From NCBI GenBank assembly GCA_947624675.1, contig CANQLI010000009.1, forward strand, positions 1 through 64,000: a DNA stretch of 64,000 nucleotides, in the 5' to 3' direction. The position numbers were made by a program, and so were the translations under genes. How positions within the stretch are numbered: position 1 is the stretch's first letter; every line of letters starts with the position of its first letter. This DNA comes from an uncultured Clostridia bacterium (lineage in GTDB: Bacteria > Bacillota > Clostridia > Oscillospirales > Ruminococcaceae). Shown piece by piece: positions 1 to 64,000 of this stretch. Under the pieces are notes generated by a model that was given only the letters and a program-made list of their open reading frames with translations, was not told the origin of the DNA and searched no databases.

Positions 1-906
1 TTCTTTTCGTTAGAAGATACACAGAGAAGTCATATCCGCAACTCTCTTATTAACAACACTATATCACAAAACGATACAGTTGTCAATAGTAATATATCCG
101 AAAACAGCGAAAATGATACAAGAAAGTTTTCGTTTAAGCAAGACATTGACAACAAGTACGGAAGTCTGTATAATGAAGAAAAACCTCTGACTGTAAGTAA
201 GCAGACATTCAGACGCATTGAAGCGGCAATGAACGAAAGGCTTGCGAGAGCATTTTCGAAGGGTGAAGTATTACCCGAAAATAAGATGATTTATCTGTCG
301 GATGGCTTATATAAAGTAAAAATTAACGAATATGGAAATTATATCATTTTGGGCAAATACGATAGTTTAGAGGATTATAAACGAAGAAAGGACAGTAAAG
401 ATGCTTACAGAACTCGAACACAAGATAATCAGGATATTAAAGGAAACAGGAGTGCCGGAGGAGGACACGACCAATATAATGATGGTATTGAGGACGGAAG
501 AACAGCAGAAAGAAATGTTGAAGTGGATAGACGGGCTTCAATACGAAAATCTGACGAAAGCGGAAGCGATAGACACAGCGATAAAGGCAATGGAGATAGC
601 AATTTATCCGAAAGAGGAAAACAACAAATAAACTCAAAGGATTCTACAGACCCTTTTAGAAAATACTCCCTCTTAGAGGACATAGACATCAGGCTTGCAA
701 AGAAAGCGTATCAGAGAAATAAAAAGCTACAAGTAGACACTCAGGTAGTAAAAGACCTTTTCGAGAAATCGGGAAGAGTACTTGACAAAGCCACCGTAGA
801 CGCTGTCGCGGATAAGATAGCCAAAAGATATTATTTCGGCGGCGAAGCGAAAATGAAACAGCTTTTGCGGGATAAGCTGTACGCTTTCTATACAGCTGAT
901 CAATAA
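1..906 (+). CDS. C-terminal part of a large accessory (polyvalent-type) protein, 5' end outside window
   Basis: The frame is open from the first base to the TAA at 904-906, so this is the last ~301 residues of a longer protein; the internal ATG at 229 is not needed as a start. It alternates short ordered blocks (RKFSFKQDID near the start; RKYSLLEDIDIRLAKKAYQ at about residues 219-237; a charged helical C-terminus) with hydrophilic linkers rich in D, R, S and G. That mosaic of '(R/K)(K/Y)(F/Y)SL' blocks and linkers is typical of large phage or ICE polyvalent proteins of Firmicutes; the assignment is by style, not by a recognised catalytic motif. Part of the linker overlaps a small gene in another frame (401-631). 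Confidence 0.55.
   Translation, partial: FFSLEDTQRSHIRNSLINNTISQNDTVVNSNISENSENDTRKFSFKQDIDNKYGSLYNEEKPLTVSKQTFRRIEAAMNERLARAFSKGEVLPENKMIYLSDGLYKVKINEYGNYIILGKYDSLEDYKRRKDSKDAYRTRTQDNQDIKGNRSAGGGHDQYNDGIEDGRTAERNVEVDRRASIRKSDESGSDRHSDKGNGDSNLSERGKQQINSKDSTDPFRKYSLLEDIDIRLAKKAYQRNKKLQVDTQVVKDLFEKSGRVLDKATVDAVADKIAKRYYFGGEAKMKQLLRDKLYAFYTADQ
401..631 (+). CDS. Small helical accessory protein nested in another frame
   Basis: A 76-residue protein, charged and helical, containing ILKETGVPEED and RTEEQQKEMLKWI. It resembles a family of short proteins I recall from mobile elements of gut Firmicutes (start TELE..II.ILKETGVPEED); function unknown. The ATG at 401 has a good ribosome binding site, GAAAGGA at 385-391. 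It lies wholly inside the longer open frame 1-906, in a different phase, where the other frame reads as low-complexity linker. Either both are translated (overprinting) or this gene is the real one and the long frame is fortuitously open here. It looks more natural than the overlapping linker. Confidence 0.55.
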   Translation: MLTELEHKIIRILKETGVPEEDTTNIMMVLRTEEQQKEMLKWIDGLQYENLTKAEAIDTAIKAMEIAIYPKEENNK

Positions 907-949
907 CAAGCGTGAGTGAGATATAAAAAAGTATGGAGGTTTAGAAAAT

Positions 950-1435
950 ATGTACGAAATAAATCTTAAAATTCAAGATGAAAAGGAATTATACAATCCT
1001 TTTGATGAGAGTTGCCGGACGCTGAATGACAATGTTTCAGATTACCTAGCAGGTCAATATGGCAAAAAGGGAATCAGCGATGAAATCGTTCTGAAAATCA
1101 AATGCGACGGGCCGGTAAATTTTGAACGGATACGAGGAGCATTTCAGGAATTAATCCGCGAACAAGAGGTACATAACTCCAACCAAAAGCGACTAAATAG
1201 GATAAAGCAACTGTGGTTGCTTTGCATCGGAATTGTCTTTGTTGCAGCGGCAATCCTGTTGGATGGAGTGTTTGGCTCTGTTCCGGTTGAGCTAATCTCT
1301 ATAGTCGGTTCTTTTGCTGTATGGGAAGCGGCAAACATATGGATAGTTGAAAATCCCCGTACCCGACTTGCTAAACGGACATTGAAAAAGCTAAACTCCA
1401 CAAAAATCGTTATTGAGCAGTCTGATGTAGTTTAA
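950..1435 (+). CDS. Two-TM membrane protein of unknown function
   Basis: 161 residues, preceded by GGAGG at 933-937. The N-terminal ~85 residues are soluble and contain ELYNPFDESCRTLNDNVSDY. Two hydrophobic segments follow at about 91-110 and 114-133 (WLLCIGIVFVAAAILL, then VELISIVGSFAVWEAANIWI), with a basic C-terminal tail. I recall similar short proteins with a 'LYNPFD' N-terminus and an 'SIxGxxAxWEA' second helix in Clostridia but know no function. It stands alone between the polyvalent-protein tail and the Rhs-related genes. Confidence 0.6.
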   Translation: MYEINLKIQDEKELYNPFDESCRTLNDNVSDYLAGQYGKKGISDEIVLKIKCDGPVNFERIRGAFQELIREQEVHNSNQKRLNRIKQLWLLCIGIVFVAAAILLDGVFGSVPVELISIVGSFAVWEAANIWIVENPRTRLAKRTLKKLNSTKIVIEQSDVV

Positions 1436-1505
1436 TGATGTTCACTATAATGATTTAGCTGCAATTTTAAGAACAAATATAAATGAAAACGAAGAACTAG
1501 GTGCC

Positions 1506-1988
1506 TTATATTGCAGAAGGATATGCTTCCTCAATATACCATATTCCTGTTAAGTTATCTTTACTAACCCTGAAAATTAAACTTTGTTCCCCCGACTCGT
1601 ACGGTCCCAAAATTCCCGGTGAAATACCAAATAAATAATGAATTTTGTAATCAACTAAAAATAATCTTTCATCTGAAGTTTTATTTTTTAACTCCTTATC
1701 TGTTACATCTGTTGTTTTTTCAATTTTACAGCTTATAAGGAAATCAAGAGAAAAAACTCCGGTGTTGACATCATCAAAATCTTTTAATTGCGGATATATC
1801 CCTACTGCCTTTTTGGGATTTCTTTCTGACAATGCAGAAAAGAAATATTCTATTGTTTTTTCGGGAGTGTTGACAACAGATAAATCATAATACAAATTCC
1901 ATTTTACAATCGGTAATATAATAAAATATATAATTGATATAACTAACAGTAATAATATTATTATCCGTTTAATTGTTTTTGTTTTCAT
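1506..1988 (-). CDS. Membrane-anchored NTF2-like (DUF4829-type) protein, candidate immunity/accessory, copy A2
   Basis: 160 residues: an N-terminal signal anchor (IIILLLLVISIIYFIILPIV, residues 10-29) and an extracytoplasmic domain beginning with TPEKTIEYFFSALSERNPKKAVGIYP. It is clearly paralogous to the gene at 3220-3687, which has ...AQKSVEYYLDAINDRNPKKALTIYPKL at the same place and a similar ending. The 'Y(F/Y)xA(L/I)xxRNPKKA' helix suggests a DUF4829/NTF2-like fold. It is the last gene of the minus-strand Rhs-associated cluster. Immunity to an Rhs toxin is possible from context only. Confidence 0.55.
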   Translation of the reverse strand: MKTKTIKRIIILLLLVISIIYFIILPIVKWNLYYDLSVVNTPEKTIEYFFSALSERNPKKAVGIYPQLKDFDDVNTGVFSLDFLISCKIEKTTDVTDKELKNKTSDERLFLVDYKIHYLFGISPGILGPYESGEQSLIFRVSKDNLTGIWYIEEAYPSAI

Positions 1989-2099
1989 ATTTTATACCTA
2001 ATTAAAAAATAAGCAAAAATAATTATAGATATTTTATAATGAAATATAAAATAAAAATTGTAAGATAAAATTATTTTTGCAAACTATGTACCTCTACTC

Positions 2100-2146
2100 A
2101 GATAGATTTATTTATATTGACAACATAAATAAATCTATCTTTTTTC
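2100..2146 (+). terminator. Perfect 16-bp hairpin with T-run
   Basis: AGATAGATTTATTTAT (2100-2115) pairs perfectly with 2125-2140 around a 9-nt loop and is followed on the plus strand by TTTTTT. It has the form of an intrinsic terminator in the plus direction, although the nearest genes on both sides are on the minus strand; on the minus strand it lacks a good U-tract. It sits between two genes of the Rhs-associated cluster. Confidence 0.5.
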
Positions 2147-2175
2147 TGTTTAAGTAATGTTTTAATATCTGGTTT

Positions 2176-2613
2176 TTATACTGTAACAAAAGTATACTTT
2201 TTCTTAGATAATCCTAATTTATCTTTAGTAATAATTGCGTCAAATTTTTCAGCTGAGTAATTTGTTACATCAGCTTTTACTATCAATGTATTCGTGCCAC
2301 TGTCATAAAAGCTAATTGTCTTATTATTTTCATCAACAGAACTCAAGTGTATATCAACTTTTCTACCATTTATTTCTCCATTATAAACCGGTCCTAAATA
2401 ATAATTGTAATCAGCTAAAGAAAAAACAATCTCAGAATTATTTGTTTTCCAAGTTTTCTCCTGATCAAGCAAGCTGCACCATTCCTCTTTACTGTTATAA
2501 CCTATGTACATAGAAATAAAAAATCCCAAAATCATTATTGCTACACTTATAACAACCACAATAAGTGCAATTAAAACTTTTTTCTCCGTTTTACTTAATG
2601 ATTCGCTCTTCAT
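2176..2613 (-). CDS. Membrane-anchored protein, candidate immunity, copy B2
   Basis: Starts at the ATG at 2611-2613 (MKSESLSK), preceded on the minus strand by AAAGGTGGAA; upstream codons overlap the preceding kinase gene and are not used. 145 residues with a TM helix at about 11-34 and an exported domain. It is paralogous to 6054-6479: both have W..(M/L)LDQ.K.W.TN(S)EI.F...DY and later KTISFYDS.T(N/D)(T/E)L(I/L)VK.DV(T/S)(N/D)YS. One copy sits directly downstream of an Rhs toxin tip, so an immunity role is a reasonable guess for the family but unproven. Confidence 0.6.
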   Translation of the reverse strand: MKSESLSKTEKKVLIALIVVVISVAIMILGFFISMYIGYNSKEEWCSLLDQEKTWKTNNSEIVFSLADYNYYLGPVYNGEINGRKVDIHLSSVDENNKTISFYDSGTNTLIVKADVTNYSAEKFDAIITKDKLGLSKKKYTFVTV

Positions 2614-2615
2614 GC

Positions 2616-3131
2616 TTATAATTCCACCTTTACTTTGTACTCGTTGTCTATCAGAAATACCTTTTGACGATAGGTCTGGCATTGCTGCAAAGCCCTTTGG
2701 TTTTCTTCAATCAGTCGCTCCGGCGTACAATATCTGTCATCAAGTCGATTCTCAATCACGCTCGCATATTTTCGGATTTTGTCAAAGTGATTTCGGATAT
2801 ATCTCTCGGTCATAACAAGGCAGATATATTTGATTTTAAGCAGATAGTTTTCGTCAAAATCCTTCTGCCAATCATAGGGAATATAGCAGCCCTCCACGGT
2901 TAGATTCTGCCCATTCTCAATGGCTGTCTTGATTATTTCGCAAACGATAGGCCATAGGTATTCCGTCAATTTATGATTGTCAGATTCGGGCGTCAGTCTT
3001 GTTTGTCCAGAACGAATCAGCCCCATTTTCAAGTGGTCAATGGACAGATATGGGTATTTATATTTTTCTAGAAGACTTTGCGCCAACTTCGTTTTTCCTG
3101 TGTGAGATGCTCCTGCAATCAAAATAATCAT
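2616..3131 (-). CDS. P-loop nucleotide kinase-like protein
   Basis: 171 residues starting with a Walker A motif, GASHTGKT (residues 7-14), then a kinase-like layout including SIDHLKMGL and NLTVEGCYIPYDW, which resembles adenylylsulfate/zeta-type small-molecule kinases. Substrate unknown. Only two bases separate its stop from the start of the next gene (2613), so they are probably cotranscribed. The region has a slightly higher GC, more host-like codon use than the AT-rich immunity-type genes around it, so it may be a separate insertion in the cassette array. Confidence 0.6.
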   Translation of the reverse strand: MIILIAGASHTGKTKLAQSLLEKYKYPYLSIDHLKMGLIRSGQTRLTPESDNHKLTEYLWPIVCEIIKTAIENGQNLTVEGCYIPYDWQKDFDENYLLKIKYICLVMTERYIRNHFDKIRKYASVIENRLDDRYCTPERLIEENQRALQQCQTYRQKVFLIDNEYKVKVEL

Positions 3132-3219
3132 TTTATAATTCCTGCCTTTGAAAGAGTCATAGCTAAGATAACTTCATAAACATTCTCCGTATATTGTGTA
3201 ATTTGTATAAATATCATAA

Positions 3220-3687
3220 TTAAACATTTGTATACGAGTCAATAATTTTATATGTATGTGCATTAGCATCAAATTTCACTTTAAATATTAATGATACTTC
3301 CTGTGATTCAGTGACCAAGCCTTCAAAACATTCCGGGATAAAACCTGGTATAAAGCCGATATAAAAATCAGTATAAACTTCATATTCATCATTTGATGTA
3401 TTACTTTTATTAGTTTTAATATTCTTTATATCACAACTTGTAACAGATAATAACGAAAACATACCCAGTTTTGGCTCACTATCATTTAACTTAGGATAAA
3501 TAGTAAGTGCTTTTTTTGGATTTCTATCGTTTATCGCATCAAGATAATACTCAACAGATTTTTGAGCGCTATCTAAATTTGAAACATTGTATGATCTATT
3601 CCAGTTTATTACAGGAAAAATTAAGCCCCACATCAATAAAAACAGTATACCAACGATTAAAATAAATAGTATAGCCTTCTTTTTCAC
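3220..3687 (-). CDS. Membrane-anchored NTF2-like (DUF4829-type) protein, copy A1
   Basis: A GTG start at 3685-3687 is chosen because TTGGAGGTAATTTC precedes it directly; longer starts would add an implausible leader. About 155 residues: N-terminal anchor (AILFILIVGILFLLMWGLIFPV), then an exported domain with QKSVEYYLDAINDRNPKKALTIYPKL. It shares this block with the gene at 1506-1988. It follows an Rhs core remnant (3836-3990), the expected place for an immunity or cassette gene in a recombining Rhs locus. Function inferred only from context. Confidence 0.55.
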   Translation of the reverse strand: MKKKAILFILIVGILFLLMWGLIFPVINWNRSYNVSNLDSAQKSVEYYLDAINDRNPKKALTIYPKLNDSEPKLGMFSLLSVTSCDIKNIKTNKSNTSNDEYEVYTDFYIGFIPGFIPECFEGLVTESQEVSLIFKVKFDANAHTYKIIDSYTNV

Positions 3688-3835
3688 GAAATTACCTCCA
3701 ATCTGCATATAAAACTCATCATAAATTAACATTGTGATATAAAATAAGTACAAGCATATTTCATTTTACCAAAAACTGTATATATACGATATGTGCATTT
3801 TTTAAATAAACATATTTCGGAAAAATATTATAATT

Positions 3836-3990
3836 CTACCTATAATTTGTATCAAAAAAATCAGCCGGATCATTATCAGTATCGTAATAGTAACCCCTGT
3901 ATCTTAGTGGGTTTGTATTTTTCAGTATAGTGCATTTTCCCCAAGCGTCATAGGAATAATGAATATAGTTATAATAATCAAACAAATTAT
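3836..3990 (-). pseudogene. Rhs core remnant (second copy of the core end)
   Basis: Minus-strand reading gives YSYDAWGKCTILKNTNPL and then RYRGYYYDTDNDPADFF before a TAG at 3836-3838. The first 18 residues and RYRGYYYDTD match the end of the Rhs core in the larger fragment at 5168-6010, except that the larger one has NIANTN inserted. There is no start codon or upstream Rhs body, so this is a scrap left by recombination of Rhs tips. Just after DTD the sequence diverges from the usual 'TELYYLQSRYYDANTGRFI' ending. Confidence 0.75.
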
Positions 3991-3994
3991 TTAA

Positions 3995-4576
3995 TTAGTT
4001 ATCATCAATCTTCCAAGGTTCTGTATCTAAGCCAAGTTTCTTTGACACTTTTGTAAAATCTAGTTGGTCTCTTTCATTATCAATGCACACAATACCCTTA
4101 CATTCGTCAACCATAACAAGAATATCTGGACTTTGGAATCCAAAACATACATTACCAATTTCTCTAATACCGATTATTGCTAATCCTCTTAACTTGTTAA
4201 TATCATCAACTTTATTTATCTTATAAATATCGTCAGCTACTAAGTCAAGATAAATCTTTACATCTTTACTTTGCTTTACATATCTTTGCTTTTTTAAAGG
4301 CTTGTCACTTTCAATAGTGGCAGGAAAACAATATGTCTCATCACTTATAATATAAAAATATTCTAACAAAGAAATTATTTTATTTTCTGCTAACTGGAAC
4401 GATTCTCTGCTAATTTGTTTATTAAGAACATTTTGAAAAAATAAATGTTCATAATTTTCATTATCAATAGTTTTTAATGATTCAGTTGAGAAAAAAAATG
4501 TTTTGTTTTTGTTCGCTAGAAAATATTTTTGAAACATTTCAAAATCTTCTTTATCGAGTATATTGTGTATATTCAT
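3995..4576 (-). CDS. SMI1/KNR4 (SUKH)-like or other immunity-type protein
   Basis: 193 residues, soluble, no signal peptide. The C-terminal half contains IIGIREIGNVCFGFQSPDILVMVDE followed by GIVCIDNERDQLDFTKVSKKLG. The pattern of a strand ending in G(D/N)xxCF, then a hydrophobic strand and a late short acidic segment, recalls SUKH-family immunity proteins, but I cannot confirm the family. It lies two genes downstream of an Rhs toxin tip and directly before an Rhs core remnant, which supports an immunity role by context. Confidence 0.45.
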   Translation of the reverse strand: MNIHNILDKEDFEMFQKYFLANKNKTFFFSTESLKTIDNENYEHLFFQNVLNKQISRESFQLAENKIISLLEYFYIISDETYCFPATIESDKPLKKQRYVKQSKDVKIYLDLVADDIYKINKVDDINKLRGLAIIGIREIGNVCFGFQSPDILVMVDECKGIVCIDNERDQLDFTKVSKKLGLDTEPWKIDDN

Positions 4577-4625
4577 TTTACTACCTACTTGCCGACAACA
4601 TGTCCGTTTTTATCTAATTTAATAA

Positions 4626-5150
4626 TTAATAAGTTATTTTAGGAGCGATTTCATCTAAAGACCTTTGAAGAATAAAACCTGCATCCGTTAACTTCTTTTT
4701 CAAGGCTTCATCTTTGGTGTAAAGAAAAATTAAATTCTCATGCGCAACACTTCTTAACAAACATACTCCGTTACTGAAAAAGCACAAATCATCTGGCATA
4801 TTAGGAAATTTCCATGACAGTATTCCTTTGCTTTTAATTAAAATATCTTTAGTGTATTTATTAAATTTGATTACATAAACTTCTAGTTTATTATAATAAT
4901 GGAATCCTAAATAATCTAAACTTTTGTAGTTTGTTAACACATAATTGCTAAATTCGTTAATTATTGGCAATAAATTATTTTTATATTTCAGGTATTTATT
5001 TCCGTCAGATTCACTTAGTCCTTCAATACTCCTACAAGTTTTAAAATAATTTGTTAAGTGAAATGAAAAAGCATCACAATAATTATACATAATATTAATA
5101 AGTTTCTTATTTAATTCATCACTTATTTCACTATTAACAATATCAAACAT
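4626..5150 (-). CDS. Probable cognate immunity protein of the Rhs tip
   Basis: Start at ATG 5148-5150 (MFDIVNSEISDELN), preceded by GGGGGGAGAT; the longer frame would run into the toxin gene. 174 residues, soluble, acidic and helical, with no motif I recognise. Only 17 bp separate its start from the stop of the Rhs/toxin open frame (5168), the classical spacing of a toxin-immunity pair. The assignment rests on this position and on its codon use being as AT-rich as the tip. Confidence 0.6.
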   Translation of the reverse strand: MFDIVNSEISDELNKKLINIMYNYCDAFSFHLTNYFKTCRSIEGLSESDGNKYLKYKNNLLPIINEFSNYVLTNYKSLDYLGFHYYNKLEVYVIKFNKYTKDILIKSKGILSWKFPNMPDDLCFFSNGVCLLRSVAHENLIFLYTKDEALKKKLTDAGFILQRSLDEIAPKITY

Positions 5151-5167
5151 ATTTATCTCCCCCCCTG

Positions 5168-6010
5168 TTAAAATAAATACCATATATGTGCACCATTAGA
5201 ATGTTTATATGGATGATAATGAGGATAATACCCAATAGTATTCTTATGCTTAGGATGCTGTATCGGCTTTTTATTATTTCCTGCCGCTTTAGCAACTGCT
5301 TTTGCCTCTGCACTAGTAACTGTGAATACGGATTTGCCTTTTTTAACTTCATTTACAGCTTGAGAATATGTTAATTTTCGCCCTAAGTCCACATAATTTT
5401 TTCTTAAGGTAGCACTCCAATATCTTGTTTTAGAATTTCTTTTAACATTAGTCGCTATTTTGCTTGCTGCTTGTACAACTGTTAAATAGTCTTTTAATGC
5501 CGAAAGTAGTGCTTTTAGCTTCTTTACACTCCAGTTCCAAAGACTACTGGCACCATTTGTCAAAGAATTCCATGCTGAGCTTAGTCCATTTCCAACTGTC
5601 GTACAAAAACTACTCCAAGATGATGAGCTTACGATTGCCGAATAACAAACAACAACTACAAACACTGCTACTATACTTACCGCTAATGCTACTTCTGCAA
5701 AAAACTTTCCACTATCATCAGTCTTGTTCACCGGGTTATTATCACAGTAAGCAAAAAGGTTATTTGATACTATTCCGCCGTTTGCACCAATTAATGTCGG
5801 CTCATCCGCATTTATAAATCTACCGGTATTAGCGTCATAATACCTTGACTGGAGATAGTATAACTCCGTATCAGTATCGTAATAATAGCCCCTGTATCTT
5901 AGTGGGTTTGTATTCGCTATATTGTTTGTATTCTTTAGTATAGTGCATTTTCCCCAAGCGTCGTAGGAATACTCAGCTACTAAATATCCGTTATAGTCTA
6001 ATATTGCCGT
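5168..6010 (-). pseudogene. 5'-truncated Rhs protein: core end plus C-terminal toxin tip
   Basis: Open on the minus strand from 6010 (bounded by a TGA at 6011-6013) to 5168, 280 residues with no proper start. It begins in the Rhs core (LDYNGYLVAEYSYDAWGKC, PLRYRGYYYDTDTELYYLQS, RYYDANTGRFINADEP, FAYCDNNPVNKTDDSG), the conserved end of Rhs/YD-repeat proteins. The variable tip then starts with a hydrophobic helix (ALAVSIVAVFVVVVCYSAIV) and ends with GYYPHYHPYKHSNGAHIWYLF-type His/Tyr-rich residues that may be the catalytic part. The N-terminal repeats and any export signal are missing, so the protein as it stands is probably not delivered; a full-length Rhs elsewhere could recombine with it. 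Confidence 0.8.
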
Positions 6011-6053
6011 TCAATAAGGGGCATAAGCCTCTTAGGTGCGACAAAAACCAAAA

Positions 6054-6479
6054 TCATCTGACACTCATTTCATACTCGTCATATTCAAGTCCGATATTAT
6101 CAACGGTAATCTCAATTTCAAAACTACTTTCTGAATAATCAGACACATCACCTTTCACAAGTAGCTCATCTGTGTTAGAGTCATAGAAACTTATAGTTTT
6201 TCCATCAGAATCCTCCCATCTGCCAAACCTAACATATACATTATTATTCTTTATTTTGCCTTCGTAAACATCATATAAATTTGTAGAATAATCCATATAA
6301 TCTTTAAACTGAAAGCTTATTTCCGAATTAGTACTAAACCATTCTTTTTGTTGATCCAACATATCATTCCACATAGCCCTATCATGATAAACATAAGTCA
6401 TAGTGATGAACGGCACTATAATAGCAGACAACGCTAAAACAATAATGATTAATAATATACATTTTGATTTTCTAGTCAT
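6054..6479 (-). CDS. Membrane-anchored protein, candidate immunity, copy B1
   Basis: ATG at 6477-6479 (MTRKSK) is preferred over the GTG at 6486-6488 because of the GAGTGAT ahead. 141 residues with a TM helix at about 6-29 (LLIIIVLALSAIIVPFITM) and an exported domain. It shares WNDMLDQQKEW..TNSEISF and KTISFYDSNTDELLVKGDVSDYS with copy B2 (2176-2613). It starts 19 bp after the stop of the orphan toxin tip at 6498-6770, so it is the natural candidate for that tip's immunity gene; membrane anchoring would suit a toxin acting at or entering through the envelope. Confidence 0.6.
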   Translation of the reverse strand: MTRKSKCILLIIIVLALSAIIVPFITMTYVYHDRAMWNDMLDQQKEWFSTNSEISFQFKDYMDYSTNLYDVYEGKIKNNNVYVRFGRWEDSDGKTISFYDSNTDELLVKGDVSDYSESSFEIEITVDNIGLEYDEYEMSVR

Positions 6480-6497
6480 AATAATCACTCAAAATAC

Positions 6498-6770
6498 TCA
6501 AAATTTGTATGATGTAATGAAATTTCCATCATCATTAATTCTCTTCAAAAAATCACTTACACGCAATATCTGCGTGCCTGTATCGCTATAGTAATTGTAG
6601 ACTGTTCCAGATTTACCATTATATTTTCCTTTTGTTACCCATTTTAAACCATTGCGTAATGATGTGTCAACTTTTGGTTTTGCAGATTTCATAATATTTA
6701 TAATTGTTTGTGTTGACTTCATATATGGTCTTGAATTTAAGTGCTTTAATGCAGTTTTAGTGTATTTCAA
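6498..6770 (-). CDS. Orphan Rhs-type toxin tip (RNase-like)
   Basis: About 90 residues read from a TTG at 6768-6770; no Rhs core is attached. Sequence features are YTKTALKHLNSRPYM, then RNGLKWVTKGKYNGKSGTVY and a TGTQIL strand. The 'YTxKxLxQM....G.YxGKxGxxEYxx.xxTG' style is common in tips of Firmicutes polymorphic toxins thought to be BECR-fold ribonucleases; this is pattern recall, not proof. With no ribosome binding site evident and no delivery domain, it is probably a silent cassette displaced from a full Rhs gene, and its likely partner follows at 6054. Confidence 0.5.
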   Translation of the reverse strand: MKYTKTALKHLNSRPYMKSTQTIINIMKSAKPKVDTSLRNGLKWVTKGKYNGKSGTVYNYYSDTGTQILRVSDFLKRINDDGNFITSYKF

Positions 6771-6866
6771 TTTGCTAGCATTTTTAATTAAACTACTTAC
6801 TATTACCCGCTTTTATTCTTACCAAAGTTTGTTTCTCTGGATAATAGTGATAAGATAAATCAAAAT

Positions 6867-7306
6867 TCAGGTGTCAATCCTAATCATTTCTGTTATTGAT
6901 TTGTTTCTGTATACTAAATCTTTCCTTACTGTAAAACCAAGCTTTTCCCAAAATGCATTTCCTTCGGTGTTTTAGAAAATACTACTAAAGCTGCTTTGTT
7001 GATACCAAGATTTTTCAACGCCTGCAAAGTTGTTTCCACCAAAACTGTACCGACTCCTTTTTTTCGATAATTGGAGGCTACAGCTGTGTGATAGATATAT
7101 CCTCTCCGGCCGTCATTTCCGCAGATAATTGATCCAATAATTTTGCCGTTTTGTTCTGCAACAAAGCAGGTATCCGGATTGCGTTTTAAGAATCGGTCAA
7201 TGCCTTCCTTTGAGTCGTCAAGGTCATTTAATCCCATTCCCTTGCAGGACATCCATAATTTATATACCCGCTCATAATCATTATTGTCCATTGATCTTAT
7301 CAGCAT
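6867..7306 (-). pseudogene. GNAT N-acetyltransferase with a 3' frameshift
   Basis: The open frame 6926-7306 (126 residues) has the GNAT acetyl-CoA core: VAEQNGKIIGSI, then HTAVASNYRKKGVGTVLV (the R/QxxGxG/A loop). It ends abnormally in EMHFGKSLVLQ. Reading in the next frame from the run of four A's near 6975-6979 restores the family ending GNAFWEKLGFTVRKDLVYRN and runs to a TGA at 6867-6869. One missing base thus removes the last strands. It may be a real mutation or a sequencing error. Substrate unknown. Confidence 0.75.
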
Positions 7307-7335
7307 ATTGTTTTCCTCTACTGACTATATAAAGA

Positions 7336-9948
7336 TCACTTCTGAGATTTGCCCAGATATTTTCTTAGAATGTCAAACAGCTTTTCCATATCAAGAGGCT
7401 TAGCTATATGATCGTTCATTCCGCACTTAAGAGCCTGTTCCTTATCCTCGTTAAATGCGTTTGCGGTCATAGCTATGATCGGTATAGAAGAAAGTGCCGG
7501 ATTTTCAAGCTGCCTTATTGCAATAGTTGCGTCATATCCGTTCATTATAGGCATCTGAATGTCCATAAGTATCATATCATAGTAGCCATCGGATGAAGCC
7601 TTTACCTTTTCTACTGCGACAGTCCCATCTTCTGCTGTATCAACAATTAGTCCGCTGTCCGTTAAGATAGTTTCCGCGATCTCACTGTTTAACTCGTTGT
7701 CCTCAACAAGAAGTATTCGTTTTCCGGCTAAATCTTCCGTAGAAGTCGGTATTAAAGGTTCTTCCTTGGAAGGCTCAGGTTTACCCGTTGCGTTAAGAAG
7801 TGTGTCGCGAAGGGTAGAGAGGAAAATAGGCTTGCTGCAAAATGCCGTAACTCCGGCTTCTCTCGCCTCGTCCTCAATACCTTCCCAATCGTAAGCGGTG
7901 AGAATGATGATAGGAACTGTTTCGCCGATAACCTTGCGAAGGCGTCTTACTACTTCAATGCCGTTTATATCTGGGAGCTGCCAGTCGATTATGTATGCGT
8001 TGAATTCATCAGCAAGCTCGTAAGCCTGTTTTGCGTGAAGTATCGCTTCCTTGCCGGAAAGTGTCCAGTCTGCTCTCATACCGAGCTGAACAAGCATTTT
8101 TGTAACGCTGTCGCAGACATTGTAGTCATCGTCCACAACAAGAGCTCTGAGCCCTTCAAGCTCTTTTATAACCTCGACCTGCTTCTTTTCCGACTGAAGT
8201 CTTAGCTCAAATGACAAAACAAATTCCGTGCCCTTGCCCTGTTCGCTGTGGACTTCGATTTTTCCTCCCATCATATCTACAATATTTTTGGCGATAGCCA
8301 ATCCTAGACCGGTTCCTTGTATTCCGCTAACGGTGGAGGTAAGCTCTCTTTCAAACGGGTCAAATACTCTGTCTAAAAACTCAGGAGCCATTCCTATTCC
8401 CGTATCTCTTACTGTTACCTCATAAGCCGCATAGCCCTCCGGCGCACCGTGCTTTTGTTTTATCGTCAATGACACCGAGCCGCCTGCGGGTGTAAATTTA
8501 ATCGCATTACTCAAAAGATTTAAAAGGACCTGATTCAAATGGAGCTTGTCACAATAAACATCCTCGTCCACTACATCAATAGTGTCGATGTAAAAGTTAA
8601 GCTGCTTTGATTTCATCTGGCTTTGAAGAATGTTTCTTAGGTCGTGCAAAACATCGGGAAGACTGCACTCGGTTTCTTCGATGTAGACCCGTCCGCTTTC
8701 TATCCGGCTCATATCGAGAATATCGTTGATAAGGCTTAAGAGGTGATTGCTTGAGGAAATCGTTTTTGAAAGATAATCCTTAACGCGTTCCTTGTTGTCG
8801 AGATTAGCTGCGGCAAGGGTAGTGTAACCGATTATAGCGTTCATAGGAGTTCGTATGTCGTGCGACATATTAGATAAAAACATTGTTTTTGCACGCTCTG
8901 CGTTTTCCGCTTTTATAAGGCGCTCCTCCAATACAGCCTTTTCAAGAGTAGCGTTGGTATTTCTTATAGTCCAGATAAAGTAGATAATAAGCATTATTGT
9001 CTCAACTATTCCGAGGAAATAACATACCGACCTTATTTTATAAAGGTTAGCAAAAGCCTCATCCTCAGGTACTGCGACAGCAACTGTCCATTGGTTGTAG
9101 TCCGGCGCCTCGCCAAGCTCCCACTCTTCTACATTTACCGGTGCATAGTAAAAATACATATATTTGTCAAGCTGTGTAGACTTTGAAACGACATATCCTG
9201 ATTTTCCTGAAAGTATTTCCTTCCGCACATCTTTGGCATCCCTACCGCCCTTTGTTTCTTTAGTGCCAAAATCGCTTATATTTCCGAGCTTGTTGTGAAG
9301 GGTGTTCATAAGAAAATCGCCGTTTGCGCGGTCAATAAGATATACGGTCGCCGTTCCGTTATAAATGTTGTCGATATTAAGCGATTTCGGAAGGTTTTCA
9401 AGTAGGGTAGAAGCGTACACCATAGCAACAGTCTCGCCGTTTTTTACTACGGGTACAAAGTGCCTTATAAGCATTTTTTCGTCATCAGTTATGCTTGTCA
9501 TTCTGTCGGTCACATGCTCGCCTTTAGCCGCTTCATCTTTAAAGGAGATTTTACCGTAAGCGTCAAATTCCTTGCCCTCGTTACCGATAACAATATCTCC
9601 GGGAAGCAAAAGGTTTATGTTTTTCGCTGTGGTAAGAGCAGAAAACTGTGTCATAATACCGCGCATAGTATTCGTATCGAAGTTATCCTCCATAGAGATT
9701 ATCTCAGCAACAGCATTTAAAATATTACTGTCTCTTGAGAGCTTGTTGTTTATATCATCCATAACTGTATCGACAGCTTCCTGCATTCTCTCAAGACATC
9801 TCTGTTCTGTCAGAACGCTTATCCGTATGTATGAAACAACAATAATAACTAGGGTAAATACAGTGACCAATACCGCAGCTATTATATTTTTTTCTCTTAG
9901 TTTACTTTTATTGATCCTCTTGGATTTTTTACTGTTTTTTGTTTCCAT
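7336..9948 (-). CDS. Hybrid sensor histidine kinase with two receiver domains
   Basis: 870 residues: TM1 at about 22-43, an extracytoplasmic Cache-like sensor (about 45-300), TM2 at about 308-330, HisKA with SNMSHDIRTPMNAIIGY (phospho-His near 360), HATPase (NLLSNAIKFTP, DTGIGM, GTGLGLAI, to about 590), REC1 (VVDDDYN...IIDWQLPDINGIEV) and REC2 (LVEDNELN...LMDIQMPIMNGY...AMTAN). The architecture is BarA-like but has no C-terminal Hpt, and a free Hpt gene (12489) lies nearby with an HD-GYP regulator, so phosphate probably flows kinase-REC-Hpt-regulator. The Cache domain suggests a small extracellular ligand. Confidence 0.92.
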   Translation of the reverse strand: METKNSKKSKRINKSKLREKNIIAAVLVTVFTLVIIVVSYIRISVLTEQRCLERMQEAVDTVMDDINNKLSRDSNILNAVAEIISMEDNFDTNTMRGIMTQFSALTTAKNINLLLPGDIVIGNEGKEFDAYGKISFKDEAAKGEHVTDRMTSITDDEKMLIRHFVPVVKNGETVAMVYASTLLENLPKSLNIDNIYNGTATVYLIDRANGDFLMNTLHNKLGNISDFGTKETKGGRDAKDVRKEILSGKSGYVVSKSTQLDKYMYFYYAPVNVEEWELGEAPDYNQWTVAVAVPEDEAFANLYKIRSVCYFLGIVETIMLIIYFIWTIRNTNATLEKAVLEERLIKAENAERAKTMFLSNMSHDIRTPMNAIIGYTTLAAANLDNKERVKDYLSKTISSSNHLLSLINDILDMSRIESGRVYIEETECSLPDVLHDLRNILQSQMKSKQLNFYIDTIDVVDEDVYCDKLHLNQVLLNLLSNAIKFTPAGGSVSLTIKQKHGAPEGYAAYEVTVRDTGIGMAPEFLDRVFDPFERELTSTVSGIQGTGLGLAIAKNIVDMMGGKIEVHSEQGKGTEFVLSFELRLQSEKKQVEVIKELEGLRALVVDDDYNVCDSVTKMLVQLGMRADWTLSGKEAILHAKQAYELADEFNAYIIDWQLPDINGIEVVRRLRKVIGETVPIIILTAYDWEGIEDEAREAGVTAFCSKPIFLSTLRDTLLNATGKPEPSKEEPLIPTSTEDLAGKRILLVEDNELNSEIAETILTDSGLIVDTAEDGTVAVEKVKASSDGYYDMILMDIQMPIMNGYDATIAIRQLENPALSSIPIIAMTANAFNEDKEQALKCGMNDHIAKPLDMEKLFDILRKYLGKSQK

Positions 9949-10090
9949 ATAAACACCTTACCTGATATTGATTTTGTAAGTAAATACAATATACCCATTC
10001 TAATGATATTCTATATCTTTTAGCACTGTTATGTCAAGTAAAAATTCAAAAATTCTATATATTTCGGCATTCGTATTTTCACAGCCCGGT

Positions 10091-10119
10091 TTGACAGTAA
10101 AATAAATGTATGTTAAAAT
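10091..10119 (+). promoter_or_regulatory. Sigma-70-type promoter of the oxidoreductase gene
   Basis: TTGACA (10091-10096), a 17-bp spacer and TAAAAT (10114-10119). It lies 60 bp before the ATG at 10179 in the divergent intergenic region shared with the hybrid kinase. Confidence 0.7.
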
Positions 10120-10178
10120 GAAATGAGTAATAGCGAGAAAACGAAAGACATCAAGAATTTAGGATAAGAGGAATAAAT

Positions 10179-11150
10179 ATGAAAATCGCGATACTCGGCG
10201 CAGGCAATATTGCAAGGAAAATGGCTGATACGATAAACGGACTTAGGGAAACGGAGCTTTATGCTGTCGGTTCACGCAGTATAGAGAAGGCTCGGGCTTT
10301 CGCAGAAGAGTTTGGAGCGTTAAAGGCATACGGCAGCTATGAGGAGCTTGTAAAGGACGACGCCATTGATCTTATATACATCGCAACACCTCATTCAAGA
10401 CATTATGAGGACTGTATGCTTTGTCTTGAAAACGGAAGAAATGTTCTTTGTGAAAAGGCGTTTACCGCAAATGCCGATCAGGCAAAGCGTGTAATTTCCT
10501 ATGCTGAGGAAAAGGGGCTTTTTGTCTCGGAGGCGATATGGACAAGATTTTTGCCTATGAGGTTTGTGCTTGATGAAATAATCAGTAGCGGCGTTGTCGG
10601 AAGAATCTCTTCTCTTACGGCAGATCTCGGATATTCGCTTGAAAATGTAGAGCGCCTTAAAAAGCCGGAGCTGGCGGGAGGTGCGCTGCTCGATCTGGGA
10701 GTGTATCCGATAAACTTTGCGCTTATGGCATTCGGCGAAGATATATGTGATATAAAATCAAGCTGCGTCAAGAATGAGTACGGCGTTGATGAGCAAAACA
10801 GCATCATACTGAGCTTTACAGGCGGAAAAACAGCGCTCCTTCACAGCAGTATGGTCTCAAACCTCGACAAAAGGGGAGTTATATACGGCGACAGGGGAAG
10901 AATTGAGTTTGAAAATATTAACAACTGTGAGGGAATAAAGGTTATACTTAACGATTCTACGGTAAAAAGCTATGAAACTCCAAAGCAGATAACAGGGTTT
11001 GAATATGAACTCTTGTCTTCAATAAAGGCTGTTTCTCAGGGGAAAACAGAATGCACGGAAATGCCGCATACCGAAACGATACGGGTTATGGAGATTATGG
11101 ACTTTTTAAGAAAAGAGTGGGGAGTTGTTTATCCTTTTGAAAAAGTGTAG
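10179..11150 (+). CDS. Gfo/Idh/MocA-family NAD(P)-dependent oxidoreductase
   Basis: 323 residues. The N-terminal Rossmann fold shows ILGAGNIARKMADTI, followed by YIATPHSRHYEDC and the EKP-like motif as CEKAFTANADQAK. The C-terminal half has GGALLDLGVYPINFALMAFG, typical of the dihydrodiol-dehydrogenase-like branch of the family. Likely oxidises or epimerises a sugar-like alcohol; the substrate cannot be read from the sequence. RBS AGAGGAA ahead of ATG 10179. It has its own promoter and sits between two signalling genes, without obvious functional connection. Confidence 0.88.
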   Translation: MKIAILGAGNIARKMADTINGLRETELYAVGSRSIEKARAFAEEFGALKAYGSYEELVKDDAIDLIYIATPHSRHYEDCMLCLENGRNVLCEKAFTANADQAKRVISYAEEKGLFVSEAIWTRFLPMRFVLDEIISSGVVGRISSLTADLGYSLENVERLKKPELAGGALLDLGVYPINFALMAFGEDICDIKSSCVKNEYGVDEQNSIILSFTGGKTALLHSSMVSNLDKRGVIYGDRGRIEFENINNCEGIKVILNDSTVKSYETPKQITGFEYELLSSIKAVSQGKTECTEMPHTETIRVMEIMDFLRKEWGVVYPFEKV

Positions 11151-11303
11151 TCGGTAGTGATCCGTCATATTGACTTATTACCGCATTTCTGCTATAATTA
11201 TTATGAAAATTAAAATGAGTTGTTTACTATTTTTTCATCACGAATAAGTGGCTCAAATTGTAATGATGCAGTGCTTTAAAAGTGATGATACGGAGGTAAT
11301 ACA

Positions 11304-12476
11304 GTGGTAGATAATAAGGTTGAGAAAATACTTATAGTCGATGATTCCGAGATGAACCGCGCAATACTTACTGAGATTTTGGATAAAAGATATGAGCTTG
11401 TCGAAGCGGAAAACGGCGAAGCGGCTCTTGAGGCGCTCGAAAAGCACAAAACGGATATTTCTTTGGTGCTTTTGGATATAGTTATGCCTGTGATGGACGG
11501 GTTCGAGGTGTTGGCGGTAATGAACGAAACCCACATAATCGAAAAGATACCTGTTATAATGATCTCTGCCGAAAACGGAACCGGCCACATTAAGCGCGCT
11601 TATGACCTCGGAGTTTCCGACTACATCAGCCGCCCATTTGATGCGGAGGTCGTTCAGAAAAGAGTTAATAACACTCTTATGCTTTATGCTAAGCAAAGAC
11701 GGCTAGTTGAGATGGTAACAGATCAGATATACGAAAAGCAAAAGAGCAACAGTATTCTTGTGAACATTCTTTCTCATGTTGTCGAGTTTAGAAACGGCGA
11801 AAGCGGAATGCATATTCTGCATGTGAATACGCTTACTAATATTTTGCTTAAGCTTGTATGTCAAAAGACCGATAAGTATAACTTAAGCGAAGAGGAGATA
11901 AACCTTATAAGTATGGCGTCATCTCTTCACGATATAGGAAAGATCGCTATCCCGGACAATATCCTCAATAAGCCCGGACGCCTTACTCCGGAGGAGTTTG
12001 AGATTATGAAAACTCATTCGGCGATAGGTTATTCGCTTATAGAGGAGGTCCCTTACAATAAGGATGAACCGCTTTTGAAAATTTCTTCTGAGATATGCCG
12101 CTGGCACCACGAACGCTATGACGGAAGAGGTTATCCGGACGGTCTTAAGGGCGATGAGATACCGATCTACGCACAGGTCGTTTCGCTCGCAGATGTTTAT
12201 GACGCGCTTACAAGCGAGCGTGTGTATAAGCCAGCTTATTCACACGAGAAAGCTGTCGAGATGATCTTAAACGGTGAATGCGGTACATTTAATCCTATGC
12301 TCTTAGATTGCTTAAAGGAAAACGGCGACCTCATTCAAGATGAGCTTAAGGTACAGTCCTTTAAGGATTTTGATAAGGAAGAGATTGTTCGTATTACCGA
12401 TGAGATGCTTAAGCGCGATCTTATTAAGGACGATAATACGGCTGCTGCCTCTGATGTTTCAACTGTCAGTTTTTAG
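11304..12476 (+). CDS. Response regulator with HD-GYP domain (putative c-di-GMP phosphodiesterase)
   Basis: 390 residues, GTG start at 11304 with GGAGG at 11292-11296. REC domain (about 8-125) with acidic pocket IVDDSE and phospho-acceptor in LVLLDIVMPVMDGF; then HD-GYP (about 150-345) with HDIGKIAIPDNIL, THSAIGY and the signature HHERYDGRGYPDGL. These residues are those needed for the metal site and c-di-GMP hydrolysis. The gene is followed 12 bp later by an Hpt gene and lies near a hybrid kinase that lacks Hpt, so it is likely the output of that phosphorelay. Confidence 0.9.
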   Translation: MVDNKVEKILIVDDSEMNRAILTEILDKRYELVEAENGEAALEALEKHKTDISLVLLDIVMPVMDGFEVLAVMNETHIIEKIPVIMISAENGTGHIKRAYDLGVSDYISRPFDAEVVQKRVNNTLMLYAKQRRLVEMVTDQIYEKQKSNSILVNILSHVVEFRNGESGMHILHVNTLTNILLKLVCQKTDKYNLSEEEINLISMASSLHDIGKIAIPDNILNKPGRLTPEEFEIMKTHSAIGYSLIEEVPYNKDEPLLKISSEICRWHHERYDGRGYPDGLKGDEIPIYAQVVSLADVYDALTSERVYKPAYSHEKAVEMILNGECGTFNPMLLDCLKENGDLIQDELKVQSFKDFDKEEIVRITDEMLKRDLIKDDNTAAASDVSTVSF

Positions 12477-12488
12477 AAAGGAAGTTAG

Positions 12489-12863
12489 GTGAAAATGACA
12501 CTTAAAGAAATGTATCAGGCTTTTGACGGGGATTATAACGATGTGATGGGAAGACTTCCGAGCGAGAGCCTTGTCAAAAAATTTGTTGTTAAGTTTCTTG
12601 ATGATAAAAGCTATCAGCTTCTTACAGATTCGCTTAAAAACGGCGAGCTCGAAACCGCTTTCAGAGCGGCTCATACCCTTAAAGGCGTTTGTCAAAACTT
12701 AAGCTTTACAAGACTTTATGAGTCCTCTCACGCTATAACCGAGTCACTAAGACCAGGCAAGCTCCAACCGATCGACACGATAAACCAACAGCTCGAAACG
12801 GTCAGCAAGGACTATGAAACTACCGTTTCAGCGATAAGAAGGTATATCGAACAGGATAATTAG
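12489..12863 (+). CDS. Free-standing Hpt phosphotransfer protein
   Basis: About 122-124 residues, start at GTG 12489 or ATG 12495 behind AAAGGAAG (12477-12484). The Hpt signature is FRAAHTLKGVCQNLSF (phospho-His near residue 59), followed by helices typical of a four-helix Hpt bundle (ESSHAITESLR). It is immediately downstream of the HD-GYP regulator gene. It supplies the phosphotransfer step missing from the hybrid kinase at 7336-9948. Confidence 0.9.
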   Translation: MKMTLKEMYQAFDGDYNDVMGRLPSESLVKKFVVKFLDDKSYQLLTDSLKNGELETAFRAAHTLKGVCQNLSFTRLYESSHAITESLRPGKLQPIDTINQQLETVSKDYETTVSAIRRYIEQDN

Positions 12864-12905
12864 CTTTAATTTTTTCAGCCCCTTACTAACAAGTGTAAAA
12901 GAAAG

Positions 12906-12945
12906 AAAAACCCTAAATTCGATTTGGAATTAGGGTTTTTCTACA
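12906..12945 (+). terminator. Intrinsic terminator after hpt
   Basis: AAAAACCCTAAATTC and GAATTAGGGTTTTT form a stem (12906-12940) with a short loop and T-run, 42 bp after the Hpt stop codon. Confidence 0.85.
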
Positions 12946-12950
12946 GGCTG

Positions 12951-12985
12951 AAGCGGCAAGCAGATTATTGCTTGCCGCTTTTTCG
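12951..12985. terminator. Second intrinsic terminator
   Basis: AAGCGGCAAGCA (12951-12962) pairs with the matching arm at about 12969-12980 and ends in TTTTT. It sits between convergent genes (hpt plus, cohesin-like minus) and could act as a back-up for either strand. Confidence 0.8.
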
Positions 12986-13060
12986 TGTAATTCTGTTATC
13001 AGTTTATCCGAATTTTCATTTTACAAATATCCGGTCGGATTTAATGAATATATCGCTTTG

Positions 13061-13822
13061 TTATAAAGTATTATTATTTGGAGGGCTTTGTTCTGACATT
13101 TTTCTTTGTTCTAAAGCCCTTTGCATTCGTCTTTTTTTCTTAAAATATCGGCGGGTAAAAAAGCTTATTATAATGATGAGGACGAAAGCTGCCGCCAGTA
13201 TTATGAATAACACTTTAACTATGCTCCAAAGAGTGTGAAAAAAACCTCCGTTAAGCTCTTTCTCAACCTCTTTTACCGTTTCGGCAGTAATTGGCTTTTG
13301 GGTAGCTTCCTGAGTTTCCTCGGTAGCTGCTTCTGTCACGATAAAGCTCTGAGGAACTTGTATCGGAGAGATTTTGTATGTTGCCTCAAGGCTGTTTCCG
13401 TTAAAATCCTCCATTTTAGCCATATCAAGGTTAAAGGAGATAACAGATTCGCTGGTCGCGATAAGACGCATATCAAGCGTGGCAAATTCACCACCATAGG
13501 TGCATCCTCCATCATCGTTTGCGGAATAGGTAAAAGTTATAACACCGTTGTCCGTATCCTCAGAAACCTCGATTTTTCCATTGGTGTCTGACTGATTTAC
13601 CTTTATATCACCGAGCTCAAAGCAGGAGCTGTTATACAAGAACTTAAACGATCCGTAATATATCCCCGAGTTTTCGGAAATATTTATAGTAGCCTTGATG
13701 TTACCGTAGTCATCTATCTCGCCGTTTTCGACTTCAAGCGTATAATCTGCCGCAAAAGCCGGTACAGCAGTTGTAGAAAATATAATTGCAGCACATATAA
13801 TTGCGATCAAAAGCTTTTTCAA
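13061..13822 (-). CDS. Secreted, membrane-anchored cohesin-fold protein
   Basis: A TTG start at 13820-13822 fits GGAGATGAT just upstream; it gives signal peptide KKLLIAIICAAIIFSTTAVPAFA with cleavage before ADYTLEV. Residues ~27-150 look like a cohesin/carbohydrate-binding beta sandwich (EDYGNIKATINISENSG, YYGSFKFLYNSSCFEL, GEFATLDMRLIA). An EAATEETQEATQKP linker, one TM helix (LFIILAAAFVLIIIISFF) and a basic KKKRRMQR tail follow. A cohesin anchored directly in the membrane would display a dockerin-bearing partner or bind glycan; no dockerin is seen here. The next gene (13861) is on the same strand just upstream. Confidence 0.75.
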   Translation of the reverse strand: MKKLLIAIICAAIIFSTTAVPAFAADYTLEVENGEIDDYGNIKATINISENSGIYYGSFKFLYNSSCFELGDIKVNQSDTNGKIEVSEDTDNGVITFTYSANDDGGCTYGGEFATLDMRLIATSESVISFNLDMAKMEDFNGNSLEATYKISPIQVPQSFIVTEAATEETQEATQKPITAETVKEVEKELNGGFFHTLWSIVKVLFIILAAAFVLIIIISFFTRRYFKKKRRMQRALEQRKMSEQSPPNNNTL

Positions 13823-13860
13823 ACGATCATCTCCATATATGGAATTTTTATGTAGGTTTG

Positions 13861-14556
13861 TCACTTTTGTTCAGACATATCCTTTTGAATGCGGTCAGAA
13901 GTATCGTCCTCACTCTCCGCCATTCTGGCAAGCGCCTTCAATCTGAAATATGTGATCATAAGCATAGCCGAGAAGAAAACGCACAGGCATATAAGACATA
14001 TCATAATAATATTTTGTCTTACGCTGAGTTTTTTTAAAGTATCTGTCATTCTGTTATAGACTGATTCTGAGAGAGCTTTAAGACAGGAATTTCCGTAGGT
14101 CAGATATTCGGAATACTCCTTTGTGCTCAAAGCGGCTTTCGCATTTTTAAAGTCGGATTTTGAAACGGCATAATCCGTTGCTTTTTTATTTGCCGGCTCT
14201 ATGTACTTTGAAAAAACACTATCAAATTCTTCTAAAATTGTTTTTTCCGATTTCTCAAGACCTATTTCCTCAATCATTTTTCTTGACAAAACCAAGTCAC
14301 CGTTGCCGGTAATAGTTTTATAATAGTTATTATAATGCTCCTTAGCGGAAGAATCCGCAAAGCTTTTAATCTCACTTTGAGAATACATAAAGCTTGTTTC
14401 ATAAAGAGCGGAATACCTTACAAGATCGCTTCGCTTTGCATTCGCAGAAGAGATCTGAAGTCCGAAGATAATGTAAATAATAATACATATCAGAAGAAGA
14501 ACAAACGATGTAAGGGTTGTCCAAAAGTTTGAAAAAGAAAAAATCCTTTTCTTCAT
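13861..14556 (-). CDS. Four-helix-bundle sensor-like membrane protein without an output domain
   Basis: 231 residues: TM1 at about 15-37, a long helical extracytoplasmic region (about 40-185), TM2 (IIMICLICLCVFFSAMLMITYF) and a short acidic tail of some 25 residues. The layout matches the periplasmic half of chemoreceptors or 4HB sensors, but no HAMP, kinase or methyl-accepting domain follows. It ends 38 bp before the start of the cohesin-like gene, so the two may be cotranscribed. Function unknown; a structural partner of the cohesin-like protein is possible. Confidence 0.6.
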   Translation of the reverse strand: MKKRIFSFSNFWTTLTSFVLLLICIIIYIIFGLQISSANAKRSDLVRYSALYETSFMYSQSEIKSFADSSAKEHYNNYYKTITGNGDLVLSRKMIEEIGLEKSEKTILEEFDSVFSKYIEPANKKATDYAVSKSDFKNAKAALSTKEYSEYLTYGNSCLKALSESVYNRMTDTLKKLSVRQNIIMICLICLCVFFSAMLMITYFRLKALARMAESEDDTSDRIQKDMSEQK

Positions 14557-14789
14557 TTTATCCTCCGTAGGTTTAATGTTTTAAGCGTCTAATTTACAAC
14601 TGGTTTACTTTACTATTATACCTGATTATAGTATAAAAGTCAAACCGAAAGATTTCTCATAATACGACAAAGGATCTTTGGGTTGGCAGGGTACTGATTT
14701 GATAATATATTCATTTTTTGCGGCATAAATAAAAACATACTATCTATGAACAAACTATGAATATTGTAAACATTCTGTTACAAAATATG

Positions 14790-14850
14790 ATTTATTTTAT
14801 GAAGAATGTACGTTTGCGTACATTCTTTCCTGATTTTGCGCTATTAGTAG
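14790..14850 (+). repeat. Dispersed intergenic repeat, copy 1
   Basis: 61 bp that match 26263-26323 at 59 positions. It contains the small hairpin AATGTACG-TTTG-CGTACATT and ends with TGATTTTGCGCTATTAGTAG, which recurs inverted at the window end. The rest of the 345-bp gap 14557-14902 holds only this repeat and the GH31 terminator. Confidence 0.8.
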
Positions 14851-14865
14851 GAGGGAAAAATAAAA

Positions 14866-14893
14866 AAAGCGGAAACCTTCCGGCTTCCGCTTA
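14866..14893 (-). terminator. Terminator of the GH31 gene
   Basis: AAGCGGAA and TTCCGCTT form a hairpin 10 bp after the minus-strand GH31 stop; on that strand it is followed by a U-rich tract (TTTTTTTATTTTT). Confidence 0.85.
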
Positions 14894-14902
14894 TAAATAC
14901 TG

Positions 14903-17242
14903 TTAAAGTTCAATTACTGCGTTCGTATCTCCTGCCTTTATCTTTACAGACTTGTCGGTCGATGCAACCGATACTGTAAAGTCGGAAGGAGCAGGGGTGA
15001 GAGAGATCTCGATCTTGTTTCCGGTTCTCTTAGCTGTAAGCTCAAGTACCTTCTCAGCCTCAGAGCTGTAAATTGAGGTGCACGCCTGTTTTCCGTCCTC
15101 AAGCTCGTATATAACTGCGTTTGCGTCCTTGACATAATCGTAAACGACATCTCTTTCAAAGTTTCCGTAGGTGATTATGCTGTTAGGTTTTGCAAGAGCA
15201 GGAATCTCGAAGTAATTGCACTTGTGAGAATACCACTTTTCGCCCTCAAGAACTTTGCCTGTGATGATGTCAGTCCATCTTCCCTTAGGAACATAATACT
15301 GAGCGATTCCGTCCTCATTTAAGATAGGAGCAACAAGAATGTTATCACCGAGCATATACTGTCTGTCAAGTGTGAGACAGGAAGGATCGTCTGCGAAGTC
15401 GATAACCATAGCTCTCATCATCGGAACGCCTATCTCGTGAGTTTTGTTAGCCTGCGCGAAAAGATAAGGCATAAGCTTTCCTTTGAGCTTTGCAAAGAAT
15501 CTCAGAACATCGCAGGACTCTTCGTCAAACAGCCACGGAACTCTGTATGACTGATTTCCGTGAAGACGGCTGTGCGATGAGAACATTCCGAACGCCGCCC
15601 ATCTCTTGTATATGTCGGGAGTAGCGGTTGCCTCAAAGCCCGCCATATCGTGAGAGGTGAAGCCAAAGCCTGAGATACAGAGCGACAGGCATCCTCTTAT
15701 TACCTCCGCCATTGAGTTGTAGTTAGCAGAGCAGTCTCCGCCCCAGTGAACAGGGAACTGCTGTCCGCCTGCCGTTGCGCTTCTAGCGAACAGACAAGCC
15801 TTATTTTCTCCATAGAAGTCCTTTAATACATTAAATGTTGTTTTATTGTAAAGGTGGGTGTAGTAGTTGTGCATTTTTATCGGGTCGGAGCCGTCGAAGT
15901 AAACAATATCCTTTGTCGGAATTCTCTCGCCGAAGTCGGTCTTGAAGGTGTCAACACCCATTTCGCACAGAGCTCTCAGCTTTGAAGCATACCACTCACA
16001 AGCCTCTGGGTTTGTAAAGTCAACTATCGCCATTCCCGGCTGCCACTCGTCGCACTGGAAAACCGAGCCGTCTGTCCTTTTTACAAAGTATCCGCCCTTT
16101 ACGCCCTCATCAAAAAGCTTTGAGCGCTGTCCGATATAAGGATTTATCCATACACAGGTCTTAAGTCCCTTTGTTTCGTGAAGTCTTTTGAGCATTGCCG
16201 GAGGGTCGGGGAACTGCGATTTATCCCACTCAAAATTGCACCATTCAAAGCCCTTCATCCAGAAGCAGTCAAAGTGGAATACCTGAAGAGGAATGTCGCG
16301 CTCTGCCATTCCGTCGATAAACGATGTTATGGTTTCTTCATCATATGTCGTTGTGAAAGAAGTCGTGAGCCATAGACCAAATGAGAATGCAGGTGGAAGC
16401 GCAGGCTTACCGGTAAGGTCGGTATATCCCTTTAAAACCTCTGTGAGGTTTTCTCCGCCTATCATAAAGTATTCAAGATTTTCTCCCGGAACGGTAATGG
16501 AAACCTTTGAAACTGTGTCGGAAGCTACCTCGTAAGAAACCTTATCGGAGCTGTTTACAAACACACCGTAGCCTCTTGATGAAACATAAAACGGAATTGA
16601 TTTGTATGACTGATCCGAACAGGTTCCGCCGTCTGCGTTCCATATATCAACAGTAGAACCGTTCTTTGTAAAGGTCGTAAACTTTTCGCCGAAGCCGTAA
16701 AAGTATTCTCCGACAGATGTGTCAAACTGTTCGCGGATATATGTCCTTTTCGGGTCAGCGGGATAGCTCCAGAATGTCTGATCAAGCTGAGTCTGAAGTC
16801 TTGCCTGCTGTTTAAAAGCGTTTTCAAAGATAACACCTGTTGAGCGCCATCCGCCGCCTGTAAGCTTTCGATCCTTATAATAATACTGCACGCTCCACGT
16901 TTCCTTTGAAACGACTACTTTTGTGTTTCCAGAAACAAGCACAGCCTCCTTGTCGGTGATAGTGACCTCAGGCTTCAGATCTCCCTCGTTGATTTCAAAG
17001 TGAGGACCGTTGTCAACATATCCCTTGTGGTGAGTAATGCTTACCTTGATACAGTTTTCAATGTTTGAAGTGAATCTGATCTCAAGATTAGCGCTGCCGA
17101 GCATCATCGCTCTGTTGTAAACAACGAATGGTGTAGCAACGACCTCAAAGCCGTTTTCGATTTCATTGACCTCAAAAGCCTGATTGGCATAGTTTACCTC
17201 ATAGCCTCGTTGATTGAGCCAAAATCCGTCTGCAAATTTCAT
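14903..17242 (-). CDS. yicI: GH31 alpha-xylosidase (YicI type)
   Basis: 779 residues from ATG 17240-17242 (MKFADGFW), which has GGAGG seven bases ahead. The N-terminal GH31 beta-sandwich is followed by the barrel with FHFDCFWMKGFEW, the nucleophile motif DTFKTDFGERIP and the acid/base region SATAGGQQFPVHWGGDCSAN, all as in Escherichia coli YicI; KTDFGERIP is diagnostic of the alpha-xylosidase subgroup. No signal peptide, so it acts in the cytoplasm, releasing xylose from imported xyloglucan or isoprimeverose-like oligosaccharides. An AraC-type regulator gene lies just upstream and a possible operator precedes the gene. Confidence 0.93.
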   Translation of the reverse strand: MKFADGFWLNQRGYEVNYANQAFEVNEIENGFEVVATPFVVYNRAMMLGSANLEIRFTSNIENCIKVSITHHKGYVDNGPHFEINEGDLKPEVTITDKEAVLVSGNTKVVVSKETWSVQYYYKDRKLTGGGWRSTGVIFENAFKQQARLQTQLDQTFWSYPADPKRTYIREQFDTSVGEYFYGFGEKFTTFTKNGSTVDIWNADGGTCSDQSYKSIPFYVSSRGYGVFVNSSDKVSYEVASDTVSKVSITVPGENLEYFMIGGENLTEVLKGYTDLTGKPALPPAFSFGLWLTTSFTTTYDEETITSFIDGMAERDIPLQVFHFDCFWMKGFEWCNFEWDKSQFPDPPAMLKRLHETKGLKTCVWINPYIGQRSKLFDEGVKGGYFVKRTDGSVFQCDEWQPGMAIVDFTNPEACEWYASKLRALCEMGVDTFKTDFGERIPTKDIVYFDGSDPIKMHNYYTHLYNKTTFNVLKDFYGENKACLFARSATAGGQQFPVHWGGDCSANYNSMAEVIRGCLSLCISGFGFTSHDMAGFEATATPDIYKRWAAFGMFSSHSRLHGNQSYRVPWLFDEESCDVLRFFAKLKGKLMPYLFAQANKTHEIGVPMMRAMVIDFADDPSCLTLDRQYMLGDNILVAPILNEDGIAQYYVPKGRWTDIITGKVLEGEKWYSHKCNYFEIPALAKPNSIITYGNFERDVVYDYVKDANAVIYELEDGKQACTSIYSSEAEKVLELTAKRTGNKIEISLTPAPSDFTVSVASTDKSVKIKAGDTNAVIEL

Positions 17243-17290
17243 ATATTTACCTCCTGTTAATAAATTATTGTTGTCGGTGCAATTATATTT

Positions 17291-17324
17291 CACAAAATAA
17301 ATCTGTAACCGGTTTTATTTTGTG
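17291..17324 (-). promoter_or_regulatory. Candidate operator upstream of GH31
   Basis: CACAAAATAAA (17291-17301) and its perfect complement at 17314-17324 flank a 12-nt centre that itself carries the palindrome AACCGGTT (17307-17314). It lies 49-82 bp before the GH31 start, between GH31 and the AraC-type gene. A CG-centred core suggests a LacI-type site; the outer arms could serve a dimeric AraC-type protein. Which factor binds is unknown. Confidence 0.5.
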
Positions 17325-17418
17325 CAGTTTTACCTATGATTTAATTCTATCAGAAAAAATTCTGTAAGTATTGCCTTTTTTTAATGTGTTTTTGTCAATT
17401 ATTATCCTGTTTTACAAT

Positions 17419-18267
17419 TCAAGTGTTATTTAATAGGTGAGACTTCTGCCTTCTGTATTTTGCGGGAGTCTGATTATGCACCTTTTTAAACATTTCGATA
17501 AACGATTTTGTATTGGGAAAACCGTTTTCAAAAGCTATTTCCGTGACCGATTTATCTGTGTTTAAAAGGTCGTTTTCCGCGTGAAAAACTCTTATCCGGT
17601 TTAGGAAAGAATAAAATGTTTCTCCTGTTGTCTTTTTAAAAAAGCGCGAAAAATAGTTTGGAGACATTCCTATTTCGCCTGCAATATCGTTGAGGGTGAC
17701 TGAGTTTTCGTAGTTTTGTTCCATATAATTTATAGCGCTTTTTATGTTTGTCATATTTTCACGCTCAAACTTATTTATGTCTGCGTCTATGCGTTTTCTT
17801 CGGCAGTTTCTCAGAAGCACAAGGCAAAGCTGTCTTAAAAGATAGGAAAGCTCAAGCTTATAAAAATCGTTTTTCTCTTCAAACACAGTAGCGCATTTTA
17901 AAATAATACTCTTTATTTCCGATTTGATGATGGGATTTGAGATGTCAAAATAATAGTCGTCTATTTGAGGACAGTATTCCTTTAAGATTTTTTTTGAAAG
18001 AAGTATTGTCACAGCGTTTATGTCACAGCCCGGCTCGGCGTCTGTCTCGTGAAGCTCGTCGGAGTTTACAAAGAATATGTCATCTTCATTGACTGTTATG
18101 TTTTGTCCCGCTATCTTACCGTTTATTTGTCCTTTTAATACGAGGTTGAACTCAAGATTAGAGTGCCAGTGGAGAGGATAGGTGTTGTTGGAATGCTGAC
18201 CTTTTTGAAGATATATTTTTGCCGGGATCTCCATATCCAGCTCTATCCGTTCCCGATAGTATTTCAT
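17419..18267 (-). CDS. AraC-family transcriptional regulator
   Basis: 282 residues. N-terminal cupin-like sensor (HWHSNLEFNLVLKGQI, then NEDDIFFVNSDELHETDAEPG) and a C-terminal double HTH: LNDIAGEIGMSPNYFSRFFKK and SVTEIAFENGFPNTKSFIEMFKK, ending in PAKYRRQ. Such one-component regulators sense a sugar and activate glycan-use genes. It is transcribed toward GH31, 176 bp before that gene's start, so GH31 is its most likely target. The stop of the preceding capA gene is 15 bp from its start. Confidence 0.92.
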   Translation of the reverse strand: MKYYRERIELDMEIPAKIYLQKGQHSNNTYPLHWHSNLEFNLVLKGQINGKIAGQNITVNEDDIFFVNSDELHETDAEPGCDINAVTILLSKKILKEYCPQIDDYYFDISNPIIKSEIKSIILKCATVFEEKNDFYKLELSYLLRQLCLVLLRNCRRKRIDADINKFERENMTNIKSAINYMEQNYENSVTLNDIAGEIGMSPNYFSRFFKKTTGETFYSFLNRIRVFHAENDLLNTDKSVTEIAFENGFPNTKSFIEMFKKVHNQTPAKYRRQKSHLLNNT

Positions 18268-18282
18268 AAAAACACACCTGCC

Positions 18283-19500
18283 TTACTCTACGGATAAAAA
18301 CTCATCAGGTATAAAGCTAAGATAATACTCTATATTTTCGATCGACATATCCTCGACCTGACTCTGAGCCGCAAGCTCAGGGGTGTACTGTGAATACGGA
18401 TAAACATAAACATCCCACTGATATAAACCGGATATATGTGTTATTATCGGGATTGCCTTTGGATATTTTATAGTTACCTCATCGGTGTCGAAATTATATG
18501 TTAGCTCAAGACTTCCGAGTATTCCGACAGATGTCTGACAGGTAGCCATCGCCGAGACCATATTTCCGAGACAGTAATAACAAAATGCTCTGTTGCCGTT
18601 TTCCGCCTCGACCCAGCCGCATTCCTGTACTGTATGCGGTTGACAGCCAACTATTATATCTGCGCCCCATTGGGTGAATTTTTTGGAAAGCTCATACTGT
18701 TCATCAGACACCTCGTTTAAAATCTCAACTCCGAAGTGAGGCGATACTATAACCACATCGGCGAGCTCGTCAGCCTTTTTGATCTTTCGTTCTATCTCGT
18801 CGATCTCATCAAGATATGTCACACAGTCAGCATACTCATCGGGAAGTGTGATGCCGTTTGTATGCTCCATAAATCCTAAAAACGCGACCTTTACACCTTT
18901 TATTTCGGCGATCCTTATATTGTCCTGATCCTCTTTGCTTTCGTATGCTCCGTAAACAGTTATGTCAGGGTGCTTTGTCTTCCAGTAGTTAAGGGTCGAT
19001 AAAAGACCGTCTATTCCATAGTCGAGAACATGGTTGTTTGAAATGCTCATAGCATCAAAGCCTATGTTTACCATATGGTCACCAACAGCGGTAGGGGACG
19101 CAAAGGTAGGATATGTAGACGGACCGAAGTCATCAGTTACGATCGTCTCCTGATTTAAAACGGCAAAATCAGCTTTTTCGATATACGGTGCGATCCTTTC
19201 ATAAATCGCTGTAAAATCGTAGCCATCAGAGCCTGCTGCACGGGACGCCTGATTGTAGAGAGTGTCGTGAACGAGGTTGTCCCCGGCAAACAAAAAGCTG
19301 ATAGTTTCCTCGCCTTTCTTTGCATCGGTTTCAGGCTCCTTCTCCTCTGTCTTTTCAGTCGACTCAGTATTTTCAGTATAACTTGCCAAAGAGCTTTCAA
19401 TATCCATCACCAAAGTCTTGACATCTTCACGGCAGGAACAAAGTGTGAAAGCCGACATTAAAACGGTTAAACAAATGCTTATCTTTCTAATGAATCCCAT
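18283..19500 (-). CDS. CapA-family metallophosphatase-like lipoprotein
   Basis: 405 residues. The N-terminus MGFIRKISICLTVLMSAFTLCSC looks like a lipoprotein signal, though the lipobox LCSC is atypical. A T/E-rich linker precedes the PGA-cap (CapA) domain: SFLFAGDNLVHD, VLNQETIVTDD, MSISNNHVLDYG, IVSPHFGVE and VGCQPHTVQ, the metal-ligand set of calcineurin-like CapA proteins. The family includes poly-gamma-glutamate synthesis proteins, but no capB/capC genes are here, so the cellular role is open. It may form an operon with the AraC-type gene. Confidence 0.87.
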   Translation of the reverse strand: MGFIRKISICLTVLMSAFTLCSCREDVKTLVMDIESSLASYTENTESTEKTEEKEPETDAKKGEETISFLFAGDNLVHDTLYNQASRAAGSDGYDFTAIYERIAPYIEKADFAVLNQETIVTDDFGPSTYPTFASPTAVGDHMVNIGFDAMSISNNHVLDYGIDGLLSTLNYWKTKHPDITVYGAYESKEDQDNIRIAEIKGVKVAFLGFMEHTNGITLPDEYADCVTYLDEIDEIERKIKKADELADVVIVSPHFGVEILNEVSDEQYELSKKFTQWGADIIVGCQPHTVQECGWVEAENGNRAFCYYCLGNMVSAMATCQTSVGILGSLELTYNFDTDEVTIKYPKAIPIITHISGLYQWDVYVYPYSQYTPELAAQSQVEDMSIENIEYYLSFIPDEFLSVE

Positions 19501-19568
19501 AATAATTCTCCCATATTTATTCTTACTTTTATATTACCATATTTTTTAACAGTTTTCAATCGGTATTA

Positions 19569-19597
19569 TTGAAAAAATATGTTTTATATGTTACAAT
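19569..19597 (+). promoter_or_regulatory. Promoter of the GH3 gene
   Basis: TTGAAA (19569-19574), 17-bp spacer, TACAAT (19592-19597), 62 bp before the GH3 start codon. Confidence 0.6.
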
Positions 19598-19659
19598 ATC
19601 TTTGTTAAGACAGCTCGGCATATTTGCTTGTTGGTGTTGTTATGAAGGAGGGTATTAAG

Positions 19660-21882
19660 ATGAATATTGATAAGATAATAGATGAAATGACTCTTGAGGA
19701 AAAAGCGGGACTGCTGTCCGGAAAGGATATGTGGCACACAAAGGGAATTAAGCGTCTCGGGATAGATGAAATAATGGTTTCTGACGGACCTCACGGCTTG
19801 AGAAAGGTTTTAGACGGAGAATCGGACAGCATAAAGGCAAACTGCTTTCCGACAGCGTCAGCTTTGGCTTGTTCGTTCGACAGGTCGCTTCTTGAGCGCG
19901 TCGGAAGGGCAATCGGAAACGAGTGTGCATCAGAAGATATTTCAGTGATCCTTGGACCCGGTACTAATATAAAGCGAACGCCGCTTTGCGGAAGGAACTT
20001 TGAATATTTCTCCGAGGACCCGTATCTTGCGGGAGAAATGTCCACGGCGTTTATAAAGGGAGTTCAGTCTCAGGGAGTGGGAACCAGCTTAAAACACTTT
20101 GCTTGTAACAATCAGGAGCACAGGCGTATGTCTGTAAGCGCAGAAATCGACGAGAGAACGCTTAGAGAGATATATCTTGCCGCATTTGAAGCTCCTGTAA
20201 AGAATTCAAAGCCCTGGACGGTTATGTGCTCATATAACCGTATAAACGGCGAGTATGCAAGTCAGAATAAAAAGCTCTTAAGCGATATTTTAAGAGACGA
20301 ATGGGGATACGAAGGACTTGTTATGAGCGACTGGGGCGCAGTCGATGAAAGAGAAAAGGGTGTTTATGCTGGACTTGACCTTGAGATGCCGGGAAGTATG
20401 GGAAAAAATGACAAGGCAATAGTAGAAGCCGTTCGTTCCGGAAGGATTGATGAAAAATATGTTGATAAATGCGTAAAAAGAGTGCTTGAGCTTGTGGAAA
20501 AGAGCGGATTTAAAAGCGGCAATGTCAAATGGGATAAGGAAAAGGACCATTCCCTTTGCGCTGAGGCTGAGAGCGAGTGTATAGTGCTGTTAAAAAATGA
20601 GGGCGGTATCCTGCCGCTTAAGAAAAATGAGAAAATAGCGTTTTTGGGTGAATTTGCAAAATCTCCTCGGTTTCAGGGAGGCGGTTCCAGCCATATAAAT
20701 TCTTATAAAGTAACATCGGCGCTTGATGCGGTAAAGGATATATGTGATGTGACATATGCCAAGGGGTATATTACAGAGCGTGACGAAACGGATAAAGAGC
20801 TTCTGAGTGAAGCGATAAAGGCTGCAAAAGAAGCAGATAAGGTAGTGATATTTGCGGGTCTGCCTGATTCATTTGAATCTGAAGGCTTTGACAGAATGCA
20901 TATGAAGATGCCAAATTGTCAGCTCGAGCTTATTGACGAGGTTTTAAAGGTCAATAGGAATGTAATAGTGGTGCTGAACAACGGTTCTCCGATCGAGATG
21001 CCTTTTTCTGATAATGTAGCGGCAATATTAGAAAGCTATCTCGGAGGCGAAGCGGTCGGAAAGGCACAGGTCGATGTTTTATTCGGAACAGTAAATCCAA
21101 GCGGAAAGCTCGCGGAGACTTTTCCAAAGAAGCTCTCGGACAATCCGTCTTATTTAAACTATCCTGGTGAGGGGAACACCGTTAAATACCGAGAGGGAAT
21201 ATTTGTCGGCTATCGCTATTATGATAAGAAGGAAATTGAGCCACTGTATGAGTTTGGCTTCGGTCTTAGTTATACGACCTTTGAGTATTCCGATATGTCG
21301 GTTTCACACGATGAGCTTAAAGAGGATCAGCTTCTGACGGTTAAGGTTAATGTGAAAAACACGGGAAGCGTAAAGGGTAAGGAAACGGTACAGCTTTATG
21401 TTAGGGACACACATTCAAATGTGATAAGACCTGAAAAGGAGCTTAAAGGCTTTGAAAAGACAGAGCTTATGCCGGGAGAGGAAAAACAGCTTGTCTTTAA
21501 GCTTGACAAGCGTGCGTTTGCGTATTATGATCCTAAAATATCCGACTGGCGGATAGAATACGGAAGATTTGACATTCTAATAGGCTCGTCATCAAGAGAT
21601 ATACGGCTTGAAAAGAGCGTTTATGTTTCACCTCAGAAAGAGATAAAAGAGCCGTATACGGTAAATTCACTTTGCTGTGATATTATAGAAAATCCTGAAG
21701 GTAAAAAGCTTTTGCTTGAACTTCTTGGAATATCCGACAAGGCTGAGAGCGCAAATGAGGAGTATAAAATAATTTCGCTTGGAGAAATGCCCCTTAGATC
21801 TCTGGTAAGCTTTGTGCCGATAAAAGAGATAACGAGAGAAAAGATAGAAGATTTTGTCAAAAAGCTAAATATGACGCTTTAA
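19660..21882 (+). CDS. bglX: GH3 beta-glucosidase-type glycoside hydrolase
   Basis: 740 residues from ATG 19660-19662 ([10 protein letters not shown]), which has AAGGAGGG at 19645-19652; upstream in-frame codons are unlikely. GH3 N-domain with [21 protein letters not shown] and the nucleophile VMSDWGAVD; second domain with [24 protein letters not shown] and [11 protein letters not shown]-terminal fibronectin-III-like domain ([28 protein letters not shown]). No signal peptide, so cytoplasmic cleavage of imported beta-glucosides (or beta-xylosides) is likely. With the nearby alpha-xylosidase it would suit xyloglucan oligosaccharide breakdown. The gene symbol is a family label only. Confidence 0.92.
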
Positions 21883-21892
21883 GGAGAAGAAA

Positions 21893-22384
21893 ATGACTGA
21901 CTTGAGAATTGGTCACGGGTATGATGTGCATCGTCTTGTGGAAGACAGAAAGCTTATATTGGGCGGAGTAGAAATACCGTTTGAAAAAGGTCTGTTGGGT
22001 CATTCGGACGCCGATGTTCTAGTCCACGCAATAATGGATTCCATACTGGGCGCACTTGCCTTGGGAGATATCGGTAAGCATTTTCCGGATACTGATGAAA
22101 GATATAAAGGAATAGACAGCTTGAAGCTTATGGGATATGTTATAAAGCTTATGTCAGAAAGGGGATATAAGCTTGTAAATCTCGATGCTACGATTTGTGC
22201 TCAAAGGCCCAAGCTTTCAAAGTATATAGAAGCTATGCGTCAAAACATAGCCGATATATCGGGAGTTGATATATCCTGTATTTCGGTAAAGGCGACTACT
22301 GAAGAGGGACTTGGCTTTACCGGGGAGGAAAAAGGTATATCCGCAACGGCGGTTTGTCTTTTGGAAGGGAAGCGTAAAAGATGA
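21893..22384 (+). CDS. ispF: 2-C-methyl-D-erythritol 2,4-cyclodiphosphate synthase
   Basis: 163 residues, the normal length. Forms the cyclic diphosphate in the MEP isoprenoid pathway. Metal site GHGYDVHRL, and [33 protein letters not shown]-terminal motif [19 protein letters not shown]. It follows the GH3 gene by 10 bp with AAGGAGAAG ahead of ATG 21893, so it may be read through from that promoter, and its stop overlaps the next start by 4 bp. Confidence 0.97.
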
Positions 22385-22965
22385 AAAAAACAATTATAGC
22401 AGCGTTTTTGATAGTTGTTGTGATAGCCGCAGGAGCGCTTATAATACCGGGGCTAGGCTCAATGAGCCACAAGGAGATAAAAAGAGAGGTTTCGCTTGAA
22501 AACATAATCGACTATGAATCTGAATATAAAAGCTATGCGAAGAAAAACGGTTATCAGCTAGATGTTGCGGCAGCAGGAGACACGCCTGGCGGATATGCAC
22601 AGACATACTATCTGTCGGATGACAGCGTAAAGATAGCGGTTACTGTCGGAAATTACAGCGGGTATGAGGCGATTGAGGTAAGCTATGCTTGCCGTCACGA
22701 CAAGATCGGAGGGCTTAAAAATCCGAAAGACAGCGTACTTGATAAAATGATAGGAGCATATTCTCTTATCGGCGCGGCGGAAATAACAAAAGAAGACATA
22801 AGAGATGCGATAGATGATTCGGACGAAAAAGACGGTTATTTTCTTTACGGAGATAAAGTTGTAAAAAAATGCGGCGATTATCCTACAACAGTGACCTATT
22901 CGGCTGACAGCGAACAGGACGAGAGAATAGTCTTAAAGGGAATAACAAAAAAGTGTATGGGATAA
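22381..22965 (+). CDS. Signal-anchored exported protein of unknown function
   Basis: 194 residues starting in an ATGA overlap with ispF. N-terminal hydrophobic segment [25 protein letters not shown], then an exported domain with [17 protein letters not shown]-like strands and a C-terminal [15 protein letters not shown]. No family recognised. The overlap implies translational coupling to ispF. Confidence 0.7.
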
Positions 22966-22990
22966 AACAGTCGTCACAATAAAAAATAAA

Positions 22991-23032
22991 ACAGCCGACA
23001 GGAGATATAAGTCCTTGTCGGCTGTGATTTTT
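22991..23032. terminator. Intrinsic terminator between convergent genes
   Basis: ACAGCCGACA (22991-23000) pairs with TGTCGGCTGT (23016-23025), followed by a T-run; it also ends the minus-strand dap operon region from the other side. Confidence 0.85.
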
Positions 23033-23053
23033 TCAATTTAATCCAATAAAGCT

Positions 23054-23815
23054 TTAACCTAGATCTATAACATCCTTCATATCGTAAAGACCTGCGGGCT
23101 TTCCTGCGATAAAAACTGCCGCATTCACCGCACCCACAGCAAAAACCTCTTTGGATGCTGCGTGGTGTGAAAGAGTTATGACCTCGTCCCTTCCGGCAAA
23201 AATAATGTCGTGTTCACCGACGATCGTTCCGCCTCTGATAGCGTGAATACCTATTTCGCTTTTTTCACGCTTTTGCCTTACCGAATGACGGTCGTAAACA
23301 TATCTCATTTTGTTGTCAAGAGTTTCGTTTAATGCGTCGGCGAGCATAAGAGCCGTGCCTGAAGGAGCGTCGATTTTCTGGTTGTGGTGCTTTTCAACTA
23401 TCTCAATATCAAACTGTCCGCCTAAAATAGCCGCAGCTTTTTTAGCAAGCGAACAAAGGAGGTTTATACCAACAGACATATTAAAGGTAAAAAATACAGG
23501 TATCTGTTCGGAAACTTTTCTGATAAGCTTTTTCTGTTCATCGCTGTAACCTGTCGTTGCTATTACGAGCGGTACCCCGTTTGTAAGACAGTATTCGCAC
23601 AACCCGTCAAGTGCCGAAGGATGTGAAAAATCAATTATGACCTGAGGCTTTTCTTTAAGCTCTGAGGGGCTTTTGAATATTTCAAAATCTGCATACGGAG
23701 TTGTGTCGTTAATATCGATTCCGCCGATGATCTCAATATCGTTTCGCTTAGAGATTATGTCATTAAGAACTCTACCCATTTTTCCCTGTGCGCCACAGAT
23801 GACTGCTTTTACCAT
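23054..23815 (-). CDS. dapB: 4-hydroxy-tetrahydrodipicolinate reductase
   Basis: 253 residues. Second committed step of lysine/diaminopimelate synthesis, using NAD(P)H. Dinucleotide fold ICGAQGKMGRVL and the signature EIVEKHHNQKIDAPSGTALML (catalytic His and substrate Lys). Last gene of the minus-strand asd-dapA-dapB operon under a lysine riboswitch. Confidence 0.97.
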   Translation of the reverse strand: MVKAVICGAQGKMGRVLNDIISKRNDIEIIGGIDINDTTPYADFEIFKSPSELKEKPQVIIDFSHPSALDGLCEYCLTNGVPLVIATTGYSDEQKKLIRKVSEQIPVFFTFNMSVGINLLCSLAKKAAAILGGQFDIEIVEKHHNQKIDAPSGTALMLADALNETLDNKMRYVYDRHSVRQKREKSEIGIHAIRGGTIVGEHDIIFAGRDEVITLSHHAASKEVFAVGAVNAAVFIAGKPAGLYDMKDVIDLG

Positions 23816-23852
23816 AGGTTTAAACTTCCTTTCATTTAGGTGTCGTTATCGC

Positions 23853-24752
23853 TTAGTTGATAACTCCGACAAGACCGTGACGCTTCATAACATCAATAAG
23901 CTTGTTTCTGTTATCCTCGGTCATATCACAAAGCGGAAGCCTGCAATGACCCGCGTCAAAGCCCATAATGTTGAGAGCCTCTTTTACGGGGATGGGGTTT
24001 ACATCGCAAAACAGCGCGTTTGCAAGATCAAGCGTTTCAAGCGACAGCGCACACGCCTCGTCAAATTTTCCGTCGAGACAAAGTCGGGCTATGTCGTGCG
24101 TCTGTTTTGGCATAACATTAGCCAAGACGGAAATAACGCCCTTTCCGCCGAGCGACATAACCGGGACTATCTGGTCGTCGTTTCCGCTGTAAACCGAAAG
24201 CTCGTCGCCGCAGAGCGCTCTTATTTTAGCTATCTGAGAAAGGTTTCCACTGGCCTCTTTGACAGCAACTATGTTTGGATGCTTGGAAAGCTCCTTACAG
24301 GTTGCAGGCTCTATGTTTACACCTGTCCTCGAAGCAACGCTGTAAAGTATTATCGGTGTGTCAACGCTGTCCGCAATAGCGGTAAAATGCTTTATAAGTC
24401 CTTGCTGCGAGGTCTTGTTGTAATAAGGAGTAACTACAAGAAGAGCATCAGCTCCGTACTCGCAAGCTTTTTTAGAAAGCCTTATAGCAAAATTTGTGTC
24501 GTTTGAGCCTGATCCGGCAATTACCGGTACTCTCTTGTTTACATATTTTATACAGTGGTTTATTGCGTCACAATGCTCTAAAAAGCTGAGAGTTGAGCCT
24601 TCTCCGGTCGTACCGCAGATGATGATAGCGTCCGTACCGTTTTCAATGTTAAAATCAATAAGGCGTTCAAGCTCGGCGTAGTTTACAAAGCCTTCGCTGT
24701 CCATAGGCGTTACGATAGCAACACCTGAGCCTTCAAATATAACCTTTTTCAT
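23853..24752 (-). CDS. dapA: 4-hydroxy-tetrahydrodipicolinate synthase
   Basis: 299 residues. Condenses pyruvate with aspartate semialdehyde. CGTTGEGSTLS at the pyruvate-binding turn, TPYYNKTSQQGL, ILYSVASRTGVNI (usually YNVPxRTG) and the Schiff-base lysine in VAVKEASGNL. It sits 37 bp upstream of dapB and 21 bp downstream of asd in one operon. Confidence 0.97.
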   Translation of the reverse strand: MKKVIFEGSGVAIVTPMDSEGFVNYAELERLIDFNIENGTDAIIICGTTGEGSTLSFLEHCDAINHCIKYVNKRVPVIAGSGSNDTNFAIRLSKKACEYGADALLVVTPYYNKTSQQGLIKHFTAIADSVDTPIILYSVASRTGVNIEPATCKELSKHPNIVAVKEASGNLSQIAKIRALCGDELSVYSGNDDQIVPVMSLGGKGVISVLANVMPKQTHDIARLCLDGKFDEACALSLETLDLANALFCDVNPIPVKEALNIMGFDAGHCRLPLCDMTEDNRNKLIDVMKRHGLVGVIN

Positions 24753-24773
24753 ATGTAAAACCTCCTAAAAATT

Positions 24774-25853
24774 TCAGTCAAAATAGCCTTTTGCCGCAAG
24801 TAACTCCGCCATAAGAACTGCTCCTCCGGCAGCGCCTCTTAAGGTATTATGCGAAAGACATACGAACTTGTAATCGTACTGAGAGTCCTCTCTTAATCTG
24901 CCTATTGATACAGCCATTCCACCCTCAAGCTCTCTGTCCAGTCTTGACTGAGGGCGGTCGTCCTCAGTAAAATAATTTAAAAACTGCTTAGGAGCGCTCG
25001 GAAGCTCAAGCTTCTGAGGAACTCCTGAAAATTCCTTCCAGGTCTTAAGTATCTCATCTTTTGTAGGTTTGTTTTCAAATGATACAAATACCGCTGCTGT
25101 GTGACCGTCAGATACCGGAACTCTTAGGCACTGTGTCGTGATAGAAGGGGAGGTGGCGTTCTTTATGACATCTCCCTCTATTTTACCCCATATCTTAAGC
25201 GGCTCCTGCTCGCTTTTTTCTTCCTCTCCGCCAATGTATGGAATGACATTGTCAACGATCTCCGGCCATGTCTTAAAAGTCTTTCCAGCTCCTGATATAG
25301 CCTGGTATGTACAAGCGAGCGCCTTGGTTACGCCGTACTTCATAAGTGGGTGTAGTGCCGGAACATAGCTTTGAAGTGAACAGTTTGATTTTACTGCGAT
25401 AAAGCCTCTCTTTGTGCCTAGACGCTTTCTTTGTGCGTTAATGATCTCAATATGCTCGGGATTTATCTCGGGAACTACCATAGGAACATCCGGAGTAGCT
25501 CTGTGAGCAGAGTTGTTAGATACGATAGGGCATTCTGCCAGAGCGTATTTTTCCTCAAGCGCCTTTATTTCGTCTTTTTTCATATCCACAGCACAGAAAC
25601 AAAAATCCACCTGAGAAGCGATCTCGTTTATGTCAGCGGTTGCGTCGTAGACAATCATATTCTCCATTGATGACGGTATAGGCTTTTTCATAGCCCACCT
25701 TGAGCCGACTGCTTCCTTGTAGGTTTTTCCCTTTGAGCGTGGCGATGCCGCAAGGCAAACTACCTCAAACCAGGGATGCTTATCAAGGAGTGTGGCGAAC
25801 CTCTGTCCGACCATTCCCGTTGCGCCGATGATTCCAACCTTATACTTTTTCAT
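24774..25853 (-). CDS. asd: Aspartate-semialdehyde dehydrogenase, archaeal/fungal-like subtype
   Basis: 359 residues. NADP fold IGATGMVGQRFATLLDKHP and catalytic cysteine in VKSNCSLQSYVPALHP, then RVPVSDGHTAAVFVSFE near the C-terminus. The SNC(S/T) context and length correspond to the archaeal/yeast-like asd subtype rather than the common bacterial one, a type that also occurs in some Clostridia. First gene of the operon; its leader is a lysine riboswitch. Confidence 0.95.
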   Translation of the reverse strand: MKKYKVGIIGATGMVGQRFATLLDKHPWFEVVCLAASPRSKGKTYKEAVGSRWAMKKPIPSSMENMIVYDATADINEIASQVDFCFCAVDMKKDEIKALEEKYALAECPIVSNNSAHRATPDVPMVVPEINPEHIEIINAQRKRLGTKRGFIAVKSNCSLQSYVPALHPLMKYGVTKALACTYQAISGAGKTFKTWPEIVDNVIPYIGGEEEKSEQEPLKIWGKIEGDVIKNATSPSITTQCLRVPVSDGHTAAVFVSFENKPTKDEILKTWKEFSGVPQKLELPSAPKQFLNYFTEDDRPQSRLDRELEGGMAVSIGRLREDSQYDYKFVCLSHNTLRGAAGGAVLMAELLAAKGYFD

Positions 25854-25894
25854 AATTTGATTTCAGTTCCTTTCAAAAATAATGACCAATATTA

Positions 25895-25918
25895 AAAAAA
25901 CTGGTTGAAAACCAGTCC
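25895..25918 (-). terminator. Terminator of the lysine riboswitch expression platform
   Basis: On the minus strand ACTGGTT-TTC-AACCAGT is followed by TTTTTTT, between the aptamer and the asd start. Lysine binding would favour this terminator. Confidence 0.85.
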
Positions 25919-25963
25919 ATCTTGCGATATAATAGAAAATGTCATAAATTAACACAATAATTT

Positions 25964-26140
25964 ATGATAGCTCCCCATCACATCGTATGATGACAATCAT
26001 AAGCCTGTTGAGCTTATGCTCAGAAATAAGCTTCCCACACTTAAATCTTCGGCAGCCTCGCATTTCACATCTCCGCATCGGGAGCGGACACAAAAGTGTC
26101 AAAAGAGAGCTACTGATCTTAGCTGCGCCTCTATCTGTTT
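25964..26140 (-). ncRNA. Lysine riboswitch (L box)
   Basis: The minus strand shows the L-box landmarks in order: GATAGAGGCGCAGC at the 5' end, AAGATCAGTAG, GCTGCCGAAG and a 3' CTATC that pairs with GATAG to close P1. It lies directly upstream of asd-dapA-dapB and is followed by a terminator hairpin, consistent with lysine-dependent transcription termination. Confidence 0.93.
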
Positions 26141-26150
26141 TCACTTTTTA

Positions 26151-26179
26151 ACTATACCAAATTATAAGGCGGCTGTCAA
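26151..26179 (-). promoter_or_regulatory. Promoter of the asd-dapA-dapB operon
   Basis: Minus strand TTGACA (26174-26179), 17-bp spacer, TATAGT (26151-26156), just upstream of the riboswitch. Confidence 0.85.
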
Positions 26180-26262
26180 CAGTAATTTGTAAAATAGAGA
26201 AAATCTGACGACGAGAATATGAATAAATTATGAATACTATGAATTTTTTGTAAATAAACTGT

Positions 26263-26323
26263 ATTTATTTTATGAAGAATGTACGTTTGCGTACATTTTT
26301 TCCTGATTTTGCGCTGTTAGTAG
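26263..26323 (+). repeat. Dispersed intergenic repeat, copy 2
   Basis: 59 of 61 positions identical to 14790-14850, with the same internal GTACG/CGTAC hairpin. Sits 57 bp before queA, between divergent operons. Confidence 0.8.
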
Positions 26324-26379
26324 AGGACAGTCAAAAAAACAAAAAACTAACGTTATAAAAAAACACAACGGAGAAAAAT

Positions 26380-27429
26380 ATGCTTGACTTAAATAATATG
26401 AAAAAATCTGATTTTTACTATGAGCTTGACGAAAGCTTGATAGCACAGACGCCGGTAGAGCCCAGAAATGCGTCCAGACTTATGAAGATAGACAGACAAA
26501 CGGGAGAAATCACCCACAGCCATTTTTATAATCTATGCGATTTTTTAAAAAAAGGTGATCTGCTGGTGCTTAATGACTCAAGAGTCCTGCCTGCGAGAAT
26601 ATACGGCGAAAAATCGGACAACGGCACATTTATAGAGTTTTTGCTTTTAAGACAGAGAAAGAATCTTGAGTGGGAGATTTTGTGTCGACCGGGAAAGAAG
26701 GCAAAAAAAGGTACAAGGTTTACCTTTGGAAAGATACTTGAAGCCGAAATAACGGATGTCTTGGAGGATGGAAACAGGATAGCTCGGTTTTATACGAAAG
26801 AGGGCTACAATATCTACACAGCGCTTGACGAAATTGGTCAGATGCCGCTTCCGCCGTACATCACAAAAAAGCTTGAGGATAAAGAGCGCTATCAGACTGT
26901 CTACTCAAATGAGGTCGGCTCGTCGGCGGCTCCCACAGCGGGACTTCACTTTACAAAGGAACAGCTTAAAGAGTTAGAGAATAATGGGATAAATCTTGCA
27001 TATGTAACGCTTCATGTGGGGCTGGGAACTTTCCGACCGGTCAAGGAGGAAAAGGTGCTTGACCATAAGATGCACTCAGAACACTATGAGCTAAGCAGCG
27101 ATACGGCGGACCTTATAAACAGAACAAAAGCTCAGGGAGGTAGGGTAATAGCCGTCGGTACGACCTCATGCAGAACGCTTGAAAGTGTTGCCTTAAAAAA
27201 CGGCGGAGAAATTGTCCCGAGCGATGGAGAAACTGATATTTTTATCTATCCCGGATTTGAGTTCAAGGCGATAGACGGGCTTATAACTAACTTTCATCTT
27301 CCGGAAAGTACGCTTATTATGCTTGTATCCGCTTTTTTGGGATATGACAAGACGATGAACGCATATAAGACAGCTGTTAAAGAAAGATACAGGTTTTTCT
27401 CGTTCGGAGACAGTATGGCGATATTGTAA
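26380..27429 (+). CDS. queA: tRNA preQ1 34 S-adenosylmethionine ribosyltransferase-isomerase
   Basis: 349 residues. Transfers the ribosyl group of SAM onto preQ1 in tRNA to give epoxyqueuosine. Recognisable blocks: FYYELDESLIAQTP, NDSRVLPARI, EVGSSAAPTAGLHFT, HVGLGTFRPV and GLITNFHLPESTLIMLVSAF. ATG 26380 follows CGGAGAAAA. Heads a run queA-PAS-tgt-mntP. Confidence 0.97.
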   Translation: MLDLNNMKKSDFYYELDESLIAQTPVEPRNASRLMKIDRQTGEITHSHFYNLCDFLKKGDLLVLNDSRVLPARIYGEKSDNGTFIEFLLLRQRKNLEWEILCRPGKKAKKGTRFTFGKILEAEITDVLEDGNRIARFYTKEGYNIYTALDEIGQMPLPPYITKKLEDKERYQTVYSNEVGSSAAPTAGLHFTKEQLKELENNGINLAYVTLHVGLGTFRPVKEEKVLDHKMHSEHYELSSDTADLINRTKAQGGRVIAVGTTSCRTLESVALKNGGEIVPSDGETDIFIYPGFEFKAIDGLITNFHLPESTLIMLVSAFLGYDKTMNAYKTAVKERYRFFSFGDSMAIL

Positions 27430-27440
27430 AGGAGAATAAT

Positions 27441-27803
27441 ATGAACTTAGATCAATATTTCAAAGGAATAATCGACAGTGATGAAAAAGCTATAGTGATA
27501 TGCGACTTAAACCACATTATAGTTTATATGAACCCTGCCGCAGTCAAGAATTATGAAAAGCGCGGAGGAGCGGATTTAGTAGGAAAATCAGTCCTTGACT
27601 GTCATAACAGCCGCTCTCAGGATATTATAAAAAACAATGTAAGTAAAATGCGCGAGGATAAGTCGGTAAACAAAATTTTTGAGTTTCACAAAACAAGAAA
27701 CGGCGCAAACGAAGATGTTTACTGCGTTGCGATAAGAGATGAGAAAGGCGAGCTTATCGGATATTACGAAAAGTTTGAGGATAAGAATTTATACAATGCT
27801 TAA
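27441..27803 (+). CDS. Single PAS-domain protein
   Basis: 120 residues, all one PAS-fold domain (VICDLNHIIVYMNPAAVKNYEKRGGADLVGKSVLDCHN), with no output domain. AAGGAGAAT precedes ATG 27441, 11 bp after queA. It sits between queA and tgt, two queuosine genes; whether it senses something for this pathway is unknown. Similar stand-alone PAS proteins near tgt occur in Clostridia as far as I recall. Confidence 0.8.
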   Translation: MNLDQYFKGIIDSDEKAIVICDLNHIIVYMNPAAVKNYEKRGGADLVGKSVLDCHNSRSQDIIKNNVSKMREDKSVNKIFEFHKTRNGANEDVYCVAIRDEKGELIGYYEKFEDKNLYNA

Positions 27804-28979
<1,176 letters not shown>

Positions 28980-28996
28980 TTTTTTAGGAGATACAG

Positions 28997-29566
28997 ATGA
29001 GCTATATTGAGGTTTTTTTGATAGGTATAGGGCTTTCGATGGATGCCTTTGCGGTATGTGCAACAAATGCGGTCGTGTATAAAAATACCGACAAAAAGCG
29101 CGGACTTATAATGGCTGTTTGCTTTGGTGTGTTTCAGGCGGTTATGCCGACTATCGGATATTTTCTCGGAAGTGCATTTTCAGACTATATAAAGGCTCTC
29201 GATCATATAATCGCTTTGATACTGCTTGCGTTTATAGGTGTAAAAATGATAATCGACGCGTTTAAAGGCGAAAGCGAAAACAGCGTCGGACAAAAAATAA
29301 CCTTTCCTATGATAATCGTGCAGGGAATAGCTACGAGCATTGACGCACTTGCTGTCGGAATATCATTTGCCGCATTACAGAGCATTAGGATATTTCCTGC
29401 CGTAGCACTTATCGGCTTAACTACCTTTGTGCTTTGTGTGATCGCCCTTATAGTAGGAAAACGTTTTGGAAAACTCCTTAACAATAAGGCTCAGCTTGTA
29501 GGAGGACTGATACTTATATCCATCGGTATCAAAATATTTGTTGAACACACCTTTTTCGGTGGGTAA
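28997..29566 (+). CDS. mntP: Manganese efflux pump MntP
   Basis: 189 residues, six TM helices. The paired family motifs are GLSMDAFAVC in TM1 and SIDALAVGIS in TM4, with acidic residues needed for Mn(II) transport. TTAGGAGAT ahead of ATG 28997, 17 bp after tgt. No manganese riboswitch seen. Confidence 0.93.
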   Translation: MSYIEVFLIGIGLSMDAFAVCATNAVVYKNTDKKRGLIMAVCFGVFQAVMPTIGYFLGSAFSDYIKALDHIIALILLAFIGVKMIIDAFKGESENSVGQKITFPMIIVQGIATSIDALAVGISFAALQSIRIFPAVALIGLTTFVLCVIALIVGKRFGKLLNNKAQLVGGLILISIGIKIFVEHTFFGG

Positions 29567-29628
29567 TTTATACAATCGTCTATGTTTGTTCATATTGCGT
29601 TCATAATTTTGTGATATATTTAAAGACT

Positions 29629-30288
29629 ATGATAAGACTTGTAATTTTTGACCTTGACGGCACGTTGGTAAATTCCCTTTGCGACCTTGCGGACAGCGTG
29701 AACTATGCTCTTGAAAAATCAGGGTATCCCACACACAAAACCGACGAGTACCGATATTTTGTCGGAAACGGAACCTACAAGCTTTGTGAAAGGGCTTTAC
29801 CTCAGGATAAGAGAAACGCTGATGAAATAGATCGGCTGCATAAAATATTTGCAGAGAGATATAACGAAAGCTATCTCAACAAAACCGCCCCATACAGCGG
29901 AATAGATGAGCTTTTAACGGCTCTTGAAAAAATCGGAGTGAAATTTGCGGCGGCGTCAAATAAAACAGATGTATTTACTCAAAGGATAATAGACAAGCTT
30001 TTTGGATCAAAGCGGTTTTGTGCTGTTTTCGGAAAAAGCGATGACCGTCCGGCAAAGCCCGATCCTCGGATAGTGGATGAAATTTTAAAAGGATCAGGAG
30101 CTTTAAAAAGCGAAGCGCTTATGGCCGGTGATTCAGATGTTGATGTTCTGACCGCTAAAAACTCCGGTATAATCAGCGTCGGGTGCTTATGGGGCTTCAG
30201 GACATACGATGAGCTTGTAAATGCCGGAGCCGATTATGTTATAAATAAGCCGTGTGAGCTTTTAAAATTGATACAGGAGGGATTGTAG
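29629..30288 (+). CDS. gph: HAD-family hydrolase, phosphoglycolate phosphatase-like
   Basis: About 219 residues from ATG 29629-29631 (MIRLVIFDLDGTLVNS); a longer start at 29611 lacks support. HAD motif I DLDGTLV, motif II SNK, motif III region KPDP, and AGDSDVDVLTAKNSG. Substrate most likely a small phosphate ester such as phosphoglycolate, but HAD specificity cannot be read from sequence. Its stop overlaps the spacing to the next gene start at 30289. Confidence 0.88.
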   Translation: MIRLVIFDLDGTLVNSLCDLADSVNYALEKSGYPTHKTDEYRYFVGNGTYKLCERALPQDKRNADEIDRLHKIFAERYNESYLNKTAPYSGIDELLTALEKIGVKFAAASNKTDVFTQRIIDKLFGSKRFCAVFGKSDDRPAKPDPRIVDEILKGSGALKSEALMAGDSDVDVLTAKNSGIISVGCLWGFRTYDELVNAGADYVINKPCELLKLIQEGL

Positions 30289-30855
30289 ATGAAATACAAC
30301 ATTAAGGATGTCGCAAAAAGACTTAAGGGATTGAGGCTTAGCTGTGATCTTTCTGTCGAAGAGTTTTGCGAAAAGACCGGAATAACTCAGGACGAGTATG
30401 AGAAAATCGAAAACGGAGAAAAGGATTTTTCTGTAACTTTTCTTTACAAGTGTTCTGAGATCTTTGATGTGGATCTTATTGAGATACTTACCGGTGCTCC
30501 TCCGAGGCTTTCTACCTACTCGATAATCAGAAAGGGACAGGGACTTCCTATTGAGAGAAGAGAGAGATTTGCTTATCAGCACCTTGCTTATCTGTTCAAG
30601 AACAAAGATATTGAGCCGCTTTTGGTAACGGCGCCTTATGAGGAGGAAGCTCAGGACAAGCCGATAAAGCTTTCTGTTCACGAGGGACAGGAATGGGATT
30701 ACATTCTAAAAGGTAAGCTTAAGTTTATAATAGGTGAGCACACCGAAGTAGTTGAAGCAGGAGATTCGCTTTACTATAATTCAAAGCAGCCGCACGGAAT
30801 GATTGCGGTCGGCGGAGAGGATTGTGAATTTCTGGCAATACTTATCAAAAAATAA
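30289..30855 (+). CDS. XRE-type HTH plus cupin transcriptional regulator
   Basis: 188 residues: HTH at about 8-65 (LKGLRLSCDLSVEEFCEKTGI...ENGEKDFSVTFLYKCSEIF) and a C-terminal cupin (VHEGQEWDYILKGKLKFIIGEHTEVVEAGDSLYYNSKQPHGM). AGGAGG precedes ATG 30289, which abuts the gph stop. It is followed 31 bp on by an acyl-CoA synthetase, a pairing I recall in Clostridia, and probably regulates it. Confidence 0.9.
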   Translation: MKYNIKDVAKRLKGLRLSCDLSVEEFCEKTGITQDEYEKIENGEKDFSVTFLYKCSEIFDVDLIEILTGAPPRLSTYSIIRKGQGLPIERRERFAYQHLAYLFKNKDIEPLLVTAPYEEEAQDKPIKLSVHEGQEWDYILKGKLKFIIGEHTEVVEAGDSLYYNSKQPHGMIAVGGEDCEFLAILIKK

Positions 30856-30886
30856 AATGACATAGGTTGGGAAGAGGAAAACATTT

Positions 30887-32536
30887 ATGAAGGACTTTTA
30901 TAAGAGATTTGTAACAGAAGAATTTGACGAAAACGGAATACTGTGTAAATTTGAACCGACTCCGGCGGAAAACTATAATTTTGCTTACGATGTAATAGAT
31001 GAGCTTGCAAGGCTCGAGCCTGAAAAGGTTTGTCTTTACTGGATAAACGAAGAGGGCGAGGAGCATAAGTTTACCTTTAAAGATGTAAGCGAGATGTCAA
31101 ACCGATTTGCAAATATGTTTCTTGCACACGGAGTAAAAAAAGGCGATATGGTTATGCTTGTGCTTAAGCGTCACTATGAGTTCTGGTTCGCTATATACGG
31201 ACTTATGAAGATAGGAGCGGTTTCAATTCCTGCGACCAATCAGCTTTTACCTAAGGATTATGTATATAGGTTTGATGCTGCGAGTGTAAAATATATTTGT
31301 GCTACTCTTGACGATAATGTTTGCGACCACATAGACGACGCACTTCAAAAGTATGACGGAATGGTTGAAAAGTTCTGTACCCACGGAGTTAAAGAAGGCT
31401 GGACCCCTCTTATGGACGAGGTTATGAAGTTCCCGGCGACTATGGAGAGGATCCAGAATTCAGTCGAGGACAATATGCTTTTGTACTTCAGCTCCGGCAC
31501 TACCGGATACCCTAAAATGGTTTTACACAATCATTATTATACGGTAGGACATATTGCGACCGCTAAGCACTGGCACAATATTCAGGACGATACGCTGCAT
31601 TTGACGGTGTCCGATTCGGGATGGGGCAAGTGTGCCTGGGGAAAGCTTTTCGGTCAGATAACCTGCGGAGCGACAGAGTTTATATATGACTTTGACAGAT
31701 TCCACGCAGACAGGCTCTTAAAGGTTATTCAGGACTACAAGATAACTTCCTTCTGCGCTCCGCCGACTATGTACAGATTTTTTATAAAAGAGGGTATAGA
31801 AAACTACGATCTGTCAAATCTTAAGTATGCGACTATTGCGGGCGAGGCGCTTAACCCCGAGGTTTTCAACAAGTTTTATGAGTACACCGGTCTTAAGCTT
31901 ATGGAGGGCTTCGGTCAGACGGAAACGGTTGTATGCGTTGCAAATATGGTAGGTATGGAGCCAAAGCCCGGTTCTATGGGAAAGCCTGTTCCTATATATC
32001 ATATGGATATTGTTGACGAAAACGGTAATTCCTGTCCTGTCGGAGAGGTCGGAGAGATGGTAGTAAGGACAAACGGCAGAAGTCAGAAGGCTTTGTTTAA
32101 GGAATATTACCGAAATGAGGAGGCTACAAATTCCGCTTGGCACGACAACATCTATCATACGGGCGACACCGCTTGGAAGGATGAGGACGGCTACTACTGG
32201 TATGTAGGAAGGACTGACGACTTAATAAAGGCTTCGGGCTATCGTATAGGTCCTTTTGAAATTGAGTCTGTTTTAATGGAGCATCCGAGCGTTTTAGAGT
32301 GTGCCGTTACCGGAGCAAAGGATCCTATAAGAGGACAGGTCGTAAAGGCGACTATCGTTCTTGCCAGAGGTTATACCGCAAGCGATGAGCTTGCAAAGGA
32401 GCTTCAGAATTATGTTAAGAACGCAACAGCTCCTTATAAATATCCGAGAATTGTTGAGTTTGTTGATGAACTCCCGAAAACGATAAGCGGAAAGATAAGG
32501 CGTGTTCAGATACGAGAAGAGGATAACAATAAATAA
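30887..32536 (+). CDS. AMP-forming acyl-CoA synthetase
   Basis: 549 residues. ANL superfamily: LYFSSGTTGYPKMVLHNH (P-loop), YATIAGEALNPEV, EGFGQTETVVC, WYVGRTDDLIKASGYRIGPFEIESVL and catalytic lysine region PKTISGKIRRVQIRE. Activates a carboxylate (medium- or short-chain or aromatic) to its CoA ester; substrate not determined. GGGAAGAGG ahead of ATG 30887, cotranscribed with the cupin regulator. Confidence 0.93.
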   Translation: MKDFYKRFVTEEFDENGILCKFEPTPAENYNFAYDVIDELARLEPEKVCLYWINEEGEEHKFTFKDVSEMSNRFANMFLAHGVKKGDMVMLVLKRHYEFWFAIYGLMKIGAVSIPATNQLLPKDYVYRFDAASVKYICATLDDNVCDHIDDALQKYDGMVEKFCTHGVKEGWTPLMDEVMKFPATMERIQNSVEDNMLLYFSSGTTGYPKMVLHNHYYTVGHIATAKHWHNIQDDTLHLTVSDSGWGKCAWGKLFGQITCGATEFIYDFDRFHADRLLKVIQDYKITSFCAPPTMYRFFIKEGIENYDLSNLKYATIAGEALNPEVFNKFYEYTGLKLMEGFGQTETVVCVANMVGMEPKPGSMGKPVPIYHMDIVDENGNSCPVGEVGEMVVRTNGRSQKALFKEYYRNEEATNSAWHDNIYHTGDTAWKDEDGYYWYVGRTDDLIKASGYRIGPFEIESVLMEHPSVLECAVTGAKDPIRGQVVKATIVLARGYTASDELAKELQNYVKNATAPYKYPRIVEFVDELPKTISGKIRRVQIREEDNNK

Positions 32537-32608
32537 CTAAAGAAAAGGGGACAGAGGTTTTAAAATAGCTTTTGTCCTCTTAATTTAACTTTAAAGGGGA
32601 TAATTTTT

Positions 32609-33175
32609 ATGGAGCTTTTATATGAGTATCCTGACAAAAACATCTCAAGACAGGAAAAAATAAAACTTGCCGGTGAGAAGATAGCTGAACGCAAAAGAAT
32701 AAACAAGATGATAATAAAGGGTGCGGTTTTAATGCTGGTGCTTATGCTTGTAGCTATTCTTGTTAAGTTTGTTTGGCTTAAAATAGTTCTGGCAATTTTA
32801 GCGCTTTTTCTTTTCTTCACCTCGTTTATTGTGGCTATGTCTATGAAAATGGCTCTTGATGAGGACATATATGTTAAAATTTTCGACGACCGTATCGAGT
32901 CTTACCAGCCTCCGGCGTTTGGCGTGAAAAAGCGACTGGTCACAATAAATTATGACGATATTGAAAAGAGCAGTCAGACAACGATGGGCAGTATATCGTT
33001 TCAACTAAAAGACAACAAGACCGAGAGCATATATTTTGTTGACACGAATACAAAGCTGTTTTTGATAAACAATCTTTATGACAAAATACACTATACGAAA
33101 AAGAACTATGTTGAAATACCGGAGATCGATGAGGATGATCCCGATTACAAATGGAAAAGCTGGAAGAGCTTTTAA
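32609..33175 (+). CDS. Two-TM membrane protein with PH-like domain
   Basis: 188 residues. Cytoplasmic N-terminus with a coiled charged segment, TM hairpin (about 37-76: GAVLMLVLMLVAILVKFVWL, IVLAILALFLFFTSFIVAMSM) and a beta-rich C-terminal domain (YVKIFDDRIESYQPPAFGVKKRLVTINYDDIEK) like bacterial PH domains of the YcxB type. Function unknown. AAAGGGGAT ahead of ATG 32609. Confidence 0.75.
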   Translation: MELLYEYPDKNISRQEKIKLAGEKIAERKRINKMIIKGAVLMLVLMLVAILVKFVWLKIVLAILALFLFFTSFIVAMSMKMALDEDIYVKIFDDRIESYQPPAFGVKKRLVTINYDDIEKSSQTTMGSISFQLKDNKTESIYFVDTNTKLFLINNLYDKIHYTKKNYVEIPEIDEDDPDYKWKSWKSF

Positions 33176-33178
33176 ACA

Positions 33179-33210
33179 AAAGCAGAGCAAGTTTTTATTG
33201 CTCCGCTTTA
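33179..33210 (+). terminator. Hairpin terminator after 32609 gene
   Basis: AAAGCAGAGCAA with the matching arm TTGCTCCGCTTT (one bulge), 3 bp after the stop codon, then a T/A-rich stretch. Confidence 0.7.
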
Positions 33211-33222
33211 ATTTTATATAAA

Positions 33223-33247
33223 CGGCATTTATAAGATGCCGCTTTTT
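33223..33247 (+). terminator. Second terminator hairpin
   Basis: CGGCAT ... ATGCCG followed by CTTTTT. Lies between the plus-strand membrane-protein gene and the minus-strand tRNA genes. Confidence 0.65.
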
Positions 33248-33381
33248 CGTAAACTAAAAAAGCGATAAGCCGGAATGACTTACCGCAATAACTGTAAATA
33301 AAAAATGCACCACAACGAGGGATATAAAAAGTTCGCGTTTCACATTTTGTGAAACGCGAACGGGCTTCGGCGGTTCGCCGG

Positions 33382-33467
33382 TGGTGGGAGCGGATGGATT
33401 CGAACCATCGTAGCTGAAAAGCAACAGATTTACAGTCTGCCCCCTTTGGCCGCTCGGGAACACTCCC
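33382..33467 (-). tRNA. tRNA-Tyr (GTA)
   Basis: 86 nt including an encoded CCA. Acceptor GGGAGTG/CGCTCCC, anticodon stem around ACTGTAAAT (GTA), a long variable arm typical of tRNA-Tyr, and GGTTCGAATCC T-arm. Confidence 0.96.
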
Positions 33468-33522
33468 ATAAAATATTACAGATTTATGTACAAAAGCGAA
33501 ATGCTGTTACAATAGTATAATT

Positions 33523-33598
33523 TGGAGCTGGTGGACGGACTCGAACCCCCGACCTGCTGATTACAAATCAGCTGCTCTACCAACTGAGCTACACCAGC
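33523..33598 (-). tRNA. tRNA-Thr (TGT)
   Basis: 76 nt including CCA. Acceptor GCTGGTG/CACCAGC, D-arm TAGCTCAGTTGGTAGAGCA, anticodon loop TTTGTAA (TGT) and T-arm GGGTTCGAGTCC. Confidence 0.96.
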
Positions 33599-33614
33599 TT
33601 GACAAGCAAGAATT

Positions 33615-33643
33615 ATTATACCACGCTTATTTTGACTTGTCAA
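33615..33643 (-). promoter_or_regulatory. Promoter of the tRNA-Thr/tRNA-Tyr operon
   Basis: Minus strand TTGACA (33638-33643), 17-bp spacer, TATAAT (33615-33620): full consensus, as expected for stable RNA. It ends only about 40 bp from the left end of the integrated phage. Confidence 0.9.
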
Positions 33644-33653
33644 GTGTTTTTAT

Positions 33654-33669
33654 GAAAAAAATTAAAAAA
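33654..33669 (+). repeat. 16-bp direct repeat flanking the phage, left copy
   Basis: GAAAAAAATTAAAAAA, identical to 40405-40420. It could be an attachment core, or chance because it is low-complexity A/T. Confidence 0.4.
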
Positions 33670-33682
33670 GGTAAGTTTTATA

Positions 33683-33705
33683 ATTAAATGCGAAAGGAAA
33701 AAGCG
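33683..33705 (+). repeat. Left terminal inverted repeat of the phage
   Basis: Matches the reverse complement of 40370-40392 at 19 of 23 positions, including the outer 13 bp ATTAAATGCGAAA and the inner AGCG. Outer AT may be a target duplication rather than part of the repeat. Confidence 0.75.
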
Positions 33706-33726
33706 TAGCAAAACGCAGCTATGCTT
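33701..33726 (+). repeat. Short hairpin in phage intergenic region
   Basis: AAGCGTAGC and GCTATGCTT (one mismatch) around an 8-nt loop, just inside the left terminal repeat. Confidence 0.45.
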
Positions 33727-33751
33727 AATCGCTTAATTGCCCCTTGCGCAT

Positions 33752-33811
33752 AAAAATACTGATGTCAAGGGCGGCGAAGCCGTATATTTTACCCTTTACA
33801 TCAGTATTTTT
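33752..33811. promoter_or_regulatory. Long nested hairpin: phage packaging signal or bidirectional terminator
   Basis: A 20-bp stem (33752-33771 with 33792-33811, 19 of 20 paired) carries an inner hairpin CGGC-GAA-GCCG at 33772-33782. T-runs occur at the 3' end on both strands, so it can terminate transcription of the minus-strand gene at 33821 and of readthrough from the plus strand. In filamentous phages one large intergenic hairpin serves as the ssDNA packaging signal, and this is the largest hairpin in the element. Confidence 0.6.
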
Positions 33812-33820
33812 TATGTGCTA

Positions 33821-34390
33821 TTATTCAGATTTGCGATTAAGGATATTTTGGATTTTGTTTTCTAATTCATCTGAGTTTCTTACTCTCAGAAGTTTATATC
33901 CTGTATTTTGTAGAATTTCATTTTTGAATTTGTCGCTTTCAATTGCTTTCTTTGTATTGTGTGTGTAATCGTCTAGCTCAATTATGAGTTTTACTTCCAA
34001 ATCTTCTCTGCTTGCTAGAGCAAAATCAATATGTTTTGATTTAATTCTTCCAAATAGTCTATAATATTCGCTGTTGTCTTTATAGTTTTGGATTTTTATT
34101 AAATCGGCAAGCCTTACTTTTGATAGTACAACAAGATTAAGCTTCTCAGATATTACATTTAAGCTTTTATAAAAAATCAGTTCTTTTTTGCTTAATAAGC
34201 TTTTTCTTATGTATTTGCTTTCATAATCTCGTTTTGATTCGATTTCCTCAACTTGTTGATAATTATAAGATTTATATACTTGTTTATCGTTTTCTCTTCT
34301 TCTAACAATCAGAGTCTTTTCAATTTTAATTAAAATTAAAATTAGTAGAACTATTACTATAACCGATAATACGATTTCCAATTTCAACAC
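33821..34390 (-). CDS. Membrane-anchored DUF2726-like (restriction-endonuclease-fold) protein
   Basis: 189 residues (GTG 34390 or TTG 34387 start). N-terminal TM helix (IVLSVIVIVLLILILIKIEKTL), then a soluble domain with VVLSKVRLADLIKI, GRIKSKHIDFALASREDLEV, LIIELDDYTHNTKKAIESDKFKN and GYKLLRVRN. The D..(I/V)IELDD.(T/S)H...D..K pattern matches DUF2726 as I know it, a PD-(D/E)XK-like fold. It is the only phage gene on the minus strand, opposite the structural operon, like an accessory cargo gene. Possible roles in superinfection exclusion or DNA processing are guesses. Confidence 0.7.
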   Translation of the reverse strand: MLKLEIVLSVIVIVLLILILIKIEKTLIVRRRENDKQVYKSYNYQQVEEIESKRDYESKYIRKSLLSKKELIFYKSLNVISEKLNLVVLSKVRLADLIKIQNYKDNSEYYRLFGRIKSKHIDFALASREDLEVKLIIELDDYTHNTKKAIESDKFKNEILQNTGYKLLRVRNSDELENKIQNILNRKSE

Positions 34391-34420
34391 CCCATATGAT
34401 TATATAATTTTGCTATTTTT

Positions 34421-34450
34421 TTGTCAACATCAGCTTATGCTGATTTAATA
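34421..34450 (+). promoter_or_regulatory. Candidate phage early promoter with palindrome
   Basis: TTGTCA (34421-34426), 18-bp spacer, TTAATA (34445-34450). The spacer contains the palindrome ATCAGC-TTAT-GCTGAT (34429-34444), a possible repressor site. It lies in the divergent region between the DUF2726-like gene and the structural operon. Confidence 0.45.
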
Positions 34451-34478
34451 AATTTAATTAATTAAAGGAGTTTTAAGA

Positions 34479-34754
34479 ATGATTAAAGTTGTAGGTTTCG
34501 AAACTAAAAAAGGTAGTTTCACTAATCAGCAGACAGGCGAGGTTATTGATTATGATAATCTTATAATTTATTATGTTAGTGATCTAAAAAAAGAAGTTGA
34601 GGGCTTATATTCATCAGAAATTAAAATTAAAAGTAAAGACATTAAAAAGATTCTCGGCGATTTAAATCCTTCTGATTTGCTTGATGAGGAAATAATTCCT
34701 TATTATATTCCTGTTGGTAATAGTGTGGTTCTTTATCACATTGACCTTGCATAA
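34479..34754 (+). CDS. Putative phage ssDNA-binding protein (gpV-like)
   Basis: 91 residues, AAAGGAG ahead of ATG 34479. Short beta-rich sequence starting VVGFETKKGSFTNQQTGEVIDYDNLIIYY and ending PVGNSVVLYHIDLA. Filamentous phages encode a small ssDNA-binding protein at this position, first in the operon before the coat genes, and the size and composition fit; the call is positional, without a diagnostic motif. Confidence 0.5.
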   Translation: MIKVVGFETKKGSFTNQQTGEVIDYDNLIIYYVSDLKKEVEGLYSSEIKIKSKDIKKILGDLNPSDLLDEEIIPYYIPVGNSVVLYHIDLA

Positions 34755-34766
34755 TTGGTGTAAAAA

Positions 34767-34913
34767 ATGGATCCGGAAATAATTGATATTTTAAATAAGA
34801 TATACATATTACTTATTAATTTCTTTGGATTTTTTAAGGGCGTATTTTACATAGTTATTATTTTTGTTATATCTTATTTTCTTGGCAAATTTATTTATAA
34901 TTTAATCTGGTAA
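34767..34913 (+). CDS. 48-residue hydrophobic phage protein (minor coat pVII/pIX-like)
   Basis: ATG 34767 to TAA 34911-34913. Sequence begins MDPEIIDILNKIYILL and has a single long hydrophobic helix (FFKGVFYIVIIFVISYF) ending GKFIYNLIW. Weak ribosome binding site (GGTG), 12 bp after the preceding stop. Small one-helix proteins between the ssDNA-binding and major coat genes are the cap proteins in Ff phages. Easily missed because of its length. Confidence 0.6.
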   Translation: MDPEIIDILNKIYILLINFFGFFKGVFYIVIIFVISYFLGKFIYNLIW

Positions 34914-34967
34914 AAATGCATTTTTATAAAGTAGTTTTTTGTTTCATTGAGAAAGGAGTTTTTTATT

Positions 34968-35147
34968 ATGGTAAGTTTACTTGCGGTAGAAGGCGCTGAC
35001 ACCTCTGCAATAACTACAGCTATTACTTCTATGGTAATAGAGGTAAAAGATGTTATTTCTGCAGTTCTGCCTATAGTGCTTCCTGTGGCTGCTATTATAG
35101 TAGGTGCTACTATTGCAGTTCGTCTATTTAAGAAATTTTCTAAGTAG
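34968..35147 (+). CDS. Major coat protein (pVIII-like)
   Basis: 59 residues from ATG 34968, which has GAAAGGAG at 34951-34958; a TTG at 34947 would overlap the ribosome binding site. Acidic/amphipathic N-terminus VEGADTSAITTAITSM, hydrophobic middle and basic end IIVGATIAVRLFKKFSK. This end is very close to that of phage fd coat protein (VIVGATIGIKLFKKF, recalled). No signal peptide is evident, unlike fd but as in Pf3; membrane insertion is probably signal-less. Confidence 0.88.
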   Translation: MVSLLAVEGADTSAITTAITSMVIEVKDVISAVLPIVLPVAAIIVGATIAVRLFKKFSK

Positions 35148-35158
35148 GAGGCAGTTAA

Positions 35159-35182
35159 TGTGCCTGAGTGATGTCAGGCACA
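35159..35182 (+). terminator. Hairpin between major coat and adsorption genes
   Basis: TGTGCCTGA and TCAGGCACA form a perfect 9-bp stem with a GTGATG loop, 11 bp after the coat stop. No T-run, so it may be an attenuator or mRNA-stabilising stem, comparable in position to the terminator after gene VIII of Ff phages. Confidence 0.55.
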
Positions 35183-35215
35183 TAATAGTGTCCCCTATTA
35201 AAAAGGAGCTTGTCT

Positions 35216-35587
35216 ATGTTTAAGAAGTTATTAATAATTCAGTCTGTGTTAATTATTTTATTTCTTAATATGACAAGTTCCTTTGTTTATGCCGGATTTT
35301 TTTCTGACCATATTGAAACAAATACTGTGCCTTCCCCGACAGTCCCTTCGGATTGTAAGCTTCTCGCCGATGACGAGCTCAACACAGATTTTAACGAAGA
35401 GTACTACAATGACAATCACCTTGTCGAAGATGAAACCGAAGCAGGGGAGTTCTTCGACGAAAAGGCAGATTTTCATACTACTGATGATTTATCAGGATTG
35501 CCGAATTCGTCAAAATCAACAAACGATGAGCTGAGATCTCCGGCATCGAATATAGCAAATTCAACAAAAACAAAATTCATAATGTGA
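35216..35587 (+). CDS. Phage adsorption-type protein, N-terminal part with signal peptide, ended by in-frame UGA
   Basis: ATG 35216 with AAAAGGAG at 35201-35208; 123 residues. Signal peptide MFKKLLIIQSVLIILFLNMT with cleavage near FVYA, then an acidic, disordered domain (VPSPTVPSDCKLLADDELN...). The frame stops at TGA 35585-35587 and continues open in the same phase into the next gene, so the two look like one pIII-like protein. The acidic segment has a higher GC than its surroundings and may be a recombined receptor-binding region. Confidence 0.65.
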   Translation: MFKKLLIIQSVLIILFLNMTSSFVYAGFFSDHIETNTVPSPTVPSDCKLLADDELNTDFNEEYYNDNHLVEDETEAGEFFDEKADFHTTDDLSGLPNSSKSTNDELRSPASNIANSTKTKFIM

Positions 35588-35632
35588 GATGACAGCCAGC
35601 CTCAGGATCAGCAGTCTGATGAATACGGAATA

Positions 35633-37225
35633 ATGCCTATTGCGGATATTGATGATTATAATTTTGTACCGCCATTTATTACAAAATTTACTACTAATCA
35701 TAACCGACATTTTGTTATTGATAATCCTAATAATTTAGTAGATGTTTTAAAGGGTAAGTTTGGAATTCAATATGACATTTCTTATTCGTTGTATTCACAT
35801 TACATTACTTCTAATAACGCAATTGCATTGCCATCTTATGATGATTTTATTAACCATTCTATTATTTGTGTTGATAATTTAGTCGTATATAAACATACCG
35901 TTTATTTTGGTGGTAATCATGAAGAATATGGATTTATTTTTGCTGATTCTGATATACAATTTAATTCTAAAGATAATACTTGTAATGTTTATGATATGTC
36001 TAATGTAATTTACTGTCAATGTTTTGGTGGTTACGGCTCTAAAGGTCAATTTGTCGGATATAGTCTTGATAGTTTATATGGCAAATTAGATGGCGTTGGT
36101 GCTTTTGCATCTGGTTCTTTTTTTGTAGATTTTACACCAGTTTACATAGGAAAAAATATTGATGTTTATATTGATGACGAAAAACAGGAAAAACATAATG
36201 AAGATGGCACTCTCGTTGGCGATATTTACGGTGAATTCGGATTTAAAGAAGACAGCAAAATCTTGACCTATAAGGCTTGGTCTGACAAAGAGTTAGATAA
36301 GACATATGATGTGCATTTATGGGCTATGGATAGTCCGTCCGTCCCTGCTAAAATTAACGGTAACGAAGATTTTCCTATTCGTGATTTAGATAATTATGAT
36401 AGTCACGGATTGCAACTCAGTGCCAGTAAGTCAAGCGTTCAAGCATCATACGAGCTCGAAGCTGTGTACTACTATTTACACCAAATGCAAGGTTATGATG
36501 ATAGCTTGGAAAGCGTTGACGGTTATGAATTTGAAAAATTTGAGAGCCGGGAAAATTTGAGTTTTGCTATTGTGTATAGAGAAAAGGGAAGTTCCGGAGA
36601 TTGGAAAGTTTGTAAAAGCTATAAATATAATTATCGTGATCTGATTGAAAATGTTATGGGCGGTTTTTCTGTAAAAAAAGATTATGTAGATTTTCCTTCT
36701 CTAAGTGATTATGTTGAAGGATTTCCTAGCATTGAAGATTTTCTTCCGGATGATGAAGATCCTGGTATATTAGATTGGATATTAGCGTTTATAAAATGGA
36801 TTGCAAATTGTGTTTATATTGGTTTTAAAAATTTTATTGGTCTTTTTCAATGGTTGTTTGATTGTATTCCTATATTGTGGGAGAATTTAACTATCGCATT
36901 ATACAACTTGGTTTGCGATCTGAAGGAGCTCGCATTGTACTTTGTTTATCCTAAAACTGAATCTATTTATGCAATGGCTAATGAACGCTGTCCCGCTTTT
37001 AAACAACTTTATTCTGCAGTATCACAAGATGCTTCTTCATCTTCTTTGCCAAGCTTTATCTTTTTTGGTACAAAATTTTCGTTAAATCTTAATGATTACG
37101 GTATTGATTTTTCATATGTTAAATCAATCAGTCAAGTTATAATTTGGATTTTTTATTTTTGGTGTATATGGTGTATTATTCGTAAGGTTATTGGATTAGC
37201 GCCCTCTGACGGAGGTGATTCTTAA
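35633..37225 (+). CDS. Phage adsorption/minor coat protein, main part
   Basis: 530 residues from ATG 35633 to TAA 37223-37225; in phase with the frame at 35216 and open upstream to the TGA at 35585. No signal peptide of its own. Beta-rich body (residues ~1-350), then a hydrophobic C-terminus with several helices (ILDWILAFIKWIANCVYIGF; FIGLFQWLFDCIPILWENL; VIIWIFYFWCIWCIIRKVIG). A large exported protein with a C-terminal membrane anchor, placed between the major coat and pVI/Zot genes, corresponds to pIII. Weak ribosome binding site (GGA) before ATG 35633. Confidence 0.7.
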   Translation: MPIADIDDYNFVPPFITKFTTNHNRHFVIDNPNNLVDVLKGKFGIQYDISYSLYSHYITSNNAIALPSYDDFINHSIICVDNLVVYKHTVYFGGNHEEYGFIFADSDIQFNSKDNTCNVYDMSNVIYCQCFGGYGSKGQFVGYSLDSLYGKLDGVGAFASGSFFVDFTPVYIGKNIDVYIDDEKQEKHNEDGTLVGDIYGEFGFKEDSKILTYKAWSDKELDKTYDVHLWAMDSPSVPAKINGNEDFPIRDLDNYDSHGLQLSASKSSVQASYELEAVYYYLHQMQGYDDSLESVDGYEFEKFESRENLSFAIVYREKGSSGDWKVCKSYKYNYRDLIENVMGGFSVKKDYVDFPSLSDYVEGFPSIEDFLPDDEDPGILDWILAFIKWIANCVYIGFKNFIGLFQWLFDCIPILWENLTIALYNLVCDLKELALYFVYPKTESIYAMANERCPAFKQLYSAVSQDASSSSLPSFIFFGTKFSLNLNDYGIDFSYVKSISQVIIWIFYFWCIWCIIRKVIGLAPSDGGDS

Positions 37226-37449
37226 TGCTTTGGTGTTGGCTTGCAAAAGCGTTGCTTTCTTTTGAATTTTTTGATAATCTTGAATTTTCTGACTCTGTTT
37301 ATTCTGCCATTAGCAATGTAAAAAGTATAATAAATTCATTTTCAATGATATTTGATTTTGGTTTGTTTTTTAACCTTTTCTTATCAGTACTATTTTATAG
37401 CTTTTTAGGTTTAGTTCTTAGATTAGTATTAAAATTATTTGGTCGTTAA
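37225..37449 (+). CDS. pVI-like hydrophobic minor coat protein
   Basis: 74 residues; ATG overlaps the TAA of the preceding gene (TAATG) and has GGAGGTGA at 37211-37218. Two hydrophobic segments (IINSFSMIFDFGLFFNLF and LSVLFYSFLGLVLRLVLKLF). Position between the pIII-like and Zot genes is that of gene VI. Confidence 0.65.
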   Translation: MLWCWLAKALLSFEFFDNLEFSDSVYSAISNVKSIINSFSMIFDFGLFFNLFLSVLFYSFLGLVLRLVLKLFGR

Positions 37450-37461
37450 AGGAGATTAACT

Positions 37462-38202
37462 ATGTTTTATTTTGTTGTTTTTTTGTTAGTTATTTTTATC
37501 TTAAACATCTATTTTGGTGGTTGTTTTATCAAAGGGTATTTATTATTCCTGAAGGATACCGTTAAACAGTTCTATCATCGGCGAATTAAAAAAGAAATTA
37601 AGCCGTTTGATTATTACGGAGTTTATCTGTTTTGCGGCCGTGTCGGGTGCGGTAAAACTATCAGTATGATCGAAAAGGCGCAGCGTATAAAGCAACGCTA
37701 TCCTAAAGTTAAGATTTATTCTAATTTTGATTGCGACATTTCCGACGGCAAAATTGAATACTGGGAGCAGTTGCGTGATCTGACCAATCGTGACGAAATG
37801 GGCAATGAGCAGGGTATATTATTTCTTTTCGATGAAATTCATTTAACATTTGCTTCTGAAGCTTGGCAGGCAGCCCCAGCTGATTTATTGTCATACATAT
37901 CATTGCAACGGAAAAATAAGAAATGTATTTTTGCATCGTCCCAGGTCTGGACCAGAGTAAACAAAGTAATCAGGGAGCAAGCTGATTTTGTTATTGAATG
38001 TAAGTCATTTTTTAAATCTCGTATTGTTAGAAACAAATATTATTTGCAGGAAGATTATGCTGTTAATGGTGAGCAAAAAGATTCCGGAATGCGTAAACGA
38101 GATGTAAGGTTAAAATATTGTTTTGTTGCAACAGACAAGTTAAGAAGTCTTTACGACACAAATGAAATAGTAAGGGGACTGAAGCAGCGTAAAACGCGCT
38201 AA
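37462..38202 (+). CDS. Zot/pI-type filamentous phage assembly ATPase
   Basis: 246 residues, AAAGGAGAT ahead of ATG 37462. An N-terminal TM helix (residues 2-20) is followed by a P-loop ATPase: Walker A GRVGCGKT (59-66), Walker B ILFLFDEIH (119-127) and SLQRKNKKCIFASSQVW, the Zot signature region. It drives extrusion of the virion through the membrane. The TM lies before rather than after the ATPase, and there is no C-terminal periplasmic domain, which suits a host with one membrane. The stop codon is inside a hairpin (38192-38221). Confidence 0.9.
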   Translation: MFYFVVFLLVIFILNIYFGGCFIKGYLLFLKDTVKQFYHRRIKKEIKPFDYYGVYLFCGRVGCGKTISMIEKAQRIKQRYPKVKIYSNFDCDISDGKIEYWEQLRDLTNRDEMGNEQGILFLFDEIHLTFASEAWQAAPADLLSYISLQRKNKKCIFASSQVWTRVNKVIREQADFVIECKSFFKSRIVRNKYYLQEDYAVNGEQKDSGMRKRDVRLKYCFVATDKLRSLYDTNEIVRGLKQRKTR

Positions 38203-38221
38203 GCCGAAGGCTTGCGCGTTT
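38192..38221 (+). terminator. GC-rich hairpin at the end of zot
   Basis: AAACGCGCTAAGCC and GGCTTGCGCGTTT pair with one bulge around GAA, overlapping the zot stop codon. It may terminate structural-gene transcription or be part of the adjoining replication origin. Confidence 0.6.
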
Positions 38222-38230
38222 CGCTGTTTA

Positions 38231-38254
38231 ACCCCCCGTAGCTAACAGGGGGGT
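38231..38254 (+). promoter_or_regulatory. Putative rolling-circle nic site (Tn916/ICEBs1 oriT-like)
   Basis: ACCCCCC (38231-38237), centre GTAGCTAACA, and GGGGGGT (38248-38254) form a perfect 7-bp inverted repeat, 23 bp before rep. From memory the ICEBs1 nic region has the same arms with centre CACGCTAACA, and Tn916 has centre GTATCTAACA with one change in the right arm. Thus 21-22 of 24 positions agree. In those elements a Rep_trans-family relaxase nicks this site, and the gene next door here encodes a Rep_trans protein, so this is very likely the phage double-strand origin. Confidence 0.85.
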
Positions 38255-38277
38255 TAGAAATACACGAGGTATTTAAA

Positions 38278-39228
38278 ATGCAAGACAAAGATAATATTTT
38301 AATTGTGGACTGGTTCAGCTTCACAACTAAAATTTTTGTTGAATGTACTGATTTTGTATATAGCATTGCCGATATTATTGACCTTTTAGGTCTTACGGAA
38401 TCTAATTTAAAATGGCAAAATATATACGGTATGCACGGCTACAAAGACAGATATTATTTTGATGGCATATCAATACACTATAATTCTACTAATCGTGATT
38501 TATGGGTTGAGATGTCCGGTGCCGGATGCAGGACTTTTGAAACATACAGTAAATTTGATTTTTATGATATTTTCGATATTATTAAGTCTGACCTTAAGCG
38601 TTTTCATATCACACGACTTGATATAGCATTGGACGATAGAACTGATATGCTTAATCTTGAGACCATTGAGAGAGAAACTAGTCTTAAAAACTATCGTTCA
38701 CGATTTCGTGATATACGACTTGAAAAATCATTTACTTCAAATGCGTTTACTTTTTATTACGGCTCTATGTCGTCTGACATAATGTTCAGGATATATAATA
38801 AAGCTGTGGAGCGTAACAGGGAAGATGAGGGAAGCTGGGTAAGATTTGAAATACAGATGCGCAATGAAAGAGCATTAAGTTTCTTACAGCAGCTTACAAC
38901 AACTAATATCGGCGAAATATTCTTTGGTGTAATAAATCACTACATATCATATCTTAAGCCTAGCTCTGACAGTAATAAAGCCAGATGGGCGTTAGCTGAC
39001 TGGTGGTCTGATTTTCTTCAGTTTTCTAACATTACAAGGCTTACACCTTGTGAAAAGGAATACAACTTTTTAAACTTACAAAACTATGTTATAAATCAAT
39101 CCGGTGGAGCGGTACAAACATATATAAAACTATGTGGTGAAGATCAGCTTATTGATGATCTTAAAAATAGGTCTGCTCGTCTTAATCCTAAATATAAAAC
39201 ATTACTTGACGAATTACAAACTGAATAA
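38278..39228 (+). CDS. rep: Rep_trans-family rolling-circle replication initiator
   Basis: 316 residues. Motifs: DWFSFT (11-16), EMSGAGCRTFE (78-88), HITRLDIALDD (110-120) and FRIYNKAVER...SWVRFEIQMR (170-195) with the likely catalytic Tyr173. This layout is that of the Rep_trans (replication initiation factor) family that includes pT181 RepC, CTX phage RstA, Tn916 Orf20 and ICEBs1 NicK. It nicks the origin (see 38231-38254) to start rolling-circle synthesis of phage ssDNA. It is not the HUH type typical of Ff phages. Confidence 0.9.
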   Translation: MQDKDNILIVDWFSFTTKIFVECTDFVYSIADIIDLLGLTESNLKWQNIYGMHGYKDRYYFDGISIHYNSTNRDLWVEMSGAGCRTFETYSKFDFYDIFDIIKSDLKRFHITRLDIALDDRTDMLNLETIERETSLKNYRSRFRDIRLEKSFTSNAFTFYYGSMSSDIMFRIYNKAVERNREDEGSWVRFEIQMRNERALSFLQQLTTTNIGEIFFGVINHYISYLKPSSDSNKARWALADWWSDFLQFSNITRLTPCEKEYNFLNLQNYVINQSGGAVQTYIKLCGEDQLIDDLKNRSARLNPKYKTLLDELQTE

Positions 39229-39260
39229 CTTGTGTTAAAATAATATATGGGGGCGATATT

Positions 39261-40289
39261 ATGCGACACTTTAAACATTTATCATTTACTCAACGGCTAC
39301 AGCTTGAAGCATATCTTAAGGCAAAATTACCTAAGAATGAAATAGCTAATCTATTAGGCGTACATATATCTACAGTTTACAGAGAAATCAAGAGAGGTTT
39401 GTATACTCGCTTAAACGGTGATACATACGAATATGAGGACTCTTACAGTCCCGATATTTCTGAAAAGAAGTATCGGGATAATTTGTCTTGTAAGGGCTCA
39501 GATTTAAAAATCAATTCAGATTATCTCTTTGCTTACTTTATTGAAGATAAAATAATAAATGAAAGATTCTCACCTGCTGCAGCATTGGCAGCTTCCTGTT
39601 CCGAAGGCTTTAATACATCTATTTGTGTTTCTACATTATACAGTTACATTGAAAAAGGTGTTTTCCTCAATCTTACAAATAAAAATTTACCTGTTAAACA
39701 TCATAGAAAGAAACACAATAAAACTAATAATACATCTCGCCCTCCAAGAGGCACTAGCATAGAAAAACGCCCTGAAGATGTATCAGAGCGTAATACATTC
39801 GGTCATTGGGAAATGGATTGTGTTATCGGCAAAAAAGAAACACATAAAACATTATTAGTACTTACCGAGCGATACACAAGACAAGAGATCGTCAAAATTA
39901 TGAAAGATAAGACTGCTAGTAGCGTTATAAAAGCCATTGATAGAATAGAACGGCAGTTAGGCAGCAGAAAGTTTAAGAGTGTGTTTAGATCTATCACAGT
40001 TGATAACGGTACCGAGTTTTCGGATTTTAAAGGTATTGAGCGTTCTGTCCCTACCAAATCAAAACGAACACAATTATATTACTGTCACCCGTATAGCAGT
40101 TACGAACGTGGAAGCAATGAAAATCAAAATAAGCTTATCCGGAGGCACTATCCAAAGGGAACAAGTTTTGACGGTTTAAAGCAATCTGATATTGATAAGT
40201 TGCAAGATTGGATAAATAACTATCCTAGGAAAATGTTCGGGTGGTGTAATTCAAACGATATTTTTTACGCTTGTATCAATAGTATTTAG
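39261..40289 (+). CDS. IS30-family DDE transposase acting as phage integrase
   Basis: 342 residues. N-terminal HTH (LSFTQRLQLEAYLKAKLPKNEIANLLGVHISTVYREIKRG), then a DDE catalytic domain: HWEMDCVIG (D186), ITVDNGTEFSD (D248) and YERGSNENQNKLIRRHYPKG (E287). It follows rep by 32 bp on the same strand and is intact. No separate IS ends surround it; the matching inverted repeats are at the ends of the whole phage, so it appears to mobilise the phage genome. IS30-type transposases are also known in Spiroplasma filamentous phages. Confidence 0.93.
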   Translation: MRHFKHLSFTQRLQLEAYLKAKLPKNEIANLLGVHISTVYREIKRGLYTRLNGDTYEYEDSYSPDISEKKYRDNLSCKGSDLKINSDYLFAYFIEDKIINERFSPAAALAASCSEGFNTSICVSTLYSYIEKGVFLNLTNKNLPVKHHRKKHNKTNNTSRPPRGTSIEKRPEDVSERNTFGHWEMDCVIGKKETHKTLLVLTERYTRQEIVKIMKDKTASSVIKAIDRIERQLGSRKFKSVFRSITVDNGTEFSDFKGIERSVPTKSKRTQLYYCHPYSSYERGSNENQNKLIRRHYPKGTSFDGLKQSDIDKLQDWINNYPRKMFGWCNSNDIFYACINSI

Positions 40290-40369
40290 TAATTTTGCAC
40301 AAATATTTACGCTGAAGGATTGCTGATCTGCAGATACAAAATATACATATTGCACAAAATTTATTTTTC

Positions 40370-40392
40370 CGCTATATTTTTTCGCATTTAAT
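40370..40392 (-). repeat. Right terminal inverted repeat of the phage
   Basis: Reverse complement matches 33683-33705 at 19 of 23 positions. It lies 80 bp after the transposase stop. The gap 40290-40369 holds no gene; it contains TTGCACAAA twice (40295, 40350), of unknown meaning. Confidence 0.75.
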
Positions 40393-40404
40393 ATTGACAT
40401 TTAC

Positions 40405-40420
40405 GAAAAAAATTAAAAAA
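40405..40420 (+). repeat. 16-bp direct repeat flanking the phage, right copy
   Basis: GAAAAAAATTAAAAAA, identical to 33654-33669; abuts the ireB terminator stem. Confidence 0.4.
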
Positions 40421-40421
40421 T

Positions 40422-40450
40422 CGGCTTTTAAGATTTATTCCTAAAAGCCG
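40422..40450 (-). terminator. Terminator of ireB
   Basis: CGGCTTTTA (40422-40430) pairs with TAAAAGCCG (40442-40450); on the minus strand the stem is followed by a T-rich tract. It separates ireB from the phage. Confidence 0.85.
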
Positions 40451-40476
40451 AAGTCCTAAAAAGCCTTTACTTTTGA

Positions 40477-40722
40477 TCATTCACCGAGATAAGACTTTAC
40501 CAATGCCTGCAAAAGTTCATCTCTATCTATGTGACGGATTAGACTTCTTGCATTGTTGTAAGTCGTTATGTAGGTCGGATCTTCGGAAAGAATATAACCT
40601 ACAATCTGGTTGATCGGATTGTAACCTTTTTCTTTAAGAGCTAAGTATATCGTCTGAAGATTGCGCTTGAGCTCAGTTTCTTTGTCATCCTTTACTTTAA
40701 AGGTCATCGTCTGGTCATACAT
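40477..40722 (-). CDS. ireB: IreB family regulatory protein (UPF0297)
   Basis: 81 residues, full length. Family sequence is clear: [47 protein letters not shown] and [16 protein letters not shown]-like ending. In Enterococcus the protein is a substrate of the Ser/Thr kinase IreK and restrains intrinsic cephalosporin resistance. The usual downstream partners (ruvX and a DUF1292 gene) are not here; a terminator and the phage follow instead. Confidence 0.95.
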
Positions 40723-40869
40723 AATCTAATCCTCCTTTATTACTATGTCGCAGATGCTCCCGCTTTTGGTAAAATATATAACTCTTGAAGTTATTATAAC
40801 TCATTTTAATTAAAATAACAAGTCCTTTTTATGCTTTTAAAAAATATTTTTGCGCTGATATGACGAATT

Positions 40870-42399
40870 TTATATATTTGTGTCTGAACCTGCGTGTTTG
40901 CGTCTGTGAATTATTTTTCCCGCAAGGCTGTTTACAAGCTTTATTCCGTAAGCTGATGCTATTATCAACATTGGTGTGAAGTTTACAAGATACCTCGACC
41001 TCGCCTCCCATATAAGGAAAAATAAAAATACTCCGAAAATAATTATCCTTATTAAAGTCACGGGATTTCTTGTGTTATCTTTAACTCCTCCTAAATATGA
41101 CACAAATATCATCACAAGCATAAGAAAATGATACGCTAAAGCATATAGGTAAAATATCGGACTCTTTGTAACAAAGCTTCTTAAGAAATTGTTGCTTCCG
41201 TGGTCGATATACTGCTTGATAAAATATGTTCCGTCGTCCCAAGTATAACCGATCTTCTTTGCTAAGTGTTTTATCATTCCGAAAACTCCGAAATCTGATA
41301 CCCTTTCTTCTATCTTATCAATATTTGCCTGCATTTTTTCTTCATAATTTCCCGAGTTTTCCGTATACCAGAAGTCTTTATCACAGTAGCCTCCGCGGTC
41401 ATGGAGTCCCATCATTATCCAGTGTGTAAGCGGAAACTCATATTTTTCTTTCTCGCTCTCATCGGCAATCTTAAAGGCGTTTATTACAGAGGAAATTACA
41501 AATACCGATACTACCGAGCTTAAAATTATCACCGCTATATCCAAAAGCCGCTTTTTAAAATTCTGCTTATCAGAACTGTAAAAAGAATACGCAATATACG
41601 CAACGGGAAGTATTATAACGCTACCTTTTATCCTGTATCCGATTATAGCCAGAAACGAACTGAGTACAAACAGAATAATTGACCTTATTGTTTTCTTATT
41701 TTGCGTTCCCTTTAAAAACAGCAGCACAGAACCCATAACAAACGGCATACTCATAGCGTCGGTGTAGTAATAAGGAGTATATGTGTAAAATACACAGAAT
41801 AATGCACCGAGTATAGCTGTGTAAAGGGGAGTGGTCTTGTCAGGAAAAATGCGCTTTGCAATAAAGTACATCATTATAAATGACAGATTAAGACCGAGTG
41901 TGTTTATAAGTATAGGAGCTATAAGCGGCATTGTGCCGAACAGAGAGTTTGTCACATAGTATATCAGCGACAATATTATCAAAAGTGCATGATTGTTAGG
42001 GTACCTCGCAAAATACACTTGATGTCTCTCGGGCAGCTCACTGCACAAAACGCTTTTATCCCAAGACACCGCAAAATTTCTCGCTGCGCTGTCTACATAC
42101 TTAAGGTCGTGGACAGATTCGCATTTAAGCATAAAGGCACAAAAAATCTGTATTATAAGTACCGACAGCGCTATAAGCCAGAAAATTCTGTTTATCGTTT
42201 TTTTCGACATAGTCTCGGTTCGCTTTTTCAAAAAGCCGTAAAACCAAACCGCCAGAACAGAAAATGCCGCTCCCGTTATAACTACCACTATAACTTCCCA
42301 TACGGCTATCTTTACAAATCCTCTTAAAATCGAAAGCAGTATAGCACAGAAAAATGCAAAAGCACCAAAGCCGTGAATGATTTTTGAAGCTTTTATCAT
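40870..42399 (-). CDS. Polytopic membrane glycosyltransferase-like protein (GT-C fold)
   Basis: 509 residues with some 11-12 predicted TM helices. The first extracytoplasmic loop carries VDSAARNFAVSWDK and a later YFARYPNNHALLIILSLIYY, resembling the acidic loop of GT39/ArnT-type enzymes that use polyprenyl-linked sugars. A long C-terminal loop (about 330-400) lies outside. Acceptor unknown; likely a cell-wall or lipid modification. It lies 58 bp after pheT on the same strand. Confidence 0.7.
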   Translation of the reverse strand: MIKASKIIHGFGAFAFFCAILLSILRGFVKIAVWEVIVVVITGAAFSVLAVWFYGFLKKRTETMSKKTINRIFWLIALSVLIIQIFCAFMLKCESVHDLKYVDSAARNFAVSWDKSVLCSELPERHQVYFARYPNNHALLIILSLIYYVTNSLFGTMPLIAPILINTLGLNLSFIMMYFIAKRIFPDKTTPLYTAILGALFCVFYTYTPYYYTDAMSMPFVMGSVLLFLKGTQNKKTIRSIILFVLSSFLAIIGYRIKGSVIILPVAYIAYSFYSSDKQNFKKRLLDIAVIILSSVVSVFVISSVINAFKIADESEKEKYEFPLTHWIMMGLHDRGGYCDKDFWYTENSGNYEEKMQANIDKIEERVSDFGVFGMIKHLAKKIGYTWDDGTYFIKQYIDHGSNNFLRSFVTKSPIFYLYALAYHFLMLVMIFVSYLGGVKDNTRNPVTLIRIIIFGVFLFFLIWEARSRYLVNFTPMLIIASAYGIKLVNSLAGKIIHRRKHAGSDTNI

Positions 42400-42457
42400 T
42401 TGTAAGTCACTTCCTTAGTTTAAGAACTTAAGACGAATAATATATTTGTAAAGCTTT

Positions 42458-44863
42458 TTATCCTCTCAGCTCTGCGCCAAGCTCAGACAGAGCTTTTATT
42501 ACTTTTTTCATAGCGCTGTCTGCCTGCTCGTCGGTGAGGGTCTCATTGTGCGAACGCATTGATATTGAGTAGGATATACTCTTTTTTCCCGGTTCGATCT
42601 GTTCGCCCTGATACACATCAAACAGCTTTACGCTTTCCAGATATTTTCCGGCGGCAGCTCTGATAGTGCTTTCAAGCTTAGCGGCAGGAATATCTTCATC
42701 GCAGACAAAGGATATATCTCTTGTGACATTCGGAAACTTAGGAAGAGGTTTATAAACCTTCTTTTCGTCGGATAGTACAAGAGTCTCGTCAATATTTACC
42801 TTTCCGCAGTAGCATCTTGTCGAAACACCGTAATTTTCCAAAACATCAGGGTGCAGCTCTCCGAATATCGCAAGCTCACAGCCGTCCTTTACTATGACTG
42901 CACTTCTTCCCGGGTGGAATGCCACCGCTTCGTCAAAGCTTGTGCTTTCGCTTGCTCTTATTATCTCATAGCCGCTTATTCCCATACTGTCAAAAACCGT
43001 TTCGACAACTCCCTTAAGCACATAAAAATCAACGCTTCCGTCAGCATCGTACATTCCCATAACAAGTCTTGACACTTCATTTGGAAGCACATCGTCTGTT
43101 TTAAGATATTCGGTCGCTATTTCAAAAATGCTTGCTGACATATTTCTGTAGTTATAGTTTCTAGCCATAACCTCGCATATACTCGGCAAAGCCGTAGTTC
43201 TCATAACAGAAGTGTCCTCGCCGAGTGGGTTAGAGATAACTACCGGATCCCTGAGCTTACTGTCAGCGGATATATTAAGCTTGTCTAAGCTTTTAGGTGA
43301 TACAAAGGAATATGTTGCTGTTTCATAAAAGCCCTGAGAGACCATTGCTGACTTTATTTTTGCCTTGAATTTCTGCATAGGCGTTCTTTTTGCGTTTGCA
43401 ACTCCCGTTATTATAGTTGAAGGTATATTGTTGTATCCATATATCCTTGCTACCTCTTCAGCTATATCCGCCTTGCACTCAATATCTACCCTGTCATACG
43501 GAGCAATAGCCTTTCCGTCCTTTACCGTAAAATCAAGGCTTTCCAGGTATTTGATCATATCCTCCTTAGGAATGTCAGTTCCAAGAAAGCTGTTTATCCA
43601 GTCGGCATCAAACGGTGCGGAGCGCTCTTTATTATCTCCGTAGTCACAGTCTATAACAGTGTTTAATACCTCTCCGCAACCCAGCTGTTCTACAAGCTCA
43701 AATGCCCTTAGTATCGCAGGCATACAGTTTCTTGGATCAAGCCCCTTTTCAAAACGGGAAGAAGCGTCTGTTCTCATACCGAGTTTTTTGGCGTCGCGCC
43801 TTACGGTAGGCCCGTCAAAGCAAGCAGCCTCAAAAACTACCGTTTTTGTATCGTCCATTATTCCGCTGTATTCTCCGCCCATAACTCCAGCAACGGCAAC
43901 AGGCTTTTTCTCATCTGCGATAACGAGCATATCGCTAGTGAGTTCTCTTTCAACTCCGTCAAGGGTCATTATCTTTTCACCGTCAACGGCATTTCTTACG
44001 ATTATCTTTCCGCCGTCAACATATCTTAGATCAAACGCGTGCATAGGGTGACCGTACTCAAGCATTACATAGTTTGTAATATCGACAAAGTTGTTTATCG
44101 GTCTTACTCCGCTCGCCCGAAGTCTTTCTCTCATCCATCTTGGAGAAGGACCTATTTTTACATTCTTTACGATTCCTCCGATGTATCTTGAGCATAGCTC
44201 CTTGTTTTTTACCTCTACGCTTAAGTAGTCGTTTATGTTTCCTTCAACACCTGTATATTTCGGCTCTTTAAGCTTGCTCTCACGGCCAAAGGTAGCGTGA
44301 GCTTCTCTTACAAGTCCTCTTACCGACATACAGTCAGGTCTGTTTGAGGTTATTTCAAACTCAACCGAAGTGTCGTTTAAGCCTATCGCTTCTTTTATGT
44401 CTTTTCCGAGAGTAAGGTCGCAGTCGTCGCCCAGAAGAAAAATTCCGTCCTCTATCGCATAAGGAAAATCGTGTGTAGTTAATCCGAGTTCTCCTAGAGA
44501 ACAGAGCATACCGTTGCTTTCTTTTCCCCTGAGCTTACCCTTCTTTATCTTTACTCCTCCCGGAAGTGTCGAACCGTCAAGTGCAACAGGAACATAGTCG
44601 CCAGCCTTGACATTAGGCGCTCCGGTAACTATCTGTAAAGGCTCGCTTTCTCCGACATCGACCATACATACAACAAGGTGGTCTGAGTCCTCGTGGGGGA
44701 CTACCGACAAAAGCTTTCCGACAACGACCTTTGATATTTCCTCGCCCTCGGTCTCGTATCTCTCAACCTTAGAACCTGTCATTGTAAGGTCGTAACAGAA
44801 TTTCTTTATGTCAATATCAGATACATCTATATAATCATTAAGCCACTTCATTGATAAATCCAT
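42458..44863 (-). CDS. pheT: Phenylalanyl-tRNA synthetase beta subunit
   Basis: 801 residues, normal length. tRNA-binding EMAP-like domain at the N-terminus (VVVGKLLSVVPHEDSDHLVVCMVDVG), B3/B4 with PVAVAGVMGGEYSGI and EITSNRPDCMSVRG, B5 and a C-terminal anticodon-binding (FDX-ACB) domain with PKFPNVTRDISFV. Downstream partner of pheS, 17 bp apart, controlled by the T-box at 45939-46200. Confidence 0.98.
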   Translation of the reverse strand: MDLSMKWLNDYIDVSDIDIKKFCYDLTMTGSKVERYETEGEEISKVVVGKLLSVVPHEDSDHLVVCMVDVGESEPLQIVTGAPNVKAGDYVPVALDGSTLPGGVKIKKGKLRGKESNGMLCSLGELGLTTHDFPYAIEDGIFLLGDDCDLTLGKDIKEAIGLNDTSVEFEITSNRPDCMSVRGLVREAHATFGRESKLKEPKYTGVEGNINDYLSVEVKNKELCSRYIGGIVKNVKIGPSPRWMRERLRASGVRPINNFVDITNYVMLEYGHPMHAFDLRYVDGGKIIVRNAVDGEKIMTLDGVERELTSDMLVIADEKKPVAVAGVMGGEYSGIMDDTKTVVFEAACFDGPTVRRDAKKLGMRTDASSRFEKGLDPRNCMPAILRAFELVEQLGCGEVLNTVIDCDYGDNKERSAPFDADWINSFLGTDIPKEDMIKYLESLDFTVKDGKAIAPYDRVDIECKADIAEEVARIYGYNNIPSTIITGVANAKRTPMQKFKAKIKSAMVSQGFYETATYSFVSPKSLDKLNISADSKLRDPVVISNPLGEDTSVMRTTALPSICEVMARNYNYRNMSASIFEIATEYLKTDDVLPNEVSRLVMGMYDADGSVDFYVLKGVVETVFDSMGISGYEIIRASESTSFDEAVAFHPGRSAVIVKDGCELAIFGELHPDVLENYGVSTRCYCGKVNIDETLVLSDEKKVYKPLPKFPNVTRDISFVCDEDIPAAKLESTIRAAAGKYLESVKLFDVYQGEQIEPGKKSISYSISMRSHNETLTDEQADSAMKKVIKALSELGAELRG

Positions 44864-44880
44864 TTTAACTGCCTCCTTAA

Positions 44881-45900
44881 TTAAAACTGTTTTAAGAATC
44901 TGAGATCGTTATCGTATAAAAGTCTCAGGTCGTTTATGTTAAATCTTCCCATCGTAAGTCTTTCAAGTCCTAGTCCGAAAGCAAAGCCCGAGTATACCTC
45001 CGGGTCGATCCCACAGCCCTCTAAGACCTTTGGATGTACCATTCCTGCGCCGAGAAGCTCAACAAAGCCTTCCTGCTTACACATACTGCATCCCTTTCCT
45101 CCGCAGTTAAAGCACATTATGTCAACCTCGGCAGAAGGTTCTGTATACGGAAAATGGTGCGGGCGAAGTCTTATCTTACAGTCCTCTCCGTACAGCCGTT
45201 TCATAAGCATATCAAGCGTTCCCACAAGGTCGCTCATAGTGACGCCCTTGTCTATAACAAGACCTTCTATCTGGTGAAAAATAGGGGTGTGGGTAGCGTC
45301 CGCCGTGTCAGAGCGGTAAACTCTTCCGGGGGAGATGATCCTTATCGGCGGCTTGGTCTTTTCCATAGTTCTTATCTGAACCGAAGATGTCTGTGTTCTC
45401 AAAACAGTATTTTCGTCAATATAAAATGTGTCCTGAGTATCCCTCGCAGGGTGATCCTTTGGCATATTAAGCGCCTCAAAACAGTAGTGGTCTGTTTCTA
45501 CTTCAGGTCCTTCTACAATGTCAAATCCCATTCCCATAAACACTTCTTCAATTTCGCTCATAACAATATTGAGCGGATGAAGCTGTCCTTGTTTTACCTT
45601 CTTTCCTGGGAGCGTGACATCAAGCCTCTCATTTTTTAAGCTTTGCTCTCTCATTTTTGCCTTGATCTTAGTCTGTGCATTTGAAAGAGATTCTTCAATC
45701 TCTGCTCTGACTTTATTTGCAAGCTGACCCATCTTTGGGCGTTCCTCGGCTGAAAGCTTTCCCATCTGCTTTAAAATAGCTGTGATCTCACCCTTCTTTC
45801 CGAGATATTTTACCCTTATCTCCTCAAGTATCTTTGAATCCTCGGCTTCGTTCAAAGCGTTTATCGCGCTTTGTCTGATTTTTTCAAGTGCTTCCTTCAT
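44881..45900 (-). CDS. pheS: Phenylalanyl-tRNA synthetase alpha subunit
   Basis: 339 residues. Coiled-coil N-terminus, then class II catalytic core: DHPARDTQDTFYID, VLRTQTSSVQIR, PGRVYRSDTADATHTPIFHQIEGLVID and GFAFGLGLERLTMGRFNINDLR. Charges tRNA-Phe together with PheT. Confidence 0.98.
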   Translation of the reverse strand: MKEALEKIRQSAINALNEAEDSKILEEIRVKYLGKKGEITAILKQMGKLSAEERPKMGQLANKVRAEIEESLSNAQTKIKAKMREQSLKNERLDVTLPGKKVKQGQLHPLNIVMSEIEEVFMGMGFDIVEGPEVETDHYCFEALNMPKDHPARDTQDTFYIDENTVLRTQTSSVQIRTMEKTKPPIRIISPGRVYRSDTADATHTPIFHQIEGLVIDKGVTMSDLVGTLDMLMKRLYGEDCKIRLRPHHFPYTEPSAEVDIMCFNCGGKGCSMCKQEGFVELLGAGMVHPKVLEGCGIDPEVYSGFAFGLGLERLTMGRFNINDLRLLYDNDLRFLKQF

Positions 45901-45938
45901 TAAAACCTTCCTCTCTTGAATTATAATTGTTTACAAAA

Positions 45939-46200
45939 TAAAAAGTCCTGCCCCAATAAGGACAAGACATAATCTTGTTTAACCACCCTAAAGTAAAAGA
46001 GCCAACACTCCCTAAGACATATAACGGAGTCTTAAAACAAAACCGTCTTTACTTACAATTTATGCACAGTGTTATCCTTTACATAAGCTTCGGCAAAGCC
46101 GCTCGTGAGTGAACTTCAGCAATACACAGCCTAAAAAGCTTTCACCATTTGCTTTTTTCTCTAAAAGACCTTTAAGAACTGCCTACTCTCTCAGTCATAG
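45939..46200 (-). ncRNA. T-box leader of pheST
   Basis: The minus strand shows T-box features: a long stem I with GACTGAGAGAGTAGGCAG, a specifier region GAAGTTCACTC containing the Phe codon TTC, the T-box AGGGTGGTTAAACA near 45977-45990 and a terminator GTCCT...AGGAC followed by TTTTT at about 45939-45966. Uncharged tRNA-Phe would favour antitermination. Confidence 0.92.
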
Positions 46201-46210
46201 CGTTTAAAAA

Positions 46211-46240
46211 AGTATAACACATCTTTCTAAATTTTGTCAA
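46211..46240 (-). promoter_or_regulatory. Promoter of the pheST operon
   Basis: Minus strand TTGACA (46235-46240), 18-bp spacer, TATACT (46211-46216), just upstream of the T-box leader. Confidence 0.85.
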
Positions 46241-46410
46241 GAGTTTTTTGAAATTTTAGAGTGACTTAATCGTTGTAAATAGGTGTGACCCAATTTTGAT
46301 AAAAATAAAATCAAAGATAGGCATAATGTTTTGAAATGCTCTTGAATGGAGCATCGAAGAATATGTAAGCGGTGTTGGGTGTTTTTGAATTTTACACAGA
46401 AGATAAAAAT

Positions 46411-46472
46411 GACTGCAAGTCTATCTTTTTAGATGACTTGCAGTCTTATTTTGGGATGATTTTCACATCCCG
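46411..46472 (-). terminator. Two hairpin terminators after the spore-protein gene
   Basis: GACTGCAAGTC/GACTTGCAGTC (46411-46445) and GGGATG/CATCCC (about 46453-46471). On the minus strand both follow the SASP stop codon, the distal one ending in ATTTTT. The 46241-46410 stretch beyond it shows nothing I can identify. Confidence 0.75.
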
Positions 46473-46497
46473 TTTTTATTGTTTATTTAAGATTTAA

Positions 46498-46686
46498 CTA
46501 CTTAGCTGAACCTGTTTTGTAAGCGTCGATCATCTTCTTAACCATCTGACCGCCTACAGAACCTGCCTCACGAGAAGTAAGGTCGCCGTTATATCCCTGC
46601 TTAAGGTTTACACCTACTTCATTGGCAGCCTCCATCTTGAACTTTTCAAGAGTCTGTCTGCCCTGCTCAGTTGTGATTCCCTTCAT
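46498..46686 (-). CDS. sspA: Alpha/beta-type small acid-soluble spore protein
   Basis: 62 residues from ATG 46684-46686 (MKGITTEQGRQ), AAAAAGGAGTG ahead. Contains the family signature EAANEVGVNLKQGYNGDLTSREAG followed by SVGGQMVKKMI. Such proteins coat spore DNA. This is the clearest evidence in the window that the organism forms endospores. The gene symbol is a family label. Confidence 0.93.
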   Translation of the reverse strand: MKGITTEQGRQTLEKFKMEAANEVGVNLKQGYNGDLTSREAGSVGGQMVKKMIDAYKTGSAK

Positions 46687-46875
46687 CGTTTTCACTCCTT
46701 TTTCGTTTATTTCGGGTTGCAAAAATATTATGTGAAACGATGATTTTTTTATTAGCGGTAATTTTTATTAAAGATTATTTGCAATTTTTTTGTCAAGCTA
46801 CTTGATAAAAGCTTGATTATTTCAAAATAACATTTTTTGTACTAATAATCGCGATATTATGACATAAAATGTTGA

Positions 46876-47016
46876 CAAATTCGTGAAAAACTGGAAAATG
46901 ATGAACCGATAATATGTGTTACTACTCAGCTTATAGAGGCAGGAGTGGATATATCTTTTGGTTGTGTTATTCGTTCTATTGCCGGTATGGATAATGCAGC
47001 TCAAGCGGCGGTTTAA
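46876..47016 (+). pseudogene. cas3: Cas3 helicase fragment
   Basis: The plus strand reads IREKLENDEPIICVTTQLIEAGVDISF and then GCVIRSIAGMDNAAQAAV before two stops at 47014-47019. This is the conserved motif V-VI region of Cas3 (usually ...STQLIEAGVDISF..VIR..AGLDSIAQAAGRCNRNG). Only ~45 codons remain, with a stop just upstream, so it is a degraded scrap. The following 47020-47164 stretch reads as KRIKVSFDTFDESKSYIEWM and may be further debris. No CRISPR array or other cas gene is present. Confidence 0.8.
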
Positions 47017-47177
47017 TAATCTCGCCTCTAAACGCATTAAGGTTTCTTTTGATACTTTTGATGAATCAAAATCTTACATAGAATGGATGGTAAAAGACAG
47101 GAAGAAAAATTCTGATAAATATAAACATGTCATCCTCCGCATAGAAGTAAAAGACAGAATGTAACTGTCTTCTTGTG

Positions 47178-47360
47178 TTATGGCTTCCAACTGTAACCGC
47201 ACTTGCCGCAGCGATTAACGGTTTTGTTACTGCCTAAAAATCCAGTAACAATACTAAAACCTCTTTGTCCTGTGGTTATTGCAGTAGAACCGCAATGTGG
47301 ACAAGAAACTGCTTTATCTGAAATTTGTTTGTTACACTCAGGACAACTTATTAATGCCAT
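47178..47360 (-). CDS. Zinc-ribbon protein
   Basis: 60 residues. Two CxxC pairs at the N-terminus (SCPECNKQISDKAVSCPHCG) and a third near the C-terminus (RCGKCGYSWKP), so one or two zinc ribbons. AGGAGAG ahead of ATG 47358-47360. Small proteins of this type are common in mobile regions; function unknown. Confidence 0.8.
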   Translation of the reverse strand: MALISCPECNKQISDKAVSCPHCGSTAITTGQRGFSIVTGFLGSNKTVNRCGKCGYSWKP

Positions 47361-47472
47361 AATATTCTCTCCTTTATCATAATTTATTTTTTAATATATC
47401 ACATAAATAAATGTCAAGCGTCCGCTTTTAAAGGCTTAGGTAAAAGTGCAAAATTAACAGACAAAGATACTT

Positions 47473-47601
47473 TTATATCTTTTTAATGGATTCTTCCCAA
47501 ACATTAGCAAAACAATTACCGACAATTAGCTCGGCTTGGCCTTCCGGTACAACGATAATTTCAAAAGCATCTGGAGTTATGAAGATAGCTCCTGTTATTT
47601 T
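47473..47601 (-). pseudogene. Short gene remnant
   Basis: The minus strand is open for 42 codons between a TAA at 47602-47604 and a TAA at 47473-47475, reading TGAIFITPDAFEIIVVPEGQ and AELIVGNCFANVWEESIKKI. It looks like a real protein end but has no start and matches no family I can name. The surrounding 47361-47700 gap otherwise holds only the cyclophilin promoter. Confidence 0.4.
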
Positions 47602-47640
47602 TTATTTAATGTATTTATGTGGTAAAAAATCAAATTCCGA

Positions 47641-47669
47641 TTGATTTTTAATTGGAGTTATTGTATAAT
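47641..47669 (+). promoter_or_regulatory. Promoter of the cyclophilin gene
   Basis: TTGATT, 17-bp spacer, TATAAT (47664-47669), 41 bp before the gene start. Confidence 0.7.
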
Positions 47670-47710
47670 CATTAAAGGAAAAAATAACAATTAGGTTAGG
47701 AGTAAATGTT

Positions 47711-48184
47711 ATGGTTGTAATTGAAATGGAAAACGGTAAAGAAATAACCCTTGAGCTTTATCCTGAAACAGCACCGATAACTGTAAGGAATTTTTTAAAG
47801 CTTGTCGGAGAGGGATTTTATGACGGTCTTATTTTTCACAGAGTGATCCCGGGTTTTATGATACAAGGCGGCGATCCCGAAGGTACAGGAATGGGCGGAG
47901 CTAAGGAAAAGATCAAGGGAGAGTTTCTGTCGAATGGTTTTAAAAATGACTTGAAGCATACAAGAGGAGTTATTTCAATGGCGAGAAGTGCTATGCCTGA
48001 TTCTGCATCAAGTCAGTTTTTTATTATGCATAAGGACGCCCCTCACCTTGACGGAAACTATTCGGCATTTGGAAAGGTAGTTGACGGAATGGATACAGTT
48101 GATGAGATCGCATCGGTAGAATGTGATTTTCGTGACAAACCACTAGAGGTTCAGCGGATGAAGAGAGTCTATATTAAAGATTAG
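47711..48184 (+). CDS. ppiB: Peptidyl-prolyl cis-trans isomerase, cyclophilin type
   Basis: 157 residues, no signal peptide. Cyclophilin core: FHRVIPGFMIQGGDPEGTGMGG, RGVISMARSAMPDSASSQFFIM (active-site region SxxxSQFF) and HLDGNYSAFGKVVDGMD. Cytoplasmic protein-folding helper. Stop overlaps the region of the next gene's ribosome binding site. Confidence 0.95.
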   Translation: MVVIEMENGKEITLELYPETAPITVRNFLKLVGEGFYDGLIFHRVIPGFMIQGGDPEGTGMGGAKEKIKGEFLSNGFKNDLKHTRGVISMARSAMPDSASSQFFIMHKDAPHLDGNYSAFGKVVDGMDTVDEIASVECDFRDKPLEVQRMKRVYIKD

Positions 48185-48201
48185 TGTCAAGGACGGATAA
48201 T

Positions 48202-49362
48202 ATGTTACTTAAGAATGCAAAGATCTATACTATGAACTCGGATATGCAGATAATAGATAACGGGTGCATAGAGATAAGCGATGGAAAAATTGTTTCGGTG
48301 TATCAGGGCGATTCAAAAGACGGGATCGACCTTAAAGGAGCCGGTGTGTATCCGGGTTTTATAGATACACATACTCATCTCGGGCTCTTTACAAGCGGCG
48401 TTGGTGTTGAGGGAGAGGATTTTAACGAGGATTCTGACCCGGTCACGCCGCAGATGAATACAATAGATGGTATATATCCATTTGACAAATCTTTTTCTGA
48501 TGCCGTTTCAGCAGGTGTCACAACTGCGGTGGTTTCTCCGGGAAGCACTAACCCTATCGCCGGAACAATTAGTGCTGTTAAGACAAGCGGCGCAAGGATA
48601 GAGGATATGCTTATCAGAAATGTCGGAATGAAGTTTTCGTTAGGTGAAAACCCAAAGATGACATATCTGGATAAGGATACATCACCGGTTACAAGAATGG
48701 CTATCGCTTCGCTTATAAGAGAAGCGCTTAACAAGGCTAAGAGATATATGCAGCAAAAAGAAAACGCAAAAAGTATGGATGAGGAGCCTGACTATGACGC
48801 AAAGTGTGAGGCTCTGATTCCGCTTTTAAAAGGAGATATAAAGGCTCATTTTCATTGTCACAGAGCAGATGATATTTTTACCGCACTTAGATTGTCAAGG
48901 GAGTTTGGGCTTAGATGTGTGTTGATCCACTGCACAGAGGGCTATCTTATAGCGGACAAGCTTAAACAGGAAAATGCAGAGTGCATAGTCGGTCCGATAC
49001 TGTGCGATCGTTCAAAGCCTGAGCTTGCCAATCTCAGTGAAAGCAACGCAGGAGTGTTAAGTGGTTTCGGAATCAAGACTTCTATATGCAGTGATCACAG
49101 TGAAACGCCTATTCAGTATCTTCCTATAAGCGTAGGGGTCGCAATAAAAAACGGAATGAGCTTTTTAGACGGTCTTAAGGGCGTTACATCAGTAGCTGCG
49201 GAAATATCCGGGATTTCTGATAGGGTAGGAACTATTGAAAAGGGAAAGGACGCAGATCTGGTCGTGTTTAAGGATAATCCGTTTGATATAATGTCAAGTC
49301 CGGAAATCGTTGTTATTGACGGGAGAATAGTGTATGAGAGAAATAAAAGCTTTAGAAATTGA
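48202..49362 (+). CDS. Amidohydrolase-superfamily metal-dependent hydrolase
   Basis: 386 residues from ATG 48202 (MLLKNAKIYTMNSD), AAGGACGG ahead. Metal motif GFIDTHTHLGLF, later IKAHFHCHRADDI, VLIHCTEGYLI and ICSDHSETPIQYLP, ending in the typical KGKDADLVVFKDNPFD. Resembles imidazolonepropionase-like and other cyclic-amide hydrolases; substrate unknown. Its end overlaps the fumarase alpha start by 29 bp. Confidence 0.88.
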   Translation: MLLKNAKIYTMNSDMQIIDNGCIEISDGKIVSVYQGDSKDGIDLKGAGVYPGFIDTHTHLGLFTSGVGVEGEDFNEDSDPVTPQMNTIDGIYPFDKSFSDAVSAGVTTAVVSPGSTNPIAGTISAVKTSGARIEDMLIRNVGMKFSLGENPKMTYLDKDTSPVTRMAIASLIREALNKAKRYMQQKENAKSMDEEPDYDAKCEALIPLLKGDIKAHFHCHRADDIFTALRLSREFGLRCVLIHCTEGYLIADKLKQENAECIVGPILCDRSKPELANLSESNAGVLSGFGIKTSICSDHSETPIQYLPISVGVAIKNGMSFLDGLKGVTSVAAEISGISDRVGTIEKGKDADLVVFKDNPFDIMSSPEIVVIDGRIVYERNKSFRN

Positions 49363-50176
49363 GAACGCTGTCGCAAAGCTTTGTGTAAAGGCAAATCTCA
49401 AGCTGCCGCAAAGCCTTGAAGAACGAATAAAGGAATGCTCTTTGTATGAAGAATCACAGGCAGGGAAAAGTGTGTTTTGTGATCTTCTGGATAATATAGA
49501 CGCAGCAAAAAGCGAGAACATACCGATCTGTCAGGATACGGGTATGGCTGTTGTATTTGCAGAGGTCGGACAGGAAGTACATATAGTAAACGGTGATTTT
49601 GAGGAAGCGATAAACAGTGGAGTGGCAAAGGGCTATACCGAAGGTCTTTTGAGAAAAAGTGTTGTGTCCGATCCGTTTGAAAGGGTTAATACAAACGACA
49701 ACACTCCTGCCGTTATTCATACTAAAATAGTGCCGGGCGATAAAATCAAGCTGATGGTTGCGCCGAAGGGCTTCGGAAGTGAGAATATGTCGGCACTTAA
49801 AATGATGACGCCGTCAGTTACCGAAGATGAGATAATAGGCTTTGTAACGGAAGTTGTTTCAAAAGCCGGAAGCAATCCGTGTCCTCCAATAGTTGTAGGA
49901 GTAGGAATAGGCGGAGATTTTGAGCTGTGTGCTTATTTGGCGAAAAAAGCTTTATGCAGAGATGTAAGTAAAAGAAATGCTAATAAGCGATATGCTGAAC
50001 TTGAAGAGAAAATGCTTAAAAGTATAAACGAACTTGGAATAGGACCGCAGGGCTTTGGAGGAGCCGTAACTGCAATGGCGGTGAATATAGAACAGTCTGC
50101 GACTCACATTGCAGGGCTCCCGGTAGCAGTTAATATAGGCTGTCATGTCACAAGGCACGCAAGTGTTATAATTTAG
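49334..50176 (+). CDS. fumA: Class I fumarate hydratase (or tartrate dehydratase) alpha subunit, without beta subunit
   Basis: 280 residues. Iron-sulfur hydro-lyase alpha fold with [48 protein letters not shown] and [19 protein letters not shown]; cysteines at CQDTG, NPCPP and [10 protein letters not shown] serve the [4Fe-4S] cluster. The beta subunit, normally the next gene, is absent; an ABC-permease remnant follows after 22 bp. The enzyme needs the beta subunit, so it must be encoded elsewhere or the activity is lost. Confidence 0.92.
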
Positions 50177-50198
50177 AAAAATAAATGTTATTATATAA

Positions 50199-50918
50199 CA
50201 AGATGTGGTTATCGGGCTTGTAGGAGGACAGCTTATATCATCAATACTTGCAGTATCTTGTGTGACCGTTGCCTTCTGTTCAAACTTTCTGATTGTACAG
50301 GACAAAGTCAACGGCACAATAAAGGATTTTAAAATATCTCCTGTTAAACATAATATACTGTCGATTGGCTACTATATAGCGGCGTTGATTTCAACTTTAG
50401 TTATCTGTTTTACTGCAACAGGTATATGTCTTGTTTATTCGGCTGTTATAGGGTGGTATATGTCGTTTACAGATGTGATTCTTTTATTCCTTGATGTACT
50501 GCTTCTTGTCCTTTTCGGAACTGCTTTATCCTCGATCATCAACTTTTTCTTATCAACACAAGGACAGATTTCTGCCGTAGGAACAATTATAAGTGCGGGA
50601 TACGGATTTATTTGCGGCGCATATATGCCGATTTCGTCATTCGGGGAAGGATTGCAAAAGATAGTTGCGTTTTTACCAAGCACATATGGTACGGTTCTTG
50701 TTCGTAATCACTCAATGCAAGGCGTTCTTACGGAAATGCTAAATCAAGGTATCCCCGCTAAAATAGTCGAAAATATAAAGGATTCGATTGATATTAACTT
50801 TGATTTTTTTGAAAACCGAGTGGGTATTTTAACAATGTATATGGTACTTGGCATCACTACTGTTGTGTTGATAGGACTATACATTATTCTGACCGCTTTA
50901 AAGAAGGATAAAATATGA
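50199..50918 (+). pseudogene. ABC-2 permease, 5'-truncated
   Basis: Open from just after a TAA at 50196-50198; best start is GTG 50205. About 238 residues with six hydrophobic segments (IGLVGGQLISSILAVSCVTVAF, IGYYIAALISTLVICFTATGI and so on) and the family core QDKVNGTIKDFKISPVK and GFICGAYMPISSFG. The N-terminal TM and large extracellular loop and the partner ATPase are missing. Likely a rearrangement scrap next to the orphan fumarase gene. Confidence 0.75.
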
Positions 50919-51062
50919 GTTTACTCAAATAACAAGGACGATCTTTTTTATGATGTGAAAAAGAGTTGTCGTTAAGTCACATATTTGATAACTAATTGTG
51001 AAAAACTAAATAATCAGCAATGTAACGATCATCGCAAGATATAGATGTTTACAAAATAAAAC

Positions 51063-51099
51063 AAGCCTTCGAAAACTTAAATTTCGAAGGCTTGTTTTT
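51063..51099. terminator. Terminator after rpsI
   Basis: AAGCCTTCGAAA (51063-51074) and TTTCGAAGGCTT (51082-51093) form a perfect 12-bp stem with T-runs on both strands. Confidence 0.9.
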
Positions 51100-51111
51100 A
51101 ATGATAAATAA

Positions 51112-51513
51112 TTATCTCTTACTAAACTGCGGAGCGCGTCTTGCAGCTTTTAAGCCGTACTTCTTTCTTTCCTTCATTCTCGGGTCACGAGTAAGGAAAC
51201 CGGCTGCCTTAAGTGTAGGACGAAGCTCTTCGCTGTATTCAAGGAGAGCTCTTGCAATACCGTGCCTGATAGCGCCGGCCTGACCTGTAACGCCGCCGCC
51301 GGCAACCGTGCAAACGATGTCAAAGTTCTCCTCGTTACCTGTGAGGGTAAGAGGCTGACGAACTATAAGCTTTAAGGTCTCAAGACCAAAATAATCATCG
51401 ATATTTCTTCCGTTTATAGTTATAGCACCTGTTCCCTGATAAACACGGACTCTGGCAACAGAATGCTTTCTTCTTCCTGTTCCATAGTAATATGGTGACT
51501 TGGATTCGTACAT
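51112..51513 (-). CDS. rpsI: 30S ribosomal protein S9
   Basis: 133 residues, family length. [21 protein letters not shown] near the start, [19 protein letters not shown] in the middle and the basic ending [18 protein letters not shown]. Second gene of the rplM-rpsI operon. Confidence 0.98.
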
Positions 51514-51536
51514 AATTAAAGCTCCTTTCTCCTATA

Positions 51537-51965
51537 TTATAACTCGCAAACCTCAGGCATCTGAGCTGCGTGTTTGTGTTCTGCACCCTTGTAAACTCTT
51601 AGACGGGTAGCCGCCTTTCTTCCGAGAGTGTTGTTTGGAAGCATTCCCGTAACAGCAAGCGTCATAGCCTTGTCTGATCTTTCTGACATAAGCTTTGAAT
51701 ACTTGACTTCTTTAAGTCCGCCGATCCAACCGGTGTGCCATCTGTAAAACTTTTGATCAAGCTTTTTACCTGTAAGAACAGCTTTGTCGGTGTTGATGAT
51801 GATAACATGATCGCCGCAGTCTGCGTGAGGAGCATAGGTCGGCTTATGTTTTCCTCGAAGAATGTGGGCCGCCTTGGCAGCAACTCTTCCGAGAGGCTTT
51901 CCGGCAGCATCAATTACATACCACTTGCGTGTTATGTCGTTTGTCTTTGGCATATAAGTTGACAT
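51537..51965 (-). CDS. rplM: 50S ribosomal protein L13
   Basis: 142 residues. RKWYVIDAAGKPLGRVAAKAAHIL, HADCGDHVIIINTDKAVLTGKKLDQKFYRWHTG and GMLPNNTLGRKAATRLRVYKGAEHKHAAQ. Transcribed from the minus-strand promoter at 52041-52069. Confidence 0.98.
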   Translation of the reverse strand: MSTYMPKTNDITRKWYVIDAAGKPLGRVAAKAAHILRGKHKPTYAPHADCGDHVIIINTDKAVLTGKKLDQKFYRWHTGWIGGLKEVKYSKLMSERSDKAMTLAVTGMLPNNTLGRKAATRLRVYKGAEHKHAAQMPEVCEL

Positions 51966-52034
51966 AAATCTTTTCCTCCATAAATTTTGATTTCCAAGCT
52001 CTGCTTTACAGCATATGGCAGAGCAAACGCAACA

Positions 52035-52069
52035 TTGACAATTATATATCTCAAATTTATAATTGTCAA
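52035..52069. promoter_or_regulatory. Palindromic pair of divergent consensus promoters
   Basis: TTGACAATTATA (52035-52046) and TATAATTGTCAA (52058-52069) are exact complements. Read on either strand this gives TTGACA, a 17-bp spacer and TATAAT. The minus-strand one drives rplM-rpsI; the plus-strand one would fire into the 3' end of the convergent TtcA-like gene (antisense). The rest of the 51966-52184 gap shows no gene. Confidence 0.8.
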
Positions 52070-52184
52070 GTTAAATTTTTCTAAAATTTAAAATATATCA
52101 CATTTTCTTTAAGTTTCTCTTTAATTTTCTTTAATTCTCTTTAAAACTCGTAAATCATTTCATTGTTTACAGTTTGTTAATATT

Positions 52185-52907
52185 TTACTGTCTAAATCCC
52201 CAATCGTCTACACCGCTTCTTCTTAAAGCGCCGAATATCCTGTCGCTGAAGCCGCTGTCAAGGCGATTTTTTTCTCTGAGCCATTCTTTGTATTCTTCGC
52301 GCTTGGTATGTCCGTCAGCGGGACACCTGCTTTTTACTATTGTAATCTCGCTTTTTGAAGCAGCCTTTTTAATATCTCTCTCGGTCGCAAATACAAGGGG
52401 ACGGATAAGCGTTATATCTTTTCTTGAAAGATAACTTTTGGGAGCGAAGCAGCCTATTCTTCCTTCGATAAAAAGATTCATCATAAATGTTTCCACAACA
52501 TCGTCCTTGTGGTGACCGAGAGCTAGCTTGTTACAGCCGAGAGCTTTTGTCATATCGTGTAAAGCGCCCCTTCTCATTCTGGCGCACAACGAGCACGGGT
52601 GTTCTTCTTTCCTTACATCAAAAACTATTCTGCCGATTTCTGTTCTCTGTATGTGATACTCAACATTGAGTTTTTCGCAAAGCTCTTCAACAGGGGAGTA
52701 ATCGGTAGTGATGCCGCCAAACTGAGGATCAAGTGTTATACCGACTATTTCAAAATCAATTCCGATAAATTTCCTGAGTCTTGAAAGCCCGGAAAGCAAA
52801 ACAAGACTGTCCTTTCCGCCGGATATACCCACGGCGATTCTGTCACCGTTCTGTATAAGATCAAATTCAACAACAGCTTTTCGCATACATCCTAAAATCT
52901 TCTGCAT
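52185..52907 (-). CDS. ttcA: TtcA-family tRNA thiolation-type PP-loop protein
   Basis: 240 residues from ATG 52905-52907 (MQKILGCMRKAVV), AAGGTGATAA ahead. PP-loop SGGKDSLVLL, conserved CSLCARMRRGALHD (CxxC) and GHHKDDVVETFMMNL, and C-terminal RCPADGHTKREEY. TtcA makes 2-thiocytidine-32 in tRNA and binds an iron-sulfur cluster via these cysteines. Stand-alone with its promoter region at 52908-53000. Confidence 0.88.
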   Translation of the reverse strand: MQKILGCMRKAVVEFDLIQNGDRIAVGISGGKDSLVLLSGLSRLRKFIGIDFEIVGITLDPQFGGITTDYSPVEELCEKLNVEYHIQRTEIGRIVFDVRKEEHPCSLCARMRRGALHDMTKALGCNKLALGHHKDDVVETFMMNLFIEGRIGCFAPKSYLSRKDITLIRPLVFATERDIKKAASKSEITIVKSRCPADGHTKREEYKEWLREKNRLDSGFSDRIFGALRRSGVDDWGFRQ

Positions 52908-53035
52908 AATTATCACCTTAAGAGAAACATTCACAAATGAAAGTATAACATAACAAAAAGGTTTTGTCTACACTAAGGTTTTATATTTAAAGTAATATGC
53001 TTTGTAGTGGTCGGATAAAAATTTTGCTGAAGTGC

Positions 53036-53062
53036 TTGACAAACAATAAATATATGATATAA
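53036..53062 (+). promoter_or_regulatory. Promoter of the metal-efflux operon
   Basis: TTGACA (53036-53041), short 15-bp spacer and an extended -10, TGATATAAT (53054-53062). The TATAAT is 5 bp from the operator. Confidence 0.75.
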
Positions 53063-53066
53063 TAGA

Positions 53067-53086
53067 CATATGAACAATCATTCATA
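53067..53086 (+). promoter_or_regulatory. ArsR/SmtB-type operator
   Basis: ATATGAA (53067-53073), 6-bp centre, TTCATAT (53080-53086): a perfect 7-bp inverted repeat of the type bound by CadC/SmtB/ZiaR-family repressors, placed between the -10 box and the ribosome binding site of the repressor gene. Confidence 0.85.
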
Positions 53087-53102
53087 TAAAGGAGGAAGAG
53101 TG

Positions 53103-53462
53103 ATGGCTGAGATAAAAAATGAGCACAGAGAATGCGGCGGAATGAATATAGAAAAGGTAAAAATGCTTGAGAATGAGATACACGGAGCGGAGGAAGCTTA
53201 TGAACTTTCTGAGCTGTTTAAGGTGTTGGGCGATTCGACAAGACTTAGGATTTTATTTACACTTGAAAAAGGAGAAATGTGCGTCTGTGATATAGTTGAG
53301 CTTGTTGATGTCACACAGTCGGCGGTTTCTCATCAGCTTAGAGTTTTAAAGCAGGCAAGACTTATAAAGTACCGTAGAGAGGGAAAAAGCGTTATTTACT
53401 CTATTGCGGACGACCATGTCAAAACGATAATAGATATGGCTTTGGAACATGTAAACGAATAA
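53103..53462 (+). CDS. ArsR/SmtB-family metal-responsive repressor
   Basis: 119 residues from ATG 53103 (MAEIKNEH), AAAGGAGGAAG ahead; an earlier ATG at 53070 lies inside the operator. Winged helix: LSELFKVLGDSTRLRILFTLEKGEMCVCDIVELVDVTQSAVSHQLRVLKQARLIKYRREGK. ELCVCDI-type cysteines, and C-terminal DDHVKTIIDMALEHVNE with His/Asp, fit an alpha5-type Zn/Cd sensor such as CzrA/SmtB, with a possible alpha3N CxC site as well. Represses its own operon until Zn/Cd rises. Confidence 0.93.
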   Translation: MAEIKNEHRECGGMNIEKVKMLENEIHGAEEAYELSELFKVLGDSTRLRILFTLEKGEMCVCDIVELVDVTQSAVSHQLRVLKQARLIKYRREGKSVIYSIADDHVKTIIDMALEHVNE

Positions 53463-53490
53463 ATGAATAAGCTTTAAAAGGGGATTGAGT

Positions 53491-55569
53491 ATGCAGAAAT
53501 CAGTTTTATATTTACAGGGGCTTGATTGTCCTAACTGTACAGAAAAAATAGCCGAGAGAATCAAAAAGCTGTCGTCTGTAAAAAACAGTGAGCTCAGCTT
53601 TGTGTCAAAAAAGCTGACTTATGACGAAGTGGATAAAACGGCTTTAAGTGACATTAAGAAAATTGTTAAGGAGATAGAGCCCGATGTAAAGGTCGTCGAA
53701 GAAAAGTCGGACGATGATGAAAAAGACGCAACGCTTTTTGATCTGGTAAGGCTTATAGCTTCACTTTTAATATTTGCGGTATCATTTATCCCTATGCCAA
53801 AGGTAATTACTATCTGCCTGATAGTCTTGGCATATCTTGTATCGGGATATGATGTTGTCATCGGTTGTGTAAAAAACATAATAAAGCTTCGCCCGTTTGA
53901 CGAATGCTTTCTTATGACTATTGCGACCGCAGGAGCTTTTTTACTTGGCGAATATCACGAGGCGGCGGCTGTTATGATATTCTATCAGACAGGTGAGCTT
54001 TTTCAAAGCTATGCCGTAAAGCGTTCAAGAAAATCTATTACAAGTCTGCTTGCGCTGCGCCCGGACAAGGTAAGTGTTATGAGAAACGGTGAGATCATAT
54101 CTCTTGCTCCGGAAGAGGTTAGTATCGGTGATATAATCAGGCTTAAAGCAGGTGAAAGAGTTCCGATCGACTGTAAGCTGTTAGATACCGATGCGGACTT
54201 TGATATGTCAGCCCTTACAGGGGAATCGGTACCTGTCTTGGTCAACAAAAACGGGGAGGTATTATCAGGCAGCATAAATCTTACAAGGACAGTTGAGCTG
54301 GAGGTAATAAGACCGTTTGTTGAATCAGCGATGTCAAAGATACTTGATATGGTAGAAAACGCCTCGTCAAAAAAGGCGAGAGCCGAGCGCTTTATAACAA
54401 AGTTTGCAAGGGTATATACGCCGGTCGTAGTCATCTCTGCTTTGCTGCTTGCATTCATACCTTATCTGGTATCGGGATTTTCTTTTGAGATATTTAAGAT
54501 GTGGGGTTACAGAGCGCTGTTGTTCTTAGTAGTGTCGTGTCCTTGTGCGCTTGTCGTATCTGTTCCCCTCGGATTTTTTGCAGGCATAGGCGGAGCTTCA
54601 AGAAAGGGAATACTTATAAAGGGCGCAAATAGTATCGAAACTATGTCAAAAGTAAGGAGGATAGCCTTTGATAAAACCGGCACTTTGACAACAGGACGCT
54701 TTAAGGTGAGCCGGATCACAGCTCAGAATGCTGATGAGAATGAGGTGTTGAGACTTTGCGCTTATGCTGAAATGAATTCAAACCACCCGATAGCGAAAAG
54801 CATTGTTGAGGAGTATTTGAGCCGTGGTGAACGCCTTGACGGTGAGCTTGTATCCGATGTCAATGAGGTTTCGGGAAAGGGAATAACAGCAAGCCTTGGC
54901 GGAAAGCTCATTTTAGCAGGCAACTCGCTGCTGCTGACCGAACACGGAATCAATGTCGGCGCTGTTGAGAATTCGTCTACTTGTGTATATGTTGGTTATG
55001 ACGGTGAATATATTGGATGCGTTACACTTGAGGATGAGATAAAGAAAAACGCGAAGAATATGGTAACTAAGCTGAATGATATGGATATTGAGTCGGTTAT
55101 GCTCACCGGCGACAGGGAATCTTCCGCATCAGCTGTTGCAAAGCGGCTGGGTGTATCGGACTATCATTCCGAGCTTCTTCCAAAAGACAAGGTGGATTAT
55201 GTTGAAAAGATGTTAAGACTTGACGGTGTAACTGCTTTTGCCGGGGACGGAATAAACGATGCTCCTGTTCTGGCAAGAGCCGATATAGGTATATCTATGG
55301 GAGCGCTCGGCTCGGATATAGCAATAGAAACTGCCGATGCGGTTATTATGAATGACGATGTAGGAAAGATCATCACCCTTATAAACGCTTGCAGAAAAAC
55401 GATGAAGATAGTAAAAACAAACATCGTGTTTGCCATACTGATAAAGCTGATCGTGCTTGTTCTGGGAGCTATCGGATACGCAAATATGTGGTTTGCGGTA
55501 TTTGCCGATGTGGGAGTTGCGCTCATATGTGTTTTAAATTCTCTGAGGGCGCTCAAGGTAAAAGAATGA
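53491..55569 (+). CDS. cadA: Heavy-metal P1B-type ATPase (Zn2+/Cd2+ exporter)
   Basis: 692 residues from ATG 53491. One HMA domain with GLDCPNCTEKI; TGES loop ALTGESVPV; CPC metal site VVSCPCALVVSVPLG; phosphorylation DKTGTLTTG; HP motif NSNHPIAKS; hinge GDGINDAPVLARADIGISMG; last TMs with LIKL and FADVGVA, the K and DxG of the Zn/Cd/Pb (ZntA/CadA) group. It is cotranscribed with its repressor gene. Confidence 0.95.
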   Translation: MQKSVLYLQGLDCPNCTEKIAERIKKLSSVKNSELSFVSKKLTYDEVDKTALSDIKKIVKEIEPDVKVVEEKSDDDEKDATLFDLVRLIASLLIFAVSFIPMPKVITICLIVLAYLVSGYDVVIGCVKNIIKLRPFDECFLMTIATAGAFLLGEYHEAAAVMIFYQTGELFQSYAVKRSRKSITSLLALRPDKVSVMRNGEIISLAPEEVSIGDIIRLKAGERVPIDCKLLDTDADFDMSALTGESVPVLVNKNGEVLSGSINLTRTVELEVIRPFVESAMSKILDMVENASSKKARAERFITKFARVYTPVVVISALLLAFIPYLVSGFSFEIFKMWGYRALLFLVVSCPCALVVSVPLGFFAGIGGASRKGILIKGANSIETMSKVRRIAFDKTGTLTTGRFKVSRITAQNADENEVLRLCAYAEMNSNHPIAKSIVEEYLSRGERLDGELVSDVNEVSGKGITASLGGKLILAGNSLLLTEHGINVGAVENSSTCVYVGYDGEYIGCVTLEDEIKKNAKNMVTKLNDMDIESVMLTGDRESSASAVAKRLGVSDYHSELLPKDKVDYVEKMLRLDGVTAFAGDGINDAPVLARADIGISMGALGSDIAIETADAVIMNDDVGKIITLINACRKTMKIVKTNIVFAILIKLIVLVLGAIGYANMWFAVFADVGVALICVLNSLRALKVKE

Positions 55570-55575
55570 TATTTT

Positions 55576-55605
55576 AACAGACAATAGGGTATTCTATTGT
55601 CTGTT
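55576..55605. terminator. Bidirectional terminator between cadA and hydE
   Basis: AACAGACAATAG (55576-55587) and CTATTGTCTGTT (55594-55605), perfect 12-bp stem, between convergent genes. Confidence 0.85.
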
Positions 55606-55613
55606 ACGTTTTA

Positions 55614-56651
55614 TTACGACAATGTCTTTGCGTCACCTCTGTCAGTTACGATTCTGTATCCGACTGAATTCACTCTGCGTTCAAGACATCCTCTGCACTG
55701 AGCTGATTCCTCACCTGTGCATATCTTATTGTCATAAAGCTCGTATTTTTTTCTTGTGCTTACGGGAGAAAGATTCGGCATAACTACATTTGCGCCGCAG
55801 GAAAGTCCAAGCTCACGACCGTTAGGGTGAATAGTGCCAAGAGCGGTAGTTGCGGGAATAAGAGATTTTGGAAAGATAAGGCGCAAAATTGAAATAAGTC
55901 TTAAAGTAAGCTTAAAGCTTCCGCTTTTAAAGTCCTTAAACGGCGTGTCCTTATGAGAAATAAAAGGACCGATTCCGATCATATCGGGCTTAAGGCTTTG
56001 TAAAAACCGAAGGTCCTCTATAAGACATTCGGTAGTCTGAAAAGGGCTTCCCACCATAAATCCTGAGCCGACCTGATAGCCGATCTCCTTCAGGTCGTAA
56101 AGGCATCTTTTTCTGTTTTTAAGGCTCATTGAGCTTGGATGAAGTTGTTTGTAGTGATCTTCATTAGCTGTTTCGTGGCGGAGGAGATACCTGTCCGCTC
56201 CGGCATTAAAGTAATCGATATAGCTTTGCTTTGACCGTTCTCCTATTGAAAGCGTGACCGCACAATCAGGATAAGCTGTCTTTATGTTTAAAACTATCTT
56301 ACAGATGTCTTTGTCAGTATAGCTAAGATCCTCACCGCCCTGAAGCACAAATGTCCTGAAGCCGAGCTTATAGCCCTCGTCGCAGCAGTTATATATTTCC
56401 TGTTTTGAGAGCCTATACCGTTCACAGCTTTTGTTTTCTGCTCTTATACCGCAGTAAAAGCAGTTGTTTTTACAATAGTTTGAGAATTCTATAAGACCTC
56501 TTATATAAACATCTTTTCCGTAATAATGCTGCCGTACTCTGTCAGCGGAGCTTTTCAGCTCATCATCGTATATATCAGACTCAAGTAGCTCTTTAAACTC
56601 AATATCACTTAAATCACATTCGTTTATAAGCTTATTTATTATCGTCATCAA
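55614..56651 (-). CDS. hydE: [FeFe]-hydrogenase H-cluster maturase HydE (radical SAM)
   Basis: 345 residues. Radical SAM cysteines CKNNCFYCGI, GGED loop FVLQGGEDLSYTD, ETANEDHYKQLHPSSMSLKNR, and C-terminal GANVVMPNLSPVSTRKKYELYDNK as in HydE. Required with HydF and HydG to build the diiron subcluster of hydrogenase, so the organism should make H2. Its start overlaps the mnmA stop by 20 bp; hydF/hydG are not in the window. Confidence 0.93.
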   Translation of the reverse strand: MMTIINKLINECDLSDIEFKELLESDIYDDELKSSADRVRQHYYGKDVYIRGLIEFSNYCKNNCFYCGIRAENKSCERYRLSKQEIYNCCDEGYKLGFRTFVLQGGEDLSYTDKDICKIVLNIKTAYPDCAVTLSIGERSKQSYIDYFNAGADRYLLRHETANEDHYKQLHPSSMSLKNRKRCLYDLKEIGYQVGSGFMVGSPFQTTECLIEDLRFLQSLKPDMIGIGPFISHKDTPFKDFKSGSFKLTLRLISILRLIFPKSLIPATTALGTIHPNGRELGLSCGANVVMPNLSPVSTRKKYELYDNKICTGEESAQCRGCLERRVNSVGYRIVTDRGDAKTLS

Positions 56652-57744
56652 AGCACCCCGCTTTCACGATAGTTGCGCCTCCGACAACTGTGTCACCGTC
56701 ATAAAGTACGACAGCCTGTCCTTTTGTAATAGCTCTTTGAGGCTCGTCAAATTTTACATATATCCTGCCATCGGAAAGCTCACGCACGACTGCTGGCTGT
56801 TCTGACTGGCGATAGCGTACCTTAGCTTTTACCCTGATAGGTGTGTCTATTTTTTCTACCGAAATAAGGTTCACATTATCCGCGATAAGTGAATCGGAAT
56901 AAAGATCCTTTTCGTCACCCAAAACCACCTCATTGGTATCGGTTCGTATCTCGGTGACATATAAAGGAGATGTATGTGAGATACCAAGACCTCTTCGCTG
57001 ACCGATAGTGTAGTGGGATATGCCCTTGTGCATACCAAAGATATGTCCGTCTTTTGATATAAAGTTTCCGGGCTTAGCCGAATTTTTCGTGTGATTTTCG
57101 ATAAAAGCCGCGTAATCTCCGTCAGGAACAAAGCATATGTCCTGACTGTCTTTTTTTTCTGCATTTATAAAGCCGTTTTGTGCTGCTGTCTGACGGACCT
57201 CACTTTTTGTAAGATTGCCGAGAGGAAAGAATATATGACTGAGCTGCTCCTGAGTGAGCATATACAAAACATAACTTTGATCCTTTGATATGTCCACAGC
57301 TTTTTTAAGAATATATCTTCCGCTTGATAAATCCCTCTCAACTCTTGCATAGTGTCCCGTTACGACAAGGTCAAAGCCAAGCTCCTTCATTCTCAAAAAC
57401 AATTTATCAAACTTAAGGCTTCTGTTACATTCTATACAAGGATTCGGAGTTGCGCCGGAAAGATACGATGAAACAAAATTGTTTATCACGCATTCTTGAA
57501 ATTTATCTGAAAAATTAAACACATAGTAAGGAATATCAAGCCGTGCGGCAACGCTTTTTGCGTCCTCGACATCTGATAAGGAACAGCAGCTTTTTTCACG
57601 GCTTATGTTTATATTATCGTTTGAGAAAAGCTTCATTGTAGCGCCGATACACTCATAGCCCATTTGTTTTGTCAAAAGGGCAGCAACCGATGAGTCAACA
57701 CCGCCGCTCATAGCTATTATAGCTTTTTTACACATCTTTATCAC
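56632..57744 (-). CDS. mnmA: tRNA-specific 2-thiouridylase MnmA
   Basis: 370 residues. PP-loop AMSGGVDSSVAALL, catalytic cysteines in NPCIECNRSLKF and KKDSQDICFVPDGDY, GHYARVER and KPGNFISKDGHIFGMHKGISHYTIGQRRGLGI. Thiolates U34 of Lys/Glu/Gln tRNAs using a cysteine-desulfurase-derived persulfide. Translationally overlaps hydE, perhaps sharing the sulfur/Fe-S theme only by accident. Confidence 0.97.
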   Translation of the reverse strand: MIKMCKKAIIAMSGGVDSSVAALLTKQMGYECIGATMKLFSNDNINISREKSCCSLSDVEDAKSVAARLDIPYYVFNFSDKFQECVINNFVSSYLSGATPNPCIECNRSLKFDKLFLRMKELGFDLVVTGHYARVERDLSSGRYILKKAVDISKDQSYVLYMLTQEQLSHIFFPLGNLTKSEVRQTAAQNGFINAEKKDSQDICFVPDGDYAAFIENHTKNSAKPGNFISKDGHIFGMHKGISHYTIGQRRGLGISHTSPLYVTEIRTDTNEVVLGDEKDLYSDSLIADNVNLISVEKIDTPIRVKAKVRYRQSEQPAVVRELSDGRIYVKFDEPQRAITKGQAVVLYDGDTVVGGATIVKAGCFDDDNK

Positions 57745-57880
57745 CCTGAAAGTTTTAATAATCTTATTTTAACACAATTATTTAAATTTCACAATAGCGT
57801 ATTGCGGGTAAAAAAATACTTGACAAAATTCATTTGATTTGGTAAAATACAGAAGTAAATTAAACAGCACATTATGAACG

Positions 57881-57955
57881 ACACATGTAGCGCTTTGCGT
57901 GTAAATCTGATTACGGTACGCCATAATCAAATTGCAAAGGGCCGTGTGTTTTTTT
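57881..57955 (+). ncRNA. Structured leader RNA with terminator-like end
   Basis: ACACA (57881-57885) pairs with TGTGT (57945-57949) and CTTTGC (57893-57898) with GCAAAG (57934-57939), leaving an asymmetric internal loop; an inner hairpin TGATTA (57908-57913)/TAATCA (57924-57929) has a CGGTACGCCA loop. Seven T's follow. It precedes the DUF2798 gene by 26 bp. I do not recognise a known riboswitch class. Confidence 0.5.
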
Positions 57956-57980
57956 GTGCTTTAAATCAGGAGGAATCTGT

Positions 57981-58530
57981 TATGCCAAATAATCAATTTC
58001 AAAGAATGGTATTTGCGTTTTTAACGGTTTTGGTCACCGTTCACGCATATGTTTTTTTCAGTCTTTATGTGGTAAACGGCTCGGCAATTATGCTGGCAAA
58101 CAACAAGACAAGTGTGATAGACGCAATAAACACTCAAGGCGGAGTTTATATGTTCGGAAGTTATATGCCTATATGGGCGGTCGTGATAATAGAATTTGCT
58201 TTTGCGTACATTCTTGAAATACTTGTGGGAAGTCCGTGTTCATTTAAACTGGCTGGTAAGGTTTTTGACATAAATAAAACTCACCCTGTTATTTTTGAAA
58301 CAGCTATTATATGTGCCACGGTTGCGATAATGTGTCCGGCGATGAGTCTAATTGCTGCAATAATTTACTATCCGTTTTATATGGGGTTTGACATAATAAC
58401 GCTTATAGCTAATTGGTTCAGACTTGTTTGCTTTAACTTTCCGTTTGCTTTTTTTACACAGCTGTTTTTCATCCAGCCGCTTATACGAACATTGTTCAGA
58501 TTTATTTTTAGAATAAGAGTACATAATTAA
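57981..58530 (+). CDS. DUF2798-type membrane protein
   Basis: 182 residues from ATG 57981 (MPNNQFQRMVFAF), with AGGAGG 9 bp ahead; upstream in-frame codons lie in the structured leader. Four TM helices in two repeated units (FAFLTVLVTVHAYVFFSLYVV ... FAFAYILEILVGSPCSFKLA and TAIICATVAIMCPAMSLIAA ... WFRLVCFNFPFAFFTQLFFIQPLIRTLFR). The paired 'NxxFAxxxQ(L)' endings are DUF2798 features. Function unknown. Confidence 0.8.
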
Positions 58531-58597
58531 ACTAAACCGCTTGAACAAACCCTCCTGATATGGTATTATATTATTGATACGATACAGGAGGATTTTT

Positions 58598-60505
58598 ATG
58601 AAAATACAACAGCAGATAAAGCTTTCTTCATACAGGTCAAAAGACTTTATAAGAGATTATCAGAAGCTTGTTAAGGAAACGGTGATCCCGTATCAGTATT
58701 CTGTGTTAAACGATATGGCTCCCGGTGCGGAAAAAAGCCATGTTGTCAAAAACTTTGAAAATGCTGCCGGCGTGCTAAGAGGAGAGGGAGCGGGCGACGG
58801 CTTTTACGGACAGGTTTTTCAGGACAGCGACGCTGCGAAGTGGATAGAAGCGGCAGCTTATTCTCTTATAAGCTTTCCTGACAAAGGACTTGAAGAGATG
58901 TGCGACGGTTTGATCGACAAAATTGCTGACGCACAGGACACAGACGGTTATCTGAATACATATTTTACGATAAAGGATAAAGAAAAGCGCTTTACGAATC
59001 TCTACGAGGCACACGAGCTATATTGTGCGGGACATATGATGGAAGCTGCCTGCGCTTATTATGAGGCGACAGGAAAGGATAAGCTTTTAAATGTTATGAT
59101 AAAAAATGCCGAGCATATATATAAGGTGTTTATTTTAGACGGACACGAGGGCTTTCCCGGACACCCGGAGGTCGAGCTTGCGCTTTTGAGAATGTATCAG
59201 CTTACAGGAAACAAGCACTGCCTTGAGCTTGCGAAGCATTTTATTGATGTAAGGGGAGCTGATCCCGACTACTATAATAAGGAGACAAAAAGCCGGAGCT
59301 GGACTGTCTGGGGAAATAATCCCGCTGACAATGTCTATCAGCAAAGCGATGTTCCCGTGCGTATGATGAAGGACGCCAAGGGACACGCAGTGCGAGCGGT
59401 CTATCTTTATACTGCTATGGCACAGCTTTGTTCGGAGACGGACGATAAAGAGCTGTTTGAAGCCTGTAAGAGGCTCTTTAAAAGCATCAAGGATAAGCAG
59501 ATGTATATAACCGGAGGGATCGGTTCGACCTCGATAGGTGAGGCATTCAGCGTAGATTATGATCTTCCGGGAGACACGGCTTATTCAGAGACCTGTGCAT
59601 CTGTCGGTCTTATGTTTTTTGCCTCACGAATGCTTGAAAACGAGGTAAGCTCTGAGTATGCCGATGTTATGGAAAAAGCATTTTATAATACAGTGCTTGC
59701 CGGAATGGCACTTGACGGAAAGAGTTTTTTCTATGTGAACCCGCTGGAGGTGGTACCGGGAATATCGGGAGTATCACAAACACACAAGCATATCATAACT
59801 CAACGACCGGGGTGGTATGCCTGTGCCTGCTGTCCGCCTAATGCGGCAAGGCTTATTTCATCCTTTGGAAAATATGCCTACGGAGAAAATGAAAATACTG
59901 CGTTTTGTCATATGTTTGCATCGGGTGAGGTAAACTTTAAAAACGGAGTAAGCCTTGTTTGTGAAACAAACTATCCGTACGATTTTAAAATCCGTTATAA
60001 GATAAACAGGGGAGGAGAGCTTGCGGTAAGGATACCCGGTTGGAGCAGAAGTTATGAGCTTAAGGTGAACGGTGTTGTTTTATCTGATGAGCCAAAAAGC
60101 GGATACTTGTTTTTTAAGGTTAAAGAAGGCGATGATGTTACGCTTACACTTGATGACACTCCGAGATTGGTGTATCCCTCCACGAGTATTCCTTCTCTTA
60201 CGGGAAAAGTATGTCTTATGAGAGGACCGCTGGTGTACTGCTTTGAAGGTGTTGACAACGATGGAGATGTGCTGTCGGTTGCTTTAAAAAGAGACGGTGA
60301 GATGAGAGTGTCGAGGCTTGATGACGGAGCCTTAAAGGGCGTCGATAAAATAACTGTCGGCGCGGTAAGAAAGAGGGACGGCGGTTCGCTTTACAGTGAT
60401 GTTCCGCCTGAAGAGACCGAAATAACTGCCGTTGCGGTACCATATTATATATGGGGAAACAGAGGCGAAAATCAGATGAGGGTCTGGATGGACGAAATAA
60501 GATGA
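58598..60505 (+). CDS. GH127-type beta-L-arabinofuranosidase-like hydrolase
   Basis: 635 residues from ATG 58598 (MKIQQQIKL), AGGAGG ahead. All-helical barrel of the GH127/DUF1680 family: DTDGYLNTYF, YEAHELYCAGHMMEAA, YITGGIGS, YSETCASVGLMFFA, and the zinc-binding/nucleophile cysteines RPGWYACACCPPNAAR. C-terminal beta domains. No signal peptide, so it would trim arabinose-containing oligosaccharides in the cytoplasm. Adds to the plant-glycan theme of the window. Confidence 0.9.
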   Translation: MKIQQQIKLSSYRSKDFIRDYQKLVKETVIPYQYSVLNDMAPGAEKSHVVKNFENAAGVLRGEGAGDGFYGQVFQDSDAAKWIEAAAYSLISFPDKGLEEMCDGLIDKIADAQDTDGYLNTYFTIKDKEKRFTNLYEAHELYCAGHMMEAACAYYEATGKDKLLNVMIKNAEHIYKVFILDGHEGFPGHPEVELALLRMYQLTGNKHCLELAKHFIDVRGADPDYYNKETKSRSWTVWGNNPADNVYQQSDVPVRMMKDAKGHAVRAVYLYTAMAQLCSETDDKELFEACKRLFKSIKDKQMYITGGIGSTSIGEAFSVDYDLPGDTAYSETCASVGLMFFASRMLENEVSSEYADVMEKAFYNTVLAGMALDGKSFFYVNPLEVVPGISGVSQTHKHIITQRPGWYACACCPPNAARLISSFGKYAYGENENTAFCHMFASGEVNFKNGVSLVCETNYPYDFKIRYKINRGGELAVRIPGWSRSYELKVNGVVLSDEPKSGYLFFKVKEGDDVTLTLDDTPRLVYPSTSIPSLTGKVCLMRGPLVYCFEGVDNDGDVLSVALKRDGEMRVSRLDDGALKGVDKITVGAVRKRDGGSLYSDVPPEETEITAVAVPYYIWGNRGENQMRVWMDEIR

Positions 60506-60578
60506 TATATTTTAAATATTTATCGGATCAGTAAGCAAAAAGTAGTGTTAGTATATAAGATTTTGGAGGCGTTGTTTT

Positions 60579-61484
60579 TTGAGTGTTTATAAAGAGATAA
60601 GTAAACGGAAATTGATAGGAGAGCGGGCTCTTTTTAAAGGCAGCGACTTAAGGATAACCGATACGGTGTTTGCTGACGGAGAGTCACCTCTTAAAGAAAG
60701 CAGAAATATCGAGATATGTGACAGCGAGTTTAGGTGGAAGTACCCGCTTTGGTATTCTGAAAATATATATGTCAAAAGCTCAAAATGGTTTGATGGCGCC
60801 AGAGCAGGTGTCTGGTATACCGATAATATAAGAGTTGAGGATTCAATCATCGAAGCACCGAAAAATTTTCGCCGCTGTGCCGGTATAACTCTTGATAATG
60901 TAACATTTTCAAACGCAGCGGAGACCTTGTGGAATTGTAAAGACATAGACATTAAAAGCGTCAGCGCAAAGGGAGATTATTTTGCTATGAACAGTCAGAA
61001 TATGACTGTAAAGGATCTTACTCTATACGGAAATTATTCTTTTGACGGGTCAAAAAATGTCGAGATAAAAAATTCAAAGCTTTTATCTAAGGACGCTTTT
61101 TGGAACAGTGAGAACATAACCGTTTACGACTCGTATATTTCCGGGGAGTATCTGGGTTGGAATTCAAAAAACCTGACGCTGATAAATTGTACAGTCGAAA
61201 GTCATCAGGGAATGTGCTACATAGATAATCTCGTTATGAAAAACTGTAAGCTTATAAACACCACGCTTGCTTTTGAATACTCAACTGTTGACGCAGATAT
61301 ATCAGGAAGTGTTGACAGCGTATTTAATCCGAGCGGCGGAATTATCAGGGCTGATAAGATCTCTTGTCTTATAATACAAAAAAGTATGGTAGACCCAGAT
61401 AAAACCAGAATTATTTTAAGAGATCAGGACATAGCCGACAGCAAAGCCTCTTGTATTGAGAAAACGGTAAATTTTAGTCAATGA
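60579..61484 (+). CDS. DUF3737 right-handed beta-helix protein
   Basis: 301 residues, TTG start at 60579 with TTGGAGGCG ahead. Repeating strands such as NIEICDSEFRWKYPLWYSEN and NVTFSNAAETLWNCKDIDI build a parallel beta helix typical of DUF3737; the N-terminus GERALFKGSDLRITDTVFADGESPLKE is the family hallmark. Function unknown; some relatives sit beside sugar or PatB-type genes. Cotranscribed with the next gene, 15 bp apart. Confidence 0.88.
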   Translation: MSVYKEISKRKLIGERALFKGSDLRITDTVFADGESPLKESRNIEICDSEFRWKYPLWYSENIYVKSSKWFDGARAGVWYTDNIRVEDSIIEAPKNFRRCAGITLDNVTFSNAAETLWNCKDIDIKSVSAKGDYFAMNSQNMTVKDLTLYGNYSFDGSKNVEIKNSKLLSKDAFWNSENITVYDSYISGEYLGWNSKNLTLINCTVESHQGMCYIDNLVMKNCKLINTTLAFEYSTVDADISGSVDSVFNPSGGIIRADKISCLIIQKSMVDPDKTRIILRDQDIADSKASCIEKTVNFSQ

Positions 61485-61499
61485 TTTTTGGAGGTCTAT

Positions 61500-62672
61500 A
61501 TGAAATACGATTTTGATACCTGCGTTGACAGAATAAATACAAATTCACTTAAATGGGATGTCAGGGATAACGAGCTGCCTATGTGGGTAGCGGATATGGA
61601 TTTTCAGACTGCGCCGGAGATAAGAGATGAGATCATAAAAAGAGCGGAGCACGGAGTCTTTGGATACTCGGTAGTTTCTGATGAATGGTACAATGCTTAT
61701 TCCGATTGGTGGCGGGTTCGTCACGGACTTATAATAGAAAAAGAGTCGCTTATTTTCTGTACGGGAGTTGTTCCCGCAATATCGAGTATGGTGAGAAAGC
61801 TTACCACGCCTGCGGAAAAGGTTTTGATACAAACTCCGGTATATAATATTTTCTTTAACAGCATTTTAAATAACGGTAGAGAGGTCATAGAAAGCCCGCT
61901 TTTGTATGACGGAAGGGAGTACAGGGTTGATTTTTCAGACCTTGAAAAAAAGCTGTCCGATCCACAGACCACTCTTATGATATTATGCAATCCTCATAAT
62001 CCCGTTGGAAAGATCTGGGACCGTAAAACTCTCGGAAAAATAGGTGAGCTTTGCAAAATGTACGGCGTCACCGTCATATCTGATGAGATACACTGCGACA
62101 TAACCGATCCGGGGCGTAATTATATCCCGTTTGCTTCGGTGAATGATACCTGCCGTGAAATAAGCGCTACCTGTTTTGCTCCGACTAAGGCTTTTAACCT
62201 CGCAGGAATACAGACAGCAGCGGTATTTGTTTCAAACGCCTTTTTAAGACATAAGGTCTGCCGCGGGATGAATACCGATGAGGTCGCAGAGCCAAACGCT
62301 TTTGCGGTCGGTGCCGCTGTTGCGGCGTTTACAAGGGGCGGAGATTGGCTTGATGAGCTGAGAGCGTATCTTTATCAGAACAAAATAATCACATCGGAGT
62401 TTTTACTTAGTGAACTTAATGAAGTGAAGCTTGTGCCGTCGGAAGCAACATATCTTTTGTGGTTAGACTGTTCCGCTTTTACAGATGATTCGGATAAGTT
62501 AGCACGCTTTATACGGGAGAATACAGGACTTTATCTTTCTTCGGGAAGCGTGTATGGCTCAAACGGAAAAAGCTTTCTGCGGTTAAATATTGCTTGCCCG
62601 AGAGACAGGCTTACAGACGGATTAAAAAGACTTAATAGCGGTATCAAAAAATATATTGATCGTAGTCTTTAG
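61500..62672 (+). CDS. patB: PLP-dependent C-S lyase, MalY/PatB family
   Basis: 390 residues from ATG 61500 (MKYDFDTCVDR), TTTGGAGGT ahead. Fold-type I aminotransferase layout: LPMWVADMDFQTAPEI, CTGVVPAISSMVR, CNPHNPVGKIW, SDEIHCDI and PLP lysine in APTKAFNLAGIQ. Likely cystathionine beta-lyase activity, splitting C-S bonds of cysteine conjugates; MalY-like regulation is also possible. The DUF3737-patB pairing is one I recall from other Clostridia. Confidence 0.93.
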   Translation: MKYDFDTCVDRINTNSLKWDVRDNELPMWVADMDFQTAPEIRDEIIKRAEHGVFGYSVVSDEWYNAYSDWWRVRHGLIIEKESLIFCTGVVPAISSMVRKLTTPAEKVLIQTPVYNIFFNSILNNGREVIESPLLYDGREYRVDFSDLEKKLSDPQTTLMILCNPHNPVGKIWDRKTLGKIGELCKMYGVTVISDEIHCDITDPGRNYIPFASVNDTCREISATCFAPTKAFNLAGIQTAAVFVSNAFLRHKVCRGMNTDEVAEPNAFAVGAAVAAFTRGGDWLDELRAYLYQNKIITSEFLLSELNEVKLVPSEATYLLWLDCSAFTDDSDKLARFIRENTGLYLSSGSVYGSNGKSFLRLNIACPRDRLTDGLKRLNSGIKKYIDRSL

Positions 62673-62731
62673 GGGTATTTAAATAACCTTTTGTTTCTTT
62701 TCGGGCGCTAAATCCAAATACATCAAAGTCC

Positions 62732-62760
62732 TTGACAACAGATAGTAAAACTGGTAAAAT
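62732..62760 (+). promoter_or_regulatory. Promoter of the serine-hydrolase gene
   Basis: TTGACA (62732-62737), 17-bp spacer, TAAAAT (62755-62760), 118 bp before the ATG at 62878. Confidence 0.75.
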
Positions 62761-62771
62761 TGTGTTAGTGT

Positions 62772-62832
62772 GCTAAAGCTTGGGGTAAGCTCTCGGCTGC
62801 TTTCATAAACAACTGCGGTTTTACAATTTAGC
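62772..62832 (+). ncRNA. Possible structured leader
   Basis: GCTAAA (62772-62777) can pair with TTTAGC (62827-62832), enclosing a hairpin AGCTT-GGGGT-AAGCT. It lies between the promoter and the serine-hydrolase start. No class recognised. Confidence 0.3.
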
Positions 62833-62877
62833 GGCTTAAATTTTATGGTCAAAGCTAATATATGTGAGGTAACCTGA

Positions 62878-63954
62878 ATGCTTTATTTTAAACGCATTTT
62901 TTGTGCTTTATTGTCGGCGGCACTGATTTTTTCAGGGTGTTCGTCTAAGGGTGAACAGTCAAAGAACGATTCTTTTTCATCAGATACAACTGAAAACAGC
63001 TCTACAAATCCTGAAAAAACCGATAGCAGCCAGAATACAACCGCAAGTAAAACCACTTCTGCTACAACAACTACTACAAGGGCAACCCTGACAGATGTTG
63101 TGACCCGTGAAAATAAACCGGCAAAGGTGAATGTCGGCGAATATAACTATCCGTTTTCACTCACGGGATTTGACAGCGTTGTTTCTGTTGAGGATTTTAA
63201 AGAGTTTTTAGACGAACTGTCCCTTCTGACAAGCAACAATGACTTTTCTCTGTCATTTTGTTATAAAAATATGGACACAGGCGCTGAAATAGACTATAAT
63301 CAGTATCAGGACTTTATGACCTGTTCAACAATAAAAGCTCCGTACATTAAATCGCTACTGGAAAGCGGCGTTGATCTCGAACAGAATATAACCAAGTATT
63401 CAAAATTTACCGGCGACACGGGATATACGGCGTCCCTTGAAAACGGAGCCCGGATAAGCGTAAGGGAGCTTATGAAAAGAGCTGTTTCTTACAGCGACAA
63501 CACCGCATATTATCTTCTTCACAATTATTTCGGTTATTATCAGTACAACGCAAATCAAACGCGGCTTTCAAACAACTGTTATCTCGGTTCAAGCTGGATT
63601 TTTACGCACTGCACAGCGCAGGAGATGTTAAAAAACTATGCTGATATTTACGAATTTATAAAATCTGATCCGAACGGTTCGTTTTTAAAGGAGCTTATGA
63701 GCGCTGATGATGTTGATGTCAATATGCAGATTCGCTATGCTCTTGAGCCTAAATATACGGTTTGTGAAAAGTACGGCTCGGAGTTTGGATCCTGGGGAGA
63801 AAAAAATCAGTTTCACGCCTGCTCGATAGTTTTTGCCGAGTCTCCGTTTGTGCTTGTAGTATTTACAGATCAACTCCCGGAAACGGAAAAAAGTGCTGAG
63901 ATTTTTAAGAAGCTTGCTGTCGTATTTTATAAAATCAACTCAGTTGTGCTGTAA
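62878..63954 (+). CDS. Serine-hydrolase lipoprotein (class A beta-lactamase-like fold)
   Basis: 358 residues. Lipoprotein signal with lipobox FSGC (residues 18-21), a long S/T-rich linker, then a penicillin-recognising-type domain: TCSTIKAPYIKSLL (SxxK), YSDNTAYYLL (SDN) and CEKYGSEFGSW in place of KTG. Likely a cell-surface beta-lactamase-related or D,D-peptidase-like enzyme; the altered third motif makes true beta-lactamase activity uncertain. Runs to TAA 63952-63954. Confidence 0.82.
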   Translation: MLYFKRIFCALLSAALIFSGCSSKGEQSKNDSFSSDTTENSSTNPEKTDSSQNTTASKTTSATTTTTRATLTDVVTRENKPAKVNVGEYNYPFSLTGFDSVVSVEDFKEFLDELSLLTSNNDFSLSFCYKNMDTGAEIDYNQYQDFMTCSTIKAPYIKSLLESGVDLEQNITKYSKFTGDTGYTASLENGARISVRELMKRAVSYSDNTAYYLLHNYFGYYQYNANQTRLSNNCYLGSSWIFTHCTAQEMLKNYADIYEFIKSDPNGSFLKELMSADDVDVNMQIRYALEPKYTVCEKYGSEFGSWGEKNQFHACSIVFAESPFVLVVFTDQLPETEKSAEIFKKLAVVFYKINSVVL

Positions 63955-63973
63955 GCTTTTTTGTATTTTTTAT

Positions 63974-63997
63974 CCCTCTACTAATAGCGCAAAATCA
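63974..63997 (-). repeat. Dispersed repeat, partial copy 3 (inverted, cut by window end)
   Basis: Reverse complement TGATTTTGCGCTATTAGTAG plus AGGG equals the end of the 61-bp repeat at 14790 and 26263; the rest would lie beyond the window. Confidence 0.7.
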
Positions 63998-64000
63998 CGA

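Follow-up and report, generated by a model that had tools for sequence, protein, structure and literature searches.

A nic hairpin like those of Tn916- and ICEBs1-type elements as the probable rolling-circle origin of a transposing inovirus in an uncultured Clostridia bacterium

Introduction

Why would an integrated filamentous phage carry, just ahead of its replication gene, a hairpin nearly identical to the sites at which conjugative elements are nicked for transfer? The likeness may come from a shared type of origin, or it may mean that phage and integrative and conjugative elements (ICEs) act on each other's DNA. The question was raised by a locus in the window, which here means the whole 64,000-nucleotide stretch of contig CANQLI010000009.1 that was analysed. 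Many inoviruses use initiators of the Rep_trans family, as reported in a passage of PMC6668415. A literature search, conducted mostly outside subscription journals and preprints, found no comparison of inovirus origins with ICE nic sites. Loci and genomes are referred to below by their L and G numbers.

Genomic features of the prophage

The whole prophage was located on the plus strand at 33670..40405 (6736 bp), with imperfect terminal inverted repeats, between identical 15-bp target duplications at 33655..33669 (left, plus strand) and 40406..40420 (right, plus strand). Chromosomal homology to relatives ended no more than a few bases from the left end and resumed near the right end. The near-copy L265 in the same-genus genome G402 (Rep 96%, transposase 96%) occupied another insertion site, where the flanking perfect 15-bp duplication was AAAATCTACAAACAC and not the AAAAAAATTAAAAAA of the window. 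Because of this flank homology and the independent L265 insertion, 33670-40405 was taken as a mobile prophage with transposition-type duplications and inverted ends, and its own transposase would carry out the transposition. Another near-copy, L264 in the same-genus genome G283, had a Rep at 95%, a transposase read in two frames and changed origin arms; its zot was 98% identical to that of the window, beside a pIII piece at 65% and a 74-aa gene at 46%. L264 appeared to be a mosaic, possibly decaying prophage copy, with pIII-like and 74-aa genes far less window-like than its zot and rep.

The first gene of the element, on the minus strand (33821..34390), was a DUF2726 nuclease-like gene (PF10881, E 5.1e-23), with 6 matches (E <= 2.4e-11) in other fetched loci, all of related inovirus type. 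All further genes were on the plus strand. A 91-aa beta-rich protein (34479..34754; model pLDDT 87.7) occupied the gene V position and was possibly ssDNA-binding; Foldseek gave no match at E <= 0.001, its weak matches including gene V protein, and a HelP-like OB fold was dropped for this reason. It was followed by a 48-aa protein (34767..34913) and a major coat protein of Gp8 type (34947..35147; PF19199, E 1.4e-7; phrog_1646), drawn from a TTG, with an ATG at 34968. A 125-aa ORF (35210..35587) and a 530-aa ORF (35633..37225), the latter named from its size and place, formed the first and the larger part of a pIII-like gene. A 74-aa protein (37225..37449) stood in the position of a minor coat gene. 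The zot-like morphogenesis ATPase (246 aa, 37462..38202) matched PF05707 (E 5.8e-5, 23.1 bits against a cut-off of 20.3) and also a home-built Zot profile whose seeds include the same protein. After the origin came rep, encoding a 316-aa Rep_trans initiator with Rol_Rep_N and Rep_trans domains (38278..39228), and then an IS30-family transposase, the predicted integration enzyme (39261..40289; phrog_4646, E 1.8e-125). No known RNA family was found in the element at gathering score.

An in-frame stop was observed to split the pIII-like gene (35210-37225) in the window copy. In L265 and L103 the gene was intact, a single ORF of 645 or 647 aa. Because the gene is interrupted, infectious phage may not form from the window copy.

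The coat, pIII-like and zot-like genes, the origin, the Rep_trans gene and the transposase gene thus made a single same-strand run. The Zot/gpI-like ATPase, small major coat protein and Rep by which Inoviridae are recognised were present in one module, and the genes therefore support a filamentous phage. The gene order agreed with GenBank records: zot precedes rep in circular inovirus records (L030, L031), and a transposase follows rep in two of them, L257 and L258, with one ORF between in L258. A sequence-only reading had called the element a filamentous phage and had placed a perfect 7-bp inverted repeat 23 bp before its Rep_trans gene; the phage module bore out the first statement, and the repeat was exact in sequence and coordinates.

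The transposase scored 234 bits in the IS30 model NF033563 (cut-off 80). IS30 target duplications are usually 2-3 bp, but the two insertions had perfect 15-bp duplications. These differed in sequence between the two independent insertions and were unusually long for an IS30-type enzyme. The Spiroplasma phage SpV1-R8A2B, which we take to belong to the genus Vespertiliovirus, is also filamentous and has an IS30-family transposase (26% identity). According to a passage of PMC6668415, Vespertiliovirus lacks Rep, for which IS3/IS30 transposases stand in, and its replication proceeds by transposition, whereas the window phage has both a Rep and an origin. The Faecalibacterium phage FP_Lagaffe has an IS30-type integrase 52% identical to the transposase, and direct repeats flanking its prophage are reported in part of PMC5883640, but it is a large tailed phage.

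The nic hairpin and its predicted nick

The predicted double-strand origin was a 24-bp repeat on the plus strand at 38231..38254, between the zot-like gene and rep, which read ACCCCCC-GTAGCTAACA-GGGGGGT, with CTAACA in the loop. The rep ATG at 38278 stood 23 bp past its end. With the flanking TA/TA the arms reached 9 bp (TAACCCCCC/GGGGGGTTA, 38229-38256), and these 28 nt as single-stranded DNA folded at -9.8 kcal/mol (z -3.75), a value bettered by none of 200 shuffles. When up to three mismatches to ACCCCCCNNNNCTAACAGGGGGGT were allowed, the window held a single match and 100 dinucleotide shuffles held none. The arms alone, at up to two mismatches, also gave one match in the window (expected mean 0.01; 1 of 100 shuffles with a match), and the exact pattern occurred once in the whole 2.08-Mb source genome. 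A second hairpin, variable in sequence, was found just upstream on the same strand (38186..38225).

The GC-rich hairpin found here adjoins an initiator gene and has CT'AA in its loop. A passage of PMC9371924 gives CT'AA within a GC-rich hairpin as the ICEBs1 nic site and calls it identical to the double-strand origin (dso) of Rep_trans replicons. With the cut placed as in that publication, the nick is predicted between 38243 and 38244 (CT'AA). The window site is well formed and most likely a replication origin of Rep_trans type in a transposing inovirus.

Comparison of the phage Rep and its origin with ICE and plasmid systems

The phage Rep matched Rep_trans (PF02486, E 2.3e-37) as well as Rol_Rep_N, and the mean pLDDT of its predicted model was 87. 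Its profile found 4cij ('GST REP', E 2.3e-55) as the best relative among solved structures, which we take to be RepSTK1, the Rep of plasmid pSTK1. All five active-site motifs published for Rep_trans (N' D, RxD, T/SxY/ExG, YxKxxE and W/LxRxE, as given in part of PMC5714925) were found in it, and Tyr173 is the predicted catalytic residue, with D11, D115 and E191 as predicted acidic residues. The alignment paired Tyr173 with Tyr195 in the NicK-type protein and with Tyr240 in the Orf20-type one; in NicK, Tyr195 is the catalytic tyrosine. The Orf20-type protein had an N-terminal HTH in addition to Rol_Rep_N and Rep_trans, while the phage Rep lacked the HTH. In the NCBIfam MobT model the phage Rep scored 93.4 bits, the NicK-type L035 protein 324.5 and the Orf20-type protein 732.5, so that at the cut-off of 600 bits not only the phage Rep but also the NicK-type protein fell below.

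Two ICE-type sites were aligned with the window. The region L153 of an Enterococcus faecalis plasmid, annotated in the order YdcP, YdcP, FtsK, MobT, ArdA and called Tn916-type from this gene order, read ACCCCCC-GTATCTAACA-GGGGGGT and differed from the window 24-mer in 1 of 24 bases, which was in the loop. An element in Bacillus inaquosorum (L035), called ICEBs1-type from its core, host and coupling gene and standing in for the ICEBs1 of B. subtilis, read ACCCCCC-CACGCTAACA-GGGGGGT and differed in 3 of 24. The arms and CTAACA were common to all three sites. The sequence-only reading had given the ICEBs1 arms and centre as they were found in L035; the single change that it gave for the right arm of Tn916 was absent, the arms of L153 being perfect. 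Its central proposal, that the phage site and the ICE sites belong to one type of origin, was upheld by the like arms, CTAACA, protein family and five motifs, and the CTAACA core was unchanged in the alignment with the fetched Tn916-type and ICEBs1-type loci.

Tn916 and ICEBs1 (Orf20, NicK) thus share with the phage the ACCCCCC/GGGGGGT arms, the CTAACA loop, an origin just before a Rep_trans gene and the active-site motifs, but the phage has no coupling protein gene, and its Rep, without the HTH and low in the MobT model, falls in another group of the Rep tree. For Rep_trans plasmids (pT181 family, pSTK1), passages of PMC9371924 likewise place a CT'AA nick within a GC-rich hairpin, and a pSTK1-type Rep is the best solved relative of the phage Rep; the window site differs in its phage gene context. 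Since published work already assigns the CT'AA nic of ICEs to the Rep_trans origin type, the phage-ICE likeness is to be expected, most likely because NicK, Orf20 and the phage Rep are one enzyme family that keeps the same cut sequence.

Very probably, then, the hairpin is the site that the phage's own Rep_trans protein would nick to begin rolling-circle replication, and it resembles ICE sites through the shared enzyme family. The phage DNA would circularise, likely aided by the IS30-type transposase, and Rep would bind DNA near the hairpin. Tyr173 would attack CT'AA at the predicted nick, and the leading strand, primed by the free 3' end, would be extended through rep and on around the circle. 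Rep would close the plus (coding) strand displaced in this way, which would then be exported as a filament. Pairing of Rep and origin would probably be set by DNA outside the hairpin together with other parts of Rep. The predicted start of replication in clostridial filamentous phages is thereby connected with a nicking reaction that is well studied.

Conjugative elements in the source genome and its relatives

An unlikely alternative that goes beyond replication is that the phage Rep doubles as a relaxase, an ICE coupling protein taking up the Rep-DNA complex so that the phage genome is conjugated. Related elements lend it some ground: ICEBs1 mobilises rolling-circle plasmids through the plasmids' own Rep and ConQ, not through NicK (in part of PMC5714925), Rep_trans proteins of integrative mobilisable elements (IMEs) serve as relaxases with helper ICE machinery (in part of PMC7563843), and the phage Rep has its catalytic motifs in common with the NicK-type protein. 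The partner element, however, was not seen in the source genome, where the only Rep_trans protein was the phage's own; an ICE in this genome was rejected on that account. Nor was an FtsK-like coupling gene found in the phage with a home-built FtsK profile among the window ORFs of 33-41 kb.

Such elements do reach the genus. Any Rep_trans protein was found in 4 of 16 genomes (15 of the genus and G185), three of the four being phages dealt with above. The remaining one, G401, encoded a divergent 384-386-aa Rep_trans protein beside an FtsK-type gene (L267, G401:C14; Pfam 55.7 and 30.4 bits), which reached 20 bits with the MobT model. The 2 kb surrounding its rep start contained no CTAA hairpin. 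In L267 the FtsK-type gene came before the Rep_trans gene, and the locus is possibly a divergent conjugation-type or mobilisable element.

A wider form of the same idea, which we also consider unlikely, makes the nic hairpin, present in almost identical form in filamentous phages, ICEs, small plasmids and Rep-less elements, a common currency of Firmicutes mobile DNA: the phage Rep would act as relaxase, the phage would leave by conjugation through the machinery of an ICE, and Rep-less elements such as a 2.4-kb tandem unit in G185 would be copied in trans by initiators of phages or ICEs.

Nicking of the phage origin in trans by an ICE relaxase of NicK or Orf20 type, by which the ICE would replicate or mobilise the phage, is quite improbable. 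It is suggested by the Tn916-type hairpin, identical but for one loop base, and by the same site in places where no Rep_trans gene lay in the stretch examined, such as small Bacillus plasmid-like contigs. Tn916-type elements were also present in the class: the exact pattern occurred in 10 of 294 genomes of the class sample, and the 9 besides the source genome carried the Tn916 core, at 88-99.96% identity to the Tn916-type region. In the family sample the exact pattern was found in 3 of 396 genomes, none with the Tn916 core. Meetings of phage and ICE are therefore possible, although none was seen in the source genome, which had no second Rep_trans protein. No protein of the source genome and 60 relatives was above the MobT cut-off, which the B. 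subtilis control did not exceed either; the best match apart from these phage Reps reached 53.6 bits, against 324.5 (NicK-type) and 732.5 (Orf20-type), so that no match came near a NicK-like score. Experiments on relatives also weigh against action in trans. In the closest experiment found, an IME from which the gene for its own Rep_trans relaxase had been removed showed no transfer from a donor that held the ICE, according to a passage of PMC7563843. RelSt3, for its part, needs to bind a site 68 nt downstream of nic (part of PMC9371924), and the flanks of phage and ICE sites differ. By the reported parts of PMC7563843 and, for plasmids that ICEBs1 mobilises, of PMC5714925, each element appears to rely on an initiator of its own. 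A functional link between phage and ICE is a testable idea not supported in the source genome.

Flanks of the hairpin and Rep specificity

In the flank of the phage loci, positions +1 and +4 were A (15 of 18 each), +9 was C and +10 was A (17 of 18 each); in ICE loci +1, +4 and +15 were A (15 of 15 each). Comparison of the flanks did not locate a Rep binding site. For the 42 nt upstream of the nic repeat, a fold with z of -2 or below was seen in 10 of the 18 phage loci and in 7 of the 15 ICE loci; the downstream control gave 1 of 18 (the window itself) and 1 of 15, respectively. A second variable hairpin before nic was present in many of the phages and Tn916-type ICEs and absent in the three ICEBs1-type loci. 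The published ICESt3 binding motif TGTCAC, tried as a discriminator of phage and ICE loci, was uninformative (0 of 18 against 1 of 15).

Genome G402 held two phages, L265 and L266 (the latter the same locus as L103), with an identical 24-mer and Reps only 44.9% identical. Identity of the hairpin thus does not need like Reps, and specificity probably lies outside it. Probably something beyond the hairpin keeps Reps and origins matched, or else they are not kept apart at all. The same nic site with Reps 45% alike in one genome makes the choice of origin by Rep or relaxase directly testable; should specificity prove loose, a phage could be copied or moved by a conjugative element, and the reverse.

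Phylogenetic analysis of Rep

The Rep tree was a quick one, with SH-aLRT support only and long branches, built from 73 dereplicated Reps out of 154; 50 rows were phage-labelled, a label that takes in L033, filed as a plasmid. The group with the window's Rep comprised 40 phage-labelled rows (SH-aLRT 96), and all 15 ICE relaxases fell within a separate 19-row group (99). The other 10 of the 50 phage-labelled Reps did not fall in the window's group. Seven of the 10 (L018, L020, L032, L156, L157, L158 and L181) joined the pSTK1 Rep and the ICE relaxases on a weakly drawn branch of 28 rows (94).

A recent swap of origin and rep, with the phage taking them from an ICE or the reverse, is very improbable by this tree. 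The near-identity of the 24-mers would suit it, as would the exchange of other modules among related phages, seen in the unequal identities of L264. Because the two Rep groups are separate, however, no recent phage-ICE exchange is seen for the window phage, and the 24-mer is common to both sides of a deep split. MobT relaxases among the plasmid-search matches were about 28% identical to the phage Rep, and the hairpin flanks differ as well. For the deeper past, the phage Reps outside the window's group, seven of them on the weak branch with ICE relaxases, leave an older exchange among phages, plasmids and ICEs possible.

DNA identity of the window to L103 and L028 was 66-78% in zot, mostly 40-60% in rep and near 50% in the genes before zot; a clean module break exactly at the origin was dropped because of those genes before zot. 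L103 and L028, themselves closely related, differed markedly over the stretch between a point just past the origin and roughly residue 95 of Rep, in its Rol_Rep_N part. Their zot and remaining rep were mostly >90% alike, as if the spacer and N-terminal domain had been exchanged together. General co-exchange of the Rep N-terminal domain and downstream flank was not adopted, as this was the one clear case and other pairs had no consistent trend.

Occurrence of the hairpin beside rep genes

Scanning for the exact pattern yielded 22 viral contig stretches and at least 118 genome contig stretches. By home-built Zot and FtsK profiles, the genome stretches listed were 82 ICE-like, 10 inovirus-like and 26 other, and the viral stretches 9 ICE-like, 12 inovirus-like and 1 other. 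These stretches had been picked for the pattern itself; the fairer sample is one selected only by its Rep protein, namely the closest 32 of 80 loci, on viral contigs. The home-built Zot profile matched 31 of these 32 contigs. A CTAA hairpin was found near the rep start, from 500 bp before to 150 bp after it as drawn, in 23 of 32 (block-shuffled control 1 of 1000), and CTAACA was kept in 21 of the 23. In nine contigs no such hairpin was near rep (L166, L169, L172, L180, L182, L184, L185, L186 and L187), among which L182 and L185 are truncated at the 5' end and L169 has a hairpin elsewhere on the contig. The same scan of 50 phage-like loci, including pattern-chosen loci and nine database records, found it in 34; L058 was missed despite an exact pattern because its ORF was drawn long. 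The hairpin can serve as a simple search key for origins of clostridial filamentous phages.

That the repeat is a transcription terminator or a chance palindrome between zot and rep is hardly credible, since, although it forms a stable hairpin, no T run follows it, the terminator scan did not report the site, none of 100 shuffles held the repeat, and the loop CTAACA is kept as above.

Among the nine related phage or plasmid records, six (L032 and L154-L158) had no such hairpin near rep. The animal-gut inoviruses bajarodino virus 13, 24, 34 and 74 and pRGI00226, filed as a plasmid, have a Rep of the same Rep_trans family. In the bajarodino records zot comes before rep, and a transposase follows rep in 13 and 74. 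A C-run/CTAA/G-run hairpin was found in 24, 34 and pRGI00226, with Reps 36-40% identical to the window's, while the part read of 13 and 74 had no C-run hairpin.

The exact nic pattern was also seen away from such phages. Three small Bacillus plasmid-like contigs (L090, L122 and L149) carried it with no Rep_trans gene in the stretch examined; by eye, two had a Rap phosphatase-like gene and one a Mob-like gene, and their sites are possibly mimics of the ICEBs1 oriT. In G185, where no Rep_trans gene was found, two tandem copies of a 2407-bp unit (L029, G185:C1, about 649.8-654.4 kb) carried the same nic hairpin. The unit also encodes a tyrosine integrase, a small HTH protein that by eye is XRE-like, and a protein of 105 aa. 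It resembles a filamentous-phage satellite that has no Rep; its 105-aa protein had no relatives in the viral contigs. In two assemblies assigned to Phycisphaerales of the Planctomycetota (L094 and L150), the exact nic pattern stood beside a very divergent Rep_trans gene.
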